Source: Atopomonas hussainii (lineage in GTDB: Bacteria > Pseudomonadota > Gammaproteobacteria > Pseudomonadales > Pseudomonadaceae). Taken from it: a DNA stretch of 64,000 nt. The DNA is taken from contig NZ_FOAS01000001.1 of assembly GCF_900109735.1 (NCBI RefSeq), forward strand, positions 1-64,000. The letters are read 5' to 3'. The notes below the pieces were generated by a model. It made no database searches. It was not told the origin of the DNA and saw nothing but the letters and a program-made list of their open reading frames with translations. Position 1 is the stretch's first letter, and every line of letters begins with the position of its first letter. Made by a program: the position numbers and the translations under genes. Positions 1 through 64,000 of the stretch are shown in pieces.

Positions 1-158
1 CGTTTCCAACTGTTGTCCCCCACTACTAGGCAGATTCCTAGGCATTACTCACCCGTCCGCCGCTGAATCCAAGAGCAAGCTCTCTTCATCCGCTCGACTT
101 GCATGTGTTAGGCCTGCCGCCAGCGTTCAATCTGAGCCATGATCAAACTCTTCAGTTC
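1..158 (-). rRNA. 16S ribosomal RNA, 5' end (partial)
   Basis: The reverse complement ending at 158 begins GAACTGAAGAGTTTGATC and continues into ATGGCTCAG, the start of a Pseudomonas-type 16S rRNA including the universal 27F site. The rest of the gene lies off the left edge. The operon is transcribed leftwards, away from the ABC transporter genes. Confidence 0.97.
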
Positions 159-350
159 AAATCAATCTGGGTTTTGAGAAAACCCTAAACTTGGCTCAGT
201 AATCGCAAATAAACTCATTGTGAATTCACAGAGTTACTTACTCTTACTGATAATCATGCGATCATCATTCATCGTAAGCACCCACACGAATTGCTTGATT
301 CAGGTTGTTAAAGAGCAATTTGGCTAAGCAGCTCGCTTAACCGAGGGCGC
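159..350 (-). promoter_or_regulatory. rrn leader with boxA antiterminator
   Basis: This is the transcribed leader upstream of the 16S gene. On the minus strand 306-317 reads TGCTCTTTAACA, the classical boxA that recruits NusB/NusE for rRNA antitermination. It lies about 150 bases before the mature 16S 5' end, as in other gammaproteobacterial rrn operons. The stretch between boxA and the 16S should carry RNase III processing sequences, which I did not resolve. Confidence 0.85.
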
Positions 351-378
351 ATTCTACAGCACCTCATTCCGCTGTCAA
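351..378 (-). promoter_or_regulatory. rrn promoter, proximal of three
   Basis: Minus strand: TTGACA at 378-373 and TAGAAT at 356-351, separated by 16 bases and followed by a GCGCCC discriminator. Consensus boxes with a GC-rich discriminator are typical of stringently controlled stable-RNA promoters. Confidence 0.75.
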
Positions 379-461
379 GCACTGTTCCGAAGAATTTTTT
401 CTTTCGATTCAGCCACTTAAAAAAGCCACTCGTTAAAGCCAGCTTCGTCAGCGGGAGGCGC

Positions 462-489
462 ATTCTACACTGAGCAAGCTCCGTGTCAA
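462..489 (-). promoter_or_regulatory. rrn promoter, middle of three
   Basis: Minus strand: TTGACA at 489-484, 16-base spacer, TAGAAT at 467-462, then GCGCCTCC. It has the same spacing, -10 variant and discriminator as the proximal promoter, 111 bases further upstream. Confidence 0.75.
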
Positions 490-622
490 CACCTCATTTT
501 CGAGTCTTTTCGCGCCTCGCCGAAGCGAGCCAGAAAACCCTCAGGACAGCTCCTCTTGCCGCCCCACTCCGCAAAAACCTTAACTAAGTCAATCAGTTAC
601 GGCTCGCTGCGAAGTGGGGCGC

Positions 623-650
623 ATTATAGGGGAGGATTTTCTGCGGTCAA
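623..650 (-). promoter_or_regulatory. rrn promoter, distal of three
   Basis: Minus strand: TTGACC at 650-645, 16-base spacer, TATAAT at 628-623, then GCGCCCC. This gives three near-consensus promoters in tandem with identical spacing. The bases from 651 to 820 separate them from the divergent ABC transporter operon; I see no clear forward promoter there. Confidence 0.72.
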
Positions 651-820
651 TCTTTTTGTCGCGACATTTATGTACAGAAAATGACAACTACGACTTTGGT
701 CTATGCTGGCCGAGGTGACAAAGCAGCGTTTAGCGGGTACACCTAGGCCTGCGCACCACGCTAACACCGGCAATGGGCACCATAAGTGGCCGTTCCTAAA
801 TAAGAAGAACCGGGGGTTGT

Positions 821-1939
821 ATGGCTGATCCGGCCAATGCGTTACCGTTTTTGCAGTTTAAGGGTGTGAAGAAGACCTATGACCAGAAAACCCTGGTTGT
901 TGTGGACTTCAATCTGGATGTCGCCAAAGGCGAGTTCATCACCCTGCTCGGCCCTTCCGGCTCGGGGAAAACTACCTGCCTGATGATGCTGGCAGGTTTT
1001 GAAGATGTGACCAGCGGCGAGATCCTCATCAACGGCCGCCCGGTGAACAGCATCGCGCCGTACAAGCGCAACATCGGCATGGTTTTTCAGCAGTATGCGC
1101 TGTTCCCGCATATGACCATCCGCGAAAACCTTGCCTACCCCCTGAACATTCGCAAGCTGCCTAAAGAGCAAGTCAACGCCAAGGTTGATGAGTATCTGGC
1201 ATTGGTAGAGCTACAAGCCTTCGGCAATCGCTACCCCGGGCAACTCTCTGGCGGCCAACGTCAGCGCGTGGCACTGGCCCGCGCGTTGATCTTTGCCCCG
1301 GACATAGTGCTGATGGATGAACCGCTCGGCGCGCTGGATAAGAAGCTGCGCGAGCAGATGCAATACGAAATCAAGCGCTTACACGAGCAGCTCGGTTTTA
1401 CGGTGATCTACGTCACCCACGATCAAACCGAAGCGCTGACCATGTCGGACCGCATTGCGGTGTTTAATGCCGGCATCGTGCAGCAGTGCGCGGCGCCGGA
1501 TGAGCTCTACGAGCGCCCGGCCAACCTGTTTGTGGCCGACTTTATTGGTGAGAGCAACAAGCTGCCGGGCACTTTGCAGGCTATCGACGGTAACACCGCC
1601 ACCTGCCAGCTCGCCGAAGGCAGCACGGTGCACGCGCAAATCGCCAATGTGCAGCAGGCCGGCGCGCCGATCACCGTATCGGTGCGCCCAGAAAAAATCG
1701 CCATTGCCATGCAGCAACCCGCCGACGGCAATCACGCGCCCGCCGACTTTATTACTCGCCTGTATGTAGGCGAGTACATCCGCTACCACTTTGCCCTGCG
1801 CGATGGCACCGAAGTGGTGGTGAAGACCCTGAATGACAGCAACGCCCCACAGCTTTCTGCCAAGCAAGCCGTCTGGCTAACGTGGGATGCGCTGGATAGT
1901 CAGGCACTCGACCGTGGTGAGGCCAGCCGAGCGCCGTAA
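821..1939 (+). CDS. ABC transporter ATP-binding protein, PotA-type (polyamine importer)
   Basis: 372-residue ATPase that would energise the importer encoded by the next three genes. Visible motifs are Walker A (residues 44-51), Q-loop Q90, LSGGQ signature (142-146), Walker B with D166/E167, D-loop, and switch histidine H200. After about residue 240 comes a TOBE-like C-terminal domain, the layout of PotA and other MOI-type importers. The family takes up putrescine, spermidine or related amines; the exact substrate cannot be read from sequence. First gene of an apparent operon that runs to 5209, 48 bases before the binding protein. Confidence 0.9.
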   Translation: MADPANALPFLQFKGVKKTYDQKTLVVVDFNLDVAKGEFITLLGPSGSGKTTCLMMLAGFEDVTSGEILINGRPVNSIAPYKRNIGMVFQQYALFPHMTIRENLAYPLNIRKLPKEQVNAKVDEYLALVELQAFGNRYPGQLSGGQRQRVALARALIFAPDIVLMDEPLGALDKKLREQMQYEIKRLHEQLGFTVIYVTHDQTEALTMSDRIAVFNAGIVQQCAAPDELYERPANLFVADFIGESNKLPGTLQAIDGNTATCQLAEGSTVHAQIANVQQAGAPITVSVRPEKIAIAMQQPADGNHAPADFITRLYVGEYIRYHFALRDGTEVVVKTLNDSNAPQLSAKQAVWLTWDALDSQALDRGEASRAP

Positions 1940-1987
1940 TTTCCCCCAGCCTCTTGCACACCCCGAAGAACAGAGAAGGATATTCGC

Positions 1988-3061
1988 ATGCGACTGAAAA
2001 CCCTGACCCGTATTTCGACCTTGGCTTGCAGTGCTGTGCTGTTTGGCACTGCGTTAAGCGCGCAGGCCGAACAGACGCTCACCGTGGTTTCGTGGGGCGG
2101 CGCCTATGGCGCGGCGCAGAAGAACCACATGATCGACCCGTACCAGAAAGAGAGCGGCACTAAGGTGCTGTTTGAGGACTACTCCGGCGGTATTGCCGAG
2201 ATGAAGGCACAGGTGGAGTCCGGCAATATCCAGTGGGATGTGGTCGATGTGGAAGTGATCGACTTGGAGCGCGCTTGCTCCGAAGGCCTGCTGGAAGAGA
2301 TCCCGCGGGATATTCTGCCGGCCGGCGTGGATGGCACCCCCGCAGCGGATGACTTCATCCCTGACGCACTATCCAGCGAATGCGCGATTGGCAATATCGT
2401 GTGGTCGGTGGTGTTTGCCTACAACAAAGACACCATTGGCGCGACACCCGCTGCCAGTGTGCAAGACTTCTTCGATACCAGCAAAATCGCTGGTAAGCGT
2501 GCCCTACGTAAGCGCCCGCAGGTGAACATGGAGTGGGCACTGCTGGCCGATGGCGTAGCCGCTAAGGATGTCTACGAAGTGCTGGCCACCCCGGAAGGCC
2601 AAGCCCGTGCGTTTAAGAAGCTCGACACTATTAAGAAAGACATCGTCTGGTTCGACTCTTGGTCACAAGCCCCGCAGCTGCTGAACGACGGTGGCGCGGT
2701 ACTGGTGCAGTCCGCCAACGGCCGCTTCTACGATGCCATTCGTAAAGAAGGCAAGCCGTTTGAGATTGTTTGGGATGGCCATGTGTTCGACCTAGATGCT
2801 TGGTCGGTACTCAAGGGCACCAAGAATAAAGAAGAAGCCTTCAAGTTCATTGCCTTTGCCACGCAGTCTAAGCCGCTGGCGGGCATGAGCGATGTGGCCT
2901 ACGGCCCGACCCGCAAGTCTTCTACCCCGCTGATGGACCCCGCTGCCGCACCGCACCTGCCGACTGCGCATCTGGACAAAGGCCTGCGTGCCAGCTCGGA
3001 GTTCTGGGCGGACTACGGCGAGTCGCTGGGTGAGAAGTTCAACGAGTGGCTGCTCAAGTAA
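1988..3061 (+). CDS. Extracellular polyamine-type solute-binding protein (PotD/PotF family)
   Basis: 357 residues with a Sec signal peptide (hydrophobic core about 9-22, AQA cleavage site after A27). The mature protein opens with a TLTVVSWGG strand and an acidic, aromatic ligand-binding region characteristic of type II binding proteins of the PotD/PotF/YdcS group. It should bind a polyamine or related amine in the periplasm and deliver it to the two permeases downstream. Placed between the ATPase and permease genes. A stem-loop follows the gene, which may set binding protein mRNA above permease mRNA. Confidence 0.88.
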   Translation: MRLKTLTRISTLACSAVLFGTALSAQAEQTLTVVSWGGAYGAAQKNHMIDPYQKESGTKVLFEDYSGGIAEMKAQVESGNIQWDVVDVEVIDLERACSEGLLEEIPRDILPAGVDGTPAADDFIPDALSSECAIGNIVWSVVFAYNKDTIGATPAASVQDFFDTSKIAGKRALRKRPQVNMEWALLADGVAAKDVYEVLATPEGQARAFKKLDTIKKDIVWFDSWSQAPQLLNDGGAVLVQSANGRFYDAIRKEGKPFEIVWDGHVFDLDAWSVLKGTKNKEEAFKFIAFATQSKPLAGMSDVAYGPTRKSSTPLMDPAAAPHLPTAHLDKGLRASSEFWADYGESLGEKFNEWLLK

Positions 3062-3072
3062 GTGACCCAACC

Positions 3073-3095
3073 GCCCCGGCGCACCGCGTCGGGGC
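3073..3095 (+). terminator. Stem-loop between binding protein and permease genes
   Basis: GCCCCG at 3073-3078 pairs with CGGGGC at 3090-3095 around an 11-base loop that itself has GCG/CGC pairing. No U-run follows, so it is more likely an mRNA-stabilising or attenuating hairpin than a full terminator. Confidence 0.4.
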
Positions 3096-3119
3096 ACTGA
3101 TTCTGCACAGGATGACGGC

Positions 3120-4352
3120 ATGACTGCGCTAACCCTCGACGAACAACAGCAAGCCCGCCGCGCCGAACGGCGCAAGCGCTGGGTGGCGTTCGCCTTTGTG
3201 GTGCCGCTGTTGGTGTTCATCATCCTGTCGTTTGTCGCGCCGATTGGCGCCATGCTCTATCGCAGCGTGCACCATCCGACGGTGGCCGAGCTGATCCCGC
3301 AGACGCTTAGCCAACTGGAGCGCTGGGACGGCCAAGGCGTACCCGATGAGCAAACCCTCAACGTGTTTACTGTCGAGCTACAGGCACTGGCCAAAGAGCG
3401 CTTATCTGGCAAGCTCGCCGAAGAGTTCAACCGCGCCTATGCCGGTATGTCCAGCGTGGTGAAATCCAGCGCGCGCAAGCTGCGCCGCGAAAGCCCCGAG
3501 CTACTGGCCGAGCAAGGCGCCAGCAAGCTGCTCGCAATGCATAAACGCTGGAGCGAGCCGGAGCTGTGGTTTCAGGTCAAGCGCGCCGGGCAAGTGTTTA
3601 CCTACGACTATTATCTGACCGCGCTGGATATGGAGGTCACCGCCGACGGCGGCATTCAGTCCCGCGAGCAGGCGCAGATTTACCGCCAGCTGTATGGCAA
3701 AACGCTGAATATGGCGCTGGTGATTACCCTGCTTTGCGCCTTGCTCGGCTACCCGCTGGCGTACTTTCTGGCCAACCTGCCGGATAAGAAAGCCAACCTG
3801 CTGATGATTCTGGTGTTGCTACCGTTCTGGACCTCGCTCTTAGTGCGCACTACGGCGTGGATTGCCCTGCTGCAAACCAACGGGGTAATTAACTCGTTCC
3901 TGATGGGTGTTGGCGTCATCGACAGCCCCTTGGACATGCTCTACACCCCGTTTGCCACGGTAGTGGCGATGACGCATATCCTGCTTCCTTTCATGGTGCT
4001 GCCGCTGTACAGCGTGATGCGCGGTATTGATCCCAGCTACCTGCGCGCTGCGCTGTCGCTGGGTGCCAAGCCGATCCCCGCCTTTGCGCGCATTTACTTC
4101 CCGATGACCTTGCCGGGTTTAAGCGCGGGGGCCTTGCTGGTGTTCATTATCTCGGTGGGCTACTACATCACCCCCGCCTTAGTTGGCGGCACCGACGGGC
4201 AAATGATCAGCAACATCATCGCCTTCCATATGCAGAGCTCGAATAACTGGGAGCTCGCCGCCGCGCTTGGTTCGCTGCTACTAGCGCTGATTCTGCTCTT
4301 GTACTGGGTGTACGACCGGTTTGTCGGCGCCCGCAACATCAAACTCGGCTGA
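3120..4352 (+). CDS. ABC transporter permease, PotB-type, with a long periplasmic insertion
   Basis: 410 residues; usual PotB proteins are about 280-300. A first membrane helix near residues 20-45 is followed by a soluble, charged segment to about residue 195, then five further hydrophobic segments including the EAA-type loop region around 320-340. The extra 120-130 residues account for the length and probably form a periplasmic domain. It pairs with the 282-residue permease next to it. The start codon at 3120 follows an AGGATGACGGC ribosome-binding region. Confidence 0.87.
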   Translation: MTALTLDEQQQARRAERRKRWVAFAFVVPLLVFIILSFVAPIGAMLYRSVHHPTVAELIPQTLSQLERWDGQGVPDEQTLNVFTVELQALAKERLSGKLAEEFNRAYAGMSSVVKSSARKLRRESPELLAEQGASKLLAMHKRWSEPELWFQVKRAGQVFTYDYYLTALDMEVTADGGIQSREQAQIYRQLYGKTLNMALVITLLCALLGYPLAYFLANLPDKKANLLMILVLLPFWTSLLVRTTAWIALLQTNGVINSFLMGVGVIDSPLDMLYTPFATVVAMTHILLPFMVLPLYSVMRGIDPSYLRAALSLGAKPIPAFARIYFPMTLPGLSAGALLVFIISVGYYITPALVGGTDGQMISNIIAFHMQSSNNWELAAALGSLLLALILLLYWVYDRFVGARNIKLG

Positions 4353-4360
4353 GGTAGACG

Positions 4361-5209
4361 ATGGCTCATCCTGCGTACTACGGCATCTGGCACAAGCTCG
4401 GCAGCCTGCTGTTAAAAAGCAGCTCCTATTTAGTGCTGCTGTTTTTGATTCTGCCGATTCTGGTGATTGTGCCGCTGTCGTTTAACGCCGAGCCCTTCTT
4501 CACCTTTACCGAAGGCATGCTGCGTTTAGACCCAGCGGCTTATTCGCTGCGCTGGTATGAGCAAATCTTTACCGACCCTAAGTGGCTACTGTCGATCAAG
4601 AACAGCTTCATCATCGGCATTTTCTCCACCATTCTGGCCACGGTGCTCGGCACTTGCGCGGCGATTGGTTTGGCGCGTGATGAAATGCCCGGGCGGCGTT
4701 TTATCACTGCGCTGCTGCTATCACCGATGATCGTGCCGCTGATTATTACCGCCGCGGGGATGTTCTTCTTTTATTCCAAGTTCAATTTGGCCGCGACTTA
4801 CAGCGGCATCGTGATCGCCCACGCGGCGCTGGGCACGCCGTTTGTGATCATTACCGTGACCGCCACGCTGGCTGGCTTTGATATGTCGCTGGTGCGTGCT
4901 GCGCTTAACTTGGGCGCGGCGCCGGTGAAGGTGTTCTTCGATGTGATCATGCCGCTGATTCGCCCCGGGGTGATTTCCGGCGCACTGTTCGCCTTTATCA
5001 CCTCGTTCGACGAAGTGGTGGTGATTCTGTTTATGGCCGGGCCACAGCAGCGCACTATTCCGCGGCAGATGTTCTCGGGCCTGCGTGAGCAGATCAACCC
5101 GACCATTTTGGCCGTGGCCACCTTGTTGATTGTGCTGTCGGTGATCCTGCTGCTGACGCTAGAGTGGCTGCGCCGCCGTAGCCAACACATGCGCGGGATC
5201 GAAAATTAA
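4361..5209 (+). CDS. ABC transporter permease, PotC-type
   Basis: 282 residues, standard length for PotC/YdcV. About six membrane helices are visible, the first at residues 18-40, with the conserved cytoplasmic EAA-like loop around 185-215. It starts 8 bases after the first permease gene stops. With that protein it forms the heterodimeric channel of the polyamine-type importer and is the last gene of the operon. Confidence 0.88.
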   Translation: MAHPAYYGIWHKLGSLLLKSSSYLVLLFLILPILVIVPLSFNAEPFFTFTEGMLRLDPAAYSLRWYEQIFTDPKWLLSIKNSFIIGIFSTILATVLGTCAAIGLARDEMPGRRFITALLLSPMIVPLIITAAGMFFFYSKFNLAATYSGIVIAHAALGTPFVIITVTATLAGFDMSLVRAALNLGAAPVKVFFDVIMPLIRPGVISGALFAFITSFDEVVVILFMAGPQQRTIPRQMFSGLREQINPTILAVATLLIVLSVILLLTLEWLRRRSQHMRGIEN

Positions 5210-5342
5210 TTCGCCATCAAGCTAGTCAGTACCTTTCTTAAGCTCAGGCAGAATTAACCCGCACCGACAAAAGCGTTCCTGAGGGCGACAGCCCTGCGGT
5301 ATCCTTGAAGGCTTACCGTGATCGCCGCAGGAACTTTTTATC

Positions 5343-7181
5343 ATGCCTGACTACCGCTCGAAAACCTCCACCTTTGGCCGCAACATGGCCGGCGCCCGCG
5401 CCTTGTGGCGCGCCACTGGCATGAAGGACGAGGACTTCAAAAAGCCGATCATTGCCGTGGCTAACTCGTTCACCCAGTTCGTGCCCGGCCATGTGCATTT
5501 GAAGGACATGGGCCAGCTGGTCGCCCGCGAGATCGAAAAAGCCGGCGGCGTGGCCAAAGAGTTCAACACCATCGCCGTGGATGACGGCATCGCCATGGGC
5601 CACGACGGCATGCTCTACAGCCTGCCGTCGCGCGAGATCATCGCCGACTCCGTGGAGTACATGGTCAACGCCCACTGCGCCGACGCCATTGTGTGTATTT
5701 CCAACTGCGACAAGATCACCCCCGGCATGCTGATGGCCGCCCTGCGCCTGAACATCCCCGTGGTGTTTGTCTCCGGCGGGCCGATGGAAGCCGGTAAAAC
5801 CAAGCTGGCCAGCCACGGCTTGGACTTAGTCGATGCCATGGTCGCCGCTGCCGATGACAGCTGCTCCGACGAAACCGTTGCCGAATACGAGCGCAGCGCC
5901 TGCCCGACGTGCGGCAGCTGCTCAGGTATGTTTACCGCCAACTCAATGAACTGCCTGACCGAAGCGCTGGGCCTGTCCCTGCCGGGCAACGGCTCGACGC
6001 TGGCCACCCACGCCGACCGCGAGCAGCTGTTCCTGCGCGCTGGCCGTTTAGTGGTCGAGCTGTGCCAGCGCTACTACGGCGAAGGCGACGAATCCGTACT
6101 GCCGCGCAACATCGCCAACTTCAAAGCCTTTGAAAACGCAATGACCCTAGACATCGCCATGGGCGGCTCGACCAACACCATCCTGCACTTGCTGGCTGCC
6201 GCCCAAGAGGCGGAAGTCGACTTCGACCTGCGCGATATCGACCGTCTTTCGCGCAAAGTGCCGCAGCTGTGCAAAGTGGCGCCGAACATTCAGAAGTACC
6301 ATATGGAAGACGTGCACCGCGCCGGCGGCATCTTCTCGATTCTCGGTGAACTGGCGCGTGGCGGCCTGCTGCACACCGACGTCAGCACCGTGCACAGCAA
6401 AACCATGGCCGACGGCATCGCCCAGTGGGACATCACCCAAACCAGCGATGAAGCCGTGCATACCTTCTTCCGCGCCGGCCCTGCGGGCATCCCCACGCAA
6501 GTCGCCTTCAGCCAGAGCACCCGTTGGGAGACGCTGGACGACGACCGCGAAAACGGCTGCATTCGCTCCGTCGAGCACGCCTACTCGCAAGAAGGCGGTT
6601 TGGCCGTGCTGTTCGGCAACATCGCGCTGGATGGCTGCGTGGTGAAAACCGCCGGCGTGGACGAATCGATCCACGTGTTTGAAGGCACAGCGAAAATCTA
6701 CGAAAGCCAAGACGCCGCGGTAAAAGGCATTCTGGCCGACGAAGTAAAGCCCGGCGACATCGTGATCATCCGCTACGAAGGCCCCAAAGGCGGCCCCGGC
6801 ATGCAGGAAATGCTCTACCCCACCAGCTACCTCAAGTCCAAGGGCTTAGGTAAGCAGTGCGCACTACTCACCGACGGGCGTTTCTCCGGCGGCACCTCGG
6901 GGCTGTCCATCGGCCACGCTTCGCCAGAAGCCGCAGCCGGCGGCGCGATTGGCTTAGTGCAAGACGGCGACAAAGTGCTGATCGACATCCCGCAGCGCGC
7001 CATCAACCTGCTGGTTAGTGATGAAGAACTGGCCACCCGCCGCGCCGCGCAAGACGCCAAAGGCTGGAAGCCGGTCGCCCCGCGCGCCCGCAAGGTAACC
7101 ACCGCGCTAAAAGCCTACGCCCTGCTGGCCACCAGTGCCGACAAAGGTGCGGTACGCGACAAGAGCTTGCTGGAAGGCTAA
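5343..7181 (+). CDS. ilvD: Dihydroxy-acid dehydratase
   Basis: 612 residues, close to E. coli IlvD. It dehydrates 2,3-dihydroxy-isovalerate and 2,3-dihydroxy-3-methylvalerate to the 2-keto acid precursors of valine, leucine and isoleucine. Iron-sulfur cysteines are visible at C122 (in NCDKITPGM) and C193 (in CGSCSG). The FTQFVPGH region lacks the third cysteine of the plant-type [2Fe-2S] enzymes, so an oxygen-sensitive [4Fe-4S] E. coli-type enzyme is expected. AGGAA lies upstream of the ATG. It stands alone and ends in a strong terminator. Confidence 0.97.
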
Positions 7182-7199
7182 ACCGCCGCGCAGCTAGCT

Positions 7200-7231
7200 A
7201 AAGCCCAGCCGTCACACGCTGGGCTTTTTTC
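7200..7231 (+). terminator. Intrinsic terminator of ilvD
   Basis: AAGCCCAGC (7201-7209) and GCTGGGCTT (7218-7226) form a perfect 9-bp stem with an 8-base loop, continuing into a T-run. It lies 19 bases after the ilvD stop. Confidence 0.9.
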
Positions 7232-7375
7232 TGCCTGCACGCTAAGCGGCGTCTATAGTGAGAGCAATACGGCGCTGCGCCAAACCAGCCCAGCTGACAG
7301 TGCAGCGCCAGCCCTTAGCCGCAGGCTCGCCGCCTGCTTGAAAGGAGCCACCGCCTTGCCCAATAAGGACTTTGC

Positions 7376-8341
7376 ATGCGCGCACCGCGTGTTATTTATG
7401 CGCTGATACTGGCCCTGTTCGGCCTGCTGCTGAGCGCCTGCCAAAACGAGCATCGGCCAGCCTTGCGCATTGCCACCAACCCTTGGCCTGGCTACGAGTT
7501 TCTGCATCTGGCACAAATGCTCGGCTATTACGAAGAGTACGGCGTGCAGGTCAAGTTGCTCGAGCTAGCCTCGCTGAATGACTCACGGGTGAGTTTTGAG
7601 CGCGGCCAAGCCGACGGCTTTACCGGCACCCTGATCGAAGTATTGATGGCGCGCCAGTTCAGCAGCCGTCAGCCGCGTATTGTGTTGGTGACCGACTACT
7701 CCAACGGCGGCGATGTGTTGATTGCCAAAGCCAGCATTGCCGATCTCGACGGCCTGCGCGAAAAGCGCGTAGGTGTCGAGCCAGGCACCCTGAATCTGTA
7801 CTTATTGCAACGCGCCCTAGAAACCCAAGGCATGAAGCTTAGCGATGTGCAGTTAGTCGGCATGAACCAAGAAGCCATGGGCCCCGCCATGGCCGCCGAT
7901 GAACTGGATGCCGCCGTCACCTACCCACCTTTTTCGGTCAACATGCTCGAAGGCGCCAGCAACCACACCCTGTTCACCAGCCGGGAAATTCCCGAAGAAG
8001 TCCTCGACGTATTGGTGTTCGACCAGAGCACGATTGAGCAGCGCGCCGACGACATTCGCGCTGTGCTCAACGCCTACGCCAAAGCACAAGATTTTGCCCG
8101 CCGCCAACCCGACAAGGCTTATCAAATGATGGCCGCGCGGCAACATATCAGCGCCGCAGAGTTTGCCCGCATCGTTAAGGAAGACATTCGCTTGATTGAT
8201 AAACACGAGCAGGCCAGCTTCTTTCCGCCCAGCGACAAATTACTGCGCAGCTTAGAACGCACCCAAGCGGTGCTGCGCACCAGTGGCGATCTGGACTCCA
8301 GCGCCCCCGTGCAAGAACTGATTGAAGGGCTGGCCCCATGA
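7376..8341 (+). CDS. Periplasmic binding lipoprotein, NMT1/ThiY-like
   Basis: 321 residues with a lipoprotein signal: hydrophobic residues 7-19, lipobox LSAC, lipidated C22. The mature start (RIATNPWPGYEFLHLA) and the later PGTLN segment match the NMT1/SsuA/ThiY class of binding proteins for small organic ligands such as thiamine precursors, taurine or nitrate. No ABC permease or ATPase gene is next to it. Its stop overlaps the start of a membrane-bound hybrid histidine kinase by 4 bases, so I infer that it presents a ligand to that kinase rather than, or as well as, feeding transport. Ligand unknown. Confidence 0.85.
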   Translation: MRAPRVIYALILALFGLLLSACQNEHRPALRIATNPWPGYEFLHLAQMLGYYEEYGVQVKLLELASLNDSRVSFERGQADGFTGTLIEVLMARQFSSRQPRIVLVTDYSNGGDVLIAKASIADLDGLREKRVGVEPGTLNLYLLQRALETQGMKLSDVQLVGMNQEAMGPAMAADELDAAVTYPPFSVNMLEGASNHTLFTSREIPEEVLDVLVFDQSTIEQRADDIRAVLNAYAKAQDFARRQPDKAYQMMAARQHISAAEFARIVKEDIRLIDKHEQASFFPPSDKLLRSLERTQAVLRTSGDLDSSAPVQELIEGLAP

Positions 8342-11300
8342 AAGCGCGCCAACTGTTCAGCCTGCGCAGCAAAATCCTCATCCCCATGGTGCTCTTGTGG
8401 CTGCTGCTGTGCGTGTTCATTCTCAGTTTGGCCAATTACCGCAGTGAAATTACCCAAGTCACCCAGCTAGAACACCGCGCGCAAACCCTGCTCGATGCGC
8501 TGCAAATGAGTACCGAAACGGTAGAAAGGCGCTATCAGCTCAACCGTTTGGTGGCCGCGCTCGGTAACGAAGAAGGCATTACCCAGCTGATGCTCGTCGC
8601 CGGCAGCCCTGCCACTGTGTATGCCGCCACCAACGCCATCAACCGCGACAAAGACTTAAGCGAGCTGCCCGACGAACACGCCCGCAAGGTCATTTTGGAC
8701 GTGTTAATGGAGCAAAAACCTGTGCGCCAGCTACGCAAAGGTGCGCACTACGAATTTGCCATTCCGGTGTACATCACCAACTCACGCCTCACTGGCCAAC
8801 TGCGCAGTGTCGGCGTTGCCTACTTGCAGCTGGATGTGCGCGAGCTAGAAGCCCAACGCCAAGCCGATCTAAAAGAACAAGCCGCGCTGATCATCACGGC
8901 AATCAGCTTTATTGCCTTGCTGCTGGGTTGGCTGCTGCACCGCTTGGTACTCACACCACTGGATCGACTGAACCAAGCCCTGCACAGCGATAGCCCGCAA
9001 GCTCAGCTGGCCCGCACCGCCGAAGACTTAGCCGGCGAGTTTGGCCAACTAAGCCAAACCTTAAGCGATCAGTTTGGCCGCGAAGTGGAATACCGCCAAC
9101 GCCTGAGCACCATCATCGACCACGCCAGCGAAGGCCTGATTATTGTCGATGAGCAAGGCATCATCCACACCGTCAACCCGGCCGTGTGCGAGCTGCTGGG
9201 CTACCCCAGTGAAGGCCTCGTAGGGCAAAACGCGCGCATGCTGTTTGCCGACGAAGGCACGCGAATGCGCATGCTAGAAGTACGCCGGCTGGCCTACGGC
9301 AACCCACAAGACCCGCTGCCAGAGACCCTCGACATCGTCGCCTTGCACAGCGCCGGGCACTCGCTAGAGCTAGAACTAACCCCCTCACGCATCCCGCTGG
9401 ATGGCCACACTATGCTGATGGCCAGCCTGCGCGACGTCACCCAGCGCCGCGAGCAAATGCGCCTGCTGCGCGAGGCCAAAGACAGCGCCGAAGCCGCCAG
9501 CCGCGCCAAAGGCGAGTTTATCGCCACCATCAGCCACGAAATTCGCACGCCCATGAACGGCGTGATTGGCATGGCGCAACTGCTAAAAAACACCCCGCTC
9601 AGTTCGCAGCAAAGCGAGTACATCCGCACCCTGCAGACCTCGGCACAGATGCTGCTGAGCCTTCTGAACGACACGCTGGATTTCTCCAAAATCGAATCCG
9701 GCATGCTGACCTTGGAAGAAGTCGACTTCAACTGGGAAGCGGTCGCCCTCGATGTGCACCGCATACTGCTGCCCAAAGCGCGGGAAAAAGGCCTTGAGCT
9801 GGTGCTCTACATCGATCCGCAAGTGCCGCTCAACGCGCGCGGCGATGTCACGCGGATTCGGCAAATCCTCATCAACTTAGTGGGCAATGCGATTAAGTTC
9901 ACCCACAGCGGCCACGTATTGACCGAGCTGGATATCAGCGCCTGCCAAGACGGCCACGCCGAGTACCTGTTACGAGTCAATGACAGCGGCATTGGCATGA
10001 ACCTCAATCAGCTGGGCAAGTTGTTCACCCCCTTCTCGCAGGCCGACTCGTCCACCACCAGACGCTACGGCGGCACTGGCCTAGGCCTATCGATCAGCAA
10101 GCGGCTGATCGAGCTGATGCATGGGCGCATTGGTGTGCACAGCATTCCCGAGCAAGGCAGCACTTTCGAGGTCAGCCTCAACCTGCCTTGCCAACCGCTC
10201 ACGCCACTGCCAGACCTCAGCGGGCACAACATTTTGCTGCTCAGCAGCCAAGCCATTAGCCGGCAAAACCTTGCCCTGTTGCTGCGCGGCTGCGGCGCCA
10301 AAGTCAAAGAAGGCGAGCCCACGTTTAGCGATCTAGAAGCCCTGCAACGCCAAGGCTGGCTGCCCGACTTGCTGTTTATCGACAGCGACGCGTGGAATAT
10401 GTGGCAAATCAACGGCCATGGCGAAGAAAACCTTGGCCTGCGCTGCATTCCCATGGCCTTCAATGACACCGCGCCCGCCAACGGCAGCCCATGGCTGATC
10501 TTGCCGCTGCAACGCAGCCAACTGTTCCACCTGCTGCTGGGCACGCCGATGCCTGCCGAGGCCATCGCCAGCCCCAACGACAGCGTGGTGCAGCAATTAG
10601 CCGGGCGCTTGTTACTGGTCGAAGACACCGAAATCAACCAGCAAGTGATTCAAGCCATGCTGGGGCCGTTGGGGCTGGAAATTGTGGTTGCCAATAACGG
10701 TGCTGAAGCCGTGCAGTTGTTTCAGGAAAGCCGTTGGAACTTAGTCTTGATGGACTGCCTGATGCCGGTGATGGATGGCTTTGAAGCCACCCGGCAGATT
10801 CGCAGCATTGAGCAACAACGCGGCTTACCCGCCACACCCATCATCGCCCTCACGGCCAACGCCTACAGCCAAGCCCGCGAGCAATGCATGGACGCCGGTA
10901 TGGATGACTTCCTCACCAAGCCGGTGCTGCGCGAGGAACTACTCAAAACCCTAAGCCATTATCTGGACAGCTTGGACGCAGCTATGTCCGAACCACTGGG
11001 CTGCTGCGCCGCCGGCAATCGCCCAGACTACTCCGCCGTGCTCGGCTTGCTGGCCGACGAGCTAGGCGAAGAGGCCCTGCGCAGCCTGCTCAATAGCTTT
11101 ACCCGCCAGGCTCATGCGCTACTGAGCAAAACCCGCGAAGCCCTACACCGCAGTGATAAACACGCTGCCTGCCAACACTTAGAGAGCCTGCAAAAAGCCT
11201 GTAGCACCTTAGAGCTGGAAGGGCTGCGGGTAGAAATTCAGAGCCTACTGGCACTCGCCGACAGCCCCGCGGGCATCAGCCATGACAGCCTTGCCGCCCT

Positions 11301-11349
11301 GGAAAACCACCTGCACGAACTCAGCGAACATGCGCCGGTCGCGCCCTAA
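8338..11349 (+). CDS. Hybrid sensor histidine kinase / response regulator (BarA-like layout)
   Basis: 1003 residues. Order seen: membrane helix 14-34, periplasmic sensor to about 180, membrane helix 182-205, PAS domain about 257-370, HisKA with phospho-acceptor H400 in an SHEIRTPMNG H-box, HATPase with N-box near 503-525, DSGIGM near 549 and GGTGLGLS near 580, a diverged receiver-like stretch about 628-745, a true receiver about 758-875 with D806 (LVLMDCLMP), and a C-terminal helical region resembling an Hpt domain. In the Hpt-like part the expected phospho-histidine aligns with E949, so onward phosphotransfer may need a separate Hpt protein. No response-regulator gene is adjacent. Translationally coupled to the binding lipoprotein through ATGA. 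Confidence 0.92.
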   Translation: MKARQLFSLRSKILIPMVLLWLLLCVFILSLANYRSEITQVTQLEHRAQTLLDALQMSTETVERRYQLNRLVAALGNEEGITQLMLVAGSPATVYAATNAINRDKDLSELPDEHARKVILDVLMEQKPVRQLRKGAHYEFAIPVYITNSRLTGQLRSVGVAYLQLDVRELEAQRQADLKEQAALIITAISFIALLLGWLLHRLVLTPLDRLNQALHSDSPQAQLARTAEDLAGEFGQLSQTLSDQFGREVEYRQRLSTIIDHASEGLIIVDEQGIIHTVNPAVCELLGYPSEGLVGQNARMLFADEGTRMRMLEVRRLAYGNPQDPLPETLDIVALHSAGHSLELELTPSRIPLDGHTMLMASLRDVTQRREQMRLLREAKDSAEAASRAKGEFIATISHEIRTPMNGVIGMAQLLKNTPLSSQQSEYIRTLQTSAQMLLSLLNDTLDFSKIESGMLTLEEVDFNWEAVALDVHRILLPKAREKGLELVLYIDPQVPLNARGDVTRIRQILINLVGNAIKFTHSGHVLTELDISACQDGHAEYLLRVNDSGIGMNLNQLGKLFTPFSQADSSTTRRYGGTGLGLSISKRLIELMHGRIGVHSIPEQGSTFEVSLNLPCQPLTPLPDLSGHNILLLSSQAISRQNLALLLRGCGAKVKEGEPTFSDLEALQRQGWLPDLLFIDSDAWNMWQINGHGEENLGLRCIPMAFNDTAPANGSPWLILPLQRSQLFHLLLGTPMPAEAIASPNDSVVQQLAGRLLLVEDTEINQQVIQAMLGPLGLEIVVANNGAEAVQLFQESRWNLVLMDCLMPVMDGFEATRQIRSIEQQRGLPATPIIALTANAYSQAREQCMDAGMDDFLTKPVLREELLKTLSHYLDSLDAAMSEPLGCCAAGNRPDYSAVLGLLADELGEEALRSLLNSFTRQAHALLSKTREALHRSDKHAACQHLESLQKACSTLELEGLRVEIQSLLALADSPAGISHDSLAALENHLHELSEHAPVAP

Positions 11350-11365
11350 AGCGGATTAGGCCAGA

Positions 11366-11887
11366 TTAGTTAAGGCCTACGCGCTGCCACGTCTGAAAGG
11401 CAAACGCCGGCTTATCTTCACGCGCCGGATGCTCAACACTGCTAGTGCAGTGCCAGTGATTGTCTAACTCGGGGAAGAAGGCATCGCCCTCCGGCGCCAG
11501 CGCGACGTGAGTGAGGTACAAGCGCTCGGCTAACGGCAAGGCCTCGCGGTACAGCTGCGCGCCGCCAATCAACATGATTTCTTCGGCGTCTTCCAGCTTG
11601 GCCCAGTCCCGCGCGCGGCGCAGGGCAGCCGGCAAGTCGGCAAACACCTCGGCGCCAGACAGCTGTAAATCGGCCTGGCGGCTGATCACAATGTTCAGCC
11701 GCCCCGGCAGTGGGCGACCGATCGAGTCCCAAGTCTTGCGGCCCATGATCACCGGCTTGCCGAGGGTCATGCGCTTAAAGTGCTGCAAGTCTTCGGACAA
11801 ATGCCAAGGCAGTTGATTATCGACGCCGATCACGCGGTTCTCACCGAGGGCGGCAATCATACAAAGCGGTAGGTGTGTGCGATTCAT
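11366..11887 (-). CDS. folA: Dihydrofolate reductase
   Basis: 173 residues from the chosen ATG at 11887. It reduces dihydrofolate to tetrahydrofolate with NADPH, serving thymidylate synthase (thyA is at 34924). Family signatures are IAALGENRVIG near the N-terminus, LPWHL, the GRKTWDSIGRPLPGR NADPH-binding stretch and the LIGGAQLY loop. An open frame continues upstream to 11950, but Pseudomonas FolA proteins begin near MNRTHLPLC. Convergent with the histidine kinase, only 16 bases apart. Confidence 0.95.
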   Translation of the reverse strand: MNRTHLPLCMIAALGENRVIGVDNQLPWHLSEDLQHFKRMTLGKPVIMGRKTWDSIGRPLPGRLNIVISRQADLQLSGAEVFADLPAALRRARDWAKLEDAEEIMLIGGAQLYREALPLAERLYLTHVALAPEGDAFFPELDNHWHCTSSVEHPAREDKPAFAFQTWQRVGLN

Positions 11888-11976
11888 GCCGCGAGCATAA
11901 CCAGCCCACACGCAGAACAAAAGCACTCCGCGCGCCAGTGCCGCTATCATGGGGTAAACCCTGCACAGAGGCGCCC

Positions 11977-13335
11977 TTGGCCAACACCGCTCACCCGCAC
12001 ACCCACTTCGAACGCCTGTGGCTGGCCGAAAGCCTGCGACTGTTAGAAGAACAGCAAGGCCCGCTGGATGACCACGACGTGCGCCGCCAACTGCCGGCTG
12101 GCAGCCTTGCCGAACGCATCTTGGCCCGCGCCGCCGTGCACGGCAGCCGCCTCGGTTTCAGCGCCGCCTTGCAGCGCTGGCAAGGCGTGCAGCGCTTAAG
12201 TCTGCCGCTGTTGGCGCTGTTTGCCGTGCTGTCTGGGGCCAGCTTAGCCAGTGCGTTATTGGGTAGCGGCAGTGCGCCGGTGAATGTGTTTGTGCTGCTA
12301 TTAGGCCTTGGCGGGCTCAGCAGTCTGACCTTGCTGCTCTGGCTACTCGGCGTATGCCTTGGCAAGCCCGGCAGCGTGATCGGGCAGCTATGGCTCAACC
12401 TGCAACAAGCGCTCAATCACGATGGCAATGCGGCGTGGCTGATGCGCGGTTACGTCAGCCTGCTGCTACGCGGCAAAGTGCTTAGCTGGCAGCTCGCCGC
12501 ATTCAGCCATATCGCTTGGTTGCTGCACCTACTCGGCGCGCTCGGTGCTGTGTTAGTGCTGCTCAGTCTGCGCCGCTATGGCTTTGTCTGGGAAAGCACC
12601 CTGTTCAGTGCCGACGGCTTTGTTGCACTGGCGCAAAGCCTTGGCCATGCCGCTGAATGGCTGGGTTTAAGCCAACCAACGCTGGAGCAAATCAGCCGTA
12701 GCGATCAATGGCAACGCCACGATGCCGCCTTGCAGCAAGCGTGGTCGGGCTGGTTACTGGGCATCTTGCTACTCGGCGTGCTGCTGCCGCGCTTACTCGC
12801 TGCCTTGCTCTGCGCCGTTTTAGTCGTGCGCCGCCGCAACGCCTTAGCGCTCGACTTAAGCCAACCCGGCTTTATTCGTCTGCAGCACAGCCTGCAACAG
12901 CAACACTTGGGCGTATTAGATGCCGAAACCCCGGCGCCCGGCGGCGCACCCGCGCACAGCGCACGCCCCACGCAAACGGCTGGTCACTGGTTAGTGGGCC
13001 TTGAACTGGCCGACGACGAGCCATGGCCGGCGCTAAGCCACGCCGAGCTACGCGACGGCGGCGTGCTGCGCCAACGCCAGCAAAGCCACGTGCTGCTCGA
13101 CAGTTGGCAGCACGGCGCACCGGCCAAGCTGTTGTTGCTGTGCGATGCACGGCAAACCCCCGACCGTGGCCTGAGCCGCTGGCTGCATGAACTGGCCGAC
13201 AGCAGCGGCGAAGCGGCGCTGTACCTGCTGCACGCCGAACACAGCCCGCGCCTCGCCTTATGGCAACAACTCGACTGGCCGCACCCGCTGCTCACCGACA
13301 GCGCCCAAGCCCACACGTGGTTGGAGAGCCCATGA
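11977..13335 (+). CDS. DUF2868-type membrane protein
   Basis: 452 residues if translation starts at TTG 11977, which has AGAG 6 bases upstream; an ATG-led frame begins at 11875 but would overlap folA. Hydrophobic helices lie near residues 75-95, 100-125, 165-185 and 250-275, with an amphipathic N-terminus and a soluble C-terminal domain from about 300 onward. I recognise it as the partner commonly found before DUF3482 GTPases in Pseudomonas. Its stop overlaps the GTPase start as ATGA. Function not established; a membrane anchor or effector for the GTPase is an inference. Confidence 0.72.
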   Translation: MANTAHPHTHFERLWLAESLRLLEEQQGPLDDHDVRRQLPAGSLAERILARAAVHGSRLGFSAALQRWQGVQRLSLPLLALFAVLSGASLASALLGSGSAPVNVFVLLLGLGGLSSLTLLLWLLGVCLGKPGSVIGQLWLNLQQALNHDGNAAWLMRGYVSLLLRGKVLSWQLAAFSHIAWLLHLLGALGAVLVLLSLRRYGFVWESTLFSADGFVALAQSLGHAAEWLGLSQPTLEQISRSDQWQRHDAALQQAWSGWLLGILLLGVLLPRLLAALLCAVLVVRRRNALALDLSQPGFIRLQHSLQQQHLGVLDAETPAPGGAPAHSARPTQTAGHWLVGLELADDEPWPALSHAELRDGGVLRQRQQSHVLLDSWQHGAPAKLLLLCDARQTPDRGLSRWLHELADSSGEAALYLLHAEHSPRLALWQQLDWPHPLLTDSAQAHTWLESP

Positions 13336-14690
13336 ACACCCTGCGCATTGCCGTGGTTGGGCACAGCAACACCGGCAAAACTTCGCTGCTACGCACCTTG
13401 CTGCGCGACCGCGACTTCGGCCAAGTCGCCGACCGCGCCGGCACCACCCGGCATGTGGAAGGCGCTCGCCTGCAAATTGGCGAACAAGACGCCCTCGAAC
13501 TGTTCGACACCCCCGGCCTGGAAGACCCCAGCGGCCTGCGCGATTACCTCGACCAGCTGTGCCCCAGCCACGAACGCCTCGACGGCCCGGCGCGCATCGA
13601 GCGCTTTCTCGCCAGCGCCGAAGCCACCCGTCGCTACGAGCAAGAGGCCAAAGTATTGCGCCAATTGCTGGCCAGCGATGCCGGCTTGTATGTGCTCGAC
13701 AGCCGCGACCCGGTGCTCGGCAAACACCAAGACGAGTTAGCCATTCTGGCCCACTGCGCGCGGCCTTTGCTGCCGGTGCTCAACTTTGCCAGCGCCCCCG
13801 CGCAGCGCCGCGACGCTTGGCAAACCGCACTGCGCCGCGCCGGGCTACATGCCTCGGTCAGCTTCGATTCCGTAGCACCACCGGCCGACGGCGAAGCGCA
13901 GCTGTACGCCAGCCTTGGCTTGCTGCTGGGCCGCCAACAAAGCGTGCTCGCTGCGCTCAGCCAGCAACTCGACGAACAGCGTCAGCAGCGCCAACAAGCC
14001 GGCCTACGCCTGCTCGCTAACTTACTGCTCGACGCCGCCGCGTGGCGCCAGCAAGTGGCCGAAAGCGCCGCTGAACAGGCGATTAGCACGCTGCAAAACG
14101 AATTAAAACGCCGCGAACAAGCCTGCGTCGAGCAGCTGTTAGCCCTGTATGGTTTTCACCGCGATGACGCCCTGCCCGATCACCTGCCGTTAATCGCCGG
14201 GCGCTGGGGCGATGACCTGTTTAATCCGGAAACCCTCAAACAGCTGGGCATTAAAGTCGGCAGCGGCATGGCCGCCGGTGCGGCCACCGGGGTGGGTATC
14301 GACTTAATGGTCGGCGGCATCACCTTAGGCGCCGCCGCACTGCTGGGTGCCTTAGCCGGCGGCGGTGTGCAAACCGCGCGCAATTACGGCCAACGCCTGC
14401 TCGGCAAATTACGCGGCGCGCGCGAATTAACCGTGGATGATGTGCTGCTGCGCCTGCTTGCTGCCCGTGGCCTATGGCTGCTGCAAGCGCTGAACGCCCG
14501 TGGCCACGCGGCCACCGCACAACTGCAAGGCCACACACCGGAAGCGCCGTGGGCGGATGCGCTACCCAGCGCCCTGCAAGACGCCCGCGCCCACCCCGAA
14601 TGGTGCAGCTGGATAGCCAGCGCCAGCAGTGGTGAGCGCTTGTTGGCTTTGGAAGCGCTGCTTCGCAACCTTTCAACAACAGCTGACTGA
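13332..14690 (+). CDS. DUF3482-type GTPase with degenerate G4 motif
   Basis: 452 residues. The N-terminal domain has a G1 P-loop (GHSNTGKT, residues 10-17), a G2 threonine near T38/T39 and G3 DTPG (59-62), like Era/EngA GTPases. Where NKxD is expected the sequence reads NFAS (151-154), so guanine specificity by the usual contact is doubtful. The C-terminal half carries long helices and a glycine/alanine-rich hydrophobic stretch around 313-350 that may contact membrane. Coupled to the preceding membrane protein by a 4-base overlap. Role unknown. Confidence 0.8.
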   Translation: MNTLRIAVVGHSNTGKTSLLRTLLRDRDFGQVADRAGTTRHVEGARLQIGEQDALELFDTPGLEDPSGLRDYLDQLCPSHERLDGPARIERFLASAEATRRYEQEAKVLRQLLASDAGLYVLDSRDPVLGKHQDELAILAHCARPLLPVLNFASAPAQRRDAWQTALRRAGLHASVSFDSVAPPADGEAQLYASLGLLLGRQQSVLAALSQQLDEQRQQRQQAGLRLLANLLLDAAAWRQQVAESAAEQAISTLQNELKRREQACVEQLLALYGFHRDDALPDHLPLIAGRWGDDLFNPETLKQLGIKVGSGMAAGAATGVGIDLMVGGITLGAAALLGALAGGGVQTARNYGQRLLGKLRGARELTVDDVLLRLLAARGLWLLQALNARGHAATAQLQGHTPEAPWADALPSALQDARAHPEWCSWIASASSGERLLALEALLRNLSTTAD

Positions 14691-14758
14691 CAGGCCTAAA
14701 TATCAAAATATGCTAATAAAACGTGAAACCGAACAAAAAACCAGGAAACAACCAACAA

Positions 14759-15040
14759 TCACCAAGGCCAAAATAAAAACGACAAAAATATAATTAAACT
14801 AACCAAGCCCACCAATAGTCGCACATATTTGTTGGCATCTTTTTCAACCCCACCGCCGCCAGTCAGCACAACTCTGCCACCTGTTAAAAACGAAAAAAGC
14901 GCCTGACCAGACCAAGCGTGGCCAATAAAGACGGTGTAGAAATCGCCCCACTCGCCGATAAACCTTAGAGCGCTAACGCACGTCACCGCAATAAGAGCAC
15001 TTAAAACCAAAGGCTTACTAGCTACAGGTAGCGCGATCAT
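14759..15040 (-). CDS. Small hypothetical membrane protein in an AT-rich patch
   Basis: 93 residues with two hydrophobic segments (about 8-27 and 72-92, the second ending FLFWPW) and a glycine-rich loop between them. GGTGG lies 7 bases before the ATG. I do not recognise the family. The patch from about 14695 to 15100 is clearly richer in A/T than its neighbours, which argues for recent acquisition or weak selection. The frame is open and membrane-like, so I favour a real gene, but it could be chance. Confidence 0.5.
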   Translation of the reverse strand: MIALPVASKPLVLSALIAVTCVSALRFIGEWGDFYTVFIGHAWSGQALFSFLTGGRVVLTGGGGVEKDANKYVRLLVGLVSLIIFLSFLFWPW

Positions 15041-15111
15041 TCACAAACCACCAAGTTAGAAAGTTTGGATAATATTTACCGCCTTCACTCGATTACGCAG
15101 CAACAATTCAT

Positions 15112-15711
15112 TTAGCGCCGCTGTAATTGCAAATTACTAAAACCGGCCGCCGACAATTCTTGCTTGGCTTGTTTTAGCTCGGCTTCGTTTTTATACGGCC
15201 CAGCCAAGACGCGGTACCAGGTTTCTTCGCGCACTTTGCCGGATTCCACGTGCACGTCTTCGCCAAGCAATAGCAGCTGAGCGCGCAATTTGTCGGCGGC
15301 AGCGTCACTGCGGAAGGCGCCCGCTTGCAGGTAAAACTGCGCGACTTTCGCCGGTTTGGCGGCTTCGCTGTCGGCGGTTTTTTCGCCGTCGGTCGGCGCA
15401 GTGTCCGTGGGTTTCTTGGCCTCGGCCTTGGGCTGGGCGCCCGGCGGCACCACTACCTCAGATTCTGGCAGTAAGGTGTAGAAGTCGTACTTGGGCTTGG
15501 CTGGTTCGGCGGGCTTAGGTGCCGGCGCCGGTTTCGCCGCAGGCTGGGGACGCTGCACGGCAGGCTTGCCCGGCTCTAGCTGGTTTAAAAACATGATCAC
15601 GGCGCCAATCGCAATGCCCGCAGCCAGGTAGATCCAACCCGGCACCGGCTTTTTCGCGGGGGCTTGGTAGCGGCTGGCACCGCGCTGCGAGGCTTTGCGT
15701 TTGGCGGCCAT
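15112..15711 (-). CDS. SPOR-domain cell-division-associated protein (FtsN-like)
   Basis: 199 residues: basic cytoplasmic tail, single membrane helix about 25-45, a long Ala/Pro/Lys-rich linker to about 122, and a C-terminal SPOR domain (from FYLQAGAF to the end) that binds denuded septal peptidoglycan. Located 2 bases after argS on the same strand, the usual Pseudomonas arrangement. Probably a periplasmic division protein of the FtsN class; not necessarily FtsN itself, as several SPOR proteins share this layout. Confidence 0.85.
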   Translation of the reverse strand: MAAKRKASQRGASRYQAPAKKPVPGWIYLAAGIAIGAVIMFLNQLEPGKPAVQRPQPAAKPAPAPKPAEPAKPKYDFYTLLPESEVVVPPGAQPKAEAKKPTDTAPTDGEKTADSEAAKPAKVAQFYLQAGAFRSDAAADKLRAQLLLLGEDVHVESGKVREETWYRVLAGPYKNEAELKQAKQELSAAGFSNLQLQRR

Positions 15712-15713
15712 GC

Positions 15714-17453
15714 TTACATGCGCTCCAGCGTTTCAATGCCCAGCAGGGCCAAACCTTGTTGCAGGGTACGCCCAGTCAAGGCGGCCAAGCGCAGGCGGCT
15801 GGCTTGTAGCTCGGGCGTCTCGGCGCTGGCAATCGGGCAATGCTCGTAGAAGCTGGAGAACAGCCCGGCGAGGTCATACAGGTAGGCACACAGCAGGTGC
15901 GGCACGCCTTTTTCGCCCACGTTGCGCAGCACATCGGCGAACTGCGCGAGCTTAGCGCCGAGCTCTTGTTCTTGCGCGGCTTGCAGGTTGATCTGCCCGT
16001 CCAGCTTGGCCGGGTCGCGCTGCAGCTTGCGGAAGATGCTCGCCACACGGGTGTAGGCGTACATCAGGTAGGGCGCGGTGTTGCCTTCGAAGCTGAGCAT
16101 CTGCTCGAAGTTAAAGCTGTAGTCGCTGGTGCGGTGCTTGGACAAATCCGCGTACTTCACCGCGCCAATGCCCACGGCACGGGCGATCTGGCGCAGTTCG
16201 GCGTCATCCAGCTCGGCGTTTTTGCCTTTCACCAGCGCGTAGGCGCGCTCTTCGGCCTCGACCAACAGGTCGATCAGCTTTACGGTGCCGCCGCTGCGGG
16301 TTTTAAACGGTTTGCCGTCGGCGCCGTTCATGGTGCCGAAGCCCATGTGCTCCAGGCTCATGTTCTCGCTAACAAACCCGGCCAGCTTGGCGACCTTGAA
16401 CACCTGCTGGAAGTGCAGCGCCTGACGCTGGTCGACGAAGTACAGCACGCGGTCGGCTTCGAGCTGCAGGCTGCGGTACTGCATGGCGGCCAAGTCGGTG
16501 GTGGCGTACAGATAACCGCCGCCGGCCTTTTGCACGATCACCGGCAGCGGATTGCCCTCGGCGTTTTTAAATTCGTCTAAAAACACGCACTGCGCGCCGT
16601 CGCTTTCGGTGAGCAAGCCTTTGGCTTGCAGCGCACTGACGATGCCCGCCAGCTCGGCGTTATAAGCGCTTTCGCCGCGTACATCGTCGCGGCTTAAGCT
16701 CACGTTGAGGCGCTCGTAGACTTCCTGACAATGGCTTAGGGAAATCTCGTTAAAGCGGTTCCACAGTTCTAAACACTGCGCATCCCCGGCTTGCAGGGCC
16801 ACCACCAGCTCGCGGGCGCGGTCGGCAAACGCTGGGCTCTCATCAAAGCGGCCCTTGGCGGCGCGGTAGAACACTTCTAGGTCAGCCAGCTCGGCGTCTC
16901 CGGCACTGCCTTGTTCTTCCATATAGGCCAGCAGCATGCCGAACTGGGTGCCCCAGTCGCCCACATGGTTCTGGCGAATCACGGTGTGGCCCAAGAACTC
17001 CAGCACGTGCGCCACGGCGTCGCCAATGATGGTCGAGCGCAGATGGCCGACGTGCATCTCTTTGGCGAGGTTCGGCGAGGACAAATCCACCACCACGCGC
17101 TGTGGCTCGTCGGCCAAGTTGATGCCCAAGTGCACGTCATTCAGCGCGGCATCTAAGGTGCGCGACAAGTATTGCTCGTCTTGGAAGAAGTTCATAAAGC
17201 CGGGGCCTGCCAGCTCGACCTTGGCGATGGCAGCATTGGCCGGCAGCGCGTCGACCAGCATTTGCGCCAAATCGCGCGGCTTTTTACCGGCCGGCTTGGC
17301 CAGCATCAGCGCAATATTCGAGGCGAAGTCGCCGTGACTTTTGTCCTTGGTGTTTTCCACCTGAATCTCAGGGTTTAGCTCAGCGGGCAGCACCTGCTGG
17401 GCTTTCAAGGTGTCGATGGCGTGCTGGATCAGCTGACGGATTTGATTCTTCAT
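15714..17453 (-). CDS. argS: Arginyl-tRNA synthetase
   Basis: 579 residues, class I synthetase that charges tRNA-Arg. The N-terminal additional domain is followed by the HIGH-equivalent motif ([17 protein letters not shown], about residues 129-145). The C-terminal DALR anticodon-binding domain ends the protein, with HCPIA and [12 protein letters not shown]. Full length for the family. It has a good promoter upstream and is followed by the SPOR gene. Confidence 0.97.
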
Positions 17454-17507
17454 ACACTCGCACTGGCTGGGCGGTGCTAACCGCCGGGCTGTAGGTTCAA
17501 AGCGCGC

Positions 17508-17535
17508 ATTATAAGGGATGCGTTTGATCTGTCAG
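17508..17535 (-). promoter_or_regulatory. argS promoter
   Basis: Minus strand: CTGACA at 535-530 of this kilobase (17535-17530), 16-base spacer, TATAAT at 17513-17508, then a GCGCGC discriminator. It lies 55 bases before the argS start codon and resembles the rrn promoters in spacing and discriminator. Confidence 0.7.
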
Positions 17536-17640
17536 CGCTTGGCCGCGCGTGTTTGTGCCGCAGGCCATTTTTCCGCGCTGCTCGCGGCCTGCGTGCACCG
17601 CTTCATCGACGAGCAAAGAGCACGCCCCGTGGTGAGCAAG

Positions 17641-17657
17641 AGCACCACAACAGTGCA
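17641..17657 (+). promoter_or_regulatory. Candidate NtrC-binding site upstream of urtA
   Basis: AGCACCACAACAGTGCA fits the NtrC consensus TGCACCANNNTGGTGCA at 11 of 14 fixed positions, with GCAC-N7-GTGC spacing intact. It is centred about 98 bases upstream of the start point predicted from the nearby -24/-12 promoter, a normal enhancer distance for NtrC. Inferred from sequence only. Confidence 0.45.
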
Positions 17658-17720
17658 CAGGCGCCTATTCCCCTACGCAAATCTCAGGCGAAGCCCTGCA
17701 AATTCAAGCAGTTAAAAACT

Positions 17721-17735
17721 TGGCATGGATGCTGC
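17721..17735 (+). promoter_or_regulatory. Candidate sigma-54 (-24/-12) promoter for urtABCDE
   Basis: TGGCATGGATGCTGC has the GG (17722-17723) and GC (17734-17735) with exactly 10 bases between them, as in the TGGCAC-N5-TTGC consensus. Transcription would start near 17747, about 196 bases before the urtA ATG and just before the inverted-repeat element. Confidence 0.45.
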
Positions 17736-17753
17736 GAAGCTCTGCGTGACCTT

Positions 17754-17886
17754 CTAGGGTCTGTTGTCGTTTCAGCACGACCGCGCCGGCGCTTGCCAAG
17801 GGGCCGCCATTACCTGCGTCCCGCGCCTAACCTAGCGCGATTTTTCGCAGCAACGCGGCTTGTGCTGAAACGACAACAGACCCTAG
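17754..17886. repeat. 133-bp element with perfect 25-bp terminal inverted repeats
   Basis: Bases 17754-17778 and 17862-17886 are perfect reverse complements, starting CTAGGGTCTG and ending CAGACCCTAG. They enclose 83 bases of GC-rich sequence with no ORF. The outermost CTAG is itself palindromic, so the ends could be read as 21-bp inverted repeats starting GGTCTG flanked by a CTAG duplication, as left by some IS5-type elements. This looks like a MITE, or else a very stable leader hairpin, between the candidate urtA promoter and the gene. Confidence 0.7.
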
Positions 17887-17942
17887 CCATTGTTCCAGAA
17901 CAGCGCATAACCCTTAAAACAAAGCCAGGAGGCTTGCTCAGT

Positions 17943-19214
17943 ATGAAACGCCGTCCACTGCTAAAAACCACCCTCGCTGCCAGCGCCTTAATGCTCAGCG
18001 GCCTGTTCCCGTTCACCGTGCACGCGGCCGACACTATTAAGGTCGGCATTCTGCATTCGTTGTCCGGCACTATGGCCATCTCGGAAACCTCGCTGAAAGA
18101 CATGGCCCTGATGACCATTGAGGACATCAACGCCAAAGGCGGCGTCAACGGCAAGATGCTCGAGCCGGTGGTGGTCGACCCGGCCTCGAACTGGCCGCTG
18201 TTCGCCGAGAAAGCCCGCCAACTGCTGACCCAAGACAAGGTCGACGTGGTCTTCGGCTGCTGGACCAGCGTGTCGCGTAAGTCGGTGCTGCCGGTGTTTG
18301 AAGAACTCAACGGCCTGCTGTTCTACCCGGTGCAGTACGAAGGCGAAGAAATGTCGCCCAACGTGTTCTACACCGGCGCCGCGCCAAACCAGCAAGCCAT
18401 TCCCGCCGTGGAATACCTGATGAGCGAAGACGGCGGCGCTGCCAAGCGCTACTTCCTGCTCGGCACCGACTACGTCTACCCGCGCACCACCAACAAGATT
18501 CTGCGTAGCTTCCTGCACAGCAAAGGCGTGGCCGACAAGGACATCGAAGAGGTCTACACCCCGTTCGGTCATAGCGATTACCAAACCATCGTGGCCAACA
18601 TCAAAAAGTTCGCTGCCGGTGGCAAAACTGCGGTGATCTCCACGGTCAACGGCGACTCCAACGTGCCGTTCTACAAAGAGCTGGCTAACCAAGGCCTAGA
18701 CGCTACCGAAGTACCGGTAGTGGCCTTCTCGGTGGGTGAAGAAGAACTGCGCGGCATCGACACCAAGCCGCTGGTCGGTCACTTGGCGGCGTGGAACTAC
18801 TTCCAGTCGGTCGAGAACGACGTCAACACCAGCTTTGTTGAGCAGTGGAAGGCCTACGCCAAGGCCAAGGGCCTAGCCAACGCTGAAACTGCGGTAACCA
18901 ACGACCCGATGGAAGCCACCTACGTGGGCATCCACATGTGGAAGCAAGCGGTGGAAAAAGCCGGCAGCACCGAGGTGGATAAAGTGCGCGCCGCGATGGG
19001 CGGGCAAAGCTTCGCCGCACCGAGCGGTTACACACTGAAGATGGACGAGAAAAACCACCACCTGCACAAGCCGGTGATGATTGGCGAGATTCAGGAAGAC
19101 GGCCAGTTCTCGGTGGTTTGGCAGACCGAAGGGCCGATCCGCGCGCAACCGTGGAGCCCCTTCATTGCAGGTAATGACAAGAAGCCGGACACACCGGTCA
19201 AGAGCGCCCAGTAA
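17943..19214 (+). CDS. urtA: Urea ABC transporter, substrate-binding protein
   Basis: 423 residues. The ATG at 17943 follows AGGAGG by 10 bases and starts a signal peptide with a KRR pair and a VHA cleavage site after A28; the frame is open further upstream, but that reads through the inverted-repeat element. The mature protein has the branched-chain-amino-acid/urea binding fold, with IKVGILHSLSGTMA and the FGCWTSVSRKSVLP and PVQYEGEE segments typical of UrtA/FmdD. It captures urea in the periplasm for UrtBCDE. Candidate NtrC/sigma-54 signals lie upstream, and a strong hairpin separates it from urtB. Confidence 0.95.
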   Translation: MKRRPLLKTTLAASALMLSGLFPFTVHAADTIKVGILHSLSGTMAISETSLKDMALMTIEDINAKGGVNGKMLEPVVVDPASNWPLFAEKARQLLTQDKVDVVFGCWTSVSRKSVLPVFEELNGLLFYPVQYEGEEMSPNVFYTGAAPNQQAIPAVEYLMSEDGGAAKRYFLLGTDYVYPRTTNKILRSFLHSKGVADKDIEEVYTPFGHSDYQTIVANIKKFAAGGKTAVISTVNGDSNVPFYKELANQGLDATEVPVVAFSVGEEELRGIDTKPLVGHLAAWNYFQSVENDVNTSFVEQWKAYAKAKGLANAETAVTNDPMEATYVGIHMWKQAVEKAGSTEVDKVRAAMGGQSFAAPSGYTLKMDEKNHHLHKPVMIGEIQEDGQFSVVWQTEGPIRAQPWSPFIAGNDKKPDTPVKSAQ

Positions 19215-19306
19215 GGGCCGCCGGGCTGACTGACCGTAAGAGTTAGCAGCCGCCTACAGGGATGTGCATTAGGAGTGACACAGCGGAGCCTGTGGCCACT
19301 CGGCCT

Positions 19307-19345
19307 GCACCGTCGGCCGCGGGATGCCGCCGACGGTGCTTTGTT
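19307..19345 (+). terminator. Hairpin between urtA and urtB
   Basis: GCACCGTCGGC (19307-19317) pairs perfectly with GCCGACGGTGC (19329-19339), followed by TTTGTT. It resembles an intrinsic terminator placed inside the operon and would favour urtA mRNA over the downstream genes, as expected for a binding protein. Confidence 0.6.
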
Positions 19346-19356
19346 AAGGATCAGCC

Positions 19357-20925
19357 ATGAACCGCTGGATTTCTGCCGTGCTGCTGGTGCTAGGCCTGCT
19401 CAGCACGCCAGCCCAGGCCAACGACGCCGACCAGTTCAGCCGCGCCAGCGCCGCACAGCAAATCAAATTGCTGCACAGCTGGACGCTCGCCCCGGAACTC
19501 GCCCGCCTGCCGCTACTCACTGCGTTAAGCAGCGGCAAGGTGCAATTAGACAGTGCCAAGCACGCTTTTCTCGTCCAGGCCGGGCAAACCCAAGCCCTAG
19601 GCAGTGCCGCCAGCCCCACCGGCAGCCTGCGCAAACTGCGCTTAAACAACCGCCTGCGCGGTCTGCTGCAAGTGGCCGAGGCCAGCCATGCACTGCTTGG
19701 CGATGACATCGCCGCGCGGCGCAGCGCCGCCGCCTTGCTGCAGCGCAAAGCGCGCGCCGAGCATCTGCCGCTCTTGCAAGCGCGCTTAGACCACGAAACC
19801 GACGCCAACACCCGCGACGCCTTGCTGCTGGCATTGGCCAACCTGCAACTGGCCAGCCCCGATCCGCAGATTCGCCTGAATGCCGTCGAGCGCTTAGGTG
19901 ACAGTGGCGAACCACAAGCGCGCGCCAAGCTGGAAAGCCTGCTCGCCGAAGGTGGCGAAACCGATCCCGGCGTGCGCGCCGCCGCCGAACAGAGCCTAAG
20001 CCAAGTGAAATGGCGCCTGCTGTGGGGCGAGCTGCTTGGCCACGCCTTTAGCGGCTTGTCGCTGGGCAGCATCTTGCTGCTCGCCGCGCTGGGCCTAGCC
20101 ATCACCTACGGCTTGCTCGGGGTGATCAACATGGCGCACGGCGAAATGCTCATGCTCGGCGCCTACACCACCTACGTGGTGCAAGTGCTGTTTAAAAGCT
20201 GGGCGCCGCAGTACCTCGCCTTGTACCCACTGGCCGCGCTGCCGGTGGCGTTTGTAGTCACCGCGCTGATCGGCATGGCGCTGGAGCGTACGGTAATTCG
20301 CCACTTGTATGGCCGCCCGCTGGAAACCCTGCTGGCTACCTGGGGCATCAGCCTGATGCTGATCCAACTGGTGCGCGTCACCTTCGGCGCGCAAAACGTC
20401 GAAGTGGCCAACCCCGATTGGCTATCGGGCGGCATTCAACTGCTGCCCAACTTAGTGCTGCCGTATAACCGCATCGTGATCATCGGCTTTGCGATTGCCG
20501 TGGTGCTGTTCACTTGGCTACTGCTGACTCGCACCCGCCTTGGCCTGCAAGTGCGCGCGGTGACGCAAAACCGCAGCATGGCCGACTGCTGCGGCGTGCC
20601 CACCGGCCGTGTGGACATGCTCGCCTTCGGCCTAGGCTCCGGCATTGCTGGGCTGGGCGGCGTGGCGCTTAGCCAAGTCGGCAACGTGGGGCCGGACTTA
20701 GGCCAAAGCTACATCATCGACTCCTTCTTGGTGGTGGTGCTTGGCGGTGTCGGCCAGTTGGCCGGCAGCGTGATGGCCGCCTTCGGTTTGGGCGTGGTGA
20801 ACAAGATTCTCGAACCACAAGTTGGCGCAGTGCTGGGCAAGATCCTGATTCTGCTGCTGATCATTCTGTTCATTCAAAAGCGTCCGCAGGGCTTGTTTGC
20901 CCTCAAGGGCCGGGTGGTGGAGTAA
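19357..20925 (+). CDS. urtB: Urea ABC transporter, permease UrtB
   Basis: 522 residues: signal-like N-terminus ending AQA, an extracytoplasmic helical-repeat region to about residue 215 that is typical of UrtB and absent from LivH, then a LivH-type permease with about eight membrane helices. Conserved permease segments include GLAITYGLLGVINMAHGE and the AVTQNRSMADCCGV loop. Forms the channel with UrtC. AAGGATC precedes the ATG; urtC begins 3 bases after the stop. Confidence 0.95.
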   Translation: MNRWISAVLLVLGLLSTPAQANDADQFSRASAAQQIKLLHSWTLAPELARLPLLTALSSGKVQLDSAKHAFLVQAGQTQALGSAASPTGSLRKLRLNNRLRGLLQVAEASHALLGDDIAARRSAAALLQRKARAEHLPLLQARLDHETDANTRDALLLALANLQLASPDPQIRLNAVERLGDSGEPQARAKLESLLAEGGETDPGVRAAAEQSLSQVKWRLLWGELLGHAFSGLSLGSILLLAALGLAITYGLLGVINMAHGEMLMLGAYTTYVVQVLFKSWAPQYLALYPLAALPVAFVVTALIGMALERTVIRHLYGRPLETLLATWGISLMLIQLVRVTFGAQNVEVANPDWLSGGIQLLPNLVLPYNRIVIIGFAIAVVLFTWLLLTRTRLGLQVRAVTQNRSMADCCGVPTGRVDMLAFGLGSGIAGLGGVALSQVGNVGPDLGQSYIIDSFLVVVLGGVGQLAGSVMAAFGLGVVNKILEPQVGAVLGKILILLLIILFIQKRPQGLFALKGRVVE

Positions 20926-20928
20926 GCC

Positions 20929-22011
20929 ATGAGCGCACATCAAGCAATCAGCCTGCGCGTGGCGCAGACGCTCGGCCAGCGCCGACTGCTGGGGATTGGC
21001 GCGGTGCTTGTGACGATCTTCCTCGCCCTACCGCTGCTGCACCTGTTACCCGCCGAACACAGCCTGCACATCAGCGCTTACACGCTGACCTTAGTGGGCA
21101 AGATTCTCTGCTACGCCATGGTCGCCCTAGCGCTGGATTTAGTCTGGGGCTATGCCGGGCTGCTGTCGCTCGGCCACGGTTTGTTCTTCGCCTTGGGCGG
21201 CTATGCGATGGGCATGTACCTGATGCGCGAAGCCGCCGGTGACGGCCTGCCGGCGTTTATGCACTTTCTCGCCTGGGAGGAACTGCCGTGGTACTGGACC
21301 GGCACCGAGCACTTCCTCTGGGCCATGGCGCTGGTGCTGTTGGCGCCGGGCTTGTTGGCGCTGGTGTTCGGTTACTTCGCCTTCCGCTCGCGGATCAAGG
21401 GCGTGTACTTCTCGATCATGACCCAAGCGCTGACCTTCGCCGGCATGTTGCTGTTCTTCCGCAACGAAACCGGCTTTGGCGGCAACAACGGCTTTACCGA
21501 CTTTAAAACCCTGCTGGGCTTTAGCATCAGCGCGCCGGGCACCCGCGCCACGCTGTTTACCCTTACCGTGCTGGCGCTGCTCGGCTGCTTGTATTTGAGC
21601 TGGCGCCTAACGCGCAGCAAGTACGGGCGCATTCTTACTGCGGTGCGCGACGCCGAATCGCGGGTGATGTTCTGTGGCTACGACCCGCAGCGCTTCAAGC
21701 TGTTTATCTGGGTGGTCTCGGCGCTGATCTGCGGCGTGGCCGGCGCCTTGTATGTGCCGCAGGTGGGCATCATCAACCCCAGCGAAATGTCGCCGACCAA
21801 CTCGATTGAGGCCGCAGTGTGGGTGGCGCTGGGCGGGCGTGGCTCGCTGATCGGCCCGCTGCTCGGCGCCGGGTTGGTCAACGGCGCGAAGAGCTGGTTC
21901 ACCGTGGCCTTCCCCGATTACTGGCTGTTCTTCTTGGGCCTGCTGTTTATCGTCGTCACTCTGTTTTTGCCGCGCGGGATCTTCGGCCTGCTGCGTAAGG
22001 AGCGCTCATGA
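20929..22011 (+). CDS. urtC: Urea ABC transporter, permease UrtC
   Basis: 360-residue LivM-type permease with about nine hydrophobic helices. Characteristic stretches are LVWGYAGLLSLGHGLFFALGG and the C-terminal NSIEAAVWVALGGRGSLIG. Heterodimerises with UrtB in the inner membrane. Its last codons overlap the urtD start (ATGA), indicating translational coupling. Confidence 0.95.
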   Translation: MSAHQAISLRVAQTLGQRRLLGIGAVLVTIFLALPLLHLLPAEHSLHISAYTLTLVGKILCYAMVALALDLVWGYAGLLSLGHGLFFALGGYAMGMYLMREAAGDGLPAFMHFLAWEELPWYWTGTEHFLWAMALVLLAPGLLALVFGYFAFRSRIKGVYFSIMTQALTFAGMLLFFRNETGFGGNNGFTDFKTLLGFSISAPGTRATLFTLTVLALLGCLYLSWRLTRSKYGRILTAVRDAESRVMFCGYDPQRFKLFIWVVSALICGVAGALYVPQVGIINPSEMSPTNSIEAAVWVALGGRGSLIGPLLGAGLVNGAKSWFTVAFPDYWLFFLGLLFIVVTLFLPRGIFGLLRKERS

Positions 22012-22832
22012 ACCAGCCTAACTCGCAACCTCATCTGGGCGAAGTCAGCGGCGTTCGTCCGGCGCTACGCGACCGCCACAGCCTCAATACGCCGCACGGC
22101 ACTGTGCTCACGCTGGAAGACATCAACGTCAGCTTCGATGGCTTTAAAGCCTTAAACGCGCTGACCTTGTACATCGGCGTGGGTGAGCTGCGCTGCATCA
22201 TCGGCCCCAACGGCGCCGGTAAAACCACCCTGATGGACGTCATCACCGGCAAAACCCGCCCCGACAGCGGCACCGCGTTTTTCGGCGAAACGCTGGATCT
22301 GACGCAGATGAACGAGGTAGCCATCGCCAAAGCCGGGATTGGCCGCAAGTTCCAGAAACCCACGGTGTTTGAGGCGCTCAGCGTGTTCGACAACCTCGAA
22401 TTGGCGCTAAAGACCGACAAATCGGTGTGGGCCAGCCTGCGCTCGCGGTTAACCGGCGAGCAGCGCAGCCGCATTGAAGAGGTACTCACCACCATCAAGC
22501 TGGAAAACCAGCGCCAGCGCCCGGCGGGGCTGTTGTCGCACGGGCAAAAACAGTTTCTCGAAATCGGCATGCTGCTGGTGCAAGAGCCGCAACTGCTGCT
22601 ACTCGACGAGCCGGTCGCCGGCATGACCGATGCGGAAACCGAATTCACCGCCGAGCTGTTTAAAAGCCTCGCCGGCAAGCATTCGTTGATGGTGGTCGAG
22701 CACGACATGAGTTTTGTCGGCGCGATTGCCGACCATGTCACCGTGCTGCACCAAGGCAGCGTATTGGCCGAGGGCTCGCTGGATGAAGTGCAAGCCAACG
22801 ACCGGGTGATTGAGGTCTATCTGGGCCGCTAA
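22008..22832 (+). CDS. urtD: Urea ABC transporter, ATPase UrtD
   Basis: 274 residues, LivG-like ATPase. Walker A at 66-73 (GPNGAGKT), a variant signature LSHGQKQ, Walker B LLLLDEP followed by VAGMTDAET, and a switch histidine in VVEHDM. The 30-residue leader before the ATPase fold is usual for UrtD. Works with UrtE to power urea uptake. Confidence 0.95.
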   Translation: MNQPNSQPHLGEVSGVRPALRDRHSLNTPHGTVLTLEDINVSFDGFKALNALTLYIGVGELRCIIGPNGAGKTTLMDVITGKTRPDSGTAFFGETLDLTQMNEVAIAKAGIGRKFQKPTVFEALSVFDNLELALKTDKSVWASLRSRLTGEQRSRIEEVLTTIKLENQRQRPAGLLSHGQKQFLEIGMLLVQEPQLLLLDEPVAGMTDAETEFTAELFKSLAGKHSLMVVEHDMSFVGAIADHVTVLHQGSVLAEGSLDEVQANDRVIEVYLGR

Positions 22833-22856
22833 GCCCAGCACGTGAAGGAGTTCGCC

Positions 22857-23555
22857 ATGCTCGACGTACAACAACTGCATCAATACTACGGCGGCAGCCA
22901 CATTTTGCGCGGCTTGAGCTTTACCGCCGAAATCGGCGAGGTGACCTGCCTGCTGGGCCGTAACGGCGTGGGCAAAACCACCCTGCTGAAATGTCTGATG
23001 GGCCTGCTGCCCGCCAAAGAAGGCCAAGTGCTGTGGGACGGCCACAACATCACCGGCAAGAAACCCTTCCAGCGCATGCAAGCCGGGGTGGCCTACGTGC
23101 CGCAGGGCCGCGAAATCTTCCCGCGCTTAACCGTGGAAGAAAACCTGCTGCTCGGTTTATCGCGCTTCCCCGCCCGCCAAGCGCGCGAGGTGCCAGGGTT
23201 TATCTACGAATTATTCCCGGTGCTACACGAGATGAAACAGCGCCGTGGCGGCGATTTGTCCGGCGGCCAGCAACAGCAGCTGGCCATTGGCCGCGCCTTG
23301 GCCAGCCAGCCGCGTTTGCTGATTCTCGATGAGCCCACCGAAGGCATTCAGCCCTCGGTGATCAAAGAGATCGGCGCGGTGATCAAAAAACTCGCCGAAC
23401 GCGGCGACATGGCCATTTTGCTGGTCGAGCAGTTCTACGATTTTGCCGCCGAGCTGGCTGATCAGTACTTAGTGATGAGCCGTGGCGAAATCATCCAGCA
23501 AGGCCGTGGCGCACAGATGGAGGCCGACGGCGTGCGCGGCCTCGTCGCCATTTAA
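22857..23555 (+). CDS. urtE: Urea ABC transporter, ATPase UrtE
   Basis: 232 residues, LivF-like ATPase. I use the ATG at 22857 because AAGGAG lies 6 bases before it; a GTG at 22842 sits on the ribosome-binding site itself. Walker A at 34-42, LSGGQQQQ signature, Walker B LLILDEPTEGIQPS. Last transporter gene; ureD begins 16 bases later, so transporter and urease are probably co-transcribed. Confidence 0.95.
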   Translation: MLDVQQLHQYYGGSHILRGLSFTAEIGEVTCLLGRNGVGKTTLLKCLMGLLPAKEGQVLWDGHNITGKKPFQRMQAGVAYVPQGREIFPRLTVEENLLLGLSRFPARQAREVPGFIYELFPVLHEMKQRRGGDLSGGQQQQLAIGRALASQPRLLILDEPTEGIQPSVIKEIGAVIKKLAERGDMAILLVEQFYDFAAELADQYLVMSRGEIIQQGRGAQMEADGVRGLVAI

Positions 23556-23571
23556 ACGGCGCGCCTAGCCT

Positions 23572-24411
23572 ATGAATGCACCGCTACCCACCCCGCTCTT
23601 TACCCCCGCTTGGCACGCCGAATTAGAGCTCGGCTATGCGCGCCTTGGCGACACCACGCGGCCGGTGCTGCGCCGCCATCAAGGCCCGTTACGGGTGCAA
23701 AAACACCTGTACGGTGAGGGGCCTGAGGTGTGCCAGCACATCATTGTGCACCCGCCCGCAGGCATCGCCGGTGGCGATAGCTTGCAGATCAGCGCCCAGG
23801 TGGCCGACAACGCGTGGGCGCAGCTGACCAGCCCCGGCGCCGCCAAGTGGTATCGCGCCAACTGCCGCGCCAGCCAGCACGTACAGTTGCAGGTCGCCCC
23901 CGGCGCCACGCTGGAATGGCTGCCGCAAGAAACCATCGTCTACAGCGCCGCCCAAGCTGAGCTGAGCACGCAGATCGAACTCAGTGGCGATGCCCAGCTG
24001 TGCTACTGGGACATCATCGCCCTCGGCCGCCCCGCCGCTGGCGAGCGTTTTAACCACGGTTATCTCAGCGCCGCGCTGGACATTCGCCGCGACGGCCAGT
24101 GGCTGTGGCACGAGCGCCAACGCATTCACGGCGACGATCGCCTGCTCGATTCCCCGATTGGCCTCGACGGTTATCCGGTATTGGCCACCCTGATCATCAC
24201 CGGCGAAATCGACAGCGAACTGCTCAGTGCCTGCCGCGCCTTGCCTTGCCAAGGCCGTGGCGACCTGACTCAATTGCCCGGTTTAGTAGTAGCGCGCTGT
24301 TTAAGCCACGAGGCCTTACACGCCCGCGCTTGGCTGATCAGCCTGTGGCAAATCTTGCGCCCGGCCTTGCTGGGCCGCGCCGCCGTGCCACCACGGATCT
24401 GGAATACCTGA
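23572..24411 (+). CDS. ureD: Urease accessory protein UreD
   Basis: 279 residues. UreD (UreH) binds apo-urease and with UreF and UreG forms the nickel-insertion complex. Family features are the [14 protein letters not shown] region, the [10 protein letters not shown] motif, SPGAAKWYR and the [11 protein letters not shown] segment. Placed directly after urtE and 32 bases before ureA. Confidence 0.94.
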
Positions 24412-24443
24412 GCAGCGCGCGGCGCTGCCTGACTGGAGTTGTT

Positions 24444-24746
24444 ATGGATTTAACCCCCCGCGAAAAAGACAAGCTGCTGATCTTCACCGCTGGTTTAGTC
24501 GCCGAACGGCGCTTGGCGCGCGGCCTCAAGCTGAATTACCCCGAGGCCATGGCGTATATCTCCGCCGCGCTGTTAGAAGGCGCGCGCGACGGGCAAAGCG
24601 TCGCCGAGCTGATGCACTACGGCACCACATTATTAAGCCGCGAACAGGTGATGGACGGCGTGCCGGAGATGATCCCCGAGCTACAGATCGAGGCCACCTT
24701 CCCCGACGGCACTAAGCTGGTGACCGTGCACCAGCCGATTGTTTGA
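24444..24746 (+). CDS. ureA: Urease gamma subunit
   Basis: 100 residues, the standard gamma-subunit length. It begins [14 protein letters not shown] after GGAGTTGTT, and contains [10 protein letters not shown] and the [22 protein letters not shown]-terminal region. Structural subunit of the (UreABC)3 urease trimer in the cytoplasm. Confidence 0.97.
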
Positions 24747-24761
24747 GCCGGTAGAGTGAGC

Positions 24762-25280
24762 ATGAGCTGCGTCATTCGCGATGCCCAAGCCAGCGACCTG
24801 CCGGCGCTCTGCGACATCTTTAACGATGCCGTGCGCAACACCACCGCCATCTGGCTCGATGCCGAAGTCGACCTCGCTAACCGGCAAAGCTGGTTTGCCG
24901 CGCGCCACGCGCAGGGCTACCCGATTCTGGTCGCCTGCGATGCCAGCGATGCCGTGCTCGGCTACGCCTCGTTTGGCGACTGGCGGGCATTTGATGGCTT
25001 CTGCCACACCGTCGAGCACTCGGTGTACATCCGCGCCGATCAACGTGGCAAAGGCTTAGCCAAACCCCTGATGGCCGCCCTGATCGAACGCGCAATTGGC
25101 TGCAATAAACACGTCATGGTGGCGGCCATCGAAAGCGGCAACGCCGCCTCTATCGCCTTGCACCAACGCCTTGGTTTCAGCACCACCGGCCAGATGCCCC
25201 AAGTCGGCCGCAAATTTGGCCGCTGGCTGGACCTGACCTTCATGCAACTGATCCTCACCCCGCAGCGGAGTACCCCATGA
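24762..25280 (+). CDS. GNAT acetyltransferase (Pat/YncA-like) inside the urease operon
   Basis: 172 residues from ATG 24762; a GTG at 24756 would add two residues. The GNAT core shows [18 protein letters not shown] (acetyl-CoA loop) and [16 protein letters not shown], matching the phosphinothricin/methionine-sulfoximine N-acetyltransferase group. Lies between ureA and ureB, as the corresponding gene does in Pseudomonas aeruginosa, and its stop overlaps the ureB start by 4 bases. It is probably not needed for urease chemistry; glutamine-analogue detoxification is the family precedent. Confidence 0.88.
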
Positions 25281-25582
25281 TTCCCGGTGAATACCAGATT
25301 GCCGACGGCGAGATCGAACTCAACGCCGGCCGCCGCACCCTGACCTTAACCGTCGCCAACAGCGGCGACCGGCCGATTCAGGTCGGCTCGCACTTTCACT
25401 TCTTTGAAACCAACGACGCGCTGAGCTTCGACCGCGTGCAAAGCCGTGGCATGCGCCTGAATATTCCTGCCGGCACGGCGGTGCGTTTCGAGCCCGGGCA
25501 GAGCCGCGAGGTCGAGCTGGTCGAGCTGGCCGGTAAACGCACCGTGTACGGCTTTGCTGGCCGCGTGATGGGAGCGCTGTGA
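25277..25582 (+). CDS. ureB: Urease beta subunit
   Basis: 101 residues, standard length. Begins [16 protein letters not shown] and contains the conserved [11 protein letters not shown] segment and RFEPG. Overlaps the upstream acetyltransferase gene by 4 bases and the ureC start by 1 base, so the structural genes are tightly coupled. Confidence 0.97.
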
Positions 25583-27282
25583 TGAAAATTTCTCGCCAAG
25601 CCTATGCCGACATGTTCGGCCCCACCGTCGGCGACAAGGTGCGCCTGGCCGATACCGAGCTGTGGATTGAAGTCGAGCAGGACTTCACCACCTACGGCGA
25701 AGAGGTCAAATTCGGCGGCGGCAAAGTGATCCGCGACGGCATGGGGCAAAGCCAACTGTGCGCCGCCGAGGTGGTCGATACGCTGATCACCAACGCGCTG
25801 ATCATCGACCACTGGGGCATCGTCAAAGCCGACGTAGGTCTCAAAGACGGGCGCATTCATGCCATTGGCAAGGCAGGCAACCCGGACATTCAGCCCGACG
25901 TGAGCATCGCCATCGGCGCCAGCACGGAGGTCATCGCCGGGGAAGGCATGTTGCTCACCGCTGGCGGTATCGACTCGCACATTCACTTCATCTGCCCGCA
26001 GCAGATCGAAGAGGCGCTAATGAGCGGCGTCACCACTATGATTGGCGGCGGCACGGGACCTGCCACCGGCACCAACGCCACCACCTGCACACCGGGACCG
26101 TGGCACATGGCGCGCATGCTCCAGGCCGCCGATGCCTTCCCGATGAATTTGGGTTTTACCGGCAAGGGTAATGCCTCGCTGCCCGAGCCCTTGATCGAGC
26201 AAGTCAAAGCTGGGGCCATTGGCCTCAAGCTGCACGAAGACTGGGGCACCACCCCGGCGGCCATCGACAACTGTTTAAGCGTGGCCGATGACTACGACGT
26301 GCAAGTGGCGATTCATACCGACACGCTGAACGAGTCCGGCTTTGTCGAAACCACCCTCGGCGCGTTTGAAGGCCGCACCATTCACACCTACCACACCGAG
26401 GGTGCCGGTGGCGGCCACGCGCCGGACATCATCAAGGCCTGCGGTTTCCCTAACGTACTGCCCAGCTCGACCAATCCGACCCGGCCGTTCACTAAGAACA
26501 CCATCGACGAACACCTCGACATGCTGATGGTCTGCCACCACCTCGACCCGAGCATTGCCGAGGACGTGGCGTTTGCCGAAAGCCGCATTCGCCGCGAGAC
26601 CATTGCCGCCGAAGACATCCTGCATGACTTAGGTGCGTTCGCCATGATCAGCTCCGACAGCCAAGCCATGGGCCGCGTCGGCGAGGTGATCACCCGCACT
26701 TGGCAAACCGCCGACAAGATGAAGCGCCAGCGCGGCGCACTGCCGGAAGATGCGCCCGGCAACGACAACTTCCGCGCCAAGCGCTATATCGCCAAATACA
26801 CCATCAACCCGGCGATTACCCACGGCATTAGCCACGAAGTGGGCTCGATTGAAGTGGGAAAATGGGCCGACCTGGTGCTCTGGCGACCGGCGTTTTTCGG
26901 TGTTAAACCGAGCCTGATCTTAAAAGGCGGGGCGATTGCTGCGAGCTTAATGGGCGATGCCAATGCGTCGATTCCCACCCCGCAACCGGTGCATTACCGG
27001 CCGATGTTCGCCAGCTTTGCCGGCAGCCGTCACGCCACCAGCATCACCTTTATCAGCCAGGCGGCGTTCGACGCCGGGGTGCCTGCGCAGTTGGGGCTGA
27101 AAAAGCAGATTGGCGTTGTGCAAGGCTGTCGCGCAGTGCAGAAAACCGATCTGATCCATAACGGTTATCTGCCCAATATCGAGGTCGATCCGCAGAACTA
27201 TCAGGTCAAGGCCGATGGCCAACTGCTGTGGTGCGAACCGGCTGAGGTGCTGCCACTGGCGCAGCGCTATTTCCTCTTCTAA
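25582..27282 (+). CDS. ureC: Urease alpha subunit (catalytic)
   Basis: 566 residues. Hydrolyses urea to ammonia and carbamate at a dinickel centre. All ligands are present: H133 and H135 (SHIHF), the lysine to be carbamylated K216 (GLKLHEDWG), H245, H271 and D359, with catalytic H319 in the flap VCHHLDPS. Each is one lower than in Klebsiella UreC. I chose ATG 25582 over GTG 25579 because family members start MKIS. The next gene is on the other strand, so the accessory genes ureEFG need another promoter. Confidence 0.97.
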
Positions 27283-27289
27283 GCCAGCT

Positions 27290-28282
27290 TTAAGGCGTGC
27301 CACCGGCGGTGCTGGTGGCCGCCGCATTACCCGGCGCCGGGCGCGGCTGATAGCTCAATAAGGCGCGGATATCCGCATCATCAAGATTATCGGCGGTGGC
27401 AATGCTGGCGTCTAAGCCACGCACCTTGGGCCCGCTGGGCGTTTTGCCTTGCGCCAGCTGCCACACCAGATGCACGGCGTCATACCCCATGGTCTGCGCC
27501 TGTTGCAGCAACAAGGCCTGAATCTCGCCAGCAGCCAATGCCGAAGCCAACTGCACGCTGCTATCAAAGCCGACATGCACCAGCGGTGGCTGCGCATTTA
27601 AATGACGCAGCGCGGCATAGCTAGCACTGGTGGTCGAGGCATTGACCGAGAACAGCGCCTTAAAGCGCTGCGGCTTACCGAGCAAATAGGTGTGGATACG
27701 CTGCGCGTCATCGCCCAGCACTTGGCTGCCATCCACGCTCAAGCCGCCAGCCCGTGCGGCGCTTAAGAAGCCCTCTTCACGTGCTGTGGTCGAGGCTATA
27801 TCCGGCGATAAACGCACCAGCAGCACCTCTCCCTGCCCGCCTAAGTAATCCGCCAACCAGCGCCCGGCTTGCTCACCGGCGCGACGGTTATCGGTGGCAA
27901 TTAACCAACCGTCGGGGTCGCCGCCAACATCGCGGTCGATATACACACTGGGCAACCCGCGCTGCGCACGCAGCTGCGCGGCATAAGCGGTAATTTTCGG
28001 GCCGACGGGGGCAATCACCATGGCTTTGCAGCCATGCTTAAGGCTCAATTCGATGATCTTTAATTGCGCGCTGGCATCTTCGCTGCGCGGGGTGCCGCGG
28101 TAATACACCTCGACACCCAACTCGGCACCGGCCCGCTCGGCACCTTGGCGGACTAAATCCCAAAACGACGCACCGCCACTGGCCGGCACTAAGGCCACGC
28201 ATTGCGCCTGCGCCAGCCCTGCCCACAACCCAACCAGCAAACCGATCACTATGCTCAGCGAGCGACAACGTTCGACGCACAT
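27290..28282 (-). CDS. Periplasmic sugar-type binding protein (LacI/RbsB fold)
   Basis: 330 residues from ATG 28282, which has AAGGTAG upstream and starts a clear signal peptide (core IVIGLLVGLWAGL, cleavage at AQA). The frame is open to 28546, but that N-terminus is not signal-like. The mature protein has the type I binding fold of RbsB-like proteins: VPASGGASFWDLVRQGAERA near the start, then VIAPVG, SVYIDRDVGGD and a late FDSS. No ABC genes are adjacent. It lies in opposite orientation between ureC and ureE. Ligand unknown. Confidence 0.8.
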   Translation of the reverse strand: MCVERCRSLSIVIGLLVGLWAGLAQAQCVALVPASGGASFWDLVRQGAERAGAELGVEVYYRGTPRSEDASAQLKIIELSLKHGCKAMVIAPVGPKITAYAAQLRAQRGLPSVYIDRDVGGDPDGWLIATDNRRAGEQAGRWLADYLGGQGEVLLVRLSPDIASTTAREEGFLSAARAGGLSVDGSQVLGDDAQRIHTYLLGKPQRFKALFSVNASTTSASYAALRHLNAQPPLVHVGFDSSVQLASALAAGEIQALLLQQAQTMGYDAVHLVWQLAQGKTPSGPKVRGLDASIATADNLDDADIRALLSYQPRPAPGNAAATSTAGGTP

Positions 28283-28566
28283 ACGTTCTACCTTGTGCCC
28301 TGCGGCACTTGCCCCAGCAGGGCCAGCCATCACCACCGGCGCAATGCCCAGCCTGCTTGGTTTATCTGCCATTAACTCTAGCTGCCAAGCCTGCTGCTTG
28401 CCGCAACAGAATAGCAGCGCACCAAGAAAGTGCATGCGCACAGCCCCGCACCACAAATGCGCGCCCATTTGCCCCGTTTGCGCCCGCGGTGATCCGCCCT
28501 TAGGCGCCGGCTCGTTTTGGCAAGGCTCTTGCTGGATACCTGCCACGATTGATCAGGATGTCGCCC

Positions 28567-29070
28567 ATGCTCACCGTCAGCGAACGCTTAGCCAGCCCAC
28601 AACCGGCCGATGACCAGCTGCACCTTAACTACGCGCAGCGCAGCAAAGTACGCCTGCGTTGCCACAGCGCCGAGGGCGTGGAGCTAGGCCTGTTTCTGCC
28701 ACGCGGGCAAACGGCACTGACTGATGGCGACTGCCTGCGCGCCAGCGATGGCCGCGTTTTTCAAATCGTCGCCGCGCCCGAGCAACTGCTGGAAGTCACC
28801 TGCGCCAGCCCCTTCGAGCTGATGCGCGCCGCTTATCACTTAGGCAATCGCCATGTGCCGCTGCAACTGAGCGAGCACTGGCTGCGCTTGGCCGAAGACA
28901 GCGTACTGGCGCATATGCTCGAACAACTCGGCGCGCAGCTGCGCAGCTTGCAGGCGCCCTTCCACCCCGAGGCTGGCGCCTACGGCGGCGGTCATCATCA
29001 CTCGCACGGCGATGACAGCGCGCAGTTTCACTACGCGCCCAAGTTGCACCAATTTGGAGTGCGCCGCTGA
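28567..29070 (+). CDS. ureE: Urease accessory protein UreE (nickel metallochaperone)
   Basis: 167 residues from ATG 28567, with AGGATG 6 bases upstream; in-frame upstream starts at 28549 and 28558 are less likely because relatives begin at ML. The N-terminal domain has RSKVRLRC and the GLFLPRG strand. The C-terminal metal-binding domain has LGNRHVP and ends with a short histidine cluster (GGGHHHSHGDD). Delivers nickel to the UreDFG-urease complex. Confidence 0.93.
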   Translation: MLTVSERLASPQPADDQLHLNYAQRSKVRLRCHSAEGVELGLFLPRGQTALTDGDCLRASDGRVFQIVAAPEQLLEVTCASPFELMRAAYHLGNRHVPLQLSEHWLRLAEDSVLAHMLEQLGAQLRSLQAPFHPEAGAYGGGHHHSHGDDSAQFHYAPKLHQFGVRR

Positions 29071-29741
29071 TGGCTGCGTGGGGCCTGCTGCGCTTATCCA
29101 GCCCGCAGCTGCCGATTGGCGGCTACAGCTACTCGCAAGCGCTAGAGCTGGCCATCGAGCAAGGTCTGGTGCACGACAGCACCAGCGCCGCCACCTGGCT
29201 GGGCGACCAACTGCTGCTCAACCTCGCCCGCTTCGAGGTGCCACTGCTCAAGGCGCTGTGCGATGCCGTAGAGGCCGGAGATTGGCCGCGGGTCGCCGAG
29301 CTGGACGCCCGTCAGCGCAGCAGCCGCGAAACCCGCGAGCTGGCGCAAGAAAACCGTCAAATGGGCTATTCGCTGCGCCAGTTGCTCAGCCATCTGCCCG
29401 AGCTCAGCCCCGCCGCGCAGCGCTACCTGGCCGATCAGCCCGATTGCGGCCTGGCCGCCGCCTGGGCGCTGGCCGCGCAGTGCTGGCAAGTGGATAGCGC
29501 CAGCGCCGTGCAGGCGTGGCTCTGGGCTTGGCTGGAGAACCAACTGGCGGTGCTGATGAAAGCCCTGCCGCTTGGCCAGCAAGCCGCGCAAGGCTTGCTC
29601 TCGGCGCTGCAACCGACGCTGCACGACGCCTATCAACACGCCTGCGCGCAGCCCTTAGCCAATTGTGGCAGCGCGCCGTTTGGCTTGGCGCTGGCGAGCA
29701 TGGCTCACGAACAACAATACAGCCGCCTGTTTCGCTCATGA
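29070..29741 (+). CDS. ureF: Urease accessory protein UreF
   Basis: 223 residues, alpha-helical. Conserved LLRLSSPQLPIGGYSYSQALE near the N-terminus is diagnostic. Bridges UreD and UreG and gates GTP hydrolysis during nickel insertion. Its ATG shares one base with the ureE stop (TGATG). Confidence 0.93.
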   Translation: MAAWGLLRLSSPQLPIGGYSYSQALELAIEQGLVHDSTSAATWLGDQLLLNLARFEVPLLKALCDAVEAGDWPRVAELDARQRSSRETRELAQENRQMGYSLRQLLSHLPELSPAAQRYLADQPDCGLAAAWALAAQCWQVDSASAVQAWLWAWLENQLAVLMKALPLGQQAAQGLLSALQPTLHDAYQHACAQPLANCGSAPFGLALASMAHEQQYSRLFRS

Positions 29742-29774
29742 GACAGCGGCCTTTCGCTTAGGGAGACCTCAAGG

Positions 29775-30389
29775 ATGCACACGCAACCCTTACGCATTGG
29801 TATCGGCGGGCCGGTTGGCTCGGGCAAGACCGCACTAACCCTGGCGCTGTGCCGCGCACTGCGCGACCGCTACCGGATTGCCGTGGTCACCAACGACATC
29901 TACACCCAAGAAGACGCGCAGTTTCTGGTACGCAACGAAGCCTTGGCCCCCGAGCGCATCATCGGCGTAGAAACCGGCGGCTGCCCGCACACGGCGATCC
30001 GCGAAGACGCCTCCATCAACCTCGAAGCGGTCAATCAGCTGTGCCAGCGTTTTCCCGACTTACAAATCGTCTTGGTCGAGTCCGGCGGCGACAACCTCTC
30101 GGCCACCTTCAGCCCGGAACTCTCGGACCTCACCCTGTACGTGATCGACGTCTCCGCCGGCGACAAGATCCCGCGTAAAGGCGGCCCCGGCATTTGTAAG
30201 TCCGACCTGTTGGTAATCAACAAGATCGACGTAGCGCCATTAGTCGGCGCCTCGCTGGAGGTCATGGAGCGCGACGCGAAAACCATGCGCGGCGAGCGCC
30301 CCTTTGTGTTCAGCAACCAAAAAACCGGCTACGGCCTGGATGAAATCATCGCCTTTATCGAACACCAAGGCATGCTCAGCGCCGCCTGA
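29775..30389 (+). CDS. ureG: Urease accessory GTPase UreG
   Basis: 204 residues, SIMIBI-class GTPase. P-loop GPVGSGKT (12-19), the nickel-binding CPH motif in [19 protein letters not shown], and the guanine motif NKID are present. Provides GTP-driven nickel transfer into UreC. AAGGATG precedes the ATG. Confidence 0.96.
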
Positions 30390-30404
30390 TACGGAGAACC
30401 TCTT

Positions 30405-30971
30405 ATGCAACGCAAACAGCTTTTCACCCTACTGGCCGCACTCAGCGCCCCGTCGCTGGCCTTCGCCCACCCCGGCCACGACGCCACCTGGTACGCCGGC
30501 TTAGCCCACCCCTTGCTGGGTTTAGATCACTTGCTGGTACTGCTCTGCGTGGGCGTGTGGGCGGCGCGACAAAACGGCGCGCTACGTTGGCAGGCGCCGC
30601 TGGGCTTCGCACTGGCCATGCTAACCGGCGCGGTATTGGGTGCGGCAGGCCTAGCGGTAAGTGCGCTGGAAAGCGCGATTGCCTTTAGCGTGTTGGCCTT
30701 GGGCCTGATGCTGGCGCTCAGCCTGCGTCTGTCGGCCGTTAAAGCCCTGCCGCTACTGGCCGGCTTCGCCTTGCTGCATGGTGTGGCGCACGGGCAGGAG
30801 ATTCCCGCCGGGCTCAGCCCCACGCTGTTTATCGGCGGCATGTTGCTGGCCAGCGCTCTGCTACTGGCCAGCAGTGGCGCGCTGAGTCATCTACTGCGCC
30901 GTGTACCGCTGCTAAGCCAAGGCCTCGGCTGGGGTGTGGCGGCCAGTGGCGCGGCCCTGCTGATCGGCTAA
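30405..30971 (+). CDS. HupE/UreJ-family nickel permease
   Basis: 188 residues with a signal-like N-terminus ending FAHPGHD, then the HPLLGLDHLL motif with histidine and aspartate characteristic of HupE/UreJ, a second LLHGVAHGQEIP motif, and about six membrane helices. Relatives act as secondary nickel or cobalt permeases. Following ureG by 15 bases, it most likely supplies nickel for urease. Last gene of the urease region. Confidence 0.9.
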   Translation: MQRKQLFTLLAALSAPSLAFAHPGHDATWYAGLAHPLLGLDHLLVLLCVGVWAARQNGALRWQAPLGFALAMLTGAVLGAAGLAVSALESAIAFSVLALGLMLALSLRLSAVKALPLLAGFALLHGVAHGQEIPAGLSPTLFIGGMLLASALLLASSGALSHLLRRVPLLSQGLGWGVAASGAALLIG

Positions 30972-31131
30972 GCAGCCGCTTCGCTTGGCCAACACTGACG
31001 CGGCAACCGCTGCGTCAGCGGGCTTGCACTGTTGTCGTTAATCCTCGGCCAACTGTAACGCTGCGTCTTCTGGCGCTCTTGCTACTGTGCATGCCTGCAC
31101 ATCCGCGAACAAAGTTGCCAAGGAAGCCGCC

Positions 31132-32304
31132 ATGCTCAGCGCCCTAAAAACCCTGCCCCACGCCAGAGACTGGCTGGCCCCGCTGATCGCCGGGTTTGTC
31201 ACGGTATTGGTCGGCTACACCAGCTCGGCCGCCGTGGTGTTTGAAGCCGCGCGGGCGCTGGGCGCCAATAGCGCACAGATTGCCTCGTGGCTGCTGAGTT
31301 TGGGCGTCGGCATGGGCGTGGGTGCGGTGTATTTATCGTGGCGTTTTCGCGCGCCAATCAACGTGGCCTGGTCGACGCCCGGCGCCGCGCTGCTGATCGC
31401 CGCCGGGGATATCTCGCTGGCCGAGGCCACCGGGGCGTTTTTATTCAGCGCCGCGCTGATCTGGCTCTCTGGCATTACCGGCCTGTTTGCCCGTTTGCTC
31501 AGCACCATTCCGCAATCCTTAGGCGCCGCCTTGCTGGCGGGCATTCTGCTGCAATTCACCTTGCATGCCTTTGAGCTACTACCCAGTGCCTGGGCGCTGC
31601 TGCTACCCATGCTGGTCAGCTATTTATTGATGCGCCGCTGGCAACCGCGCTATGCCGTGGTGGTGTGTTTTGCCGTGGGCGTGCTGCTGGCGGCGCTGAA
31701 CGGCAGCATCGACAGCGCGCAATTAACGCTGGATATCGCTACCCCAGTGTGGGTAACCCCGGCGTTTAACCTGCCGGTGTTGCTCGGCGTCGGCCTGCCG
31801 ATGTTCTTGGTGACCATGGCCTCGCAGAACTTGCCCGGCATTGCCGCGCTGCATGGTGGCGGTTACCGCGTGCCGGTGTCGCCGCTGATCAGCACCACCG
31901 GCGGGCTTAACCTGCTGCTGGCGCCGTTGGGCGCGTTTAGTTTGAACTTATCGGCGATCACCGCCGCGTTGTGTATCAGCCCTGATGCGCACCCCGACCC
32001 GAACAAACGCTATTGGGCAAGCATCACTGCCGGCGCTTTGTACCTGCTATTAGGCGTGTTTGGCGCCTCGATTGGCGCGCTGTTTATGGCCTTCCCGCGT
32101 GAACTAGTGCTGGGCATCGCCGGTATCGCCTTGCTGGGCAGTGTGGGCAACGGCTTGCATCAGGCCTTAGTGAACGAACACGAGCGTGAACCGGCGCTGC
32201 TGACCTTTGTGGTCACCGCCTCGGGCATCAGCCTGTGGGGCATTGGCGCGCCGTTCTGGGGGATTGTGATTGGCTGTCTAGCGCTGTTTCTGCAGCGCCG
32301 CTGA
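31132..32304 (+). CDS. BenE-family benzoate/proton symporter-like transporter
   Basis: 390 residues from ATG 31132, with AAGGAAG upstream; the frame is open from 31087. About 11-12 membrane helices. The NVAWSTPGAALLIAAG stretch and the LPMFLVTMASQNLPGIAAL segment are typical of BenE. No benzoate-catabolic genes are nearby, so the substrate is uncertain. Ends 17 bases before the first copy of a 133-bp repeat. Confidence 0.87.
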   Translation: MLSALKTLPHARDWLAPLIAGFVTVLVGYTSSAAVVFEAARALGANSAQIASWLLSLGVGMGVGAVYLSWRFRAPINVAWSTPGAALLIAAGDISLAEATGAFLFSAALIWLSGITGLFARLLSTIPQSLGAALLAGILLQFTLHAFELLPSAWALLLPMLVSYLLMRRWQPRYAVVVCFAVGVLLAALNGSIDSAQLTLDIATPVWVTPAFNLPVLLGVGLPMFLVTMASQNLPGIAALHGGGYRVPVSPLISTTGGLNLLLAPLGAFSLNLSAITAALCISPDAHPDPNKRYWASITAGALYLLLGVFGASIGALFMAFPRELVLGIAGIALLGSVGNGLHQALVNEHEREPALLTFVVTASGISLWGIGAPFWGIVIGCLALFLQRR

Positions 32305-32321
32305 TGATCTACCGAGCTAAA

Positions 32322-32454
32322 GAGGCGCCGATTTAATCGGCGAACGACTCAAGCACAAGGCGTACGGAGCGCAGCAAGCGAGACATACCGCCTGGTAGGC
32401 GAGCTTGCGAGCACCGCACAACGCAGTGACTGGGTCGTGCAGCCATTAAATCAG
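32322..32454 (-). repeat. 133-bp dispersed repeat, copy 1
   Basis: Read on the minus strand it begins CTGATTTAATGG and ends ATTAAATCGGCGCCTC. It is the same length as the copies at 47664-47796 (7 differences by eye) and 57030-57162 (about 15-20 differences). The ends carry an imperfect inverted repeat of about 10 bp. It lies between convergent genes, and its first nine bases contain the last codons and stop of the NRDE gene. Confidence 0.85.
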
Positions 32455-33204
32455 TGGCTCCCGCACAAACCGCTGCTGCACATCGCCTACGTTCTCGCCG
32501 TGCGGGCCAAAGCTGCGCTCGAAAAAATCCACCTCGGCACCGATGCGCAGCACGCTACTGGCGCGGGTGCCGTAACTGCCGCTGTGGATAAACGCGCTGC
32601 CGAGCAAACGCTCCCACTCAAGACCTATGCCGGTATCCGGCAAGTGATGATCGGCCGGACGCGTGGGGTCGGCGAGCAGGTCGAGGTAATCCTCAAGCCT
32701 TGCCTCGGCGCTTAAGCCGAGCAAGCCCTCGCGGGTGCGCAGCAGCTTAGGCCACGGCGTATCCAACGCCGCATTGGACAAGCCATAAGTACCGGCAGCC
32801 AACACCTGCGGCGCGCCTTCGCGCGGGTTGAAATACACCAGCTGCTGATGATCGCCGACCAGCAAATTAAAACCGGTGAAGTCTCCACCTTGCTCGGCCA
32901 GCTGCTGGCAGTAAGCCAGCGGCGGGCTGTGGCCGGTTAAAAAACCGGCAGTCAGTTCGCCGCGCGAGCGCGAGCCTTGTTTTTGCGTGAGGTCGCGCAC
33001 GTTAGTCAGCGCGGCAAAGCGCCCGCTACGTGTCACCCCCAGCCAGGTGCCGCCGGCCTGTAAGTCGCGCCCGGCGAGCACCTGTGGCGCATCGGCCCAC
33101 CAGTCCAACGCGGCCGTCGGGCGGGCATAAAACTCATCTCGGTTGGCCGCTAAACGCAGCGGCTGCTGGCTGGTAGGCTGCCAGCTAAACACGATCAGGC
33201 ACAT
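32446..33204 (-). CDS. NRDE-family protein (TANGO2-like)
   Basis: 252 residues. Begins MCLIVF with the Cys2 that can act as an N-terminal nucleophile, followed by LAANRDEFYARPT, the family-defining motif. TANGO2 relatives are linked to heme handling in other organisms; bacterial roles are unclear. The last three codons (CTG ATT TAA) are inside the terminal sequence of a dispersed repeat, so the native C-terminus may have been altered. Divergent from the TSUP gene. Confidence 0.88.
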   Translation of the reverse strand: MCLIVFSWQPTSQQPLRLAANRDEFYARPTAALDWWADAPQVLAGRDLQAGGTWLGVTRSGRFAALTNVRDLTQKQGSRSRGELTAGFLTGHSPPLAYCQQLAEQGGDFTGFNLLVGDHQQLVYFNPREGAPQVLAAGTYGLSNAALDTPWPKLLRTREGLLGLSAEARLEDYLDLLADPTRPADHHLPDTGIGLEWERLLGSAFIHSGSYGTRASSVLRIGAEVDFFERSFGPHGENVGDVQQRFVREPLI

Positions 33205-33337
33205 AGCGCTCTCACGGCGATGACTGTCCGCACAGTCTCAGAAATGTTGGCCGTTAGGGCAACCTCGAAAGGCAGCTAGCGGTGTTACCATCGCGTTTTT
33301 ACTTGTGCCAACGCCTGGCACAAGCGGGGGACTGTGC

Positions 33338-34120
33338 ATGGAATTTCTACTCTATTTAGCGCTGGGCGCCGCTGCCGGCACGCTCGCCGGCCTGTTTGGC
33401 GTGGGCGGCGGCACGGTGATTGTGCCGGTGCTGGTGTACAGCTTTGTCGCCCAAGGGGTGGATGACAGCGTACTGACCCACATGGCGGTGGGCACCTCAC
33501 TGGCGACGATTATTTTCACCTCGATCAACTCGGTACACACCCACCATCAGAAGGGTGCCGTGCTCTGGCCGGTGGCTTTGTGGATGAGCGTGGGCATCTT
33601 AGTCGGCGCTGCGTTGGGCGCGCTGACCGCCGATGCCATCCAAGGCCCGTGGCTGCAAAAACTGATCGGCGTATTCGCCATCCTCATTGCCATTCAGCTG
33701 GCGCTGGACTTAAAACCCAAAGCCGAGAAACCACTGCCGGGCAAAGTCGGCCTAGGCGTAGTCGGCACTGCGGTGGGTTGGGCCTCGGCAATTTTCGGCA
33801 TTGGCGGTGGCTCGCTAAACGTGCCGTACCTCACTTGGCGCAGCGTGCCGGTGCAACAGGCGGTGGCCACCAGCGCGGCGTGCGGCTTTCCGATTGCGCT
33901 GGCCGGTGCGCTGAGCTTTATGTGGGTCGGCCACGGCACGCCGAACTTGCCCGAGTGGAGCATTGGCTATGTGTACCTACCGGCGCTGTTGGGTATCGCG
34001 CTAACCTCCATGCCGTTTGCCCGCGTGGGCGCTAAGCTGGCGCACCGCCTATCGCCGCGCTTACTCAAGCGCCTGTTTGCCTTGTTGCTCACCGTGGTGG
34101 GCGTGTCTTTCTTGATCTGA
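33338..34120 (+). CDS. TauE/SafE (TSUP) family sulfite/organosulfonate exporter
   Basis: 260 residues from ATG 33338, preceded by GCGGGGG. About eight membrane helices arranged as two repeats, each opening with a glycine-rich motif (GLFGVGGGTVIVP and AIFGIGGGSLNVP) typical of TSUP proteins. Located 12 bases before lgt, as in Pseudomonas genomes. Substrate not predictable. Confidence 0.9.
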   Translation: MEFLLYLALGAAAGTLAGLFGVGGGTVIVPVLVYSFVAQGVDDSVLTHMAVGTSLATIIFTSINSVHTHHQKGAVLWPVALWMSVGILVGAALGALTADAIQGPWLQKLIGVFAILIAIQLALDLKPKAEKPLPGKVGLGVVGTAVGWASAIFGIGGGSLNVPYLTWRSVPVQQAVATSAACGFPIALAGALSFMWVGHGTPNLPEWSIGYVYLPALLGIALTSMPFARVGAKLAHRLSPRLLKRLFALLLTVVGVSFLI

Positions 34121-34132
34121 CGAGTTTTTCTG

Positions 34133-34927
34133 ATGCTGACCTATCCGCAAATCAACCCCGTGGCCTTTAGCCTTGGCCCTTTAGATGTGCACTGGTACGG
34201 CCTGATGTACTTAATCGGCATCGGCGGCGCGTGGCTGCTGGCGAAGAAGCGCCTCGCCGGTTTCGACCCGAGCTGGACCAACGAGAAGCTCTCCGACCTG
34301 ATTTTCTGGGTCGCCATGGGGGTGATTCTCGGTGGCCGCTGCGGCTACGTGCTGTTCTATAACTTCGAGCAATTCCTCGCTAACCCGCTATGGCTGTTTA
34401 AGGTGTGGGAAGGCGGCATGTCCTTCCACGGCGGCTTGATCGGCGTGATGCTGGCCACGTGGCTGTTTGGCCGCAAAAACGGCAAGAGTTTCTTCCAACT
34501 GATGGACTTTATCGCCCCGCTGGTGCCAATCGGCCTTGGCGCAGGGCGCATCGGCAACTTTATTGGCGGCGAACTGTGGGGCCGCGCCAGCGATGTGCCG
34601 TGGGCCATGGTGTTCCCCAACGACCCGCTGCAACTGGCCCGTCACCCCTCGCAGCTGTATCAAGCCGCCCTGGAAGGCCTCGCGCTATTCCTGCTGCTGT
34701 GGGCCTACACGCGCAAACCGCGTCCCACCATGGCGGTGTCGGGCATGTTCCTGATCGGCTACGGCGTGTTCCGCTTCCTCATTGAATTTGTCCGCGAGCC
34801 CGATGCCCAGCTGGGCTACATCGCCTTTGGCTGGCTGACCATGGGCCAGCTGCTGACTATCCCCATGTTAATGGCCGGCGCCGCACTGATCGCTTGGGCC
34901 TATCGCCGCCAAGGAGCCACCGCATGA
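34133..34927 (+). CDS. lgt: Prolipoprotein diacylglyceryl transferase
   Basis: 264 residues, inner-membrane enzyme that attaches diacylglycerol to the lipobox cysteine of prolipoproteins, several of which are encoded in this window. Seven hydrophobic segments; diagnostic [22 protein letters not shown] and RHPSQLYQ motifs. Overlaps thyA by 4 bases (ATGA). Confidence 0.97.
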
Positions 34928-35718
34928 AGCAATACCTCGACCTGATGCGCCACGTGCGCACCAACGGCACCTTTAAAGAAGACCGCACCGGCACCGGCAC
35001 CTACAGCGTGTTTGGCTACCAAATGCGCTTCGACTTAAGCGAGGGCTTCCCGCTGGTGACCACCAAGAAGTGCCACCTAAAGTCGATCATTCATGAGCTG
35101 CTGTGGTTTTTGCAGGGCGACACCAACATCAAATACCTGAAAGACCACGGCGTAAGTATTTGGGACGAATGGGCCGACGAAAACGGCAACCTCGGCCCCG
35201 TGTACGGCTACCAGTGGCGCAGCTGGCCGGCTCCCAACGGCGAATCCATCGACCAGATCAGCAAGCTGATCGACATGATCAAGCGCAACCCCGACTCGCG
35301 CCGCCTCATCGTTAGCGCGTGGAACCCCGCCCTCGTCGAACAGATGGCCCTGCCACCGTGCCATGCGCTGTTCCAGTTTTACGTCGCCGACGGCAAGCTC
35401 AGCTGCCAGCTCTACCAACGCTCGGCGGATATTTTCCTAGGCGTGCCGTTCAACATCGCCAGCTACGCCCTGCTGACCTTGATGGTGGCGCAAGTGTGCG
35501 GCCTAAAGCCCGGCGAATTTATCTGGACCGGCGGTGACTGCCACCTGTACGCCAACCACATCGAACAAACCGACCTGCAACTAAGCCGCGAACCGCACCC
35601 GCTGCCGCAGATGCATATCAATCCCGAAGTCAGCGATTTGTTTGCGTTTACGTTTGCAGACTTCGAACTGCAAAACTACGTCGCCCACCCGCATATCAAA
35701 GCGCCGGTGGCGGTGTAA
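34924..35718 (+). CDS. thyA: Thymidylate synthase
   Basis: 264 residues from ATG 34924, identical in length to E. coli ThyA; the frame is open upstream only inside lgt. Methylates dUMP to dTMP using methylene-tetrahydrofolate. Nucleophile C146 in [11 protein letters not shown], followed by [20 protein letters not shown]. The dihydrofolate produced is recycled by FolA (11366-11887). Confidence 0.97.
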
Positions 35719-35744
35719 GCGCCATCAAGCCCGAGAAGCCCGAG

Positions 35745-35772
35745 AAGCCCAGCATACGCGCTGGGCTTTTTC
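35745..35772 (+). terminator. Intrinsic terminator of lgt-thyA
   Basis: AAGCCCAGC (35745-35753), 6-base loop, and GCTGGGCTT (35760-35768) followed by T-rich sequence. The stem is the same 9-bp sequence used after ilvD. It is preceded by a short direct repeat of GCCCGAGAA. Confidence 0.88.
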
Positions 35773-35875
35773 TTGCCCGCTGGCAACATCTGGTAAAACC
35801 TCGCTCGGTTGAAATCCCCCCGCCTTGCCCCCACTACTGGCCTAAGCATTCAGTAAGCGGGCAGGAGCACTCCCC

Positions 35876-36412
35876 TTGACCACCATCGTTTCAGTGCGTC
35901 GCGGCGGCAAAGTCGTCATGGGCGGCGACGGCCAGGTTTCCCTGGGCAATACCGTGATGAAAGGCAACGCCAAGAAGGTGCGCCGCCTCTACCACGGCAA
36001 AGTACTGGCCGGTTTTGCCGGCGCCACCGCCGATGCCTTTACCTTGTTCGAGCGCTTTGAAGCGCAGCTGGAAAAACACCAAGGCCATCTGGTGCGCGCT
36101 GCCGTGGAGCTGGCCAAAGACTGGCGCACCGACCGCAGCCTGAGCCGCCTAGAGGCCATGCTCGCAGTAGCCAACAAAGACGCCAGCCTGATCATCACCG
36201 GCAATGGCGACGTAGTAGAGCCCGAGCACGGCTTAATCGCTATGGGCTCTGGCGGTGGCTACGCACAAGCAGCCGCGCTGGCCCTGCTGGACAAAGGCGA
36301 CGTGGCGTTGAGTGCCCGTGAAATCGCCGAAACCGCGCTGAACATCGCCGGCAGCATCTGCGTGTTTACCAACCAGAATCTCACGCTTGAAGAGTTGGAC
36401 TCGGACGTTTAA
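35876..36412 (+). CDS. hslV: ATP-dependent protease, peptidase subunit HslV
   Basis: 178 residues starting at TTG 35876, with AGGAG upstream. After removal of the initiator the mature protein begins TTIVSVRR; this N-terminal threonine is the proteasome-type nucleophile, which fixes the start. Conserved GGDGQV and MGSGGGYA segments. Forms dodecamers capped by HslU. 22 bases before hslU. Confidence 0.96.
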
Positions 36413-36434
36413 GCCGAGCCACGGAGCCCCTTTC

Positions 36435-37775
36435 ATGTCTATGACGCCCCGCGAAATTGTCCACGAGCTGGACCGCCACATCATCGGCCAAGACGACGCC
36501 AAGCGCGCCGTGGCCATCGCCCTGCGCAACCGCTGGCGGCGCATGCAGCTACCCGCCGAGCTGCGCCAAGAAGTGACACCGAAAAATATCCTGATGATCG
36601 GCCCCACCGGTGTGGGTAAAACCGAAATCGCCCGCCGCTTGGCCAAGCTGGCGAATGCGCCGTTCTTAAAAGTGGAAGCGACCAAGTTCACCGAAGTGGG
36701 CTATGTTGGCCGCGATGTGGAGTCGATCATCCGCGATCTGGCGGATGCCGCGCTGAAAATGCTCCGCGAGCAGGAAGTGCATAAAAACCGCTACCGCGCC
36801 GAAGATGCCGCCGAAGAACGCATCCTCGATGCCCTGCTGCCGCCCGCGCGGGGTAGTTTTGGCGACGAGCCGGCCAGCCGCGAAGACTCCAGCACCCGCC
36901 AGCTGTTTCGCAAGAAACTGCGCGAAGGCCAGCTGAACGACAAAGAGATCGAGATTGAGGTCAACGAAGCGCCGATGGGCGTGGAGATCATGTCCCCGCC
37001 GGGCATGGAAGAAATGACCAATCAGCTGCAAAACTTGTTCTCCGGCATGAGCAAGGGCCGCAAGAAGACCCGCAAGCTGAAGGTCGAAGAAGCGCTCAAG
37101 CTGGTTCGTGATGAAGAAGCCGCACGCCTGGTCAATGAAGACGAGCTGAAAGTGCGGGCGCTGGAAGCCGTCGAGCAAAACGGCATCGTGTTTATCGACG
37201 AGATCGACAAGGTCGCTAAGCGCGGCAACAGCGGTGGCGCGGATGTCTCGCGTGAGGGCGTGCAGCGTGACTTGCTGCCGCTGATCGAAGGCAGCACGGT
37301 GAATACTAAGCTCGGCATGGTGAAGACCGACCATATCCTGTTCATCGCCTCCGGCGCCTTCCACCTCAGCAAGCCCAGCGATTTGATCCCCGAGCTGCAA
37401 GGCCGCCTGCCGATTCGCGTCGAGCTCAAAGCCCTCACGCCCAACGACTTCAAGCGCATCCTACGCGAGCCGCATGCGTCGCTCACCGAGCAATACCAGG
37501 CGCTGCTGGCCACCGAAGGCTTGAGCGTGGCATTTGCCGACGACGGCATCGAGCGCCTCGCGCAGATCGCCTATCAGGTGAATGAAAAAACCGAAAATAT
37601 CGGCGCGCGCCGTTTACACACCCTGCTTGAGCGCTTGCTGGAAGAGGTGTCGTTCAGCGCGGCCGACTTAGCTAGCCAGCACAGTGACCAGCCGCTACGC
37701 ATCGACGCGGCGTATGTGGACAGCCACTTGGGCGAGCTGGCGCAGGATGAAGACCTGTCGCGCTATATCCTCTAA
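36435..37775 (+). CDS. hslU: ATP-dependent protease, unfoldase subunit HslU
   Basis: 446 residues from ATG 36435. AAA+ unfoldase: [14 protein letters not shown] at the N-terminus, Walker A GPTGVGKT (56-63), the HslU-specific intermediate domain (about 110-240), Walker B FIDEIDK, sensor motifs, and the C-terminal LSRYIL tail that docks into HslV. Full length. Confidence 0.97.
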
Positions 37776-37809
37776 CCAGCCGTTAACGGCTGGCACGCAC
37801 GTGCCAGCC
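37776..37809. terminator. Overlapping palindromes between hslU and ppx
   Basis: CCAGCCGTTAACGGCTGG (37776-37793) is a perfect palindrome, and GGCTGGCAC (37788-37796) can instead pair with GTGCCAGCC (37801-37809). The two hairpins are mutually exclusive. They sit between convergent genes and could end transcription from both sides, though U-runs are absent. Confidence 0.5.
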
Positions 37810-37814
37810 AGCAG

Positions 37815-39314
37815 TTAAGCCAAGGTCAGCTCATAGCCGGCCTTGGCCAGCCACTGTGCTTCTTGCTCGAAATCGGCTTGGGTGAGGCTCCGCGCCTGCA
37901 GCCAGCCATCGGGGAAGATGATCTGCAAGCTGCGCTCGCCGGCCGTCAAAGTTAGAATCGGCGCCTCATCTTCACGGTTACGAAACAGCAAAATCGCCAA
38001 ACGCAGGATGATGCACAGGCGCAGCAAGCCCTCGCCATCCTCACCCAACTCGCGGAAACGGTCGGCGCCCAAGCCGCGCCGGTGGCCACGCACCAACAGC
38101 GACACAATCAATTGATCGTGGCGGGAAAACCCCGGCAAATCCGAATGCTCGAGCAAATACGCGCCGTGCTTATGGTATTGGCTGTGGGCAATGTCCAAGC
38201 CGATCTCGTGCACGCGCGCCGCCCAGCTCAGCCGCTCAGCCCATAACGGGCCTTGCAGGTGCCAGTCTTCGGCGACCTTGCTCAAAATCAGCAGCGACTT
38301 TTGCTCCACCCGCAGCGCCTGCTGTGGGTCAGCGTGATAGCGCTCCACAAGGGCACTTAAAGAACGCTCGCGGACGTCTTCATGGGCATGTCGGCCCAAT
38401 AAGTCGTACAGCACACCCTCACGCAATGCGCCTTCGGAGTGGTGCATGATTTCCAGGCCCAAGGCATCGAAAGCCGCCTCTAAAATCGCCAAACCGGCGG
38501 GCAAAATCGCGTTTCTGTCGGCTTTGACGCCATCAATAGCGAGTTTTTCGAGCTGCTCGCACTTGAGCACTTGGCGTTTTAGCTTGAGCAAACCGTCGCG
38601 GTTCACTTCGCCCTTACCCAGCCCCATGGCAGCAATCGCCGCGCCCACGGCACGGATGGTACCTGAGGAGCCCACCACGTTGTCCCAGCCGTGACTGTGC
38701 AGCGACTGCTCGATATTCATCAGCTCGAGGCGCGCCGCCGTGTAGGCCTTAGCGTAGCGCGCGGCAGACAGCTTGCCGTCAGGGAAAAACTGTTTACTGA
38801 ACGCCACGCAGCCCATTTGCAGGCTCTCGCGCAGCAGCGGCTCGAAGCGCTCGCCGATAATGAATTCGGTACTGCCGCCACCGATGTCCATCACCAAGCG
38901 CTTGCCGTCGCCGTCACCTAAGGTGTGCGCCACGCCGAGGTAGATCAAACGGGCTTCTTCGCGGCCAGAGATCAGCTCGACCGGGTGCCCGAGCACCTGC
39001 GAGGCTTGGCGAATAAACACTTGGCGGTTTTTCGCTTGGCGTAAGGCACTGGTGGCCACCACACGCACGCTGCCACGCGGCATACCGCGCAGCAGTTGGG
39101 CAAAACGGCCTAGGCACTCTAAGCCACGCGCAATCGCTTCTTCGCTCAGCTGACGGGCTTCATCAAGGCCGGCGGCCAGCTGCACTTTTTCGCCCAAGCG
39201 CTCCATCGGGCGCACTTCACCGTGATCGAGCTTGGCCACCACGATATGAAAACTGTTCGAGCCCAAGTCGATCGCGGCAACCCGTGAAAACCCGCTTTCG
39301 CTGCTCTGCGGCAT
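37815..39314 (-). CDS. ppx: Exopolyphosphatase
   Basis: 499 residues from ATG 39314, where GAGGATG sits 6 bases upstream; other starts at 39323 and TTG 39329 are possible. Releases phosphate from polyphosphate chains. [13 protein letters not shown] is the phosphate-1 motif of the ASKHA fold and [12 protein letters not shown] the phosphate-2 motif; a C-terminal HD-like domain includes [20 protein letters not shown]. Divergent from trxA, the Pseudomonas arrangement. Confidence 0.95.
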
Positions 39315-39526
39315 AGACAACATCCTCAATTTAATCCGTACAGCGTGCCCCAGCAGGCGCTATTTAAAGCAGCGCAGCGCTGGATGTCGGGCATTGTGCC
39401 AGCCTTAACCATAGTCGGCCCGGTGCAGATCAATAATACCTATCAATCCGGCGCGCGTTTCCCATCGGGCCAAGCCAAGCTATTATGTGCCGCAAATCTG
39501 CTTAGACGAATCCTGGAGATTGCCCC

Positions 39527-39853
39527 ATGAGCGAATTCATCAACAACGTTACCGATGCCTCTTTTGACGCTGATGTGCTGCAGGCTGACGGCCCTGTACT
39601 GGTGGACTACTGGGCTGAATGGTGCGGCCCGTGCAAAATGATCGCCCCGGTGCTGGATGAAATTGCCAAGGACTACCAAGGCAAGCTGAAGGTCTGCAAA
39701 CTGAACATCGACGAAAACCAAGACACCCCGCCGAAGTACGGCGTGCGTGGCATCCCGACCTTGATGCTGTTCAAGAACGGCAACGTCGAAGCCACTAAGG
39801 TTGGCGCCTTGTCGAAGTCGCAGCTGGCGGCGTTCCTCGACAGCAACCTGTAA
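39527..39853 (+). CDS. trxA: Thioredoxin
   Basis: 108 residues, thioredoxin 1 length. Active site WCGPC with C33 and C36, cis-proline in GIPTLMLF. Cytoplasmic dithiol reductant. CTGGAG lies upstream of the ATG. Followed by its own terminator. Confidence 0.97.
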
Positions 39854-39861
39854 TAGCCCAC

Positions 39862-39894
39862 AAAGCCCCGCCCCGTGCGGGGCTTTGTCGTTTT
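39862..39894 (+). terminator. Intrinsic terminator of trxA
   Basis: AAAGCCCCG (39862-39870) and CGGGGCTTT (39878-39886) form a 9-bp stem with a 7-base loop, followed by GTCGTTTT. Confidence 0.85.
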
Positions 39895-40063
39895 GCCGCT
39901 TGCCGCTGTGCAGTTGCGGTGCTATGGTTCAAATCACTGCATTTTCTGCAGCCTTCCTAACGAAGTAATTTCCCGCTCTGACATGCTCCATCGGCGCCCT
40001 GACCGATGACAGTCGAGCAGATTCCCGATAACGCGACCCCGCATCCCATCCTTTCTTTCTCTT

Positions 40064-41323
40064 ATGAATCTGACCGAACTCAAGCAAAAACCCATTACCG
40101 AACTGTTAGAACTCGCCGAATCCATGGGCGTCGAGAACATGGCCCGCTCGCGCAAGCAGGACGTGATCTTCTCGATCCTGAAAAAACACGCGAAAAGCGG
40201 CGAAGAAATCTCCGGTGATGGTGTACTGGAAATCCTCCAAGACGGCTTCGGCTTCCTGCGTAGCTCTGATGCGTCTTATCTGGCCGGCCCTGACGACATT
40301 TACGTGTCGCCCAGCCAGATCCGCCGCTTCAACCTGCGTACCGGCGACACCATCGTCGGCAAGATTCGCCCACCGAAGGATGGCGAGCGCTACTTCGCGT
40401 TGTTAAAGGTCGACACGATTAACTTCGACCGCCCAGAAAACGCCAAGAGCAAGATTCTGTTCGAGAACTTGACCCCGCTGTTCCCCAACCTGCGCCTGAA
40501 GATGGAAGCAGGTAACGGCTCCACCGAAGACCTCACCGGCCGTGTGATCGACCTGTGTGCGCCGATTGGTAAGGGCCAGCGTGGTTTGATCGTCGCCCCG
40601 CCGAAAGCGGGCAAGACCATCATGCTGCAGAACATCGCCAGCAACATCACCCGTAACAACCCCGAGGTGTACCTGATCGTTCTGCTGATCGACGAACGCC
40701 CCGAGGAAGTGACCGAGATGCAGCGCACCGTGCGCGGCGAAGTGGTTGCCTCAACCTTCGACGAGCCGCCGGCGCGTCACGTGCAAGTGGCCGAAATGGT
40801 CATCGAAAAGGCCAAGCGTTTGGTCGAGCACAAGAAGGACGTGGTGATTCTGCTCGACTCCATCACCCGTCTGGCGCGCGCCTACAACACTGTGATCCCA
40901 AGCTCCGGCAAGGTACTCACCGGTGGTGTGGATGCCCATGCCCTAGAGAAGCCCAAACGCTTCTTTGGTGCCGCGCGTAACATCGAAGAAGGCGGCAGCC
41001 TGACCATTCTCGCCACCGCGCTGGTCGATACCGGCTCGAAGATGGACGAAGTGATCTACGAAGAATTCAAAGGCACCGGCAACATGGAACTGCCGCTGGA
41101 TCGCCGCATCGCCGAAAAGCGTGTGTTCCCAGCGATCAACATCAACAAATCGGGCACCCGCCGCGAAGAGTTGCTGACCGGCGAGGAAGAACTGCAGCGC
41201 ATGTGGATTCTGCGCAAAATCCTCCACCCGATGGACGAAATTGCCTCGATCGAATTCCTCTTGGACAAGCTCAAAGACACCAAGACCAACGAAGAATTCT
41301 TCCAGTTGATGAAGCGCAAGTAA
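40064..41323 (+). CDS. rho: Transcription termination factor Rho
   Basis: 419 residues, same length as E. coli Rho. N-terminal helical domain, RNA-binding cold-shock domain (about 52-125, with GFGFLR), Walker A APPKAGKT (178-185), Walker [16 protein letters not shown] and the C-terminal RNA translocation region. The 170-base leader between the trxA terminator and rho has no strong hairpin; rho leaders are usually autoregulated. Confidence 0.98.
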
Positions 41324-41340
41324 GCCGCTGCCTCGCGCTG

Positions 41341-41370
41341 CAAGCCCACTCTGCTTGCAGCGTGGGCTTG
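41341..41370 (+). terminator. Hairpin between rho and ubiD
   Basis: CAAGCCCAC (41341-41349) pairs with GTGGGCTTG (41362-41370) around a 12-base loop. There is no U-run, so termination efficiency is doubtful. Confidence 0.4.
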
Positions 41371-41386
41371 GCTGCGTGAGGGCCCG

Positions 41387-42856
41387 ATGCACTACTCCGA
41401 CCTGCGAGATTTCATCCGCGTGCTGGAAAGCCGCGGCGAGCTAAAGCGCATCCAAGTGCCGGTATCGCCGGTGCTGGAAATGACCGAAATTGCCGACCGC
41501 ACCCTGCGCAAGGGAGGCCCTGCGCTGCTGTTTGAAAACCCCACTGGGCACAGCATGCCCGTGCTGGCCAATCTGTTTGGCACCCCCGAGCGCGTGGCGC
41601 TGGGCATGGGCGCCGAGAGCATCAGCGAGCTGCGCGAAATCGGCAAACTGCTGGCCTTCTTAAAAGAGCCCGATCCGCCAAAAGGCCTGAAAGACGCGTG
41701 GGCTAAGCTACCGATCTTCAAGAAAGTGCTGTCGATGGCCCCCAAGGTGGTCAAAGACGCACCCTGCCATGCGCAAGTGTTTGAAGGTGATGACGTCGAT
41801 TTAAGTCGTCTGCCGGTGCAAACCTGCTGGCCGGGCGACGCAGGCCCGCTGATTACTTGGGGCCTGACCATCACCCGTGGACCGAATAAAGAACGCCAGA
41901 ACCTCGGCATTTATCGTCAGCAAGTGATTGGTCGCAACAAGCTGATCATGCGCTGGCTGAGCCATCGCGGTGGCGCGCTGGATTTCCGCGAGTGGTGCGA
42001 AAAATTCCCCGGCAAGCCCTACCCCGTGGCCGTAGCGCTCGGCGCTGATCCTGCGACCATCTTAGGCGCCGTCACGCCGGTACCGGACACCCTGTCGGAA
42101 TACGCCTTTGCCGGCCTGTTGCGCGGTAGCCGTACCGAGCTGGTCAAATGCATCGGCAGCGACCTGCAAGTGCCAGCCAGCGCCGAGATTGTGCTGGAAG
42201 GGCATATCTACCCCGGCGAAATGGCCGACGAAGGCCCGTTTGGCGATCACACCGGCTACTACAACGAAGTCGATCGCTTTCCGGTGTTTACCGTCGAGCG
42301 CATGACGATGCGCGAAAAAGCCATCTACCACAGCACCTACACTGGCCGCCCACCGGATGAGCCGGCGATTTTGGGCGTGGCTCTCAACGAAGTGTTCGTG
42401 CCGATTCTGCAAAAGCAGTTCCCCGAGATCACCGACTTCTACCTGCCGCCGGAAGGCTGCTCGTACCGCATGGCGGTGGTGACCATGAAGAAGCAGTACC
42501 CCGGCCATGCCAAGCGGGTGATGCTCGGTGTGTGGTCGTTTTTGCGCCAATTCATGTACACCAAGTTCGTGATTGTCTGCGATGACGACGTCAACGCCCG
42601 CGACTGGAACGACGTGATTTGGGCCATCACCACACGCATGGACCCCAAGCGCGACACGGTGCTAGTGGACAACACGCCGATCGACTATCTGGACTTCGCT
42701 TCGCCGATCTCCGGCCTAGGCAGCAAGATGGGTCTCGACGCCACCAATAAATGGCCCGGCGAAACCAGCCGCGAATGGGGCGTGCCGATTGTGATGGACG
42801 AGGCGGTAAAAACCCGCGTCGACGACCTGTGGGCCAGCCTCGGGATTGATCCATGA
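41387..42856 (+). CDS. ubiD: 4-hydroxy-3-polyprenylbenzoate decarboxylase UbiD
   Basis: 489 residues. Prenylated-FMN-dependent decarboxylase of ubiquinone synthesis. Recognised by [18 protein letters not shown] at the N-terminus, the [14 protein letters not shown] active-site segment and the [19 protein letters not shown] stretch. The cofactor synthase ubiX is not in the window. Overlaps the next gene by 4 bases. Confidence 0.96.
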
Positions 42857-43842
42857 GTAACACCCTCACGGTCACCCTAGAGCCCTCCGGCCATCAACTG
42901 GCCGTGCTCCCCGGCGAGCGCATCTTGGATGCCGCACGCCGCTTAGGCTTTGAGGTGCCGCACAGCTGCCGCAATGGCAATTGCGAAATCTGCGCCGCGC
43001 TGCTGTTAGAGGGCCAAGTGCGCTACCAAGGTGCTGTGATTAGCCAAGGCGAAGTGATGACCTGCCTGTGCGAGCCGCTGACCGACTGCCGCCTGCACTG
43101 GGACAAAATCCTCGCCCCCGGTGAGCTGCCGGTGCACAGCCTGAGCTGCCAAGTGGTGGCGCTAGAAGACCTCGGCGCTGGCGTCACCCGTGTGCAACTG
43201 CGCGCGCCAGCCGGTAAGAAGCTGCGCTACCACGCCGGCCAATACCTGCTGCTAGAAAAGCCCGACGGCGAGCAAGCGGCGTTTTCCATCGCCAGCGCAC
43301 CGCATCAAGGCCGCGAGCTAGAGCTGCACATTCAAGTGCGCGACAGCGCCAGCCAGCACATGCTCGATCACCTAAAAAGCCAGCCGCTGGTAAAAGTGCA
43401 GCTGCCCTTTGGCGACTGCCACTTGGCTGAGCTGCCCGCCGCACCGCTGGTGCTGATTGCCGCCGGCACTGGCATGGCGCAAATGCACAGCCTGATCGAA
43501 CACTGCCGTGCGCAGGGTTTTGCCCATCCGGTGCATTTGTATTGGGGCGCGCGCCGCCCTGAAGACTTCTACCACTTAGCCGCGCTGGCCGACTGGCACA
43601 ACGTGGCCAATCTCAACGTGCACTTAGTGGTGAGCGACGCCCAGCCGGAAGACAACTGGCAAGGCCGCCAAGGCTTGCTGTTTGAAGCGGTATGCGCCGA
43701 CTTTAGCGACTTAAGCGCTGTGCAAGTCTATGCCAGCGGCTCGCCGCCGATGGTCTACGCCACCCTCGACGGCTTAGTAGCAGCGGGCCTAAGCCCTGCG
43801 CAAATGCGCGCCGACGTATTCGCCTACGCGCCGCGCGATTAA
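42853..43842 (+). CDS. Iron-sulfur flavin oxidoreductase (CDP-6-deoxy-glucoseen reductase-like)
   Basis: 329 residues. N-terminal plant-type [2Fe-2S] domain with C39, C44, C47 and C71, then an FAD-binding domain ([10 protein letters not shown]) and an NAD-binding domain ([25 protein letters not shown]). Architecture of NADH-dependent ferredoxin reductases such as E3 of 3,6-dideoxyhexose synthesis. The fixed position after ubiD in Pseudomonas suggests a quinone- or flavin-related role instead; that is inference. Confidence 0.88.
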
Positions 43843-43857
43843 CCGCTCGCGCCGGCC

Positions 43858-46626
43858 TCAGTAACGCAGGCCGGTGCTGAGCAGAATCAGATTGTCGTTA
43901 TTGCCGCGCTGGTTCCGGTAGTCCTGAATATGCAGCAGGCTGCCTTTAAAGCTCAGCTGCCACGTAGGTAGCTCGTAGCGGAAGAAGGCTTCGTACTCCA
44001 TATGCCGGCCAGCACTGGCCAAGCTGCTCTCGCGCGTTTGCCACTGCACGCTGTTATCGGCGTTTAAGCCAGTCGGCAGACTCAGCTGCCCAGCCCCATC
44101 ACGCACCCGTAGCGGCTGATAGGCCAATACACCTACCTGCCAGCCCGCCGCCGGTTGCCCGGCTAAGCCTAAGGTGAAGCTGTCGCTATTCAGCTCAGCC
44201 TGTTGCAGCCAACCGCGCGAATCCAGCTGAGTCTGGCCGAGGTTATAACGGGCAAAGGCCTGCCAAGCGTCGTTGAGCGGCACGCTGACATTCAGGCCAG
44301 CAAACAGCGTTTGGCTGTCGCCGTTAATCCACTGGCTGCCCTGTGCGCCAAGCATGCGCTGCTGCTCCATCAGTGCGCCGAGCTGCACGCTAGCACTCCA
44401 ACCTTGCAGGGCACGGTAGCCCCACTCGGTTTGCACGCTGTGCTGATAATCGCGGCTGTCGGCGCTCTGCGCGAACTGCTCTTCAGCCGCGGCGGTTTGT
44501 ACTTGTACGCCGGCATGCCAGCCTTGGCCCAACTGCCAGTGCAAGCCGCCACCCAGCGCTTGTTGCTGCAAGCTCAGGTAAGGGTTGCTCAGCGCTTGGG
44601 TCATGCCCGCATCACGCAGCTCAGGCTGTAATTGCAGCAAGCCTTGGCTCCACGACGGGTCGGTATTAAAGCTGGCACTGACCGCCATGTCGGGGCCGAA
44701 GCCTTGCCACGCTTGCAGCTCGCCTAACGAGGCCAAGCCGCTGCCTTGCTCGCCGGCGCTAAAGCGCAGGGTTAAGCCTTGGCCGTCGCTCAGCTCGGTC
44801 ATGCTGTGCTCGCGGTTTAAACGCGCCAGATACGCGCCGGTATCAACACGGGCATGCTGGGCGTCGTCGCCACTCAGTTGACTGCCGGCCATCACAAACG
44901 GCGCATCCAGCGAGTCTTTCACCACCAAATCGACCTGGCTCAGCGCTTCACGCAGGCTGCTGCCTAGCGGGTCGCTAGCGGCCAGTTTGGCTTGATCGAG
45001 CGCCACCACTTCGCCGCTTTGGGTATTAATCATCAGGCCGCCAATCGGGTTACTGGCCGCTTGCAAGTCGAGCAGGCCTTGGCCGTAAACCGCCTTGTCG
45101 GCGTATTCGCCGCTTTTATTGGCCGACACCAGCACGCGCTCGGTGACTTGTTGCGCGCTTAAGGTGGGGAATAGATCCATCAACAAGGCCAATGCGCCAG
45201 AGACATGCGGCGCGGCCATCGAGGTACCGGTTTTGTAACCGTAATTATCCCCCGGCGTGGCCGAGTAAATGCCCGAGCCGGGCGCCGCCAAACAAAACGC
45301 TTGGGCATCGCCACAGCGGTGCGAACCCGAGGAAATCTTGCCGTTGCTGGCAATGTTCACCACCGCCAGCCACTGCCCGGCTAGCTCCGGCGCCAGTAGG
45401 GGCAAGGCGGCATAGAAACTCGGCTGCGCGGCAATGCTGGTGTCGCCGGTGGTGTTATTGCCAGCGGCAAAGACGAAGACGATGCCGGCGTTCTGCGCTG
45501 CTTTGTACAAGCTGGCGATGCTATTGGTGTAGTAACTGCGCTCGGATTCCGACAAATCGGCGATGGTTTTCGAGCGGTAGGCATTACCGACTGTGGTGCG
45601 TTGGCCCCAACTGTTGTTGGAGACCCGCGCGCCATAGGCCACCTGACGATCGAGCGCCTCTTTGGTGCCAAGGGTAACGCTTCCCTCGACGCCATCATCG
45701 AGGTATTTGATCGGCAGAATCTTCGCCTCCGGCGCTACGCCGTGCATGCCTTGGCCATCGCGCTTAGCGGCAATCGTGCCAGCCACATGGGTGCCGTGAC
45801 TGTGGCCATCGGTCATCGCCGGGCCGCCGTCACGCACCACGCTGCCGCCGTTGGCAATCTGCCCTTGCAGCTCTTTGTGCTGGATATCCACCCCGGTATC
45901 CACCACCGCGACCACTACATCTTTACCCGTAGCGCCACGTGCGTAGGCATGCTCGGCTTTGATGGTGGCTAGGCCCCAGTCCTTCTTGAACTCTGTGGTA
46001 CGGAAGGTTTCCGGGTCGACCGGCTCGGGCGCCGGGGTTGGGTTTGGCGCCGGCGTGGGCGGCGTGGGTGTAGGCGCAGGGTCCGGCGTGGGCTCTGGCG
46101 TAGGTTCTGGAGTTGGATTGGGTGCTGGCGTCGGTGCTGGCGCGGGATCTGGCGTCGGCGCAACCGGCGGCGTTGGCGCGGGCGTCGGTGCTGGTGCTGG
46201 CGCAGGGCTAGGCGTGGGAGTCGTTGTCGCAGCGCCGCCTGAGCCACCACCGCCACCAGAGCTACCTGTGGCGGCAGCAATACCACCGACCGCTACAGCG
46301 GCGAGCCCCACTTTACCGGCCGTGGTGCCTAACCATGCAAAGCGCTCGGCTTGGCTTAGCTTACCCACTTGGGCTAACAGCGACCGGCGCTCGACACTGG
46401 CCTCTTGGGCCAAATAGCGCAGCAAGTCTTCACGGTATTCGGGGAAGATGTCTAAGGTCGGCTCAAGCTGCTGGGCTAAAGCCTCGTCGGGCAGTTCATA
46501 CAGGCGAATAAATTCACTCTGAATTTCTGCTGGTAACTCCACCGGCGGCAAAGGCGTGGCCCACACGGCACCCTGCCAAACCAGTCCACAACCCAACCCC
46601 AGCAAAGCTTGCTGCCAACGCATCAT
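43858..46626 (-). CDS. Autotransporter S8 (subtilisin-family) serine protease
   Basis: 922 residues from ATG 46626; the open frame reaches 46893 but a signal peptide starts only here (cleavage near A23). Order: helical N-terminal region to about 115, hydrophobic AVAVGGIAAATG segment, Pro/Ala/Thr-rich linker about 137-215, subtilase domain with D243 (VVDTG), H277 (HGTHVAG) and S469 (GTSMAAPH), a passenger region, and a C-terminal beta-barrel of about 250 residues ending in an aromatic-rich strand (LILLSTGLRY). Predicted to be exported through its own outer-membrane barrel. It runs convergently with the flavin reductase gene and divergently from the amidohydrolase-fold gene. Confidence 0.9.
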   Translation of the reverse strand: MMRWQQALLGLGCGLVWQGAVWATPLPPVELPAEIQSEFIRLYELPDEALAQQLEPTLDIFPEYREDLLRYLAQEASVERRSLLAQVGKLSQAERFAWLGTTAGKVGLAAVAVGGIAAATGSSGGGGGSGGAATTTPTPSPAPAPAPTPAPTPPVAPTPDPAPAPTPAPNPTPEPTPEPTPDPAPTPTPPTPAPNPTPAPEPVDPETFRTTEFKKDWGLATIKAEHAYARGATGKDVVVAVVDTGVDIQHKELQGQIANGGSVVRDGGPAMTDGHSHGTHVAGTIAAKRDGQGMHGVAPEAKILPIKYLDDGVEGSVTLGTKEALDRQVAYGARVSNNSWGQRTTVGNAYRSKTIADLSESERSYYTNSIASLYKAAQNAGIVFVFAAGNNTTGDTSIAAQPSFYAALPLLAPELAGQWLAVVNIASNGKISSGSHRCGDAQAFCLAAPGSGIYSATPGDNYGYKTGTSMAAPHVSGALALLMDLFPTLSAQQVTERVLVSANKSGEYADKAVYGQGLLDLQAASNPIGGLMINTQSGEVVALDQAKLAASDPLGSSLREALSQVDLVVKDSLDAPFVMAGSQLSGDDAQHARVDTGAYLARLNREHSMTELSDGQGLTLRFSAGEQGSGLASLGELQAWQGFGPDMAVSASFNTDPSWSQGLLQLQPELRDAGMTQALSNPYLSLQQQALGGGLHWQLGQGWHAGVQVQTAAAEEQFAQSADSRDYQHSVQTEWGYRALQGWSASVQLGALMEQQRMLGAQGSQWINGDSQTLFAGLNVSVPLNDAWQAFARYNLGQTQLDSRGWLQQAELNSDSFTLGLAGQPAAGWQVGVLAYQPLRVRDGAGQLSLPTGLNADNSVQWQTRESSLASAGRHMEYEAFFRYELPTWQLSFKGSLLHIQDYRNQRGNNDNLILLSTGLRY

Positions 46627-46863
46627 CACACCCCAACATCCAAATCGGCCGCGGAGTCTAAAGTGCGGCTCAGCGCTTAAGGTGTGCACAGTTCGCGGCA
46701 AACTTTGGAAAAGCGGCCAACATTTAAGAAGCGTGATGCAGCTCGCAAAAGCCTCTCCGCCGACTGACCAAATCCCCCGCACCTTTGGCCAAAAGGCTTG
46801 GCGCTCTTGCCACGCAACTGGCCCACACTGCTGGCTTATGCGAGCAATAAGCGAGTAACCGCC

Positions 46864-47667
46864 ATGCAGGTGATCGATGTTTGGGCCCAACACCCCACCG
46901 CGCGTTTTTTAGCCGAGCCGTTTTTCGATTCACTGAAAAAGTGGACGCGGCAAGACTTCGCCGCCGTGCCGGTCGAGCTAACCCGCCAGCTAATGCAAGC
47001 CGGCGGCGTGGATAAAGCCTTAATCACCGCGTGGTACGGCCCGCAAGGCGCATTGATTAGCAATGAAGATGTGCTGAGCGTGGTACAGCAGTACCCCGAG
47101 CAGTTTTCCGGCCTGGCTTCGGCAGACTTGCGCGACCCCGTGGCCGCCGTGCGCGAGCTGCGCCATTACGTGACCGAGCACGGCTTTAAGGGCCTGCGCA
47201 TTGTCCAGTGGCTGTGGGAGCTGCCATGCACCCATCCGCTGTATTACCCGCTATACGCCGCGTGTGTAGAGCTGGATGTGCCGGTGTGCCTGCAAGTCGG
47301 CCTGACCGGCCCGCTGCGCAGCTCCGAAAGCGGTCGACCGCTGCATATCGAGCGCATCGCGTTGGACTTTCCCGAGCTAAAAATCGTCTGCGGGCACATT
47401 GGCTACCCGTGGCACGCCGAGATGATCGCCTTCGCCACTAAGTTCCCCAACGTGTATATCGACACCTCGGCCTACAAGCCCAAGCGCTACCCCGCCGAGC
47501 TGGTGGCCTATATGCAAGCGCACGGCAAACATAAGGTGATGTTCGGCACCAACTACCCGATGCTGACGCCCGAGGCCTGCCTCAGCGAGCTGGATGCCCT
47601 ACAGCTCAACGACGAAACCCGCGCGTTGTTTTTAGCCGGCAATGCCCAGCGGGTGTTCAAGCTCTGA
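46864..47667 (+). CDS. Amidohydrolase-fold protein (amidohydro_2) lacking usual metal ligands
   Basis: 267 residues from ATG 46864. TIM-barrel fold of COG2159/amidohydrolase-2 is suggested by the overall layout, with VCGHIGYPW (H178) and the MFGTNYPML segment. The usual N-terminal HxH is replaced by VWAQH, the next ligand histidine aligns with Q144 (VCLQVG), and the catalytic aspartate aligns with N230. So a metal-dependent hydrolase is doubtful. The stop codon lies within the first bases of a dispersed repeat. Confidence 0.75.
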   Translation: MQVIDVWAQHPTARFLAEPFFDSLKKWTRQDFAAVPVELTRQLMQAGGVDKALITAWYGPQGALISNEDVLSVVQQYPEQFSGLASADLRDPVAAVRELRHYVTEHGFKGLRIVQWLWELPCTHPLYYPLYAACVELDVPVCLQVGLTGPLRSSESGRPLHIERIALDFPELKIVCGHIGYPWHAEMIAFATKFPNVYIDTSAYKPKRYPAELVAYMQAHGKHKVMFGTNYPMLTPEACLSELDALQLNDETRALFLAGNAQRVFKL

Positions 47668-47796
47668 TTTAATGGCTACACGACCCAATCACAGCGTTGT
47701 GCGGTGCTCGCAAGCTCGCCTACCAGACGGTATGTCTCGCTTACTGCGCTCCGTACGCCTTGTGCTTGAGCCGTTCGCCGATTAAATCAGCGCCTC
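47664..47796 (+). repeat. 133-bp dispersed repeat, copy 2
   Basis: Begins CTGATTTAATGG and ends ATTAAATCAGCGCCTC, in plus orientation. It differs from copy 1 at 7 positions, nearly all transitions. Its bases 2-4 are the TGA stop of the amidohydrolase-fold gene. Sits between convergent genes. Confidence 0.85.
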
Positions 47797-47819
47797 ATGC
47801 TCCACTTAATACCCGCGCA

Positions 47820-47902
47820 TAAAAAAGCGCCGGCTAGCCGGCGCAAGGGTGCTTACAGCATTGAGAAATGATTAGACCGCTGCGGATTAAGCCGCAGCGG
47901 TC
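47820..47902 (-). terminator. Double-hairpin terminator of the thiolase gene
   Basis: Read leftwards from the thiolase stop: a perfect 11-bp stem (47902-47892 with 47885-47875), then the palindrome GCGCCGGCTAGCCGGCGC (47844-47827) followed by six T residues. The second hairpin is a strong intrinsic terminator for the minus strand. Confidence 0.85.
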
Positions 47903-47911
47903 GATTAACAC

Positions 47912-49192
47912 TTAATCGCGCTCAACAATCGCCACCACACCCTGCCCGCCGGCGGCGCAGATAGAGATCAGACCACGGCCTTTGCCCTTCTCCGCCAACT
48001 GCTTAGCGAGGCTAGCGAGAATGCGCCCGCCGGTAGCGGCAAACGGGTGGCCGGCGGCCAGCGAACTACCGCGCACGTTGAGCTTGCTGCGGTCGATGCT
48101 GCCGAGCGGCTTTTTCAGGCCCAGTTTGTCTTTGCAGTACGCTGGGTCTTCCCACGCTTTGAGGGTGCACAGAACCTGCGCGGCAAAGGCTTCGTGAATC
48201 TCGTAGAAGTCGAAATCTTGCAGGGTAAGCCCGGCGCGTTCGAGCATGCGCGGCATTGCATACGCCGGGGCCATCAGCAGGCCTTCGCCCTTCTTCACAA
48301 AGTCCACCGCGGCGGCTTCGCCAAAGGTTAAGTAGGCCAGCACCGGCAGCTTGCGGGCCTTGGCCCACTCTTCGCTGGCCAGCAGCACCATCGACGCACC
48401 GTCGGTCAGCGGGGTGGAGTTACCCGGCGTCAGGGTGCCGCTCGCCGAGCGGTCGAAGCAGGGTTTAAGGCCGGCGAGCTTCTCGGCGGTGATGTCGGCG
48501 CGCAGGTTGTTGTCACGCTCCAAGCCCATAAACGGCGTCATCAAATCGGCATGAAAGCCATCCGCATAGGCTTTGGCCATGTTTTGGTGACTGGCCAACG
48601 CCAGCGCGTCTTGCTCGGCGCGCGGGATTTGCCACGTCTTGGCCATCAGCTCGCAGTGCTCGCCCATGGAGAGACCAGTGCGCGGCTCGCCGTTTTGCGG
48701 AATCGACGGTGCCAAGTGGCTCGGGCGAATCTTCAGCAGCGCCTTGACCTTGTCGCCGGTGGTTTTGCCCCGGTTGGCTTCGAGCAGAATCTGCCGCAGT
48801 TTTTCGTTCACGCCGATTGGCGCGTCGGAGGTGGTGTCCACGCCGCCGGCGATGCCGCAGTCGATCTGCCCAAGGGCGATCTTGTTGGCGACCAGAATCG
48901 CCGCTTCAAGGCCGGTGCCGCAGGCTTGTTGGATGTCATAGGCGGGGGTTTCCGGCGCCAGCGAGCTGCTCAGCACGCATTCGCGGGTCAGGTTGAAGTC
49001 GCGGGAATGCTTGAGCACCGCACCGGCGACCACTTCGCCGACGCGCTCGCCGGCCAGATTAAAGCGCTGCACTAAGCCTTCCAGCGCTGCGGTGAGCATC
49101 TGGCTGTTGCTGGCTTTGGCGTAGGCGCCGTTCGAGCGGGCGAAAGGGATACGGTTGCCGCCAATAATGGCTACGCGGCGAATCTGGCTCAT
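47912..49192 (-). CDS. Acetyl-CoA C-acyltransferase (FadI-like thiolase)
   Basis: 426 residues. Thiolase with nucleophile C91 (QQACGTGLEA), HEAFAAQ, GHPFAATGGR and the second catalytic cysteine in CAAGGQG. Length and internal insertions resemble FadI and related long thiolases. AGGAG lies upstream of the ATG. Divergent from a FabG-like gene, a pairing suggesting a fatty-acid or hydroxyalkanoate metabolic pair. Confidence 0.92.
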   Translation of the reverse strand: MSQIRRVAIIGGNRIPFARSNGAYAKASNSQMLTAALEGLVQRFNLAGERVGEVVAGAVLKHSRDFNLTRECVLSSSLAPETPAYDIQQACGTGLEAAILVANKIALGQIDCGIAGGVDTTSDAPIGVNEKLRQILLEANRGKTTGDKVKALLKIRPSHLAPSIPQNGEPRTGLSMGEHCELMAKTWQIPRAEQDALALASHQNMAKAYADGFHADLMTPFMGLERDNNLRADITAEKLAGLKPCFDRSASGTLTPGNSTPLTDGASMVLLASEEWAKARKLPVLAYLTFGEAAAVDFVKKGEGLLMAPAYAMPRMLERAGLTLQDFDFYEIHEAFAAQVLCTLKAWEDPAYCKDKLGLKKPLGSIDRSKLNVRGSSLAAGHPFAATGGRILASLAKQLAEKGKGRGLISICAAGGQGVVAIVERD

Positions 49193-49388
49193 GCAAATCT
49201 CCTGAAAATGGCGCAGCTTCAGCCCTGCGCTGGTCGGCCAAGCTTAGCCCATGCGCGGGGTCGCTCATTGGCCGTGGCGACACTCAAGGGCGTGTCGCGG
49301 TCAATCGAAGCCTGCACCGGCTTTGCTTTAATGCAGCCACTGATTAACCATGCGGGGCCTGCACACCGCCCCCAGCGAGGAGATTCTC

Positions 49389-50780
49389 ATGGACCGCTAC
49401 ACCGCGTTCGCCCAGTCCGGCTTTGGCCGTTCGTTACTGCAATCGGTGGGCATGCCGACCCCGGTCAACCTACAGCGCCACCAAACGCACGTGCCGCTGC
49501 TCAAAGCCCCGGTGCTGCTCGGTGCCGCACGCAACACCGCAGTGACCAGCGCCCTGCTGCGCATCTTGGGTGACAGCCGTGCGGTGATCTACGCCGCCCG
49601 TGGCGAGCTGCTGGATAACCTGCACCCGCTGGCCCAAGAGGCCGGCGTGAGCGTCGGCAGCGTGACCGACGGCGAAAAGCTGCAAGCCCTGCTGCTGGAT
49701 GTGTCCGGCGTGCAGCACAGCGGCGAGCTCAAGGTGCTGCTGCAATTCCTCCAGCCGCACTTGGCCAAGCTGGATAACAGCGGCCGCGTGGTGCTGGTCG
49801 GTCGTCCGCCAGAAGCCTGCAAAGAGCCCAAGCAAGCCACCGCCATGCGCGCGCTGGAAGGCTTTATTCGCTCGCTGGGCAAAGAACTGCGCGCCGGCGG
49901 CACCGCCAACCTGATCTACGTGGCAGAAGGCGCCGAAGCGCAGCTGGATTCCAGCGTGCGCTTCTTCCTCTCGCCGCGTTCGGCGTATGTCAGCGCTCAG
50001 CATGTGCGCGTCACTGCTAGCCAAACCAGCACACCCGATTGGCAGCGCCCGCTGGCCGGCCAAGTGGCGCTGGTGACCGGCGCCAGCCGTGGTATCGGCG
50101 CGGCGATTGCCGAAGTACTGGCCCGCGATGGCGCCAAAGTGATTGGCTTGGACATTCCGCCGGCCGCTGGCGAGTTGCAAACCGCCATGGCGCGTTTGGA
50201 AGGCGAAGCGCTGGCCGTGGACATCACCGCCGCCGACGCCCCGGCGCAAATCGCCGCCGCGTTAAAGCCGCACGGTGGGGTGGATTTGCTGGTGCATAAC
50301 GCCGGCATCACCCGCGACAAAACCCTCGCGCGCATGAGCGAAGCGTTTTGGGATCAGGTGATGGATATCAACCTGCTCAGCGAAGAACGCATCAACGATC
50401 ATCTGTTGGCTGAAAAGCTGTTCAAGACTGGCGCGCGCATCGTCTGCGTGGCGTCGATCAGCGGCATTGCCGGCAATCGTGGGCAAACCAACTATGGTCT
50501 GTCCAAGGCCGGCGTGATCGGCATGGTGCAATCCATGGCCGCACCGCTGGCCAAGCACAAGGTGACCATCAATGCGGTGGCGCCGGGCTTTATCGAAACC
50601 CAGATGACCGCTGCCATCCCCTTCGCCATCCGCGAAGCCGGACGGCGTATGAACAGCCTGAGCCAAGGCGGTTTGCCGGTGGACGTGGCCGAAACCATCG
50701 CCTGGCTGGGTAACCCAGCCTCCAATGGTTTAACCGGCAACGTGGTACGCGTCTGCGGGCAGAGCTTGCTCGGCGCTTAA
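49389..50780 (+). CDS. 3-oxoacyl-ACP/CoA reductase, high-molecular-weight FabG type
   Basis: 463 residues from ATG 49389 with AGGAG upstream. The C-terminal 240 residues are a complete SDR: GASRGIG nucleotide motif, NAGITRDKTL, serine in SISG, and YGLSK. The N-terminal 210 residues are a degenerate Rossmann-like domain, as in FabG4-type enzymes, which reduce 3-oxoacyl-CoA. Divergent from the thiolase gene. Confidence 0.9.
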   Translation: MDRYTAFAQSGFGRSLLQSVGMPTPVNLQRHQTHVPLLKAPVLLGAARNTAVTSALLRILGDSRAVIYAARGELLDNLHPLAQEAGVSVGSVTDGEKLQALLLDVSGVQHSGELKVLLQFLQPHLAKLDNSGRVVLVGRPPEACKEPKQATAMRALEGFIRSLGKELRAGGTANLIYVAEGAEAQLDSSVRFFLSPRSAYVSAQHVRVTASQTSTPDWQRPLAGQVALVTGASRGIGAAIAEVLARDGAKVIGLDIPPAAGELQTAMARLEGEALAVDITAADAPAQIAAALKPHGGVDLLVHNAGITRDKTLARMSEAFWDQVMDINLLSEERINDHLLAEKLFKTGARIVCVASISGIAGNRGQTNYGLSKAGVIGMVQSMAAPLAKHKVTINAVAPGFIETQMTAAIPFAIREAGRRMNSLSQGGLPVDVAETIAWLGNPASNGLTGNVVRVCGQSLLGA

Positions 50781-50809
50781 CCCGCGCCTAAGGCCAGTGG
50801 CAGCGCCGC

Positions 50810-51859
50810 TTAACGCAGGCCCTGCCACCAAGCTTGGGCTGGTTGTGGGGCGAGCATGTCTAAGCGCTCGCCCATCATCGGCGTGGTCACGCTCACGCTG
50901 TGCTGCTCGGCCAGCGTGCAGATGCGCTCCAGCGGCTCGCGCCAGCCGTGCATGGCCAAATCGAAGGTGCCGTTATGAATCGGCAGCAGCCAGCGGCCAC
51001 GCACGTCGAGGTGCGCTTGCAGGCTGTGCTCGGGCAGCATGTGCACGTGCGGCCAATCGTCGCCGTTGTAGGCGCCGGTTTCCATCAGGGTGAGGTCAAA
51101 CGGGCCGTACTGCGCGCCAATCTCGGCAAAACCGGGGAAATAACCGCTATCGCCGCTGAAAAACAGCCGCAGTTCTGGGCTCAGCACCGCCCACGAGGCC
51201 CACAGGGTGCGGTTGCCATCATTCACCCCGCGACCGGAGAAATGCTGCGCCGGTGTGCAGGCTAAGGTCAGTGCGCCGACCTGGGTTTCTTGCCACCAAC
51301 TGAGCTGGCGGATTTTCTTAGCGTCGATACCCCACGCCACCAGCCGGTCGCCCACGCCCAGTGGGGTGATGATGTGTTCGGCACGCGGCGCCAGCGCCAG
51401 CATGCTGGCCTTGTCGAGGTGATCGTAATGGTCGTGGGAGAGCAAAATCCCGCGTAGCGGCGGCAGTTCCGCCAAGCTAAGCGGCGGCGCATGAAAGCGC
51501 TTGGGCCCCAGCCATTGCAGCGGCGAGGCGCGCTCGCAGAACACCGGGTCGGTAATCCACCAGCCGTCATCCAGCTTAAACAGCAACGTCGAGTGGCCGA
51601 GACGATACAAGCTGCCGTTGGGGGCTTGGTCTAACTCAGCGCGACTGAGCGCGCGCACCGGGATGGCATCCTCCGGCACGGTGCCGGCGGGACGATTAAA
51701 GGTGAACTTGGCGAAGATGCGCAGGGTGTCCCACAAGCCACGTTGGGGCGCACGTTGCGCATTACGATAACGCCCAGCCACCTGACGGGCGCCCTGTGAC
51801 GCCGTAGTGACAGGCTGCAGTGCAGGTGAGTTAACTGAGCTAGCGATGCTGCTGGACAT
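50810..51859 (-). CDS. MBL-fold metallo-hydrolase (NAPE-PLD/RomA-like)
   Basis: 349 residues from ATG 51859 with AGAGG upstream; the frame is open to 51931. The metal-binding motif SHDHYDHLD is clear, with GHSTLLFKLDDGWWITDPVF before it and FFSGDSGYF after. Family members hydrolyse N-acyl-phosphatidylethanolamine or act as lactonase-like enzymes; the bacterial substrate is unknown. Not obviously in an operon. Confidence 0.88.
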   Translation of the reverse strand: MSSSIASSVNSPALQPVTTASQGARQVAGRYRNAQRAPQRGLWDTLRIFAKFTFNRPAGTVPEDAIPVRALSRAELDQAPNGSLYRLGHSTLLFKLDDGWWITDPVFCERASPLQWLGPKRFHAPPLSLAELPPLRGILLSHDHYDHLDKASMLALAPRAEHIITPLGVGDRLVAWGIDAKKIRQLSWWQETQVGALTLACTPAQHFSGRGVNDGNRTLWASWAVLSPELRLFFSGDSGYFPGFAEIGAQYGPFDLTLMETGAYNGDDWPHVHMLPEHSLQAHLDVRGRWLLPIHNGTFDLAMHGWREPLERICTLAEQHSVSVTTPMMGERLDMLAPQPAQAWWQGLR

Positions 51860-51946
51860 AAAGCCTCTGTTCGACAAGTATCGAAATGATGATCCGAGTC
51901 TAGAGGCGAACGCCGAACAGGCAAAACGCACAAATGTAATGGGATG

Positions 51947-52423
51947 TTACGCCGCCAGCGTCGGCGCAACCGAAAAGCGCTGGCGCTGCACCGCCCCCCA
52001 ATACGGATCAAGGTACTGATCCTCAGCAAAACTGACGGCAAAACTGGCAATGGTTTTGCGCCAAAAGGCACTGGCGTACTGCGCCTGCGGCAACTGTTTA
52101 ATCTGCCAGTGACCCGGCAACTGTTGCCATAACGCATGGGCAAAGCGCCGCCCCAAATCACGTTTGCGCACGCTGGGCACCACGTAGAACTCGCAGATTT
52201 CGTAATACTGGTCTGGCCCGTGGGCGATGGCGGTGATGCCGAGGGGGATGCTGTCGAGCAACAGCAAATAGCCGCGCACATCACCCGTCAGTGGCGTATC
52301 TAAGGCAAATAAACCGTCCGGCCCCGGTTGTTTACCGGTGATGGCGGAAAACTCGCCTTCGTAGCTTTGCGCCAAGTTGAGGTACAAGCGCAGGTTTTCA
52401 GCAGTAACGGGCACGATCTGCAT
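51947..52423 (-). CDS. GNAT-family N-acetyltransferase
   Basis: 158 residues. GNAT fold suggested by the N-terminal MQIVPVTAEN, the central strand EICEFYVVPSVRKRDLGRRFA (acetyl-CoA binding loop) and the final DQYLDPYWGA. Target unknown. Downstream of the small lipoprotein on the same strand, separated by a hairpin. Confidence 0.8.
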   Translation of the reverse strand: MQIVPVTAENLRLYLNLAQSYEGEFSAITGKQPGPDGLFALDTPLTGDVRGYLLLLDSIPLGITAIAHGPDQYYEICEFYVVPSVRKRDLGRRFAHALWQQLPGHWQIKQLPQAQYASAFWRKTIASFAVSFAEDQYLDPYWGAVQRQRFSVAPTLAA

Positions 52424-52449
52424 ACAGAATTAAGCGGACTGACGAAGAA

Positions 52450-52480
52450 GCGGCGCATTGTACGGCGCTCAGTGCGCCGC
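52450..52480 (-). terminator. Hairpin after the small lipoprotein gene
   Basis: GCGGCGCA (52450-52457) pairs with TGCGCCGC (52473-52480); reading leftwards it is followed by CTTCTTC. A weak terminator is possible. Confidence 0.35.
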
Positions 52481-52493
52481 ACAAGCGCGGGAT

Positions 52494-52856
52494 TTACTGG
52501 CAGGTGGCAGTTTGAAAGCCCGGTGCTTTTTTCGAGCCCAGCTCTGCCACGGCGCGATAACCCAGCGCTTCGGCTTGCGGCAGATCGACACGAGCGATGG
52601 TCAGCAGGTGGATATCCGTCGTACCGGCGCCGCAGACAGTCATCACCATGATGTCTTGGCTGCCACACGCGGCGCTGGATACCGCCACGCCGATGTCCTC
52701 AAGCTGGGCTTGCGCTTGCTCGACGGTGCGCCCGCTATTGGCCTCGCACTGCACGGCGCCAGTGCTGCGATATACCTGCACTTCACCGCCATCGGCGGCA
52801 ACGCCGCAGGCGGTTAACAGCACCGTGCTGAACAGAATGATTAGCGCTCTAAGCAT
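52494..52856 (-). CDS. Small cysteine-containing lipoprotein, function unknown
   Basis: 120 residues with lipobox LTAC (lipidated C17). Four more cysteines in the mature part (near residues 37, 64, 75 and the penultimate residue) suggest disulfides in the periplasm. I do not recognise the family. Its start overlaps the 3' end of the dehydrogenase gene by 8 bases, so the two are co-expressed. Confidence 0.7.
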   Translation of the reverse strand: MLRALIILFSTVLLTACGVAADGGEVQVYRSTGAVQCEANSGRTVEQAQAQLEDIGVAVSSAACGSQDIMVMTVCGAGTTDIHLLTIARVDLPQAEALGYRAVAELGSKKAPGFQTATCQ

Positions 52857-53877
52857 GCTGGGCCTCCACGCTCAGCACCACGCGGCCACCGCGTGGGCAG
52901 GTTTCCATCAGGTCATGCGCCGCTGCGGCTTGGCTTAAGCTAAAACGCGCGGCCACTGTGGCTTGCAGTTGGCCGTTATCGAGCAGCTGCTGCACGCGTT
53001 GATACGCTTGCTCAAGCAACTCAGGCTGCGCGGCAATATTCAGTTCGGGGCAGCCGCTGTAATCCATCAAACAGTGCCGCAAAATTTGCAGGTGCTTTTG
53101 AAAGCTCACACAGGCCGGGTACACCGCTTCGTTACCGCCGTTGTAGCCGTAGAGCACCAACTTGCCGCTGGTGCCGAGTGCTTCGGCCAGTAGGCACAGG
53201 TTGGTGCTGCATTGGCCGTCCAGCGCGATATCAAGGCCAAGGCCGCCGGTAAAGCGCTCGCTTTCGAGCAGCAAGTCCTGCTCGGCGCAGTTGATCACCT
53301 TGTCGGCGCCTAATGACTGCAGCCACTGCGCATCTTCAGCAAACTGGCTGGCTGCCATAACGTGCATGCCCAAGGCTTTGGCCATTTGCACCGCCGCCGG
53401 GCCATGGCATTGGCTGGCGGCGGTCACCAACACACGCTGACCGGGCTTGGCACGGGCCAAGTCGGTTAATGCTAAGTACATGCTGATCAGCGGGCCGTAA
53501 AAACCCGCCGCTTGTTCATCGCTCAAGCTGTCGTGCACCACCAGCAAGGCTTCGCGCGGCAATAAGGCTTGCTCGCCGTAGCCGGGATACAGGTTTAAGT
53601 CGTGCGCGGGGATGCTCGCTACGCGCTGGCCGACGGTTAAGTCGCGCACCTCAGGGCCCAGCGCGCGCACTACGCCGCTGATCTCGTAGCCAAGCCCGGC
53701 CGGCAACTCGACATGCTCACCGGATAAATTCTGCCGACGCAAAATATCGCCCCAGTTGACCGCCACCGCGCGAACATCCACCAACACTTCGCGCCCCTTG
53801 GGCGCAGGCAAGGTGACGTCCTCTAAGCGCAGCTCGGCACTGCCACCGAATTGGTGAAAACGAATCTGTTGCGGCAT
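52849..53877 (-). CDS. Zinc-type alcohol dehydrogenase-like / quinone oxidoreductase (MDR family)
   Basis: 342 residues from ATG 53877 with GAGG upstream. MDR layout: GroES-like N-terminus (QIRFHQFGG, GYEISGVV), then a Rossmann domain with VLVTAASQCHGPAAVQMAKALG. The cysteine/histidine zinc ligands are not evident, which fits a zinc-independent NADPH:quinone reductase-like enzyme. Substrate unknown. Confidence 0.87.
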   Translation of the reverse strand: MPQQIRFHQFGGSAELRLEDVTLPAPKGREVLVDVRAVAVNWGDILRRQNLSGEHVELPAGLGYEISGVVRALGPEVRDLTVGQRVASIPAHDLNLYPGYGEQALLPREALLVVHDSLSDEQAAGFYGPLISMYLALTDLARAKPGQRVLVTAASQCHGPAAVQMAKALGMHVMAASQFAEDAQWLQSLGADKVINCAEQDLLLESERFTGGLGLDIALDGQCSTNLCLLAEALGTSGKLVLYGYNGGNEAVYPACVSFQKHLQILRHCLMDYSGCPELNIAAQPELLEQAYQRVQQLLDNGQLQATVAARFSLSQAAAAHDLMETCPRGGRVVLSVEAQHA

Positions 53878-54081
53878 AACAACCTCATACACAGCGAATC
53901 ACGATGAGTGTGCACTCTACCCAGCTTGCTCGCCTAGGGCCAAGTGATGCGGTTGATAGCCGCCATGCCTAGCGGTGATAGGGCATCTTGCATGACGTTC
54001 AGCATTCGTTCAGCCGGGGCACATTAGGATGCAGCGCATCGGGCTTGCACTGCTGCGAGCCGCCCCTATTAAGAGCACCTT

Positions 54082-54906
54082 ATGAAGAAAATTCTCTGCC
54101 TGATCAGCGTCGCAAGCCTCACCTCAGGCTGCGCCGAACTGCAGCGTATGCATGAAGAACAAGTCGCCCGTGATTGCCAGCCCAGCTTTGCCCAGCAACG
54201 CGGCCAGCGCGATGGTGCCTATGGCCACAGTAAAGACACCACCTGGTTCAACGCCTACTGCCCGCCTTATCAGCAGCAAGCCGCAGTGCAGGCGTATAAC
54301 GCGGGCTATCACAGCGGCATGGCCAGCCGTCCGCAAGTACAACCACCGTTAACACGGCCGCCGCAACCACAAACTCAGCCACCGGCGACTAGACCGCCGG
54401 TACAACCGCCGGTGGTGCTGGTGGTGCCCGAACGGCCAGCGCCGAACACGCCCATTGTGGTGCCCGACTACAACGATTGGGCCGCGCGGCAGGTAACGCC
54501 GCCCATCACCGTGCCGGAGCAACCCCGTGTGCAGCCCCCGCAGCCACCCATTGCGGTACCGGATTACAACGACTGGGCTGCACAACAGGTCACTCCGCAA
54601 GAGCCTATTGTCGTGCCCGAGCAGCACTTACACATTGAGGTGCAGCCGCCAATAGCCACGCCTAACTACAACGAATGGGCCGAGCATCTGCTAACTCCAG
54701 AGGCGCCCATTGCCGTACCAGACTACAACCAGCTGGCGGAGCCTGAACAAACGAGCGTTACCCCAGAGCATGGCGAATGGGCGCAAACAACACCTGAGCC
54801 TGCGCTGGTCACCCCAGAGCCGCTGCCTTTACTGCCGCAGGGGGTAGACGATGTCACGCACTTTGCCGACGAGCCACAGTGGTCAACATGGGACGAAGCG
54901 TCTTAA
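54082..54906 (+). CDS. Proline-rich lipoprotein with degenerate tandem repeats
   Basis: 274 residues. Lipobox TSGC (C17). Residues 20-80 carry two cysteines and a GQRDGAYG...YNAGYHSG pattern resembling DUF2799 lipoproteins. From about 85 the protein is Pro/Gln/Val-rich, with four repeats of a P-I-x-V-P-D-Y-N-x-W-A unit near residues 124, 156, 190 and 209, each followed by TP or VTP. Likely a periplasmic, outer-membrane-anchored extended protein; role unknown. Confidence 0.78.
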   Translation: MKKILCLISVASLTSGCAELQRMHEEQVARDCQPSFAQQRGQRDGAYGHSKDTTWFNAYCPPYQQQAAVQAYNAGYHSGMASRPQVQPPLTRPPQPQTQPPATRPPVQPPVVLVVPERPAPNTPIVVPDYNDWAARQVTPPITVPEQPRVQPPQPPIAVPDYNDWAAQQVTPQEPIVVPEQHLHIEVQPPIATPNYNEWAEHLLTPEAPIAVPDYNQLAEPEQTSVTPEHGEWAQTTPEPALVTPEPLPLLPQGVDDVTHFADEPQWSTWDEAS

Positions 54907-54920
54907 GCGCCGGCAGCCAC

Positions 54921-54958
54921 TTAACCACCTCGGCAGCAACACGCGCCGAGGTGGTTAA
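54921..54958. terminator. 14-bp perfect stem between convergent genes
   Basis: TTAACCACCTCGGC (54921-54934) and GCCGAGGTGGTTAA (54945-54958) around a 10-base loop. Placed between the ends of the lipoprotein gene and dctM, it probably acts on both strands, although neither side has a long U-run. Confidence 0.65.
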
Positions 54959-54963
54959 CAACA

Positions 54964-56340
54964 TCACTTGCCGTACAGCTGCTCCGGCAGCCAAGTAATG
55001 ATCTCGGGGAAGATATAGGCAATCACCAGCATCAACACCTGAATAGCAATAAACGGCGCCACGCCCTTGTACATCGCCGTGGTGGGGATCGACGGCGGCG
55101 TCACCCCACGCAAATAGAACAGGGCAAAGCCAAACGGCGGGGTGAGGAACGAGGTCTGCAGGTTCAGGGCAATCATCACCCCCAGCCACACAGGGTCGAG
55201 GCCCATGGCCAAGAGGATCGGCCCAACAATCGGCACCACCACGAAGGTGATCTCGATAAAGTCGAGAATAAAACCGAGCAGGAAGATCACCAGCATCACC
55301 ACGAAGAAGGCGCCGAGCACGCCGCCGGGCAGATTGGCCAGTACATCTTCGATCAGTGCTTCGCCGCCAAAGCCACGGAACACCAGCGAGAATAGCGACG
55401 CGCCGATCAAGATCAGAAACACCATGCTGGTGATTTCGGTGGTGCCCTGCGCCACTTCGCGGAACTTACCCAAGGTGAACTGGCCCTTGCTGATCGCTAA
55501 CGCCATGGCACCCACGGCGCCCAAGGCAGCGGCCTCAGTAGGCGTCGCGGCACCGGCGAGAATCGAACCCAGCACAGCGCCAATCAACAGCAGCGGCGGC
55601 ACTAAGGCACGCAGCAGCTGCGGCCAGTTGATCGCCTCACGCTCTTCTTTGGGGATTTGCGGCAACTTGTGCGGTTGCAGATACGCCACCGCCAGCAAGT
55701 AGACGATATACAGGCCCACCAGCATCAAGCCGGGGATCAGCGCGCCGACGAACAAGTCACCCACCGACACGGTTTTCGGCGAGAAGATGCCCATTTTCAG
55801 CTGCGCCTGCGAGAAGGCGCTGGACATCACATCACCCAGCAACACCAGCACAATCGACGGCGGAATGATCTGCCCCAGCGTGCCCGTGGCGCACAAGGTG
55901 CCGGTAGATACCGCCGGGTCGTACCCCTTGCGCAGCATAGTCGGCAGCGCCAGCAGGCCCATAGTCACCACAGTCGCACCGACAATACCGGTACTCGCCG
56001 CCAGCAGAGCGCCGACGATGCACACCGACAACGCCAAACCGCCGCGCACGCCGCCAAACAGCTTGGCCATGGCTTCGAGCAAATCTTCGGCAACGCGGGA
56101 CTTCTCCAGCATCACGCCCATAAAGACGAAGAACGGCACCGCCAGCAAGGTTTCGTTATTCATGATGCCGAACAAACGGTTCGGCAAGGCGGTGAGGAAG
56201 GTCGGATCGAACGTGCCGGTCAGCACGCCAATACCGGCAAACAGCAGCGCCATACCGCCCAAGGTAAAGGCCACTGGATAGCCAGCCATCAAGGCCACAC
56301 AAATGCTGATAAACAGCAGGATGGACATGAACTCAGCCAT
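54964..56340 (-). CDS. TRAP transporter large permease (DctM)
   Basis: 458 residues from ATG 56340, which has GGAGG 6 bases upstream. About 12-13 membrane helices; DctM signatures include the PVFVFMGVMLE-like helix, ALSVCIVGALLAASTGIVGATVV and the C-terminal FLTPPFGFALFYLRGV. It carries the sodium-coupled transport function. Overlaps dctQ by 8 bases. Confidence 0.93.
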   Translation of the reverse strand: MAEFMSILLFISICVALMAGYPVAFTLGGMALLFAGIGVLTGTFDPTFLTALPNRLFGIMNNETLLAVPFFVFMGVMLEKSRVAEDLLEAMAKLFGGVRGGLALSVCIVGALLAASTGIVGATVVTMGLLALPTMLRKGYDPAVSTGTLCATGTLGQIIPPSIVLVLLGDVMSSAFSQAQLKMGIFSPKTVSVGDLFVGALIPGLMLVGLYIVYLLAVAYLQPHKLPQIPKEEREAINWPQLLRALVPPLLLIGAVLGSILAGAATPTEAAALGAVGAMALAISKGQFTLGKFREVAQGTTEITSMVFLILIGASLFSLVFRGFGGEALIEDVLANLPGGVLGAFFVVMLVIFLLGFILDFIEITFVVVPIVGPILLAMGLDPVWLGVMIALNLQTSFLTPPFGFALFYLRGVTPPSIPTTAMYKGVAPFIAIQVLMLVIAYIFPEIITWLPEQLYGK

Positions 56341-56878
56341 GCTGCACCTCCGCATCCACGAGGCCCAGCATCACGTAAGCATTGCGGATGACCTCCGCCA
56401 CGCCCTGCAAAATCAAGCTAGCGACCAGCACCAAGATGATGGTTTTTTGCAGGTACACCAGCGGCAAGCCACCGGCCTCGCGGGATTTCTCCAGCACCTG
56501 CCAGCTTTCCGTGACGTAACTCCAGCTGTTGTAGGCGAGGAACAAACACACCGGCAGCAAAAACAGCAGCGTGCCAAGCAAATCCACCACGGCGCGGCGG
56601 CGCGGGCTCATCTTTTGGTAAAAAATATCCACTCGCACATGCGCATTTCGCTGCAAGGCCCACGCGGCGGCGCCCATAAACACCAGCGCATGCAGGTACA
56701 TGACCGACTCTTGCGCGGCAATCGCGCCGGTATCAAAGCCATAGCGCAGCACCACCACCACTGCCGTGACCAGCACCATAGGCACCGTAAGCCAAGCGCA
56801 GAACACGCCGAGGCGATGGTTAAGGGCATTAATCAGACAGGCCAAGCGCAAGAGCGCTGGCTGGGCTGGAGCAGGCAT
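56333..56878 (-). CDS. TRAP transporter small permease (DctQ)
   Basis: 181 residues with four membrane helices, a positively charged cytoplasmic loop and the LHALVFMGAAAWALQRNAHVRVDIFY segment typical of DctQ. Forms the membrane complex with DctM. Divergent from the binding-protein gene. Confidence 0.9.
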   Translation of the reverse strand: MPAPAQPALLRLACLINALNHRLGVFCAWLTVPMVLVTAVVVVLRYGFDTGAIAAQESVMYLHALVFMGAAAWALQRNAHVRVDIFYQKMSPRRRAVVDLLGTLLFLLPVCLFLAYNSWSYVTESWQVLEKSREAGGLPLVYLQKTIILVLVASLILQGVAEVIRNAYVMLGLVDAEVQHG

Positions 56879-56953
56879 AGCGGGGCTTTCCTTTCTTATT
56901 GTTGGCTGGCACGCACCTCAGGGTGGGCGCGGCGCTGTCATTTTAGTAAGTTG

Positions 56954-56965
56954 GACTGACCAGTC
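56954..56965. promoter_or_regulatory. Possible GntR-type operator upstream of dctQ
   Basis: GACTGACCAGTC matches its own reverse complement at 10 of 12 positions. It lies 76 bases upstream of the dctQ start. FadR/GntR regulators use similar TGGTC-containing palindromes. No regulator gene is adjacent. Confidence 0.25.
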
Positions 56966-57029
56966 ACAATGTCACTGCAACTTTGGTCGTAGAGTCTAAG
57001 CTTGCCCGCAAGCCTATGCTAAGGAAACA

Positions 57030-57162
57030 CTGAGTTAATGCCTGCACGCTCCAATCACTGCGTTGTGCGGTGCTCGCAACCTCGTCTACCAGACGGTATG
57101 CCTTGGTTGCTGCGCTCCGTACGCCTTGTGCTTGCAGCGTTCGGCGATTAAATCAGCGCCTC
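57030..57162 (+). repeat. 133-bp dispersed repeat, copy 3
   Basis: Begins CTGAGTTAATGC and ends ATTAAATCAGCGCCTC. It is the most diverged of the three copies but has exactly the same length. It lies in the divergent dctQ-dctP intergenic region, 6 bases before a 138-bp hairpin element. Confidence 0.8.
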
Positions 57163-57168
57163 CTAAGC

Positions 57169-57306
57169 AGGCTGTGTGAAAACGTCGCGAGCGCAGGCTA
57201 GGCAAGGCAAAAACAGGCGAAAAAGCGCAGTTTACGTGTGGTAAATGAGCATTTTGAGCCTGTTTTTAACGCCGCATAGCCAAGTGCAGCAGTTTTCACA
57301 CAGTCT
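57169..57306. repeat. 138-bp hairpin element (MITE-like)
   Basis: AGGCTGTGTGAAAAC (57169-57183) and GTTTTCACACAGTCT (57292-57306) are inverted with one mismatch. Nested inside are AAAAACAGGC and GCCTGTTTTT, and other paired segments, so most of the unit can fold into one long stem. No ORF. Resembles a non-autonomous mobile element; it sits 128 bases upstream of the dctP gene. Confidence 0.7.
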
Positions 57307-57433
57307 GTAAGGCGACCCTTTTTGCAGGCTCAGCTGTTTGGCGCGCCACTTAACGCGCCCACCAGCCGCAGCGACAGGGTGACGGTTGCCGGTGATCCCG
57401 GCCCTTACACAACAAAAACAATGGAGATAGCGC

Positions 57434-58537
57434 ATGAAACGTCGTGACATGCTCACCGCCGCAGGCCTCGGTTTAACCACCTTGGCGCTGGCTGGCTGCC
57501 AAAAGCAAGAAGCCAACTGCGACAGCCAAGACGCCCCGCAAACCGCACAGCAAACCTTTACCTGGAAGATGGTCACCTCGTGGCCGAAGAACTTCCCCGG
57601 TGTGGGCGTGGGTGCTGAGCGCTTCACTCAGCTGGTTAAGGAGATGAGCAACGGCCGTCTGCAGGTCAAACTGTTTGCCGCCGGCGAGCTGGTACCGGCG
57701 CTGGAAGTGTTCGACGCGGTATCGCGCGGCACCGCCGAAATGGGCCACGGCGCGCCCTATTACTGGAAAGGCAAGATCCCCGCCACGCAGTTCTTTACCG
57801 CGATTCCCTTTGGCCCCACCGCCGAAGAAATGAACGCTTGGTTCTTCCAAGGCGGCGGCATGGCGCTGTGGGAAGAAATCTACAAACCCTTCGGCGTGAT
57901 TCCGCTGGCCTGCGGCAACACCGGCGTGCAGATGGCGGGCTGGTTTAATAAAGAGATCAACAGCTTAAGCGACTTGGACGGGGTAAAAATGCGCACCCCG
58001 GGCCTGGGCGGCGAAGTGCTGTCGAAGGTTGGCGTGACGGTGGTGAACCTGCCGGCGGGGGAAATCTTCACCGCCCTGCAAACCGGCGCCATCGATGCCA
58101 CCGAGTGGATTGGCCCCTACAACGACTTGGCGCTGGGCCTGCATAAAGCCGCCAAGTACTACTACACCCCCGGCTGGCAAGAGCCGAGTGTGGCGTTTGA
58201 ACTGTCGATCAACGAAAAAGCCTGGCAACAGTTGCCCGATGACTTAAAAGCCATCGTCAAAGCCGCCGCGCGCGAAGTGAACAGCTCGATGCTCGACGAA
58301 TACAACGCCCGCAACATGGACGCACTGGAAAAGCTTAAGGCCGAAGGCGTGGAAGTGCGTCGTCTGCCGGAAGACGTGCTGAATAAGCTGAAAGAAATCG
58401 CCGCCGAAGTGGTCGAAGCCGCTGCCGCCAGCGACCCCGCCAGTGCCAAAGTGTGGGCCGCACAGAAAGACTATCTGGGCCGCCTGCGTGGTTATAGCGA
58501 TGCCACGACTAAGGATATTTTGAATATTCGCGGCTGA
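57434..58537 (+). CDS. TRAP transporter solute-binding protein (DctP/TakP-like)
   Basis: 367 residues. The N-terminus has KRRDML, a Tat-like twin arginine, and a lipobox LAGC with C22, so it is a predicted lipoprotein, possibly Tat-exported. The mature part shows TWKMVTSWPKNFPG, VKMRTPGLGGEV with the conserved substrate-binding arginine, and GAIDATEWIGP, the hallmark of the TakP group that binds keto or hydroxy acids. Serves the DctQM permease encoded divergently. Confidence 0.92.
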   Translation: MKRRDMLTAAGLGLTTLALAGCQKQEANCDSQDAPQTAQQTFTWKMVTSWPKNFPGVGVGAERFTQLVKEMSNGRLQVKLFAAGELVPALEVFDAVSRGTAEMGHGAPYYWKGKIPATQFFTAIPFGPTAEEMNAWFFQGGGMALWEEIYKPFGVIPLACGNTGVQMAGWFNKEINSLSDLDGVKMRTPGLGGEVLSKVGVTVVNLPAGEIFTALQTGAIDATEWIGPYNDLALGLHKAAKYYYTPGWQEPSVAFELSINEKAWQQLPDDLKAIVKAAAREVNSSMLDEYNARNMDALEKLKAEGVEVRRLPEDVLNKLKEIAAEVVEAAAASDPASAKVWAAQKDYLGRLRGYSDATTKDILNIRG

Positions 58538-58555
58538 TTGAGCGCTCAGAAATAC

Positions 58556-58583
58556 AAAAGGCCGGCATTACGCCGGCCTTTTT
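58556..58583. terminator. Bidirectional intrinsic terminator
   Basis: AAAAGGCCGGC (58556-58566) and GCCGGCCTTTT (58572-58582) with a 5-base loop. A/T runs on both sides allow it to end dctP and, from the other strand, the cytochrome c5 gene. Confidence 0.88.
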
Positions 58584-58597
58584 AGTACATGCTCGCC

Positions 58598-59020
58598 TTA
58601 CAGGCCAGACATGTGCTTGATGGCAGCCATCAGCTCGTCGTCGGAGCAATCGCCACAGGTGCCTTTCGGCGGCATGGCGTTGATGCCATTGATGGCATGC
58701 TGCAGCAGCGTGTCCAGACCACCGGCTTTATCGGCACGGGCTTTCCAGTCGGCGCTGTCGCCCACTTTCGGCGCACCCAGCACACCAGCAGCGTGGCAAC
58801 CGTTGCACGACTTAGCGACCACGTCTTCACCCGAGCGCGGGCCAGAGCTAGCAGCCACAGCGGCAACCGCAGCGCCTTTACACTCTTCGCCTTGGATACA
58901 CACTTCGCCCACCGGCTTGATGCGCGCAGCGATGTCATCGTTGGAGGCGGCCTGGGCGCTCACTGCTACCAGAGCCAGAACAGCGGCTTGAGCCGTCAGA
59001 ATCTTCTTAATCAGGTTCAC
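58598..59020 (-). CDS. Cytochrome c5 family protein
   Basis: 140 residues from GTG 59020, preceded by GAGGG; an ATG at 59038 would add six residues. I prefer GTG because Pseudomonas c5 proteins begin NLIKKIL. Signal peptide cleaved at AQA, an unusual alanine-rich segment with a CIQGEEC pair before the haem domain, then CNGCH for covalent haem c and a late methionine in NAMPPKG as the other axial ligand. Periplasmic electron carrier. Downstream of pauR, as in P. aeruginosa. Confidence 0.9.
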   Translation of the reverse strand: MNLIKKILTAQAAVLALVAVSAQAASNDDIAARIKPVGEVCIQGEECKGAAVAAVAASSGPRSGEDVVAKSCNGCHAAGVLGAPKVGDSADWKARADKAGGLDTLLQHAINGINAMPPKGTCGDCSDDELMAAIKHMSGL

Positions 59021-59146
59021 CCTTACACCCTCAATCATGGCTGTGTGGACCCGAGCTTCACGGTGGCGCGGGCGGCGCACAGTATAACGGCAATGCCGGT
59101 TTGTCGAAACAACCCTGTCAACTGCAAGGGTTTGCGTGACGCGCGC

Positions 59147-59695
59147 TTAGAAGTTGGCGGGGGTCGTGGCGCTGATCAAACGCACGGGTTCTTCAAACGG
59201 GTTACGAAAACGGTGCGGCTGGGTGCTGTCGAAGTAGTAGCTATCGCCCGGTTCAAGAATGTAGGTCTCAAGGCCCACGGTAAGCTCCAAGCGGCCCGAC
59301 ACCACAGTGCCGGCCTCTTCGCCTTCGTGCGAAAGCATGTCGTCACCGGTATCGGCACCCGGCGGGTACATTTCATTTAAGAAGGCAATCATGCGATTGG
59401 TGTGTGCCTTGCCCACCAACTTCATTTCCACCTGACCGCTGGAGAGGTCGATCAACTCTTCGTGTTTGTACACCACCTGCGTCGGGTTGCCCTGCTCCAA
59501 ATCGAGGGAGAAGAACTCCACCAACGGCATGGGAATACCACTGAGCACCTTCTTCAGCGAGCTCACTGAGGGGCTGACGCTGTTTTTCTCAATCATGGAA
59601 ATGGTGCTGTTGGTGACGCCGGCACGTTTGGCCAGCTCACGTTGCGAAAGACCTTTGAGTTTGCGAATGGCGCGCAGACGGGCTCCAACGTCCAA
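59147..59695 (-). CDS. pauR: HTH-XRE/cupin transcriptional regulator, PauR/PuuR-like
   Basis: 182 residues from TTG 59695, which follows AGGAGG by 9 bases; the frame is open to 59839. N-terminal helix-turn-helix (GLSQRELAKRAGVTNSTISMIE) and C-terminal cupin with HEGEEAGTVVSGRLE. This family represses polyamine catabolic genes in Pseudomonas (PauR) and E. coli (PuuR). Its place next to dadX, ridA and dadA matches the P. aeruginosa pauR locus. Confidence 0.88.
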   Translation of the reverse strand: MDVGARLRAIRKLKGLSQRELAKRAGVTNSTISMIEKNSVSPSVSSLKKVLSGIPMPLVEFFSLDLEQGNPTQVVYKHEELIDLSSGQVEMKLVGKAHTNRMIAFLNEMYPPGADTGDDMLSHEGEEAGTVVSGRLELTVGLETYILEPGDSYYFDSTQPHRFRNPFEEPVRLISATTPANF

Positions 59696-59799
59696 GGGTG
59701 GTGTCCTCCTAAGTAGGATCAGCCAAAAAGTGGACGCCATCATGGCAAGGGTGTTCGGAATTTTCAACAGCCGTGTCGAATACCTTGGCCGCTTAACCC

Positions 59800-60867
59800 T
59801 TAATTTTGGTACACCAACGGCGCACGACGCACATTGCAAAACAGCTGATAGGGAATGCTGTCGGCAAGGCTGGCTACTTCGCTGGCCAATACCTGCGTAC
59901 CCCAGAGTTCAACTGCGCTGCCCACCCCGGCGCTGGGTAGATCGGTTAGATCGACCGTGAGCATGTCCATCGACACCCGGCCAATCAGGCGGGTGCGTTG
60001 GCCATCGACGGCCACCGGCGTGCCATCCGGCGCATGGCGCGGATAGCCGTCGGCATAGCCCATCGCCACCACGCCTACCCGCGTTTTACGCGCAGTGACA
60101 AAACGTCCGGCGTAACCCACCGGCTCGCCCACTGGCAGTTCGCGCACGGCGATAATTTTCGACTGCAAGCGCATCACCGGCTTGAGCCGCTCGGCCACGG
60201 CGTGCGGCGCGCTAAACGGGGTGGCACCGTAGAGCATAATGCCCGCGCGGCCCCAGTCGTTACGCACTTGCGGCCAACCGAGCAGGCTCGGCGAATTGGC
60301 CAAGCTGACCTCGGCTTTTAGCCCTGCCACGGCATTTAAAAACACTTTGTGCTGCTCGACGGTACGCGGGCAATCCAACTCATCGGCACGGGCAAAGTGG
60401 GTCATCAGCACCACTTTGCCTACCCGTCCACTGGCCAGCAGACGCTGGTACAACCCAGCCGCTTCGATCGGCGCCACGCCGACGCGGTGCATACCGCTGT
60501 CGATTTTCAGCCACACCTGCAGCGGCGTGCTGAGGCTCGCTTGCTCGATGGCCTGCACTTGCCAGTCGCTGTGCACCACGGTGCTGAGCTGATGTTGTTC
60601 AATCAGCGGCAACTCATCGGCAGTAAAAAAGCCTTCCAGCAGCAGAATTGGCTGGCGAATACCGGCGGCGCGCAGCTCCAGCGCTTCTTCGATGCAGGCC
60701 ACGGCAAAGCCATCGGCGTCGCTGAGCGCTTCGGCACACACCACCGCGCCATGCCCATAGGCATTGGCCTTGATCACCGCCAAGGCGCGCCCGCCGCTTA
60801 ATTCGCGGGCCAGCTGGTAGTTGTGCCGCAAGGCGGCGAGGTCGATCAGGGCTTGGGCCGGGCGCAT
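59800..60867 (-). CDS. dadX: Alanine racemase, catabolic type
   Basis: 355 residues. PLP enzyme interconverting L- and D-alanine. Schiff-base lysine K33 in [10 protein letters not shown] and catalytic tyrosine in the [15 protein letters not shown] region. Named dadX rather than alr because it sits in a cluster with ridA and dadA. Starts 12 bases after the ridA stop. Confidence 0.94.
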
Positions 60868-60879
60868 GGCAGTCTCAAC

Positions 60880-61230
60880 TTACAGGGCGGCGATGACGGT
60901 CATTTCGACCAATACGCGCGGGTCATACATAGCGGCAGCCACACAGGCACGCGCTGGGGCGCAGCCTTCGGCCACCCACGCGTCGTACACCTGATTCATG
61001 CCGGCGTAGTGGGCGTCCATGTCTTTGACATAAATCGTCACCGACAGCACCTTGGATTTATCCGTGCCAGCCTCGGCCAAAAATTGGTCGACACTGGCGA
61101 GGGTTTCTTGGCTTTGCGCCACGATGTCGCCATCGAGGTTTTCGGCCAATTGGCCCGCCAAGTACACGGTGCCGTTGTGGATAACGATTTCGCTAAAGCG
61201 CTTTTCAGTGCGCAGGCGCTGGACGGACAT
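60880..61230 (-). CDS. RidA-family protein (imine deaminase)
   Basis: 116 residues from ATG 61230. RidA/YjgF/UK114 fold with [10 protein letters not shown] and [12 protein letters not shown] carrying the conserved arginine. Hydrolyses reactive 2-iminoacids such as iminopyruvate, the first product of DadA. Its start codon is 26 bases inside the dadA coding region, so the two are translationally linked. Confidence 0.93.
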
Positions 61231-62503
61231 TGAGCTTGGGCTCCTTGGTTTTGCGGTAACGGGAAATATCCAACCCTTCGGCACTGATCTGCGGACGGCG
61301 GCCGGCGATTTGATCGGCCAGCAGGCGACCGGAGCCGCACGCCATGGTCCAGCCCAGTGTGCCGTGGCCGGTGTTTAAGAACAGGTTGCGCAGTTTAGTC
61401 GCACCCACAATCGGCGTGCCATCCGGGGTCGCTGGGCGCAGACCAGTCCAGAATTCGGCTTGGCGTAAATCGCCACCGGCCGGGTACAAGTCACGGGTGA
61501 CCATTTCTAAGGTTTCGCGGCGACGCGGGTTGAGGCTCAAGTCGTGACCGGCGATTTCTGCCATGCCGCCAACGCGGATGCGATTGTCGAAACGGGTGAT
61601 CGCCACCTTGTAGCTTTCATCCAGAATGGTCGAGGTCGGCGCCATGCTGGCATCGACAATCGGCACAGTCAGCGAATAGCCCTTGAGCGGGTAAACCGGC
61701 GCCTTGATGCCCAGCGACTTAACCAGCGCCGGGGTGTAGCTGCCCATGGCCAGCACGTAGCGGTCGGCCTTTTCCAGCTGGCCGTCGATCCACACGCCGC
61801 TGATGCTGTCGCCATCGCTCTCTAAGCGCTGCACGTGCTGACCAAAGCGGAACTCCACACCCATGGCACGGCACAGTTCGGTCAGTTCGCGGGTGAACAT
61901 CTGGCAGTCGCCGGTTTGGTCATTGGGCAAACGCAGCGCGCCAGCGAGTTTATCCGCCACACCGGCTAGGGCTGGCTCAACGCGGGCAATGCCGGCGCGG
62001 TCGAGCACTTCAAACGGCACACCGCTGCGCTCCAGCACGGCGATGTCTTTCGCCGCGCCATCGAGCTGCGCTTGGGTGCGGAACAATTGGGTGGTGCCCA
62101 GCGTGCGGCCTTCGTAGTGAATGCCGGTCTCGGTGCGCAGCTCGTCCAAGCAGTCGCGGCTGTACTCGGCCAAACGCACCATGCGCTCTTTGTTCACCGC
62201 ATAGCGGCTGGCGGTGCAGTTGCGCAGCATCTGCAGCATCCAGGTGTACTGATCCGGATTACCGGTGAGTTTGATCGCCAGCGGCGCGTGCTTTTGCAGC
62301 AGCCACTTCATGGCTTTCAGCGGAATGCCCGGCGCGGCCCACGGCGAGGCATAGCCGGGGGAGATTTGCCCCGCGTTGGCGTAGCTGGTTTCTAGCGCCG
62401 AACCCGGCTGACGATCGACCACTACGACTTCAAAGCCCGCGCGGGCCAGATAGTACGCACTGGTGGTGCCAATCACGCCACTGCCAAGAACCAATACACG
62501 CAT
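61205..62503 (-). CDS. dadA: D-amino acid dehydrogenase, small subunit
   Basis: 432 residues, membrane-associated FAD enzyme that oxidises D-alanine to pyruvate via an imine. Dinucleotide motif [19 protein letters not shown] at the N-terminus, [17 protein letters not shown], and a C-terminal [16 protein letters not shown] segment. First gene of the minus-strand dadA-ridA-dadX-pauR run. Divergent from the Lrp-type regulator. Confidence 0.96.
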
Positions 62504-62650
62504 GGAAAACTCCCGTCGCGCCGCTGCGCCACTTGCCGATACAGAGATATTGGCTAGTCTATTGCTGCATAGGCAGTTTTATTCACCAAACATAAAGCGC
62601 TGTTTGTTGAATAGTCTCGACCAAAAGCACTCAAACAAAAGGTTTTCCTG
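62504..62650. promoter_or_regulatory. dadA-dadR divergent control region
   Basis: 147 bases between the two start codons, much more A/T-rich than the flanking genes, especially 62540-62645. Lrp/DadR proteins bind A/T-rich sites in such regions. I could not assign individual promoters or operators with confidence. Confidence 0.5.
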
Positions 62651-63139
62651 ATGCGCACTCAACATCAAAGCCGCCGCGAGCTGGACAAAATCGACCGTAA
62701 GATCTTGCGCATCCTGCAAGAAGAGGCGCGCATCTCGTTCACTGAGCTGGGCGAGCGCGTCGGCCTATCCACCACGCCGTGCACCGAGCGGGTGCGCCGC
62801 CTAGAGCGCGAAGGGGTGATCCTTGGCTACTCCGCGCGGCTCAATCCACAGCAGCTCAAGGCCAACCTGTTGGTGTTCGTCGAGATCAGCCTGTCGTTTA
62901 AGTCCGGGGATATTTTTGAAGAGTTCCGCCGCGCCGTGCTCAAACTGCCGCATGTGTTGGATTGCCACTTGGTGTCCGGCGACTTCGACTATTTGATCAA
63001 AGCGCGTATTTCGGAAATGGCCAGCTACCGCAAATTGCTCGGCGACATCCTGCTGAAACTGCCGCATGTGCGCGAATCGAAAAGCTACATCGTAATGGAA
63101 GAAGTCAAAGAGACCTTGCAGCTGCCCGTGCCGGACTGA
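62651..63139 (+). CDS. dadR: Lrp/AsnC-family regulator of the dad genes
   Basis: 162 residues: N-terminal HTH (LDKIDRKILRILQEEARISFTELGERVGLSTTPCTERVRRLE) and C-terminal RAM/AsnC ligand-binding domain. Divergent from dadA, as in Pseudomonas and E. coli relatives, where it activates dad transcription in response to alanine. The symbol rests on context. Confidence 0.93.
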   Translation: MRTQHQSRRELDKIDRKILRILQEEARISFTELGERVGLSTTPCTERVRRLEREGVILGYSARLNPQQLKANLLVFVEISLSFKSGDIFEEFRRAVLKLPHVLDCHLVSGDFDYLIKARISEMASYRKLLGDILLKLPHVRESKSYIVMEEVKETLQLPVPD

Positions 63140-63190
63140 GCGACACCGGCGTGAAGCAAACCGGAATAAACCAAGCATAGATAGCCACTG

Positions 63191-63208
63191 GCTAAACCTA
63201 GGTTTAGC
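63191..63208. promoter_or_regulatory. Perfect 18-bp palindrome upstream of the flavoprotein gene
   Basis: GCTAAACCTAGGTTTAGC is a perfect palindrome; CACTG before it and AGTG after it extend the symmetry with one bulged base. No U-run follows, so an operator is likelier than a terminator. It is 78 bases upstream of the oxidoreductase start. Confidence 0.45.
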
Positions 63209-63285
63209 AGTGTGCCCTTGGCCTAAGGCCGGGGCATTGCTAGTCTGCGTGCAATTTATTGAGCAAAAAATTCAGGATATTCACC

Positions 63286-64000
63286 ATGAGCGCGCGCATT
63301 CCCGTGCACAGCGAGCAACATGCTCCGTCTTATTACGCCGCCACCGCCACCCGGCAAACCAGCTACGCGCCGCTCAAAGGCGCCGTGCAAGCCGATGTGT
63401 GCATCGTCGGCGGTGGCTTTACCGGCCTGAACAGCGCGATTGAGCTGGCCGAGCGCGGCTACAAGGTGGTGCTGCTCGAAGCCCGCAAAATCGGCTGGGG
63501 CGCCAGCGGGCGCAACGGCGGGCAGCTGATTCGCGGTGTCGGCCACGGCCTTGAACAGTTCGAGAAACACATCGGCAGCGAAGGCGTGCTGGCCATGAAG
63601 CACATGGGCTTGGAAGCGGTCGAGATCGTCCGCCAGCGCGTGGCCAAATACAAAATCGACTGCGACCTGACTTGGGGCTACTGCGACTTAGCCAACAAGC
63701 GCCGGCATGTTGAAGACTTTTTTGAAGACCTGCACGAGCTGCAAGCACTCGGCTACCGCCACGAACTGCGCCTGCTGGATAAAACCCAGATGCACGAAGT
63801 GGTCGGCAGCGAAGGCTATCTCGGCGGGCTGATCGACATGGGCTCGGGGCATCTGCACCCGCTCAATTTAGCCTTGGGCGAAGCCGCCGCCGCCGAAAGC
63901 TTGGGCGTGCAACTGCACGAGCAATCGGCGGTCACCCGCATCGATTACGGCAACAGCGTAGCCGTGCACACCGCGCAAGGTTGCGTGCAGGCCAACACGT
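63286..64000 (+). CDS. FAD-dependent amine oxidoreductase (PuuB/PauB-like), partial
   Basis: The first 238 codons of a DAO-superfamily flavoprotein; the 3' end is off the window. After about 35 residues comes the FAD motif VCIVGGGFTGLNSAIELAERG, then SGRNGGQLIRG, the region expected in gamma-glutamylputrescine oxidases. P. aeruginosa has a PauB-type gene in the same place next to dadR, so a polyamine catabolic oxidase under PauR is likely. AGGAT lies upstream of the ATG. Confidence 0.88.
   Translation, partial: MSARIPVHSEQHAPSYYAATATRQTSYAPLKGAVQADVCIVGGGFTGLNSAIELAERGYKVVLLEARKIGWGASGRNGGQLIRGVGHGLEQFEKHIGSEGVLAMKHMGLEAVEIVRQRVAKYKIDCDLTWGYCDLANKRRHVEDFFEDLHELQALGYRHELRLLDKTQMHEVVGSEGYLGGLIDMGSGHLHPLNLALGEAAAAESLGVQLHEQSAVTRIDYGNSVAVHTAQGCVQANT

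Follow-up and report, generated by a model that had tools for sequence, protein, structure and literature searches.

The segment in front of urtA in Atopomonas hussainii is an internally deleted copy of a non-autonomous transposable element (MITE), not a native leader. It lies in the window, the 64,000-nucleotide stretch of A. hussainii DNA that was analysed, and it is highly probable that it represents a shortened member of a MITE family with IS5-type ends, a core of nested palindromes, mobilisation in trans and arm-to-arm correction. A MITE in a leader is a plain kind of thing, but this one comes from an unusual family: the terminal features are those of an IS5-type MITE, and the novel part is a mirror-image core that covaries at the DNA level.

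The most visible feature of the segment is a pair of 25-nt arms (17754–17778 and 17862–17886), complementary at 25 of 25 positions with 83 nt between them, exactly as the earlier note had described. They form the sole inverted repeat of at least 12 nt reported between 17400 and 18200, and with about 320,000 position pairs in 800 bp divided by 4^25, no perfect 25-nt pair is expected there by chance. The element proper runs from TAG to CTA on the + strand (17755–17885) and measures 131 bp, the full length in the family usually being about 269 bp. Since CTAG is its own reverse complement, the outermost C/G pair counts as part of the arms yet lies outside the element. The left terminal inverted repeat (17755–17778, + strand) reads TAGGGTCTGTTGTCGTTTCAGCAC, the family consensus being TAGGGTCTGTTGACGTTT; the right one (17862–17885, − strand) is its perfect complement and bears the same T-for-A departure from the consensus. 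The predicted stem extends inward beyond 25 bp, to about 31 pairs with one bulge. Alignment by eye to full-length copies resolves the remnant core between the repeats (17779–17861, + strand) into the foot of arm 1 (17779–17791) fused to the 3′ part of arm 2 (17792–17861), across a gap of about 137 bp that takes in the middle hairpin together with most of arm 1 and the 5′ part of arm 2. Two of the features by which MITEs are known are present here, namely terminal inverted repeats (25/25 in the window copy; 98.0% of cells paired in helix 1 across the family) and a short sequence without a transposase gene, 131 bp being too small to encode one. A covariance model, R1, built from 50 full-length copies (alignment A1) with the window copy excluded, matched the segment with 60.5 bits on the + strand (E = 1.6e-18) and 51.5 bits on the − strand.

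The downstream gene (17943–19214, + strand, 423 aa) is urtA-like, with 18 orthologues 85–90% identical in the same family, and we take it to be urtA, which encodes the substrate-binding protein of a urea ABC transporter. It is preceded by a Shine-Dalgarno sequence, AGGAGG, at 17927–17932 (+ strand). The divergent gene further upstream (15714–17453, − strand) is called argS-like here, a name we assign from its sequence. A candidate sigma-54 promoter, TGGCATGGATGCTGC, is located at 17721–17735 (+ strand), and TGGCACGGATGCTGC occurs 5′ of urtA in 7 of the 18 orthologues (L045, L047, L048, L052, L053, L054 and L056), where the element is absent; this agrees with the position between a candidate sigma-54 site and urtA that had been proposed for the repeat. 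When applied to the 18 same-family urtA loci, R1 found the element in none of the leaders (0/18), and its sole other match there, some 1.2 kb upstream of urtA in L060, was weak and partial (12.9 bits, E = 0.004). A native urtA leader was rejected on this ground, and the comparison, made at the level of the family in a genome set where A. hussainii is the sole member of its genus, favours the earlier note's reading of the segment as a MITE.

The A. hussainii genome holds five R1 loci. Two relatives of the window copy, L002 and L006, are full-length (268 and 269 bp; 245.8 and 243.3 bits, both being part of the model alignment), and a third, L003, is 249 bp long, has the opposite orientation and scores 160.6 bits. 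The terminal arms of these three differ between copies, and within each copy they are complementary at 23 or 24 of 24 positions. L006 (1327–1595, contig C16) stands out by strongly deviating ends, TAGAACCTGCCCATTCCACATTC, complementary at 23 of 24 positions; no IS with ends of this type was found among the loci examined. A second shortened copy is located on the same contig as the window, outside it (L198; C26:113331–113497, 167 bp, 42.8 bits).

Counting A. hussainii, R1 matches are present in at least 28 of 57 genomes and at least 22 of 40 genera, and named genomes contain the exact 18-base arm in at least 120 stretches. One of the genomes, G002, has at least 34 scored R1 candidates (both strands counted), and 25 full-length copies were retrieved from it. 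The aligned full-length copies come from Pseudomonas, Stutzerimonas, Azotobacter, Halomonas, Vreelandella, Halopseudomonas, Acinetobacter, Agitococcus and Salinisphaera, and others from Vogesella, Deefgea and Iodobacter, which we take to be betaproteobacteria; in Nitrosomonas there were only arms without a partner and no arm pair was found. Related DNA is also carried on three plasmid records, two from Azotobacter chroococcum and one from Pseudomonas aeruginosa.

Among the 120 arm matches listed, 42 have a full-length pair (255–300 bp), 14 are arms-only palindromes (51–64 bp), 13 are shortened (65–254 bp), 6 measure 301–450 bp and 5 are IS-sized, and 40 have no partner arm in reach, 20 of these lying near the end of a stretch. 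The arms-only palindromes, which retain little or no core, include L083, L086, L098, L105, L117, L147, L152 and L163, and further ones are L170, L173, L175, L176, L181 and L184. The length range of A1 is partly a matter of choice, as full-length copies were preselected at 255–300 bp with at most four arm mismatches; a further 22, which came out of other searches, were picked manually. The resulting set of 64 leaves out L106:1855–2124, which has the ends of the family and a core largely not alignable with the others, and which is perhaps chimeric. Pair counts were restricted to copies of 262–273 bp, 52 distinct ones of the 64 (one duplicate was dropped), and A1 comprises 50 of these 52, without L101 and L172, whose arms are strongly different. 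These two (L101:5096–5362 from Parendozoicomonas and L172:5379–5644 from Endozoicomonas) have the same ends and a similar length and layout with a very different arm sequence, and perhaps represent a distant branch of the MITE family.

The fold of full-length copies consists of a terminal stem that encloses, in order, arm 1, a small CCC-NNN-GGG hairpin and arm 2. The consensus of the 50 copies has 89 pairs, 78 of them with at least one compensatory double change, and 94.6% of the cells are paired. Covariation amounts to 0.456, compared with 0.142 after shuffling (reached in 0 of 500 shuffles, a difference inflated by the relatedness of the copies) and at most 0.088 with slid partners, over which a structure derived from the same sequences is favoured. 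Pairs with double changes make up 21 of 22 in helix 3, 3 of 5 in helix 8, 16 of 16 in helix 9 and 7 of 9 in helix 10. Moreover, with the terminal stem removed, each of the 50 cores has a minus-strand match to its own profile (median 38.1 bits), and these matches span most of the core length in the examples displayed. The reversed-sequence control gave one minus-strand match in 50 copies (−2.1 bits) and seven plus-strand matches with a median of −0.2 bits. The two arms therefore look like mirror images of each other. Identity between arm 1 and the reverse-complemented arm 2 of the same copy is a weak test of this (median 0.495 vs 0.455 and 0.457, above both controls in 29 of 50 copies), the profile test being the stronger one. 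The core of the approximately 269-bp element can be described as palindromes inside a larger palindrome.

On its own strand, an RNA maintained by selection should show more G·U than A·C, and tRNA stems behave in this way: in 15 tRNAs from the same loci (those of 19 distinct predictions with a suitable length and at least 9 of 12 Watson-Crick pairs), the acceptor and T stems contain 168 Watson-Crick pairs, 12 G·T and no A·C. The stems of the 52 copies, counted by a strand-symmetric rule, give 2741 Watson-Crick pairs as against 25 G·T, 48 A·C and 41 mismatches of other kinds. As there is no preference for G·T over A·C, the pairing appears to be kept at the level of DNA. The excess of A·C over G·T (48 vs 25, p = 0.0095 with copies that are not independent) equals an excess of G·T on the opposite strand; we read it as noise or a weak bias, which nonetheless counts against full symmetry, and a weak RNA contribution from the opposite strand may be compatible with it. 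Two consensus pairs, columns 27/255 and 176/219, are mostly G·U.

The way in which the arms are kept matched was studied in close copies within one genome. The 25 copies from G002, 93.6–98.6% identical to their consensus, contain 33 compensated cells, a cell count inflated by shared ancestry, where about 0.8 would be expected if the two sides changed independently. Single changes account for 27 G·T, 38 A·C and 12 other cells, and unpaired sites differ at 4.1%. Counted as distinct changes, 13 are compensated, 8 of them private to one copy, and 43 are single, 33 of them private to one copy. For some of the compensated transversions neither intermediate is present in the group, and 5 of the 13 distinct compensated changes fall in arm 1 or arm 2. 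In G017, where 9 of 10 copies were used (L299, 80% identical to its group, was omitted), 5 distinct changes are compensated and 10 single, and in the five copies of G004 the numbers are 15 and 5; uncompensated changes thus outnumber compensated ones in G002 and G017, and the reverse holds in G004.

Selection sorts only the changes that mutation supplies. Independent mutation looks too small a source for these double changes, so the copying of one arm from the other would explain them, and the arms are most likely kept matched by such templated correction. Template switching between the arms of inverted repeats is described in the accessible portions of PMC7202029, PMC8604942 and PMC8794818. 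The window copy may itself bear a trace of it: at both ends it has a T-A pair where the 50 aligned copies show A-T (39), C-G (10) or a mismatch (1), a mark of the kind that arm-to-arm correction would be expected to leave. The earlier claim, that such perfection of the arms speaks for recent arrival or strong selection, is not supported in this family, whose arms change together with G·T no commoner than A·C, and in which closely similar copies have private compensated pairs.

That the fold itself is selected, with a three-armed DNA structure aiding movement or survival, for instance through hairpin recognition by a host or transposition protein, is a distinct if somewhat doubtful possibility. 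It would account for full-length copies (255–300 bp) being the largest class, 42 of the 80 with a partner arm among the matches listed, and coming from distant genera, for the pseudo-palindromic core seen in the 50 minus-strand profile matches, and for conserved columns outside the stems. However, copies that have lost the core exist, as the 14 arms-only and 13 shortened ones among the 120 matches listed demonstrate, and independent mutation should not furnish as many double changes as are seen for selection to act upon.

Judged by sequence, the ends of the MITE are of the IS5-family type. Five IS-sized elements of 841–862 bp (L134 has an alternative right end at 906) share these ends among the 120 matches listed, and all five match the IS5 family profile NF033580, for which the cut-off is 110 bits. 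L115 and L082 score 267.8 and 273.3 bits; L134 and L182 score 136.3 bits through one shared reading frame in a single Rhodobacteraceae assembly; and L112 is split over two broken frames with 121.2 and 88.7 bits. The IS5-type ends proposed in the earlier note are supported by these matches. A resident IS of G002, L236 (1400–2258, 859 bp), scores 275.8 bits and has the ends TAGGGTCTGTTCCCGTTTC. Its end variant, TTCCCG in place of the usual TTGACG, is common to three G002 MITEs in A1 (L024, L032 and L041), which is the best single piece of evidence that the ends follow the resident transposase. G002 also has a second IS5-type element with different ends, L241 (TTTATGAT vs TTCCCG in L236), the frame of which contains stop codons. 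The ends of the MITE could in principle switch between resident transposases.

The A. hussainii genome has no NF033580 match, and no IS with matching ends was found within it. In 13 element-rich genomes picked from the 28, eight have no NF033580 match at E <= 0.001 and five have one, only two of them over the cut-off. For the end variants TTAACACTACTC (G017 and G032), TAGAACCTGCCCATTCC (A. hussainii) and TTCCCG (G004), there was no matching IS among the loci examined, and G004, with its TTCCCG-type ends in L027 and L043, has no NF033580 match. By eye, the similarity between MITE and IS stops about 20 bp in from the end in the IS that were compared. An origin of the MITE core by internal deletion of an IS was considered and rejected, as R1 detected nothing in 11 transposase loci (from G002, G010, G017 and G032).

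The bases around the element point to a preferred target. In the 69 copies with TAG...CTA ends, to which the flank tally was confined, position −1 is C in 40 and T in 18 (58/69) and position +1 is G in 45 and A in 12 (57/69). The target would accordingly read YTAR, with TA on both sides of the inserted element and TA as the presumed duplication. In the window, the left edge C-TA-G spans 17754–17757, with one presumed copy of the duplicated dinucleotide at 17755–17756, and the right edge C-TA-G spans 17883–17886, with the second at 17884–17885; these assignments follow the YTAR flank statistics. The pair just inside TA, G3/C281, is invariant in 50 of 50 copies, 30 of which were found by a pattern containing that G. 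Taken as part of the element, this invariant pair makes a 4-bp CTAG duplication unlikely. The suggestion that CTAG at each end was a target duplication of an IS5-type event is thus upheld as to the type of the ends and not as to the duplicated length, the bases outside TA being variable. The unoccupied site of one insertion in G017 is present in G057 and G058, two of the three congeners, with junction bases so diverged that the duplication is not directly readable; the third, G032, matched only the left flank. A second insertion site, L038, had no match in the three congeners.

In a rival account, the arms are perfect through recent arrival, the element is an ordinary IS5-type MITE, and pairing throughout the family reflects the demand of the transposase for matching ends. 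The perfect terminal arms of the window copy, the match of the ends to IS5-type IS and the resident end variant of the G002 IS all agree with it. Yet the window copy is already internally deleted, and the A. hussainii genome has no other site within one mismatch of the 17-base arm pattern. Furthermore, covariation extends to core helices 3, 8, 9 and 10, which recognition of the ends does not need, and 5 of the 13 distinct compensated changes in G002 sit in arm 1 or arm 2. We therefore regard this account as unlikely.

The reading that we prefer, a trans-mobilised MITE with arm-to-arm correction, would operate as follows. An IS5-type IS would supply the transposase in trans, recognising the TAGGGYCTGTTNNCG ends, and insertion would take place at YTAR with TA duplicated; of this, the shared ends, the target bias and the unoccupied sites are observed, and the cutting and the duplication are inferred. 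During replication, the self-complementary arms would fold, and the polymerase would sometimes use one arm as the template for the other. A mutation on either side would thus be removed or passed to its partner, as the double changes without RNA-like wobble suggest, and the arms would stay matched while their sequence drifts, both ends being able to adopt a new transposase specificity jointly. The window copy retains both ends, the middle hairpin, part of arm 2 and the greater part of arm 1 having been lost. As no IS5_3 transposase was found in the A. hussainii assembly, this copy is probably inert there now.

A bolder version of this reading is tentative and rather doubtful: an undescribed non-autonomous element whose DNA fold, a closed stem with two mirror arms, is kept paired by continual template switching, its ends co-switching to the resident IS5-type transposase, so that one core would serve many transposases across beta- and gammaproteobacteria. 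If arm-to-arm correction is right, perfect bacterial inverted repeats prove neither recent insertion nor selection, and compensatory changes are no proof of an RNA. It also suggests a route by which a MITE could follow changing transposases, a change at one end being copied to the other. The family itself offers many closely similar natural palindromes per genome in which arm-to-arm correction can be measured.

REP and REPIN sequences are short palindromes tagged GTAG or CGTC, with an associated transposase. Among small mobile sequences in the literature, MITEPsy1 of Pseudomonas syringae is alike in being non-autonomous, in residing in Pseudomonas, in having ends like those of a resident IS5-family IS (ISPsy2) and in its CTAG/YTAA target; it differs, according to the available parts of PMC3189936, in its 100-bp length, its 18-nt ends (GGAAGGTCTGAAAAAGCC), a reported 4-nt duplication and a restricted distribution. 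The present family, in contrast, usually measures about 269 bp and has TAGGGYCTGTT ends, a presumed TA duplication, a covarying core and a wide distribution. MITEPsy1 was considered as the identity of the window element and rejected, since the ends differ from those in the accessible Table 3 of PMC3189936 and only TA is shared across the copies here. Correia/NEMIS, ERIC and other small mobile sequences are likewise short and dispersed, with inverted-repeat ends, terminal TA and stable predicted folds; in the portion of PMC2229807 at hand they are described as end-to-end stem-loops without arms, whereas the closing stem of the present family bears two long arms. The CIR element of Caulobacter resembles it in a two-armed predicted structure joined by a linker and conserved across species, but is described in that portion of PMC2229807 without an end-to-end stem, which in the present family is the terminal inverted repeat. 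MITEAba12, as presented in the available text of PMC6382973, shares with the present family a similarity to its candidate partner IS that is limited to the terminal repeats, and differs in its 111–114 bp, its 9-bp duplications and the little divergence among its copies. The nearest parallel to the proposed correction is the maintenance of hairpins with compensatory changes through template switching in DNA replication, which in the accessible part of PMC8794818 concerns RNA sequences, whereas our proposal concerns a bacterial mobile element. No description of this MITE family was found in open-licence PMC text, consisting mostly of titles and the beginnings of abstracts, and four end strings searched there gave no match.

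For the host, the outcome is that a MITE copy has come to stand between urtA and a conserved sigma-54-like site. If this site is used, the usual sigma-54 spacing would place the transcription start near 17747, and the element would begin about 8 bases into the mRNA. As the element lies just downstream of this predicted start, the urtA mRNA would begin with a hairpin of about 31 bp, which may be processed or act on stability. The predicted energy of the leader is −97.8 kcal/mol with the element vs −14.1 without it; the hairpin is self-contained in these predictions, and the Shine-Dalgarno sequence is similarly accessible with and without the element.

Co-option of the inserted hairpin to tune urtA, by way of mRNA stability or of processing by RNase III, as has been suggested for Correia/NEMIS transcripts, would suit its position right after the predicted sigma-54 start. 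A precedent for such an effect on an mRNA is the action of RNase III on NEMIS stem-loops, reported in the available portion of PMC2229807. On the other side, the predicted accessibility of the Shine-Dalgarno sequence is hardly altered, and the terminator-like matches at the element (17748–17761 and 17822–17839) are consensus matches only, so we consider co-option quite unlikely. A structured RNA or riboswitch in the urtA leader is highly improbable: it would fit the strong stem (−97.8 kcal/mol) predicted within the transcribed leader, but the element is absent from 18 of 18 same-family orthologue leaders and dispersed at other sites, lacks the wobble preference of tRNAs (25 G·T vs 48 A·C; 12 vs 0 in tRNA) and matches no Rfam family at gathering score. 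Rfam searches of 17450–18000 returned only two sub-threshold matches, to microRNA models, and those at the element in five loci gave no family at gathering score, only tRNA outside the element.

Two further observations concern the leader. Both terminator-like consensus matches are on the + strand and overlap the element, and one of them has an ATTTTT tail inside the remnant. In addition, the urtA frame is open upstream through the whole element (ORF 17553–19214, with 17553–17942 preceding the gene); as the start at 17943 fits the orthologues, this upstream open frame is probably due to chance.
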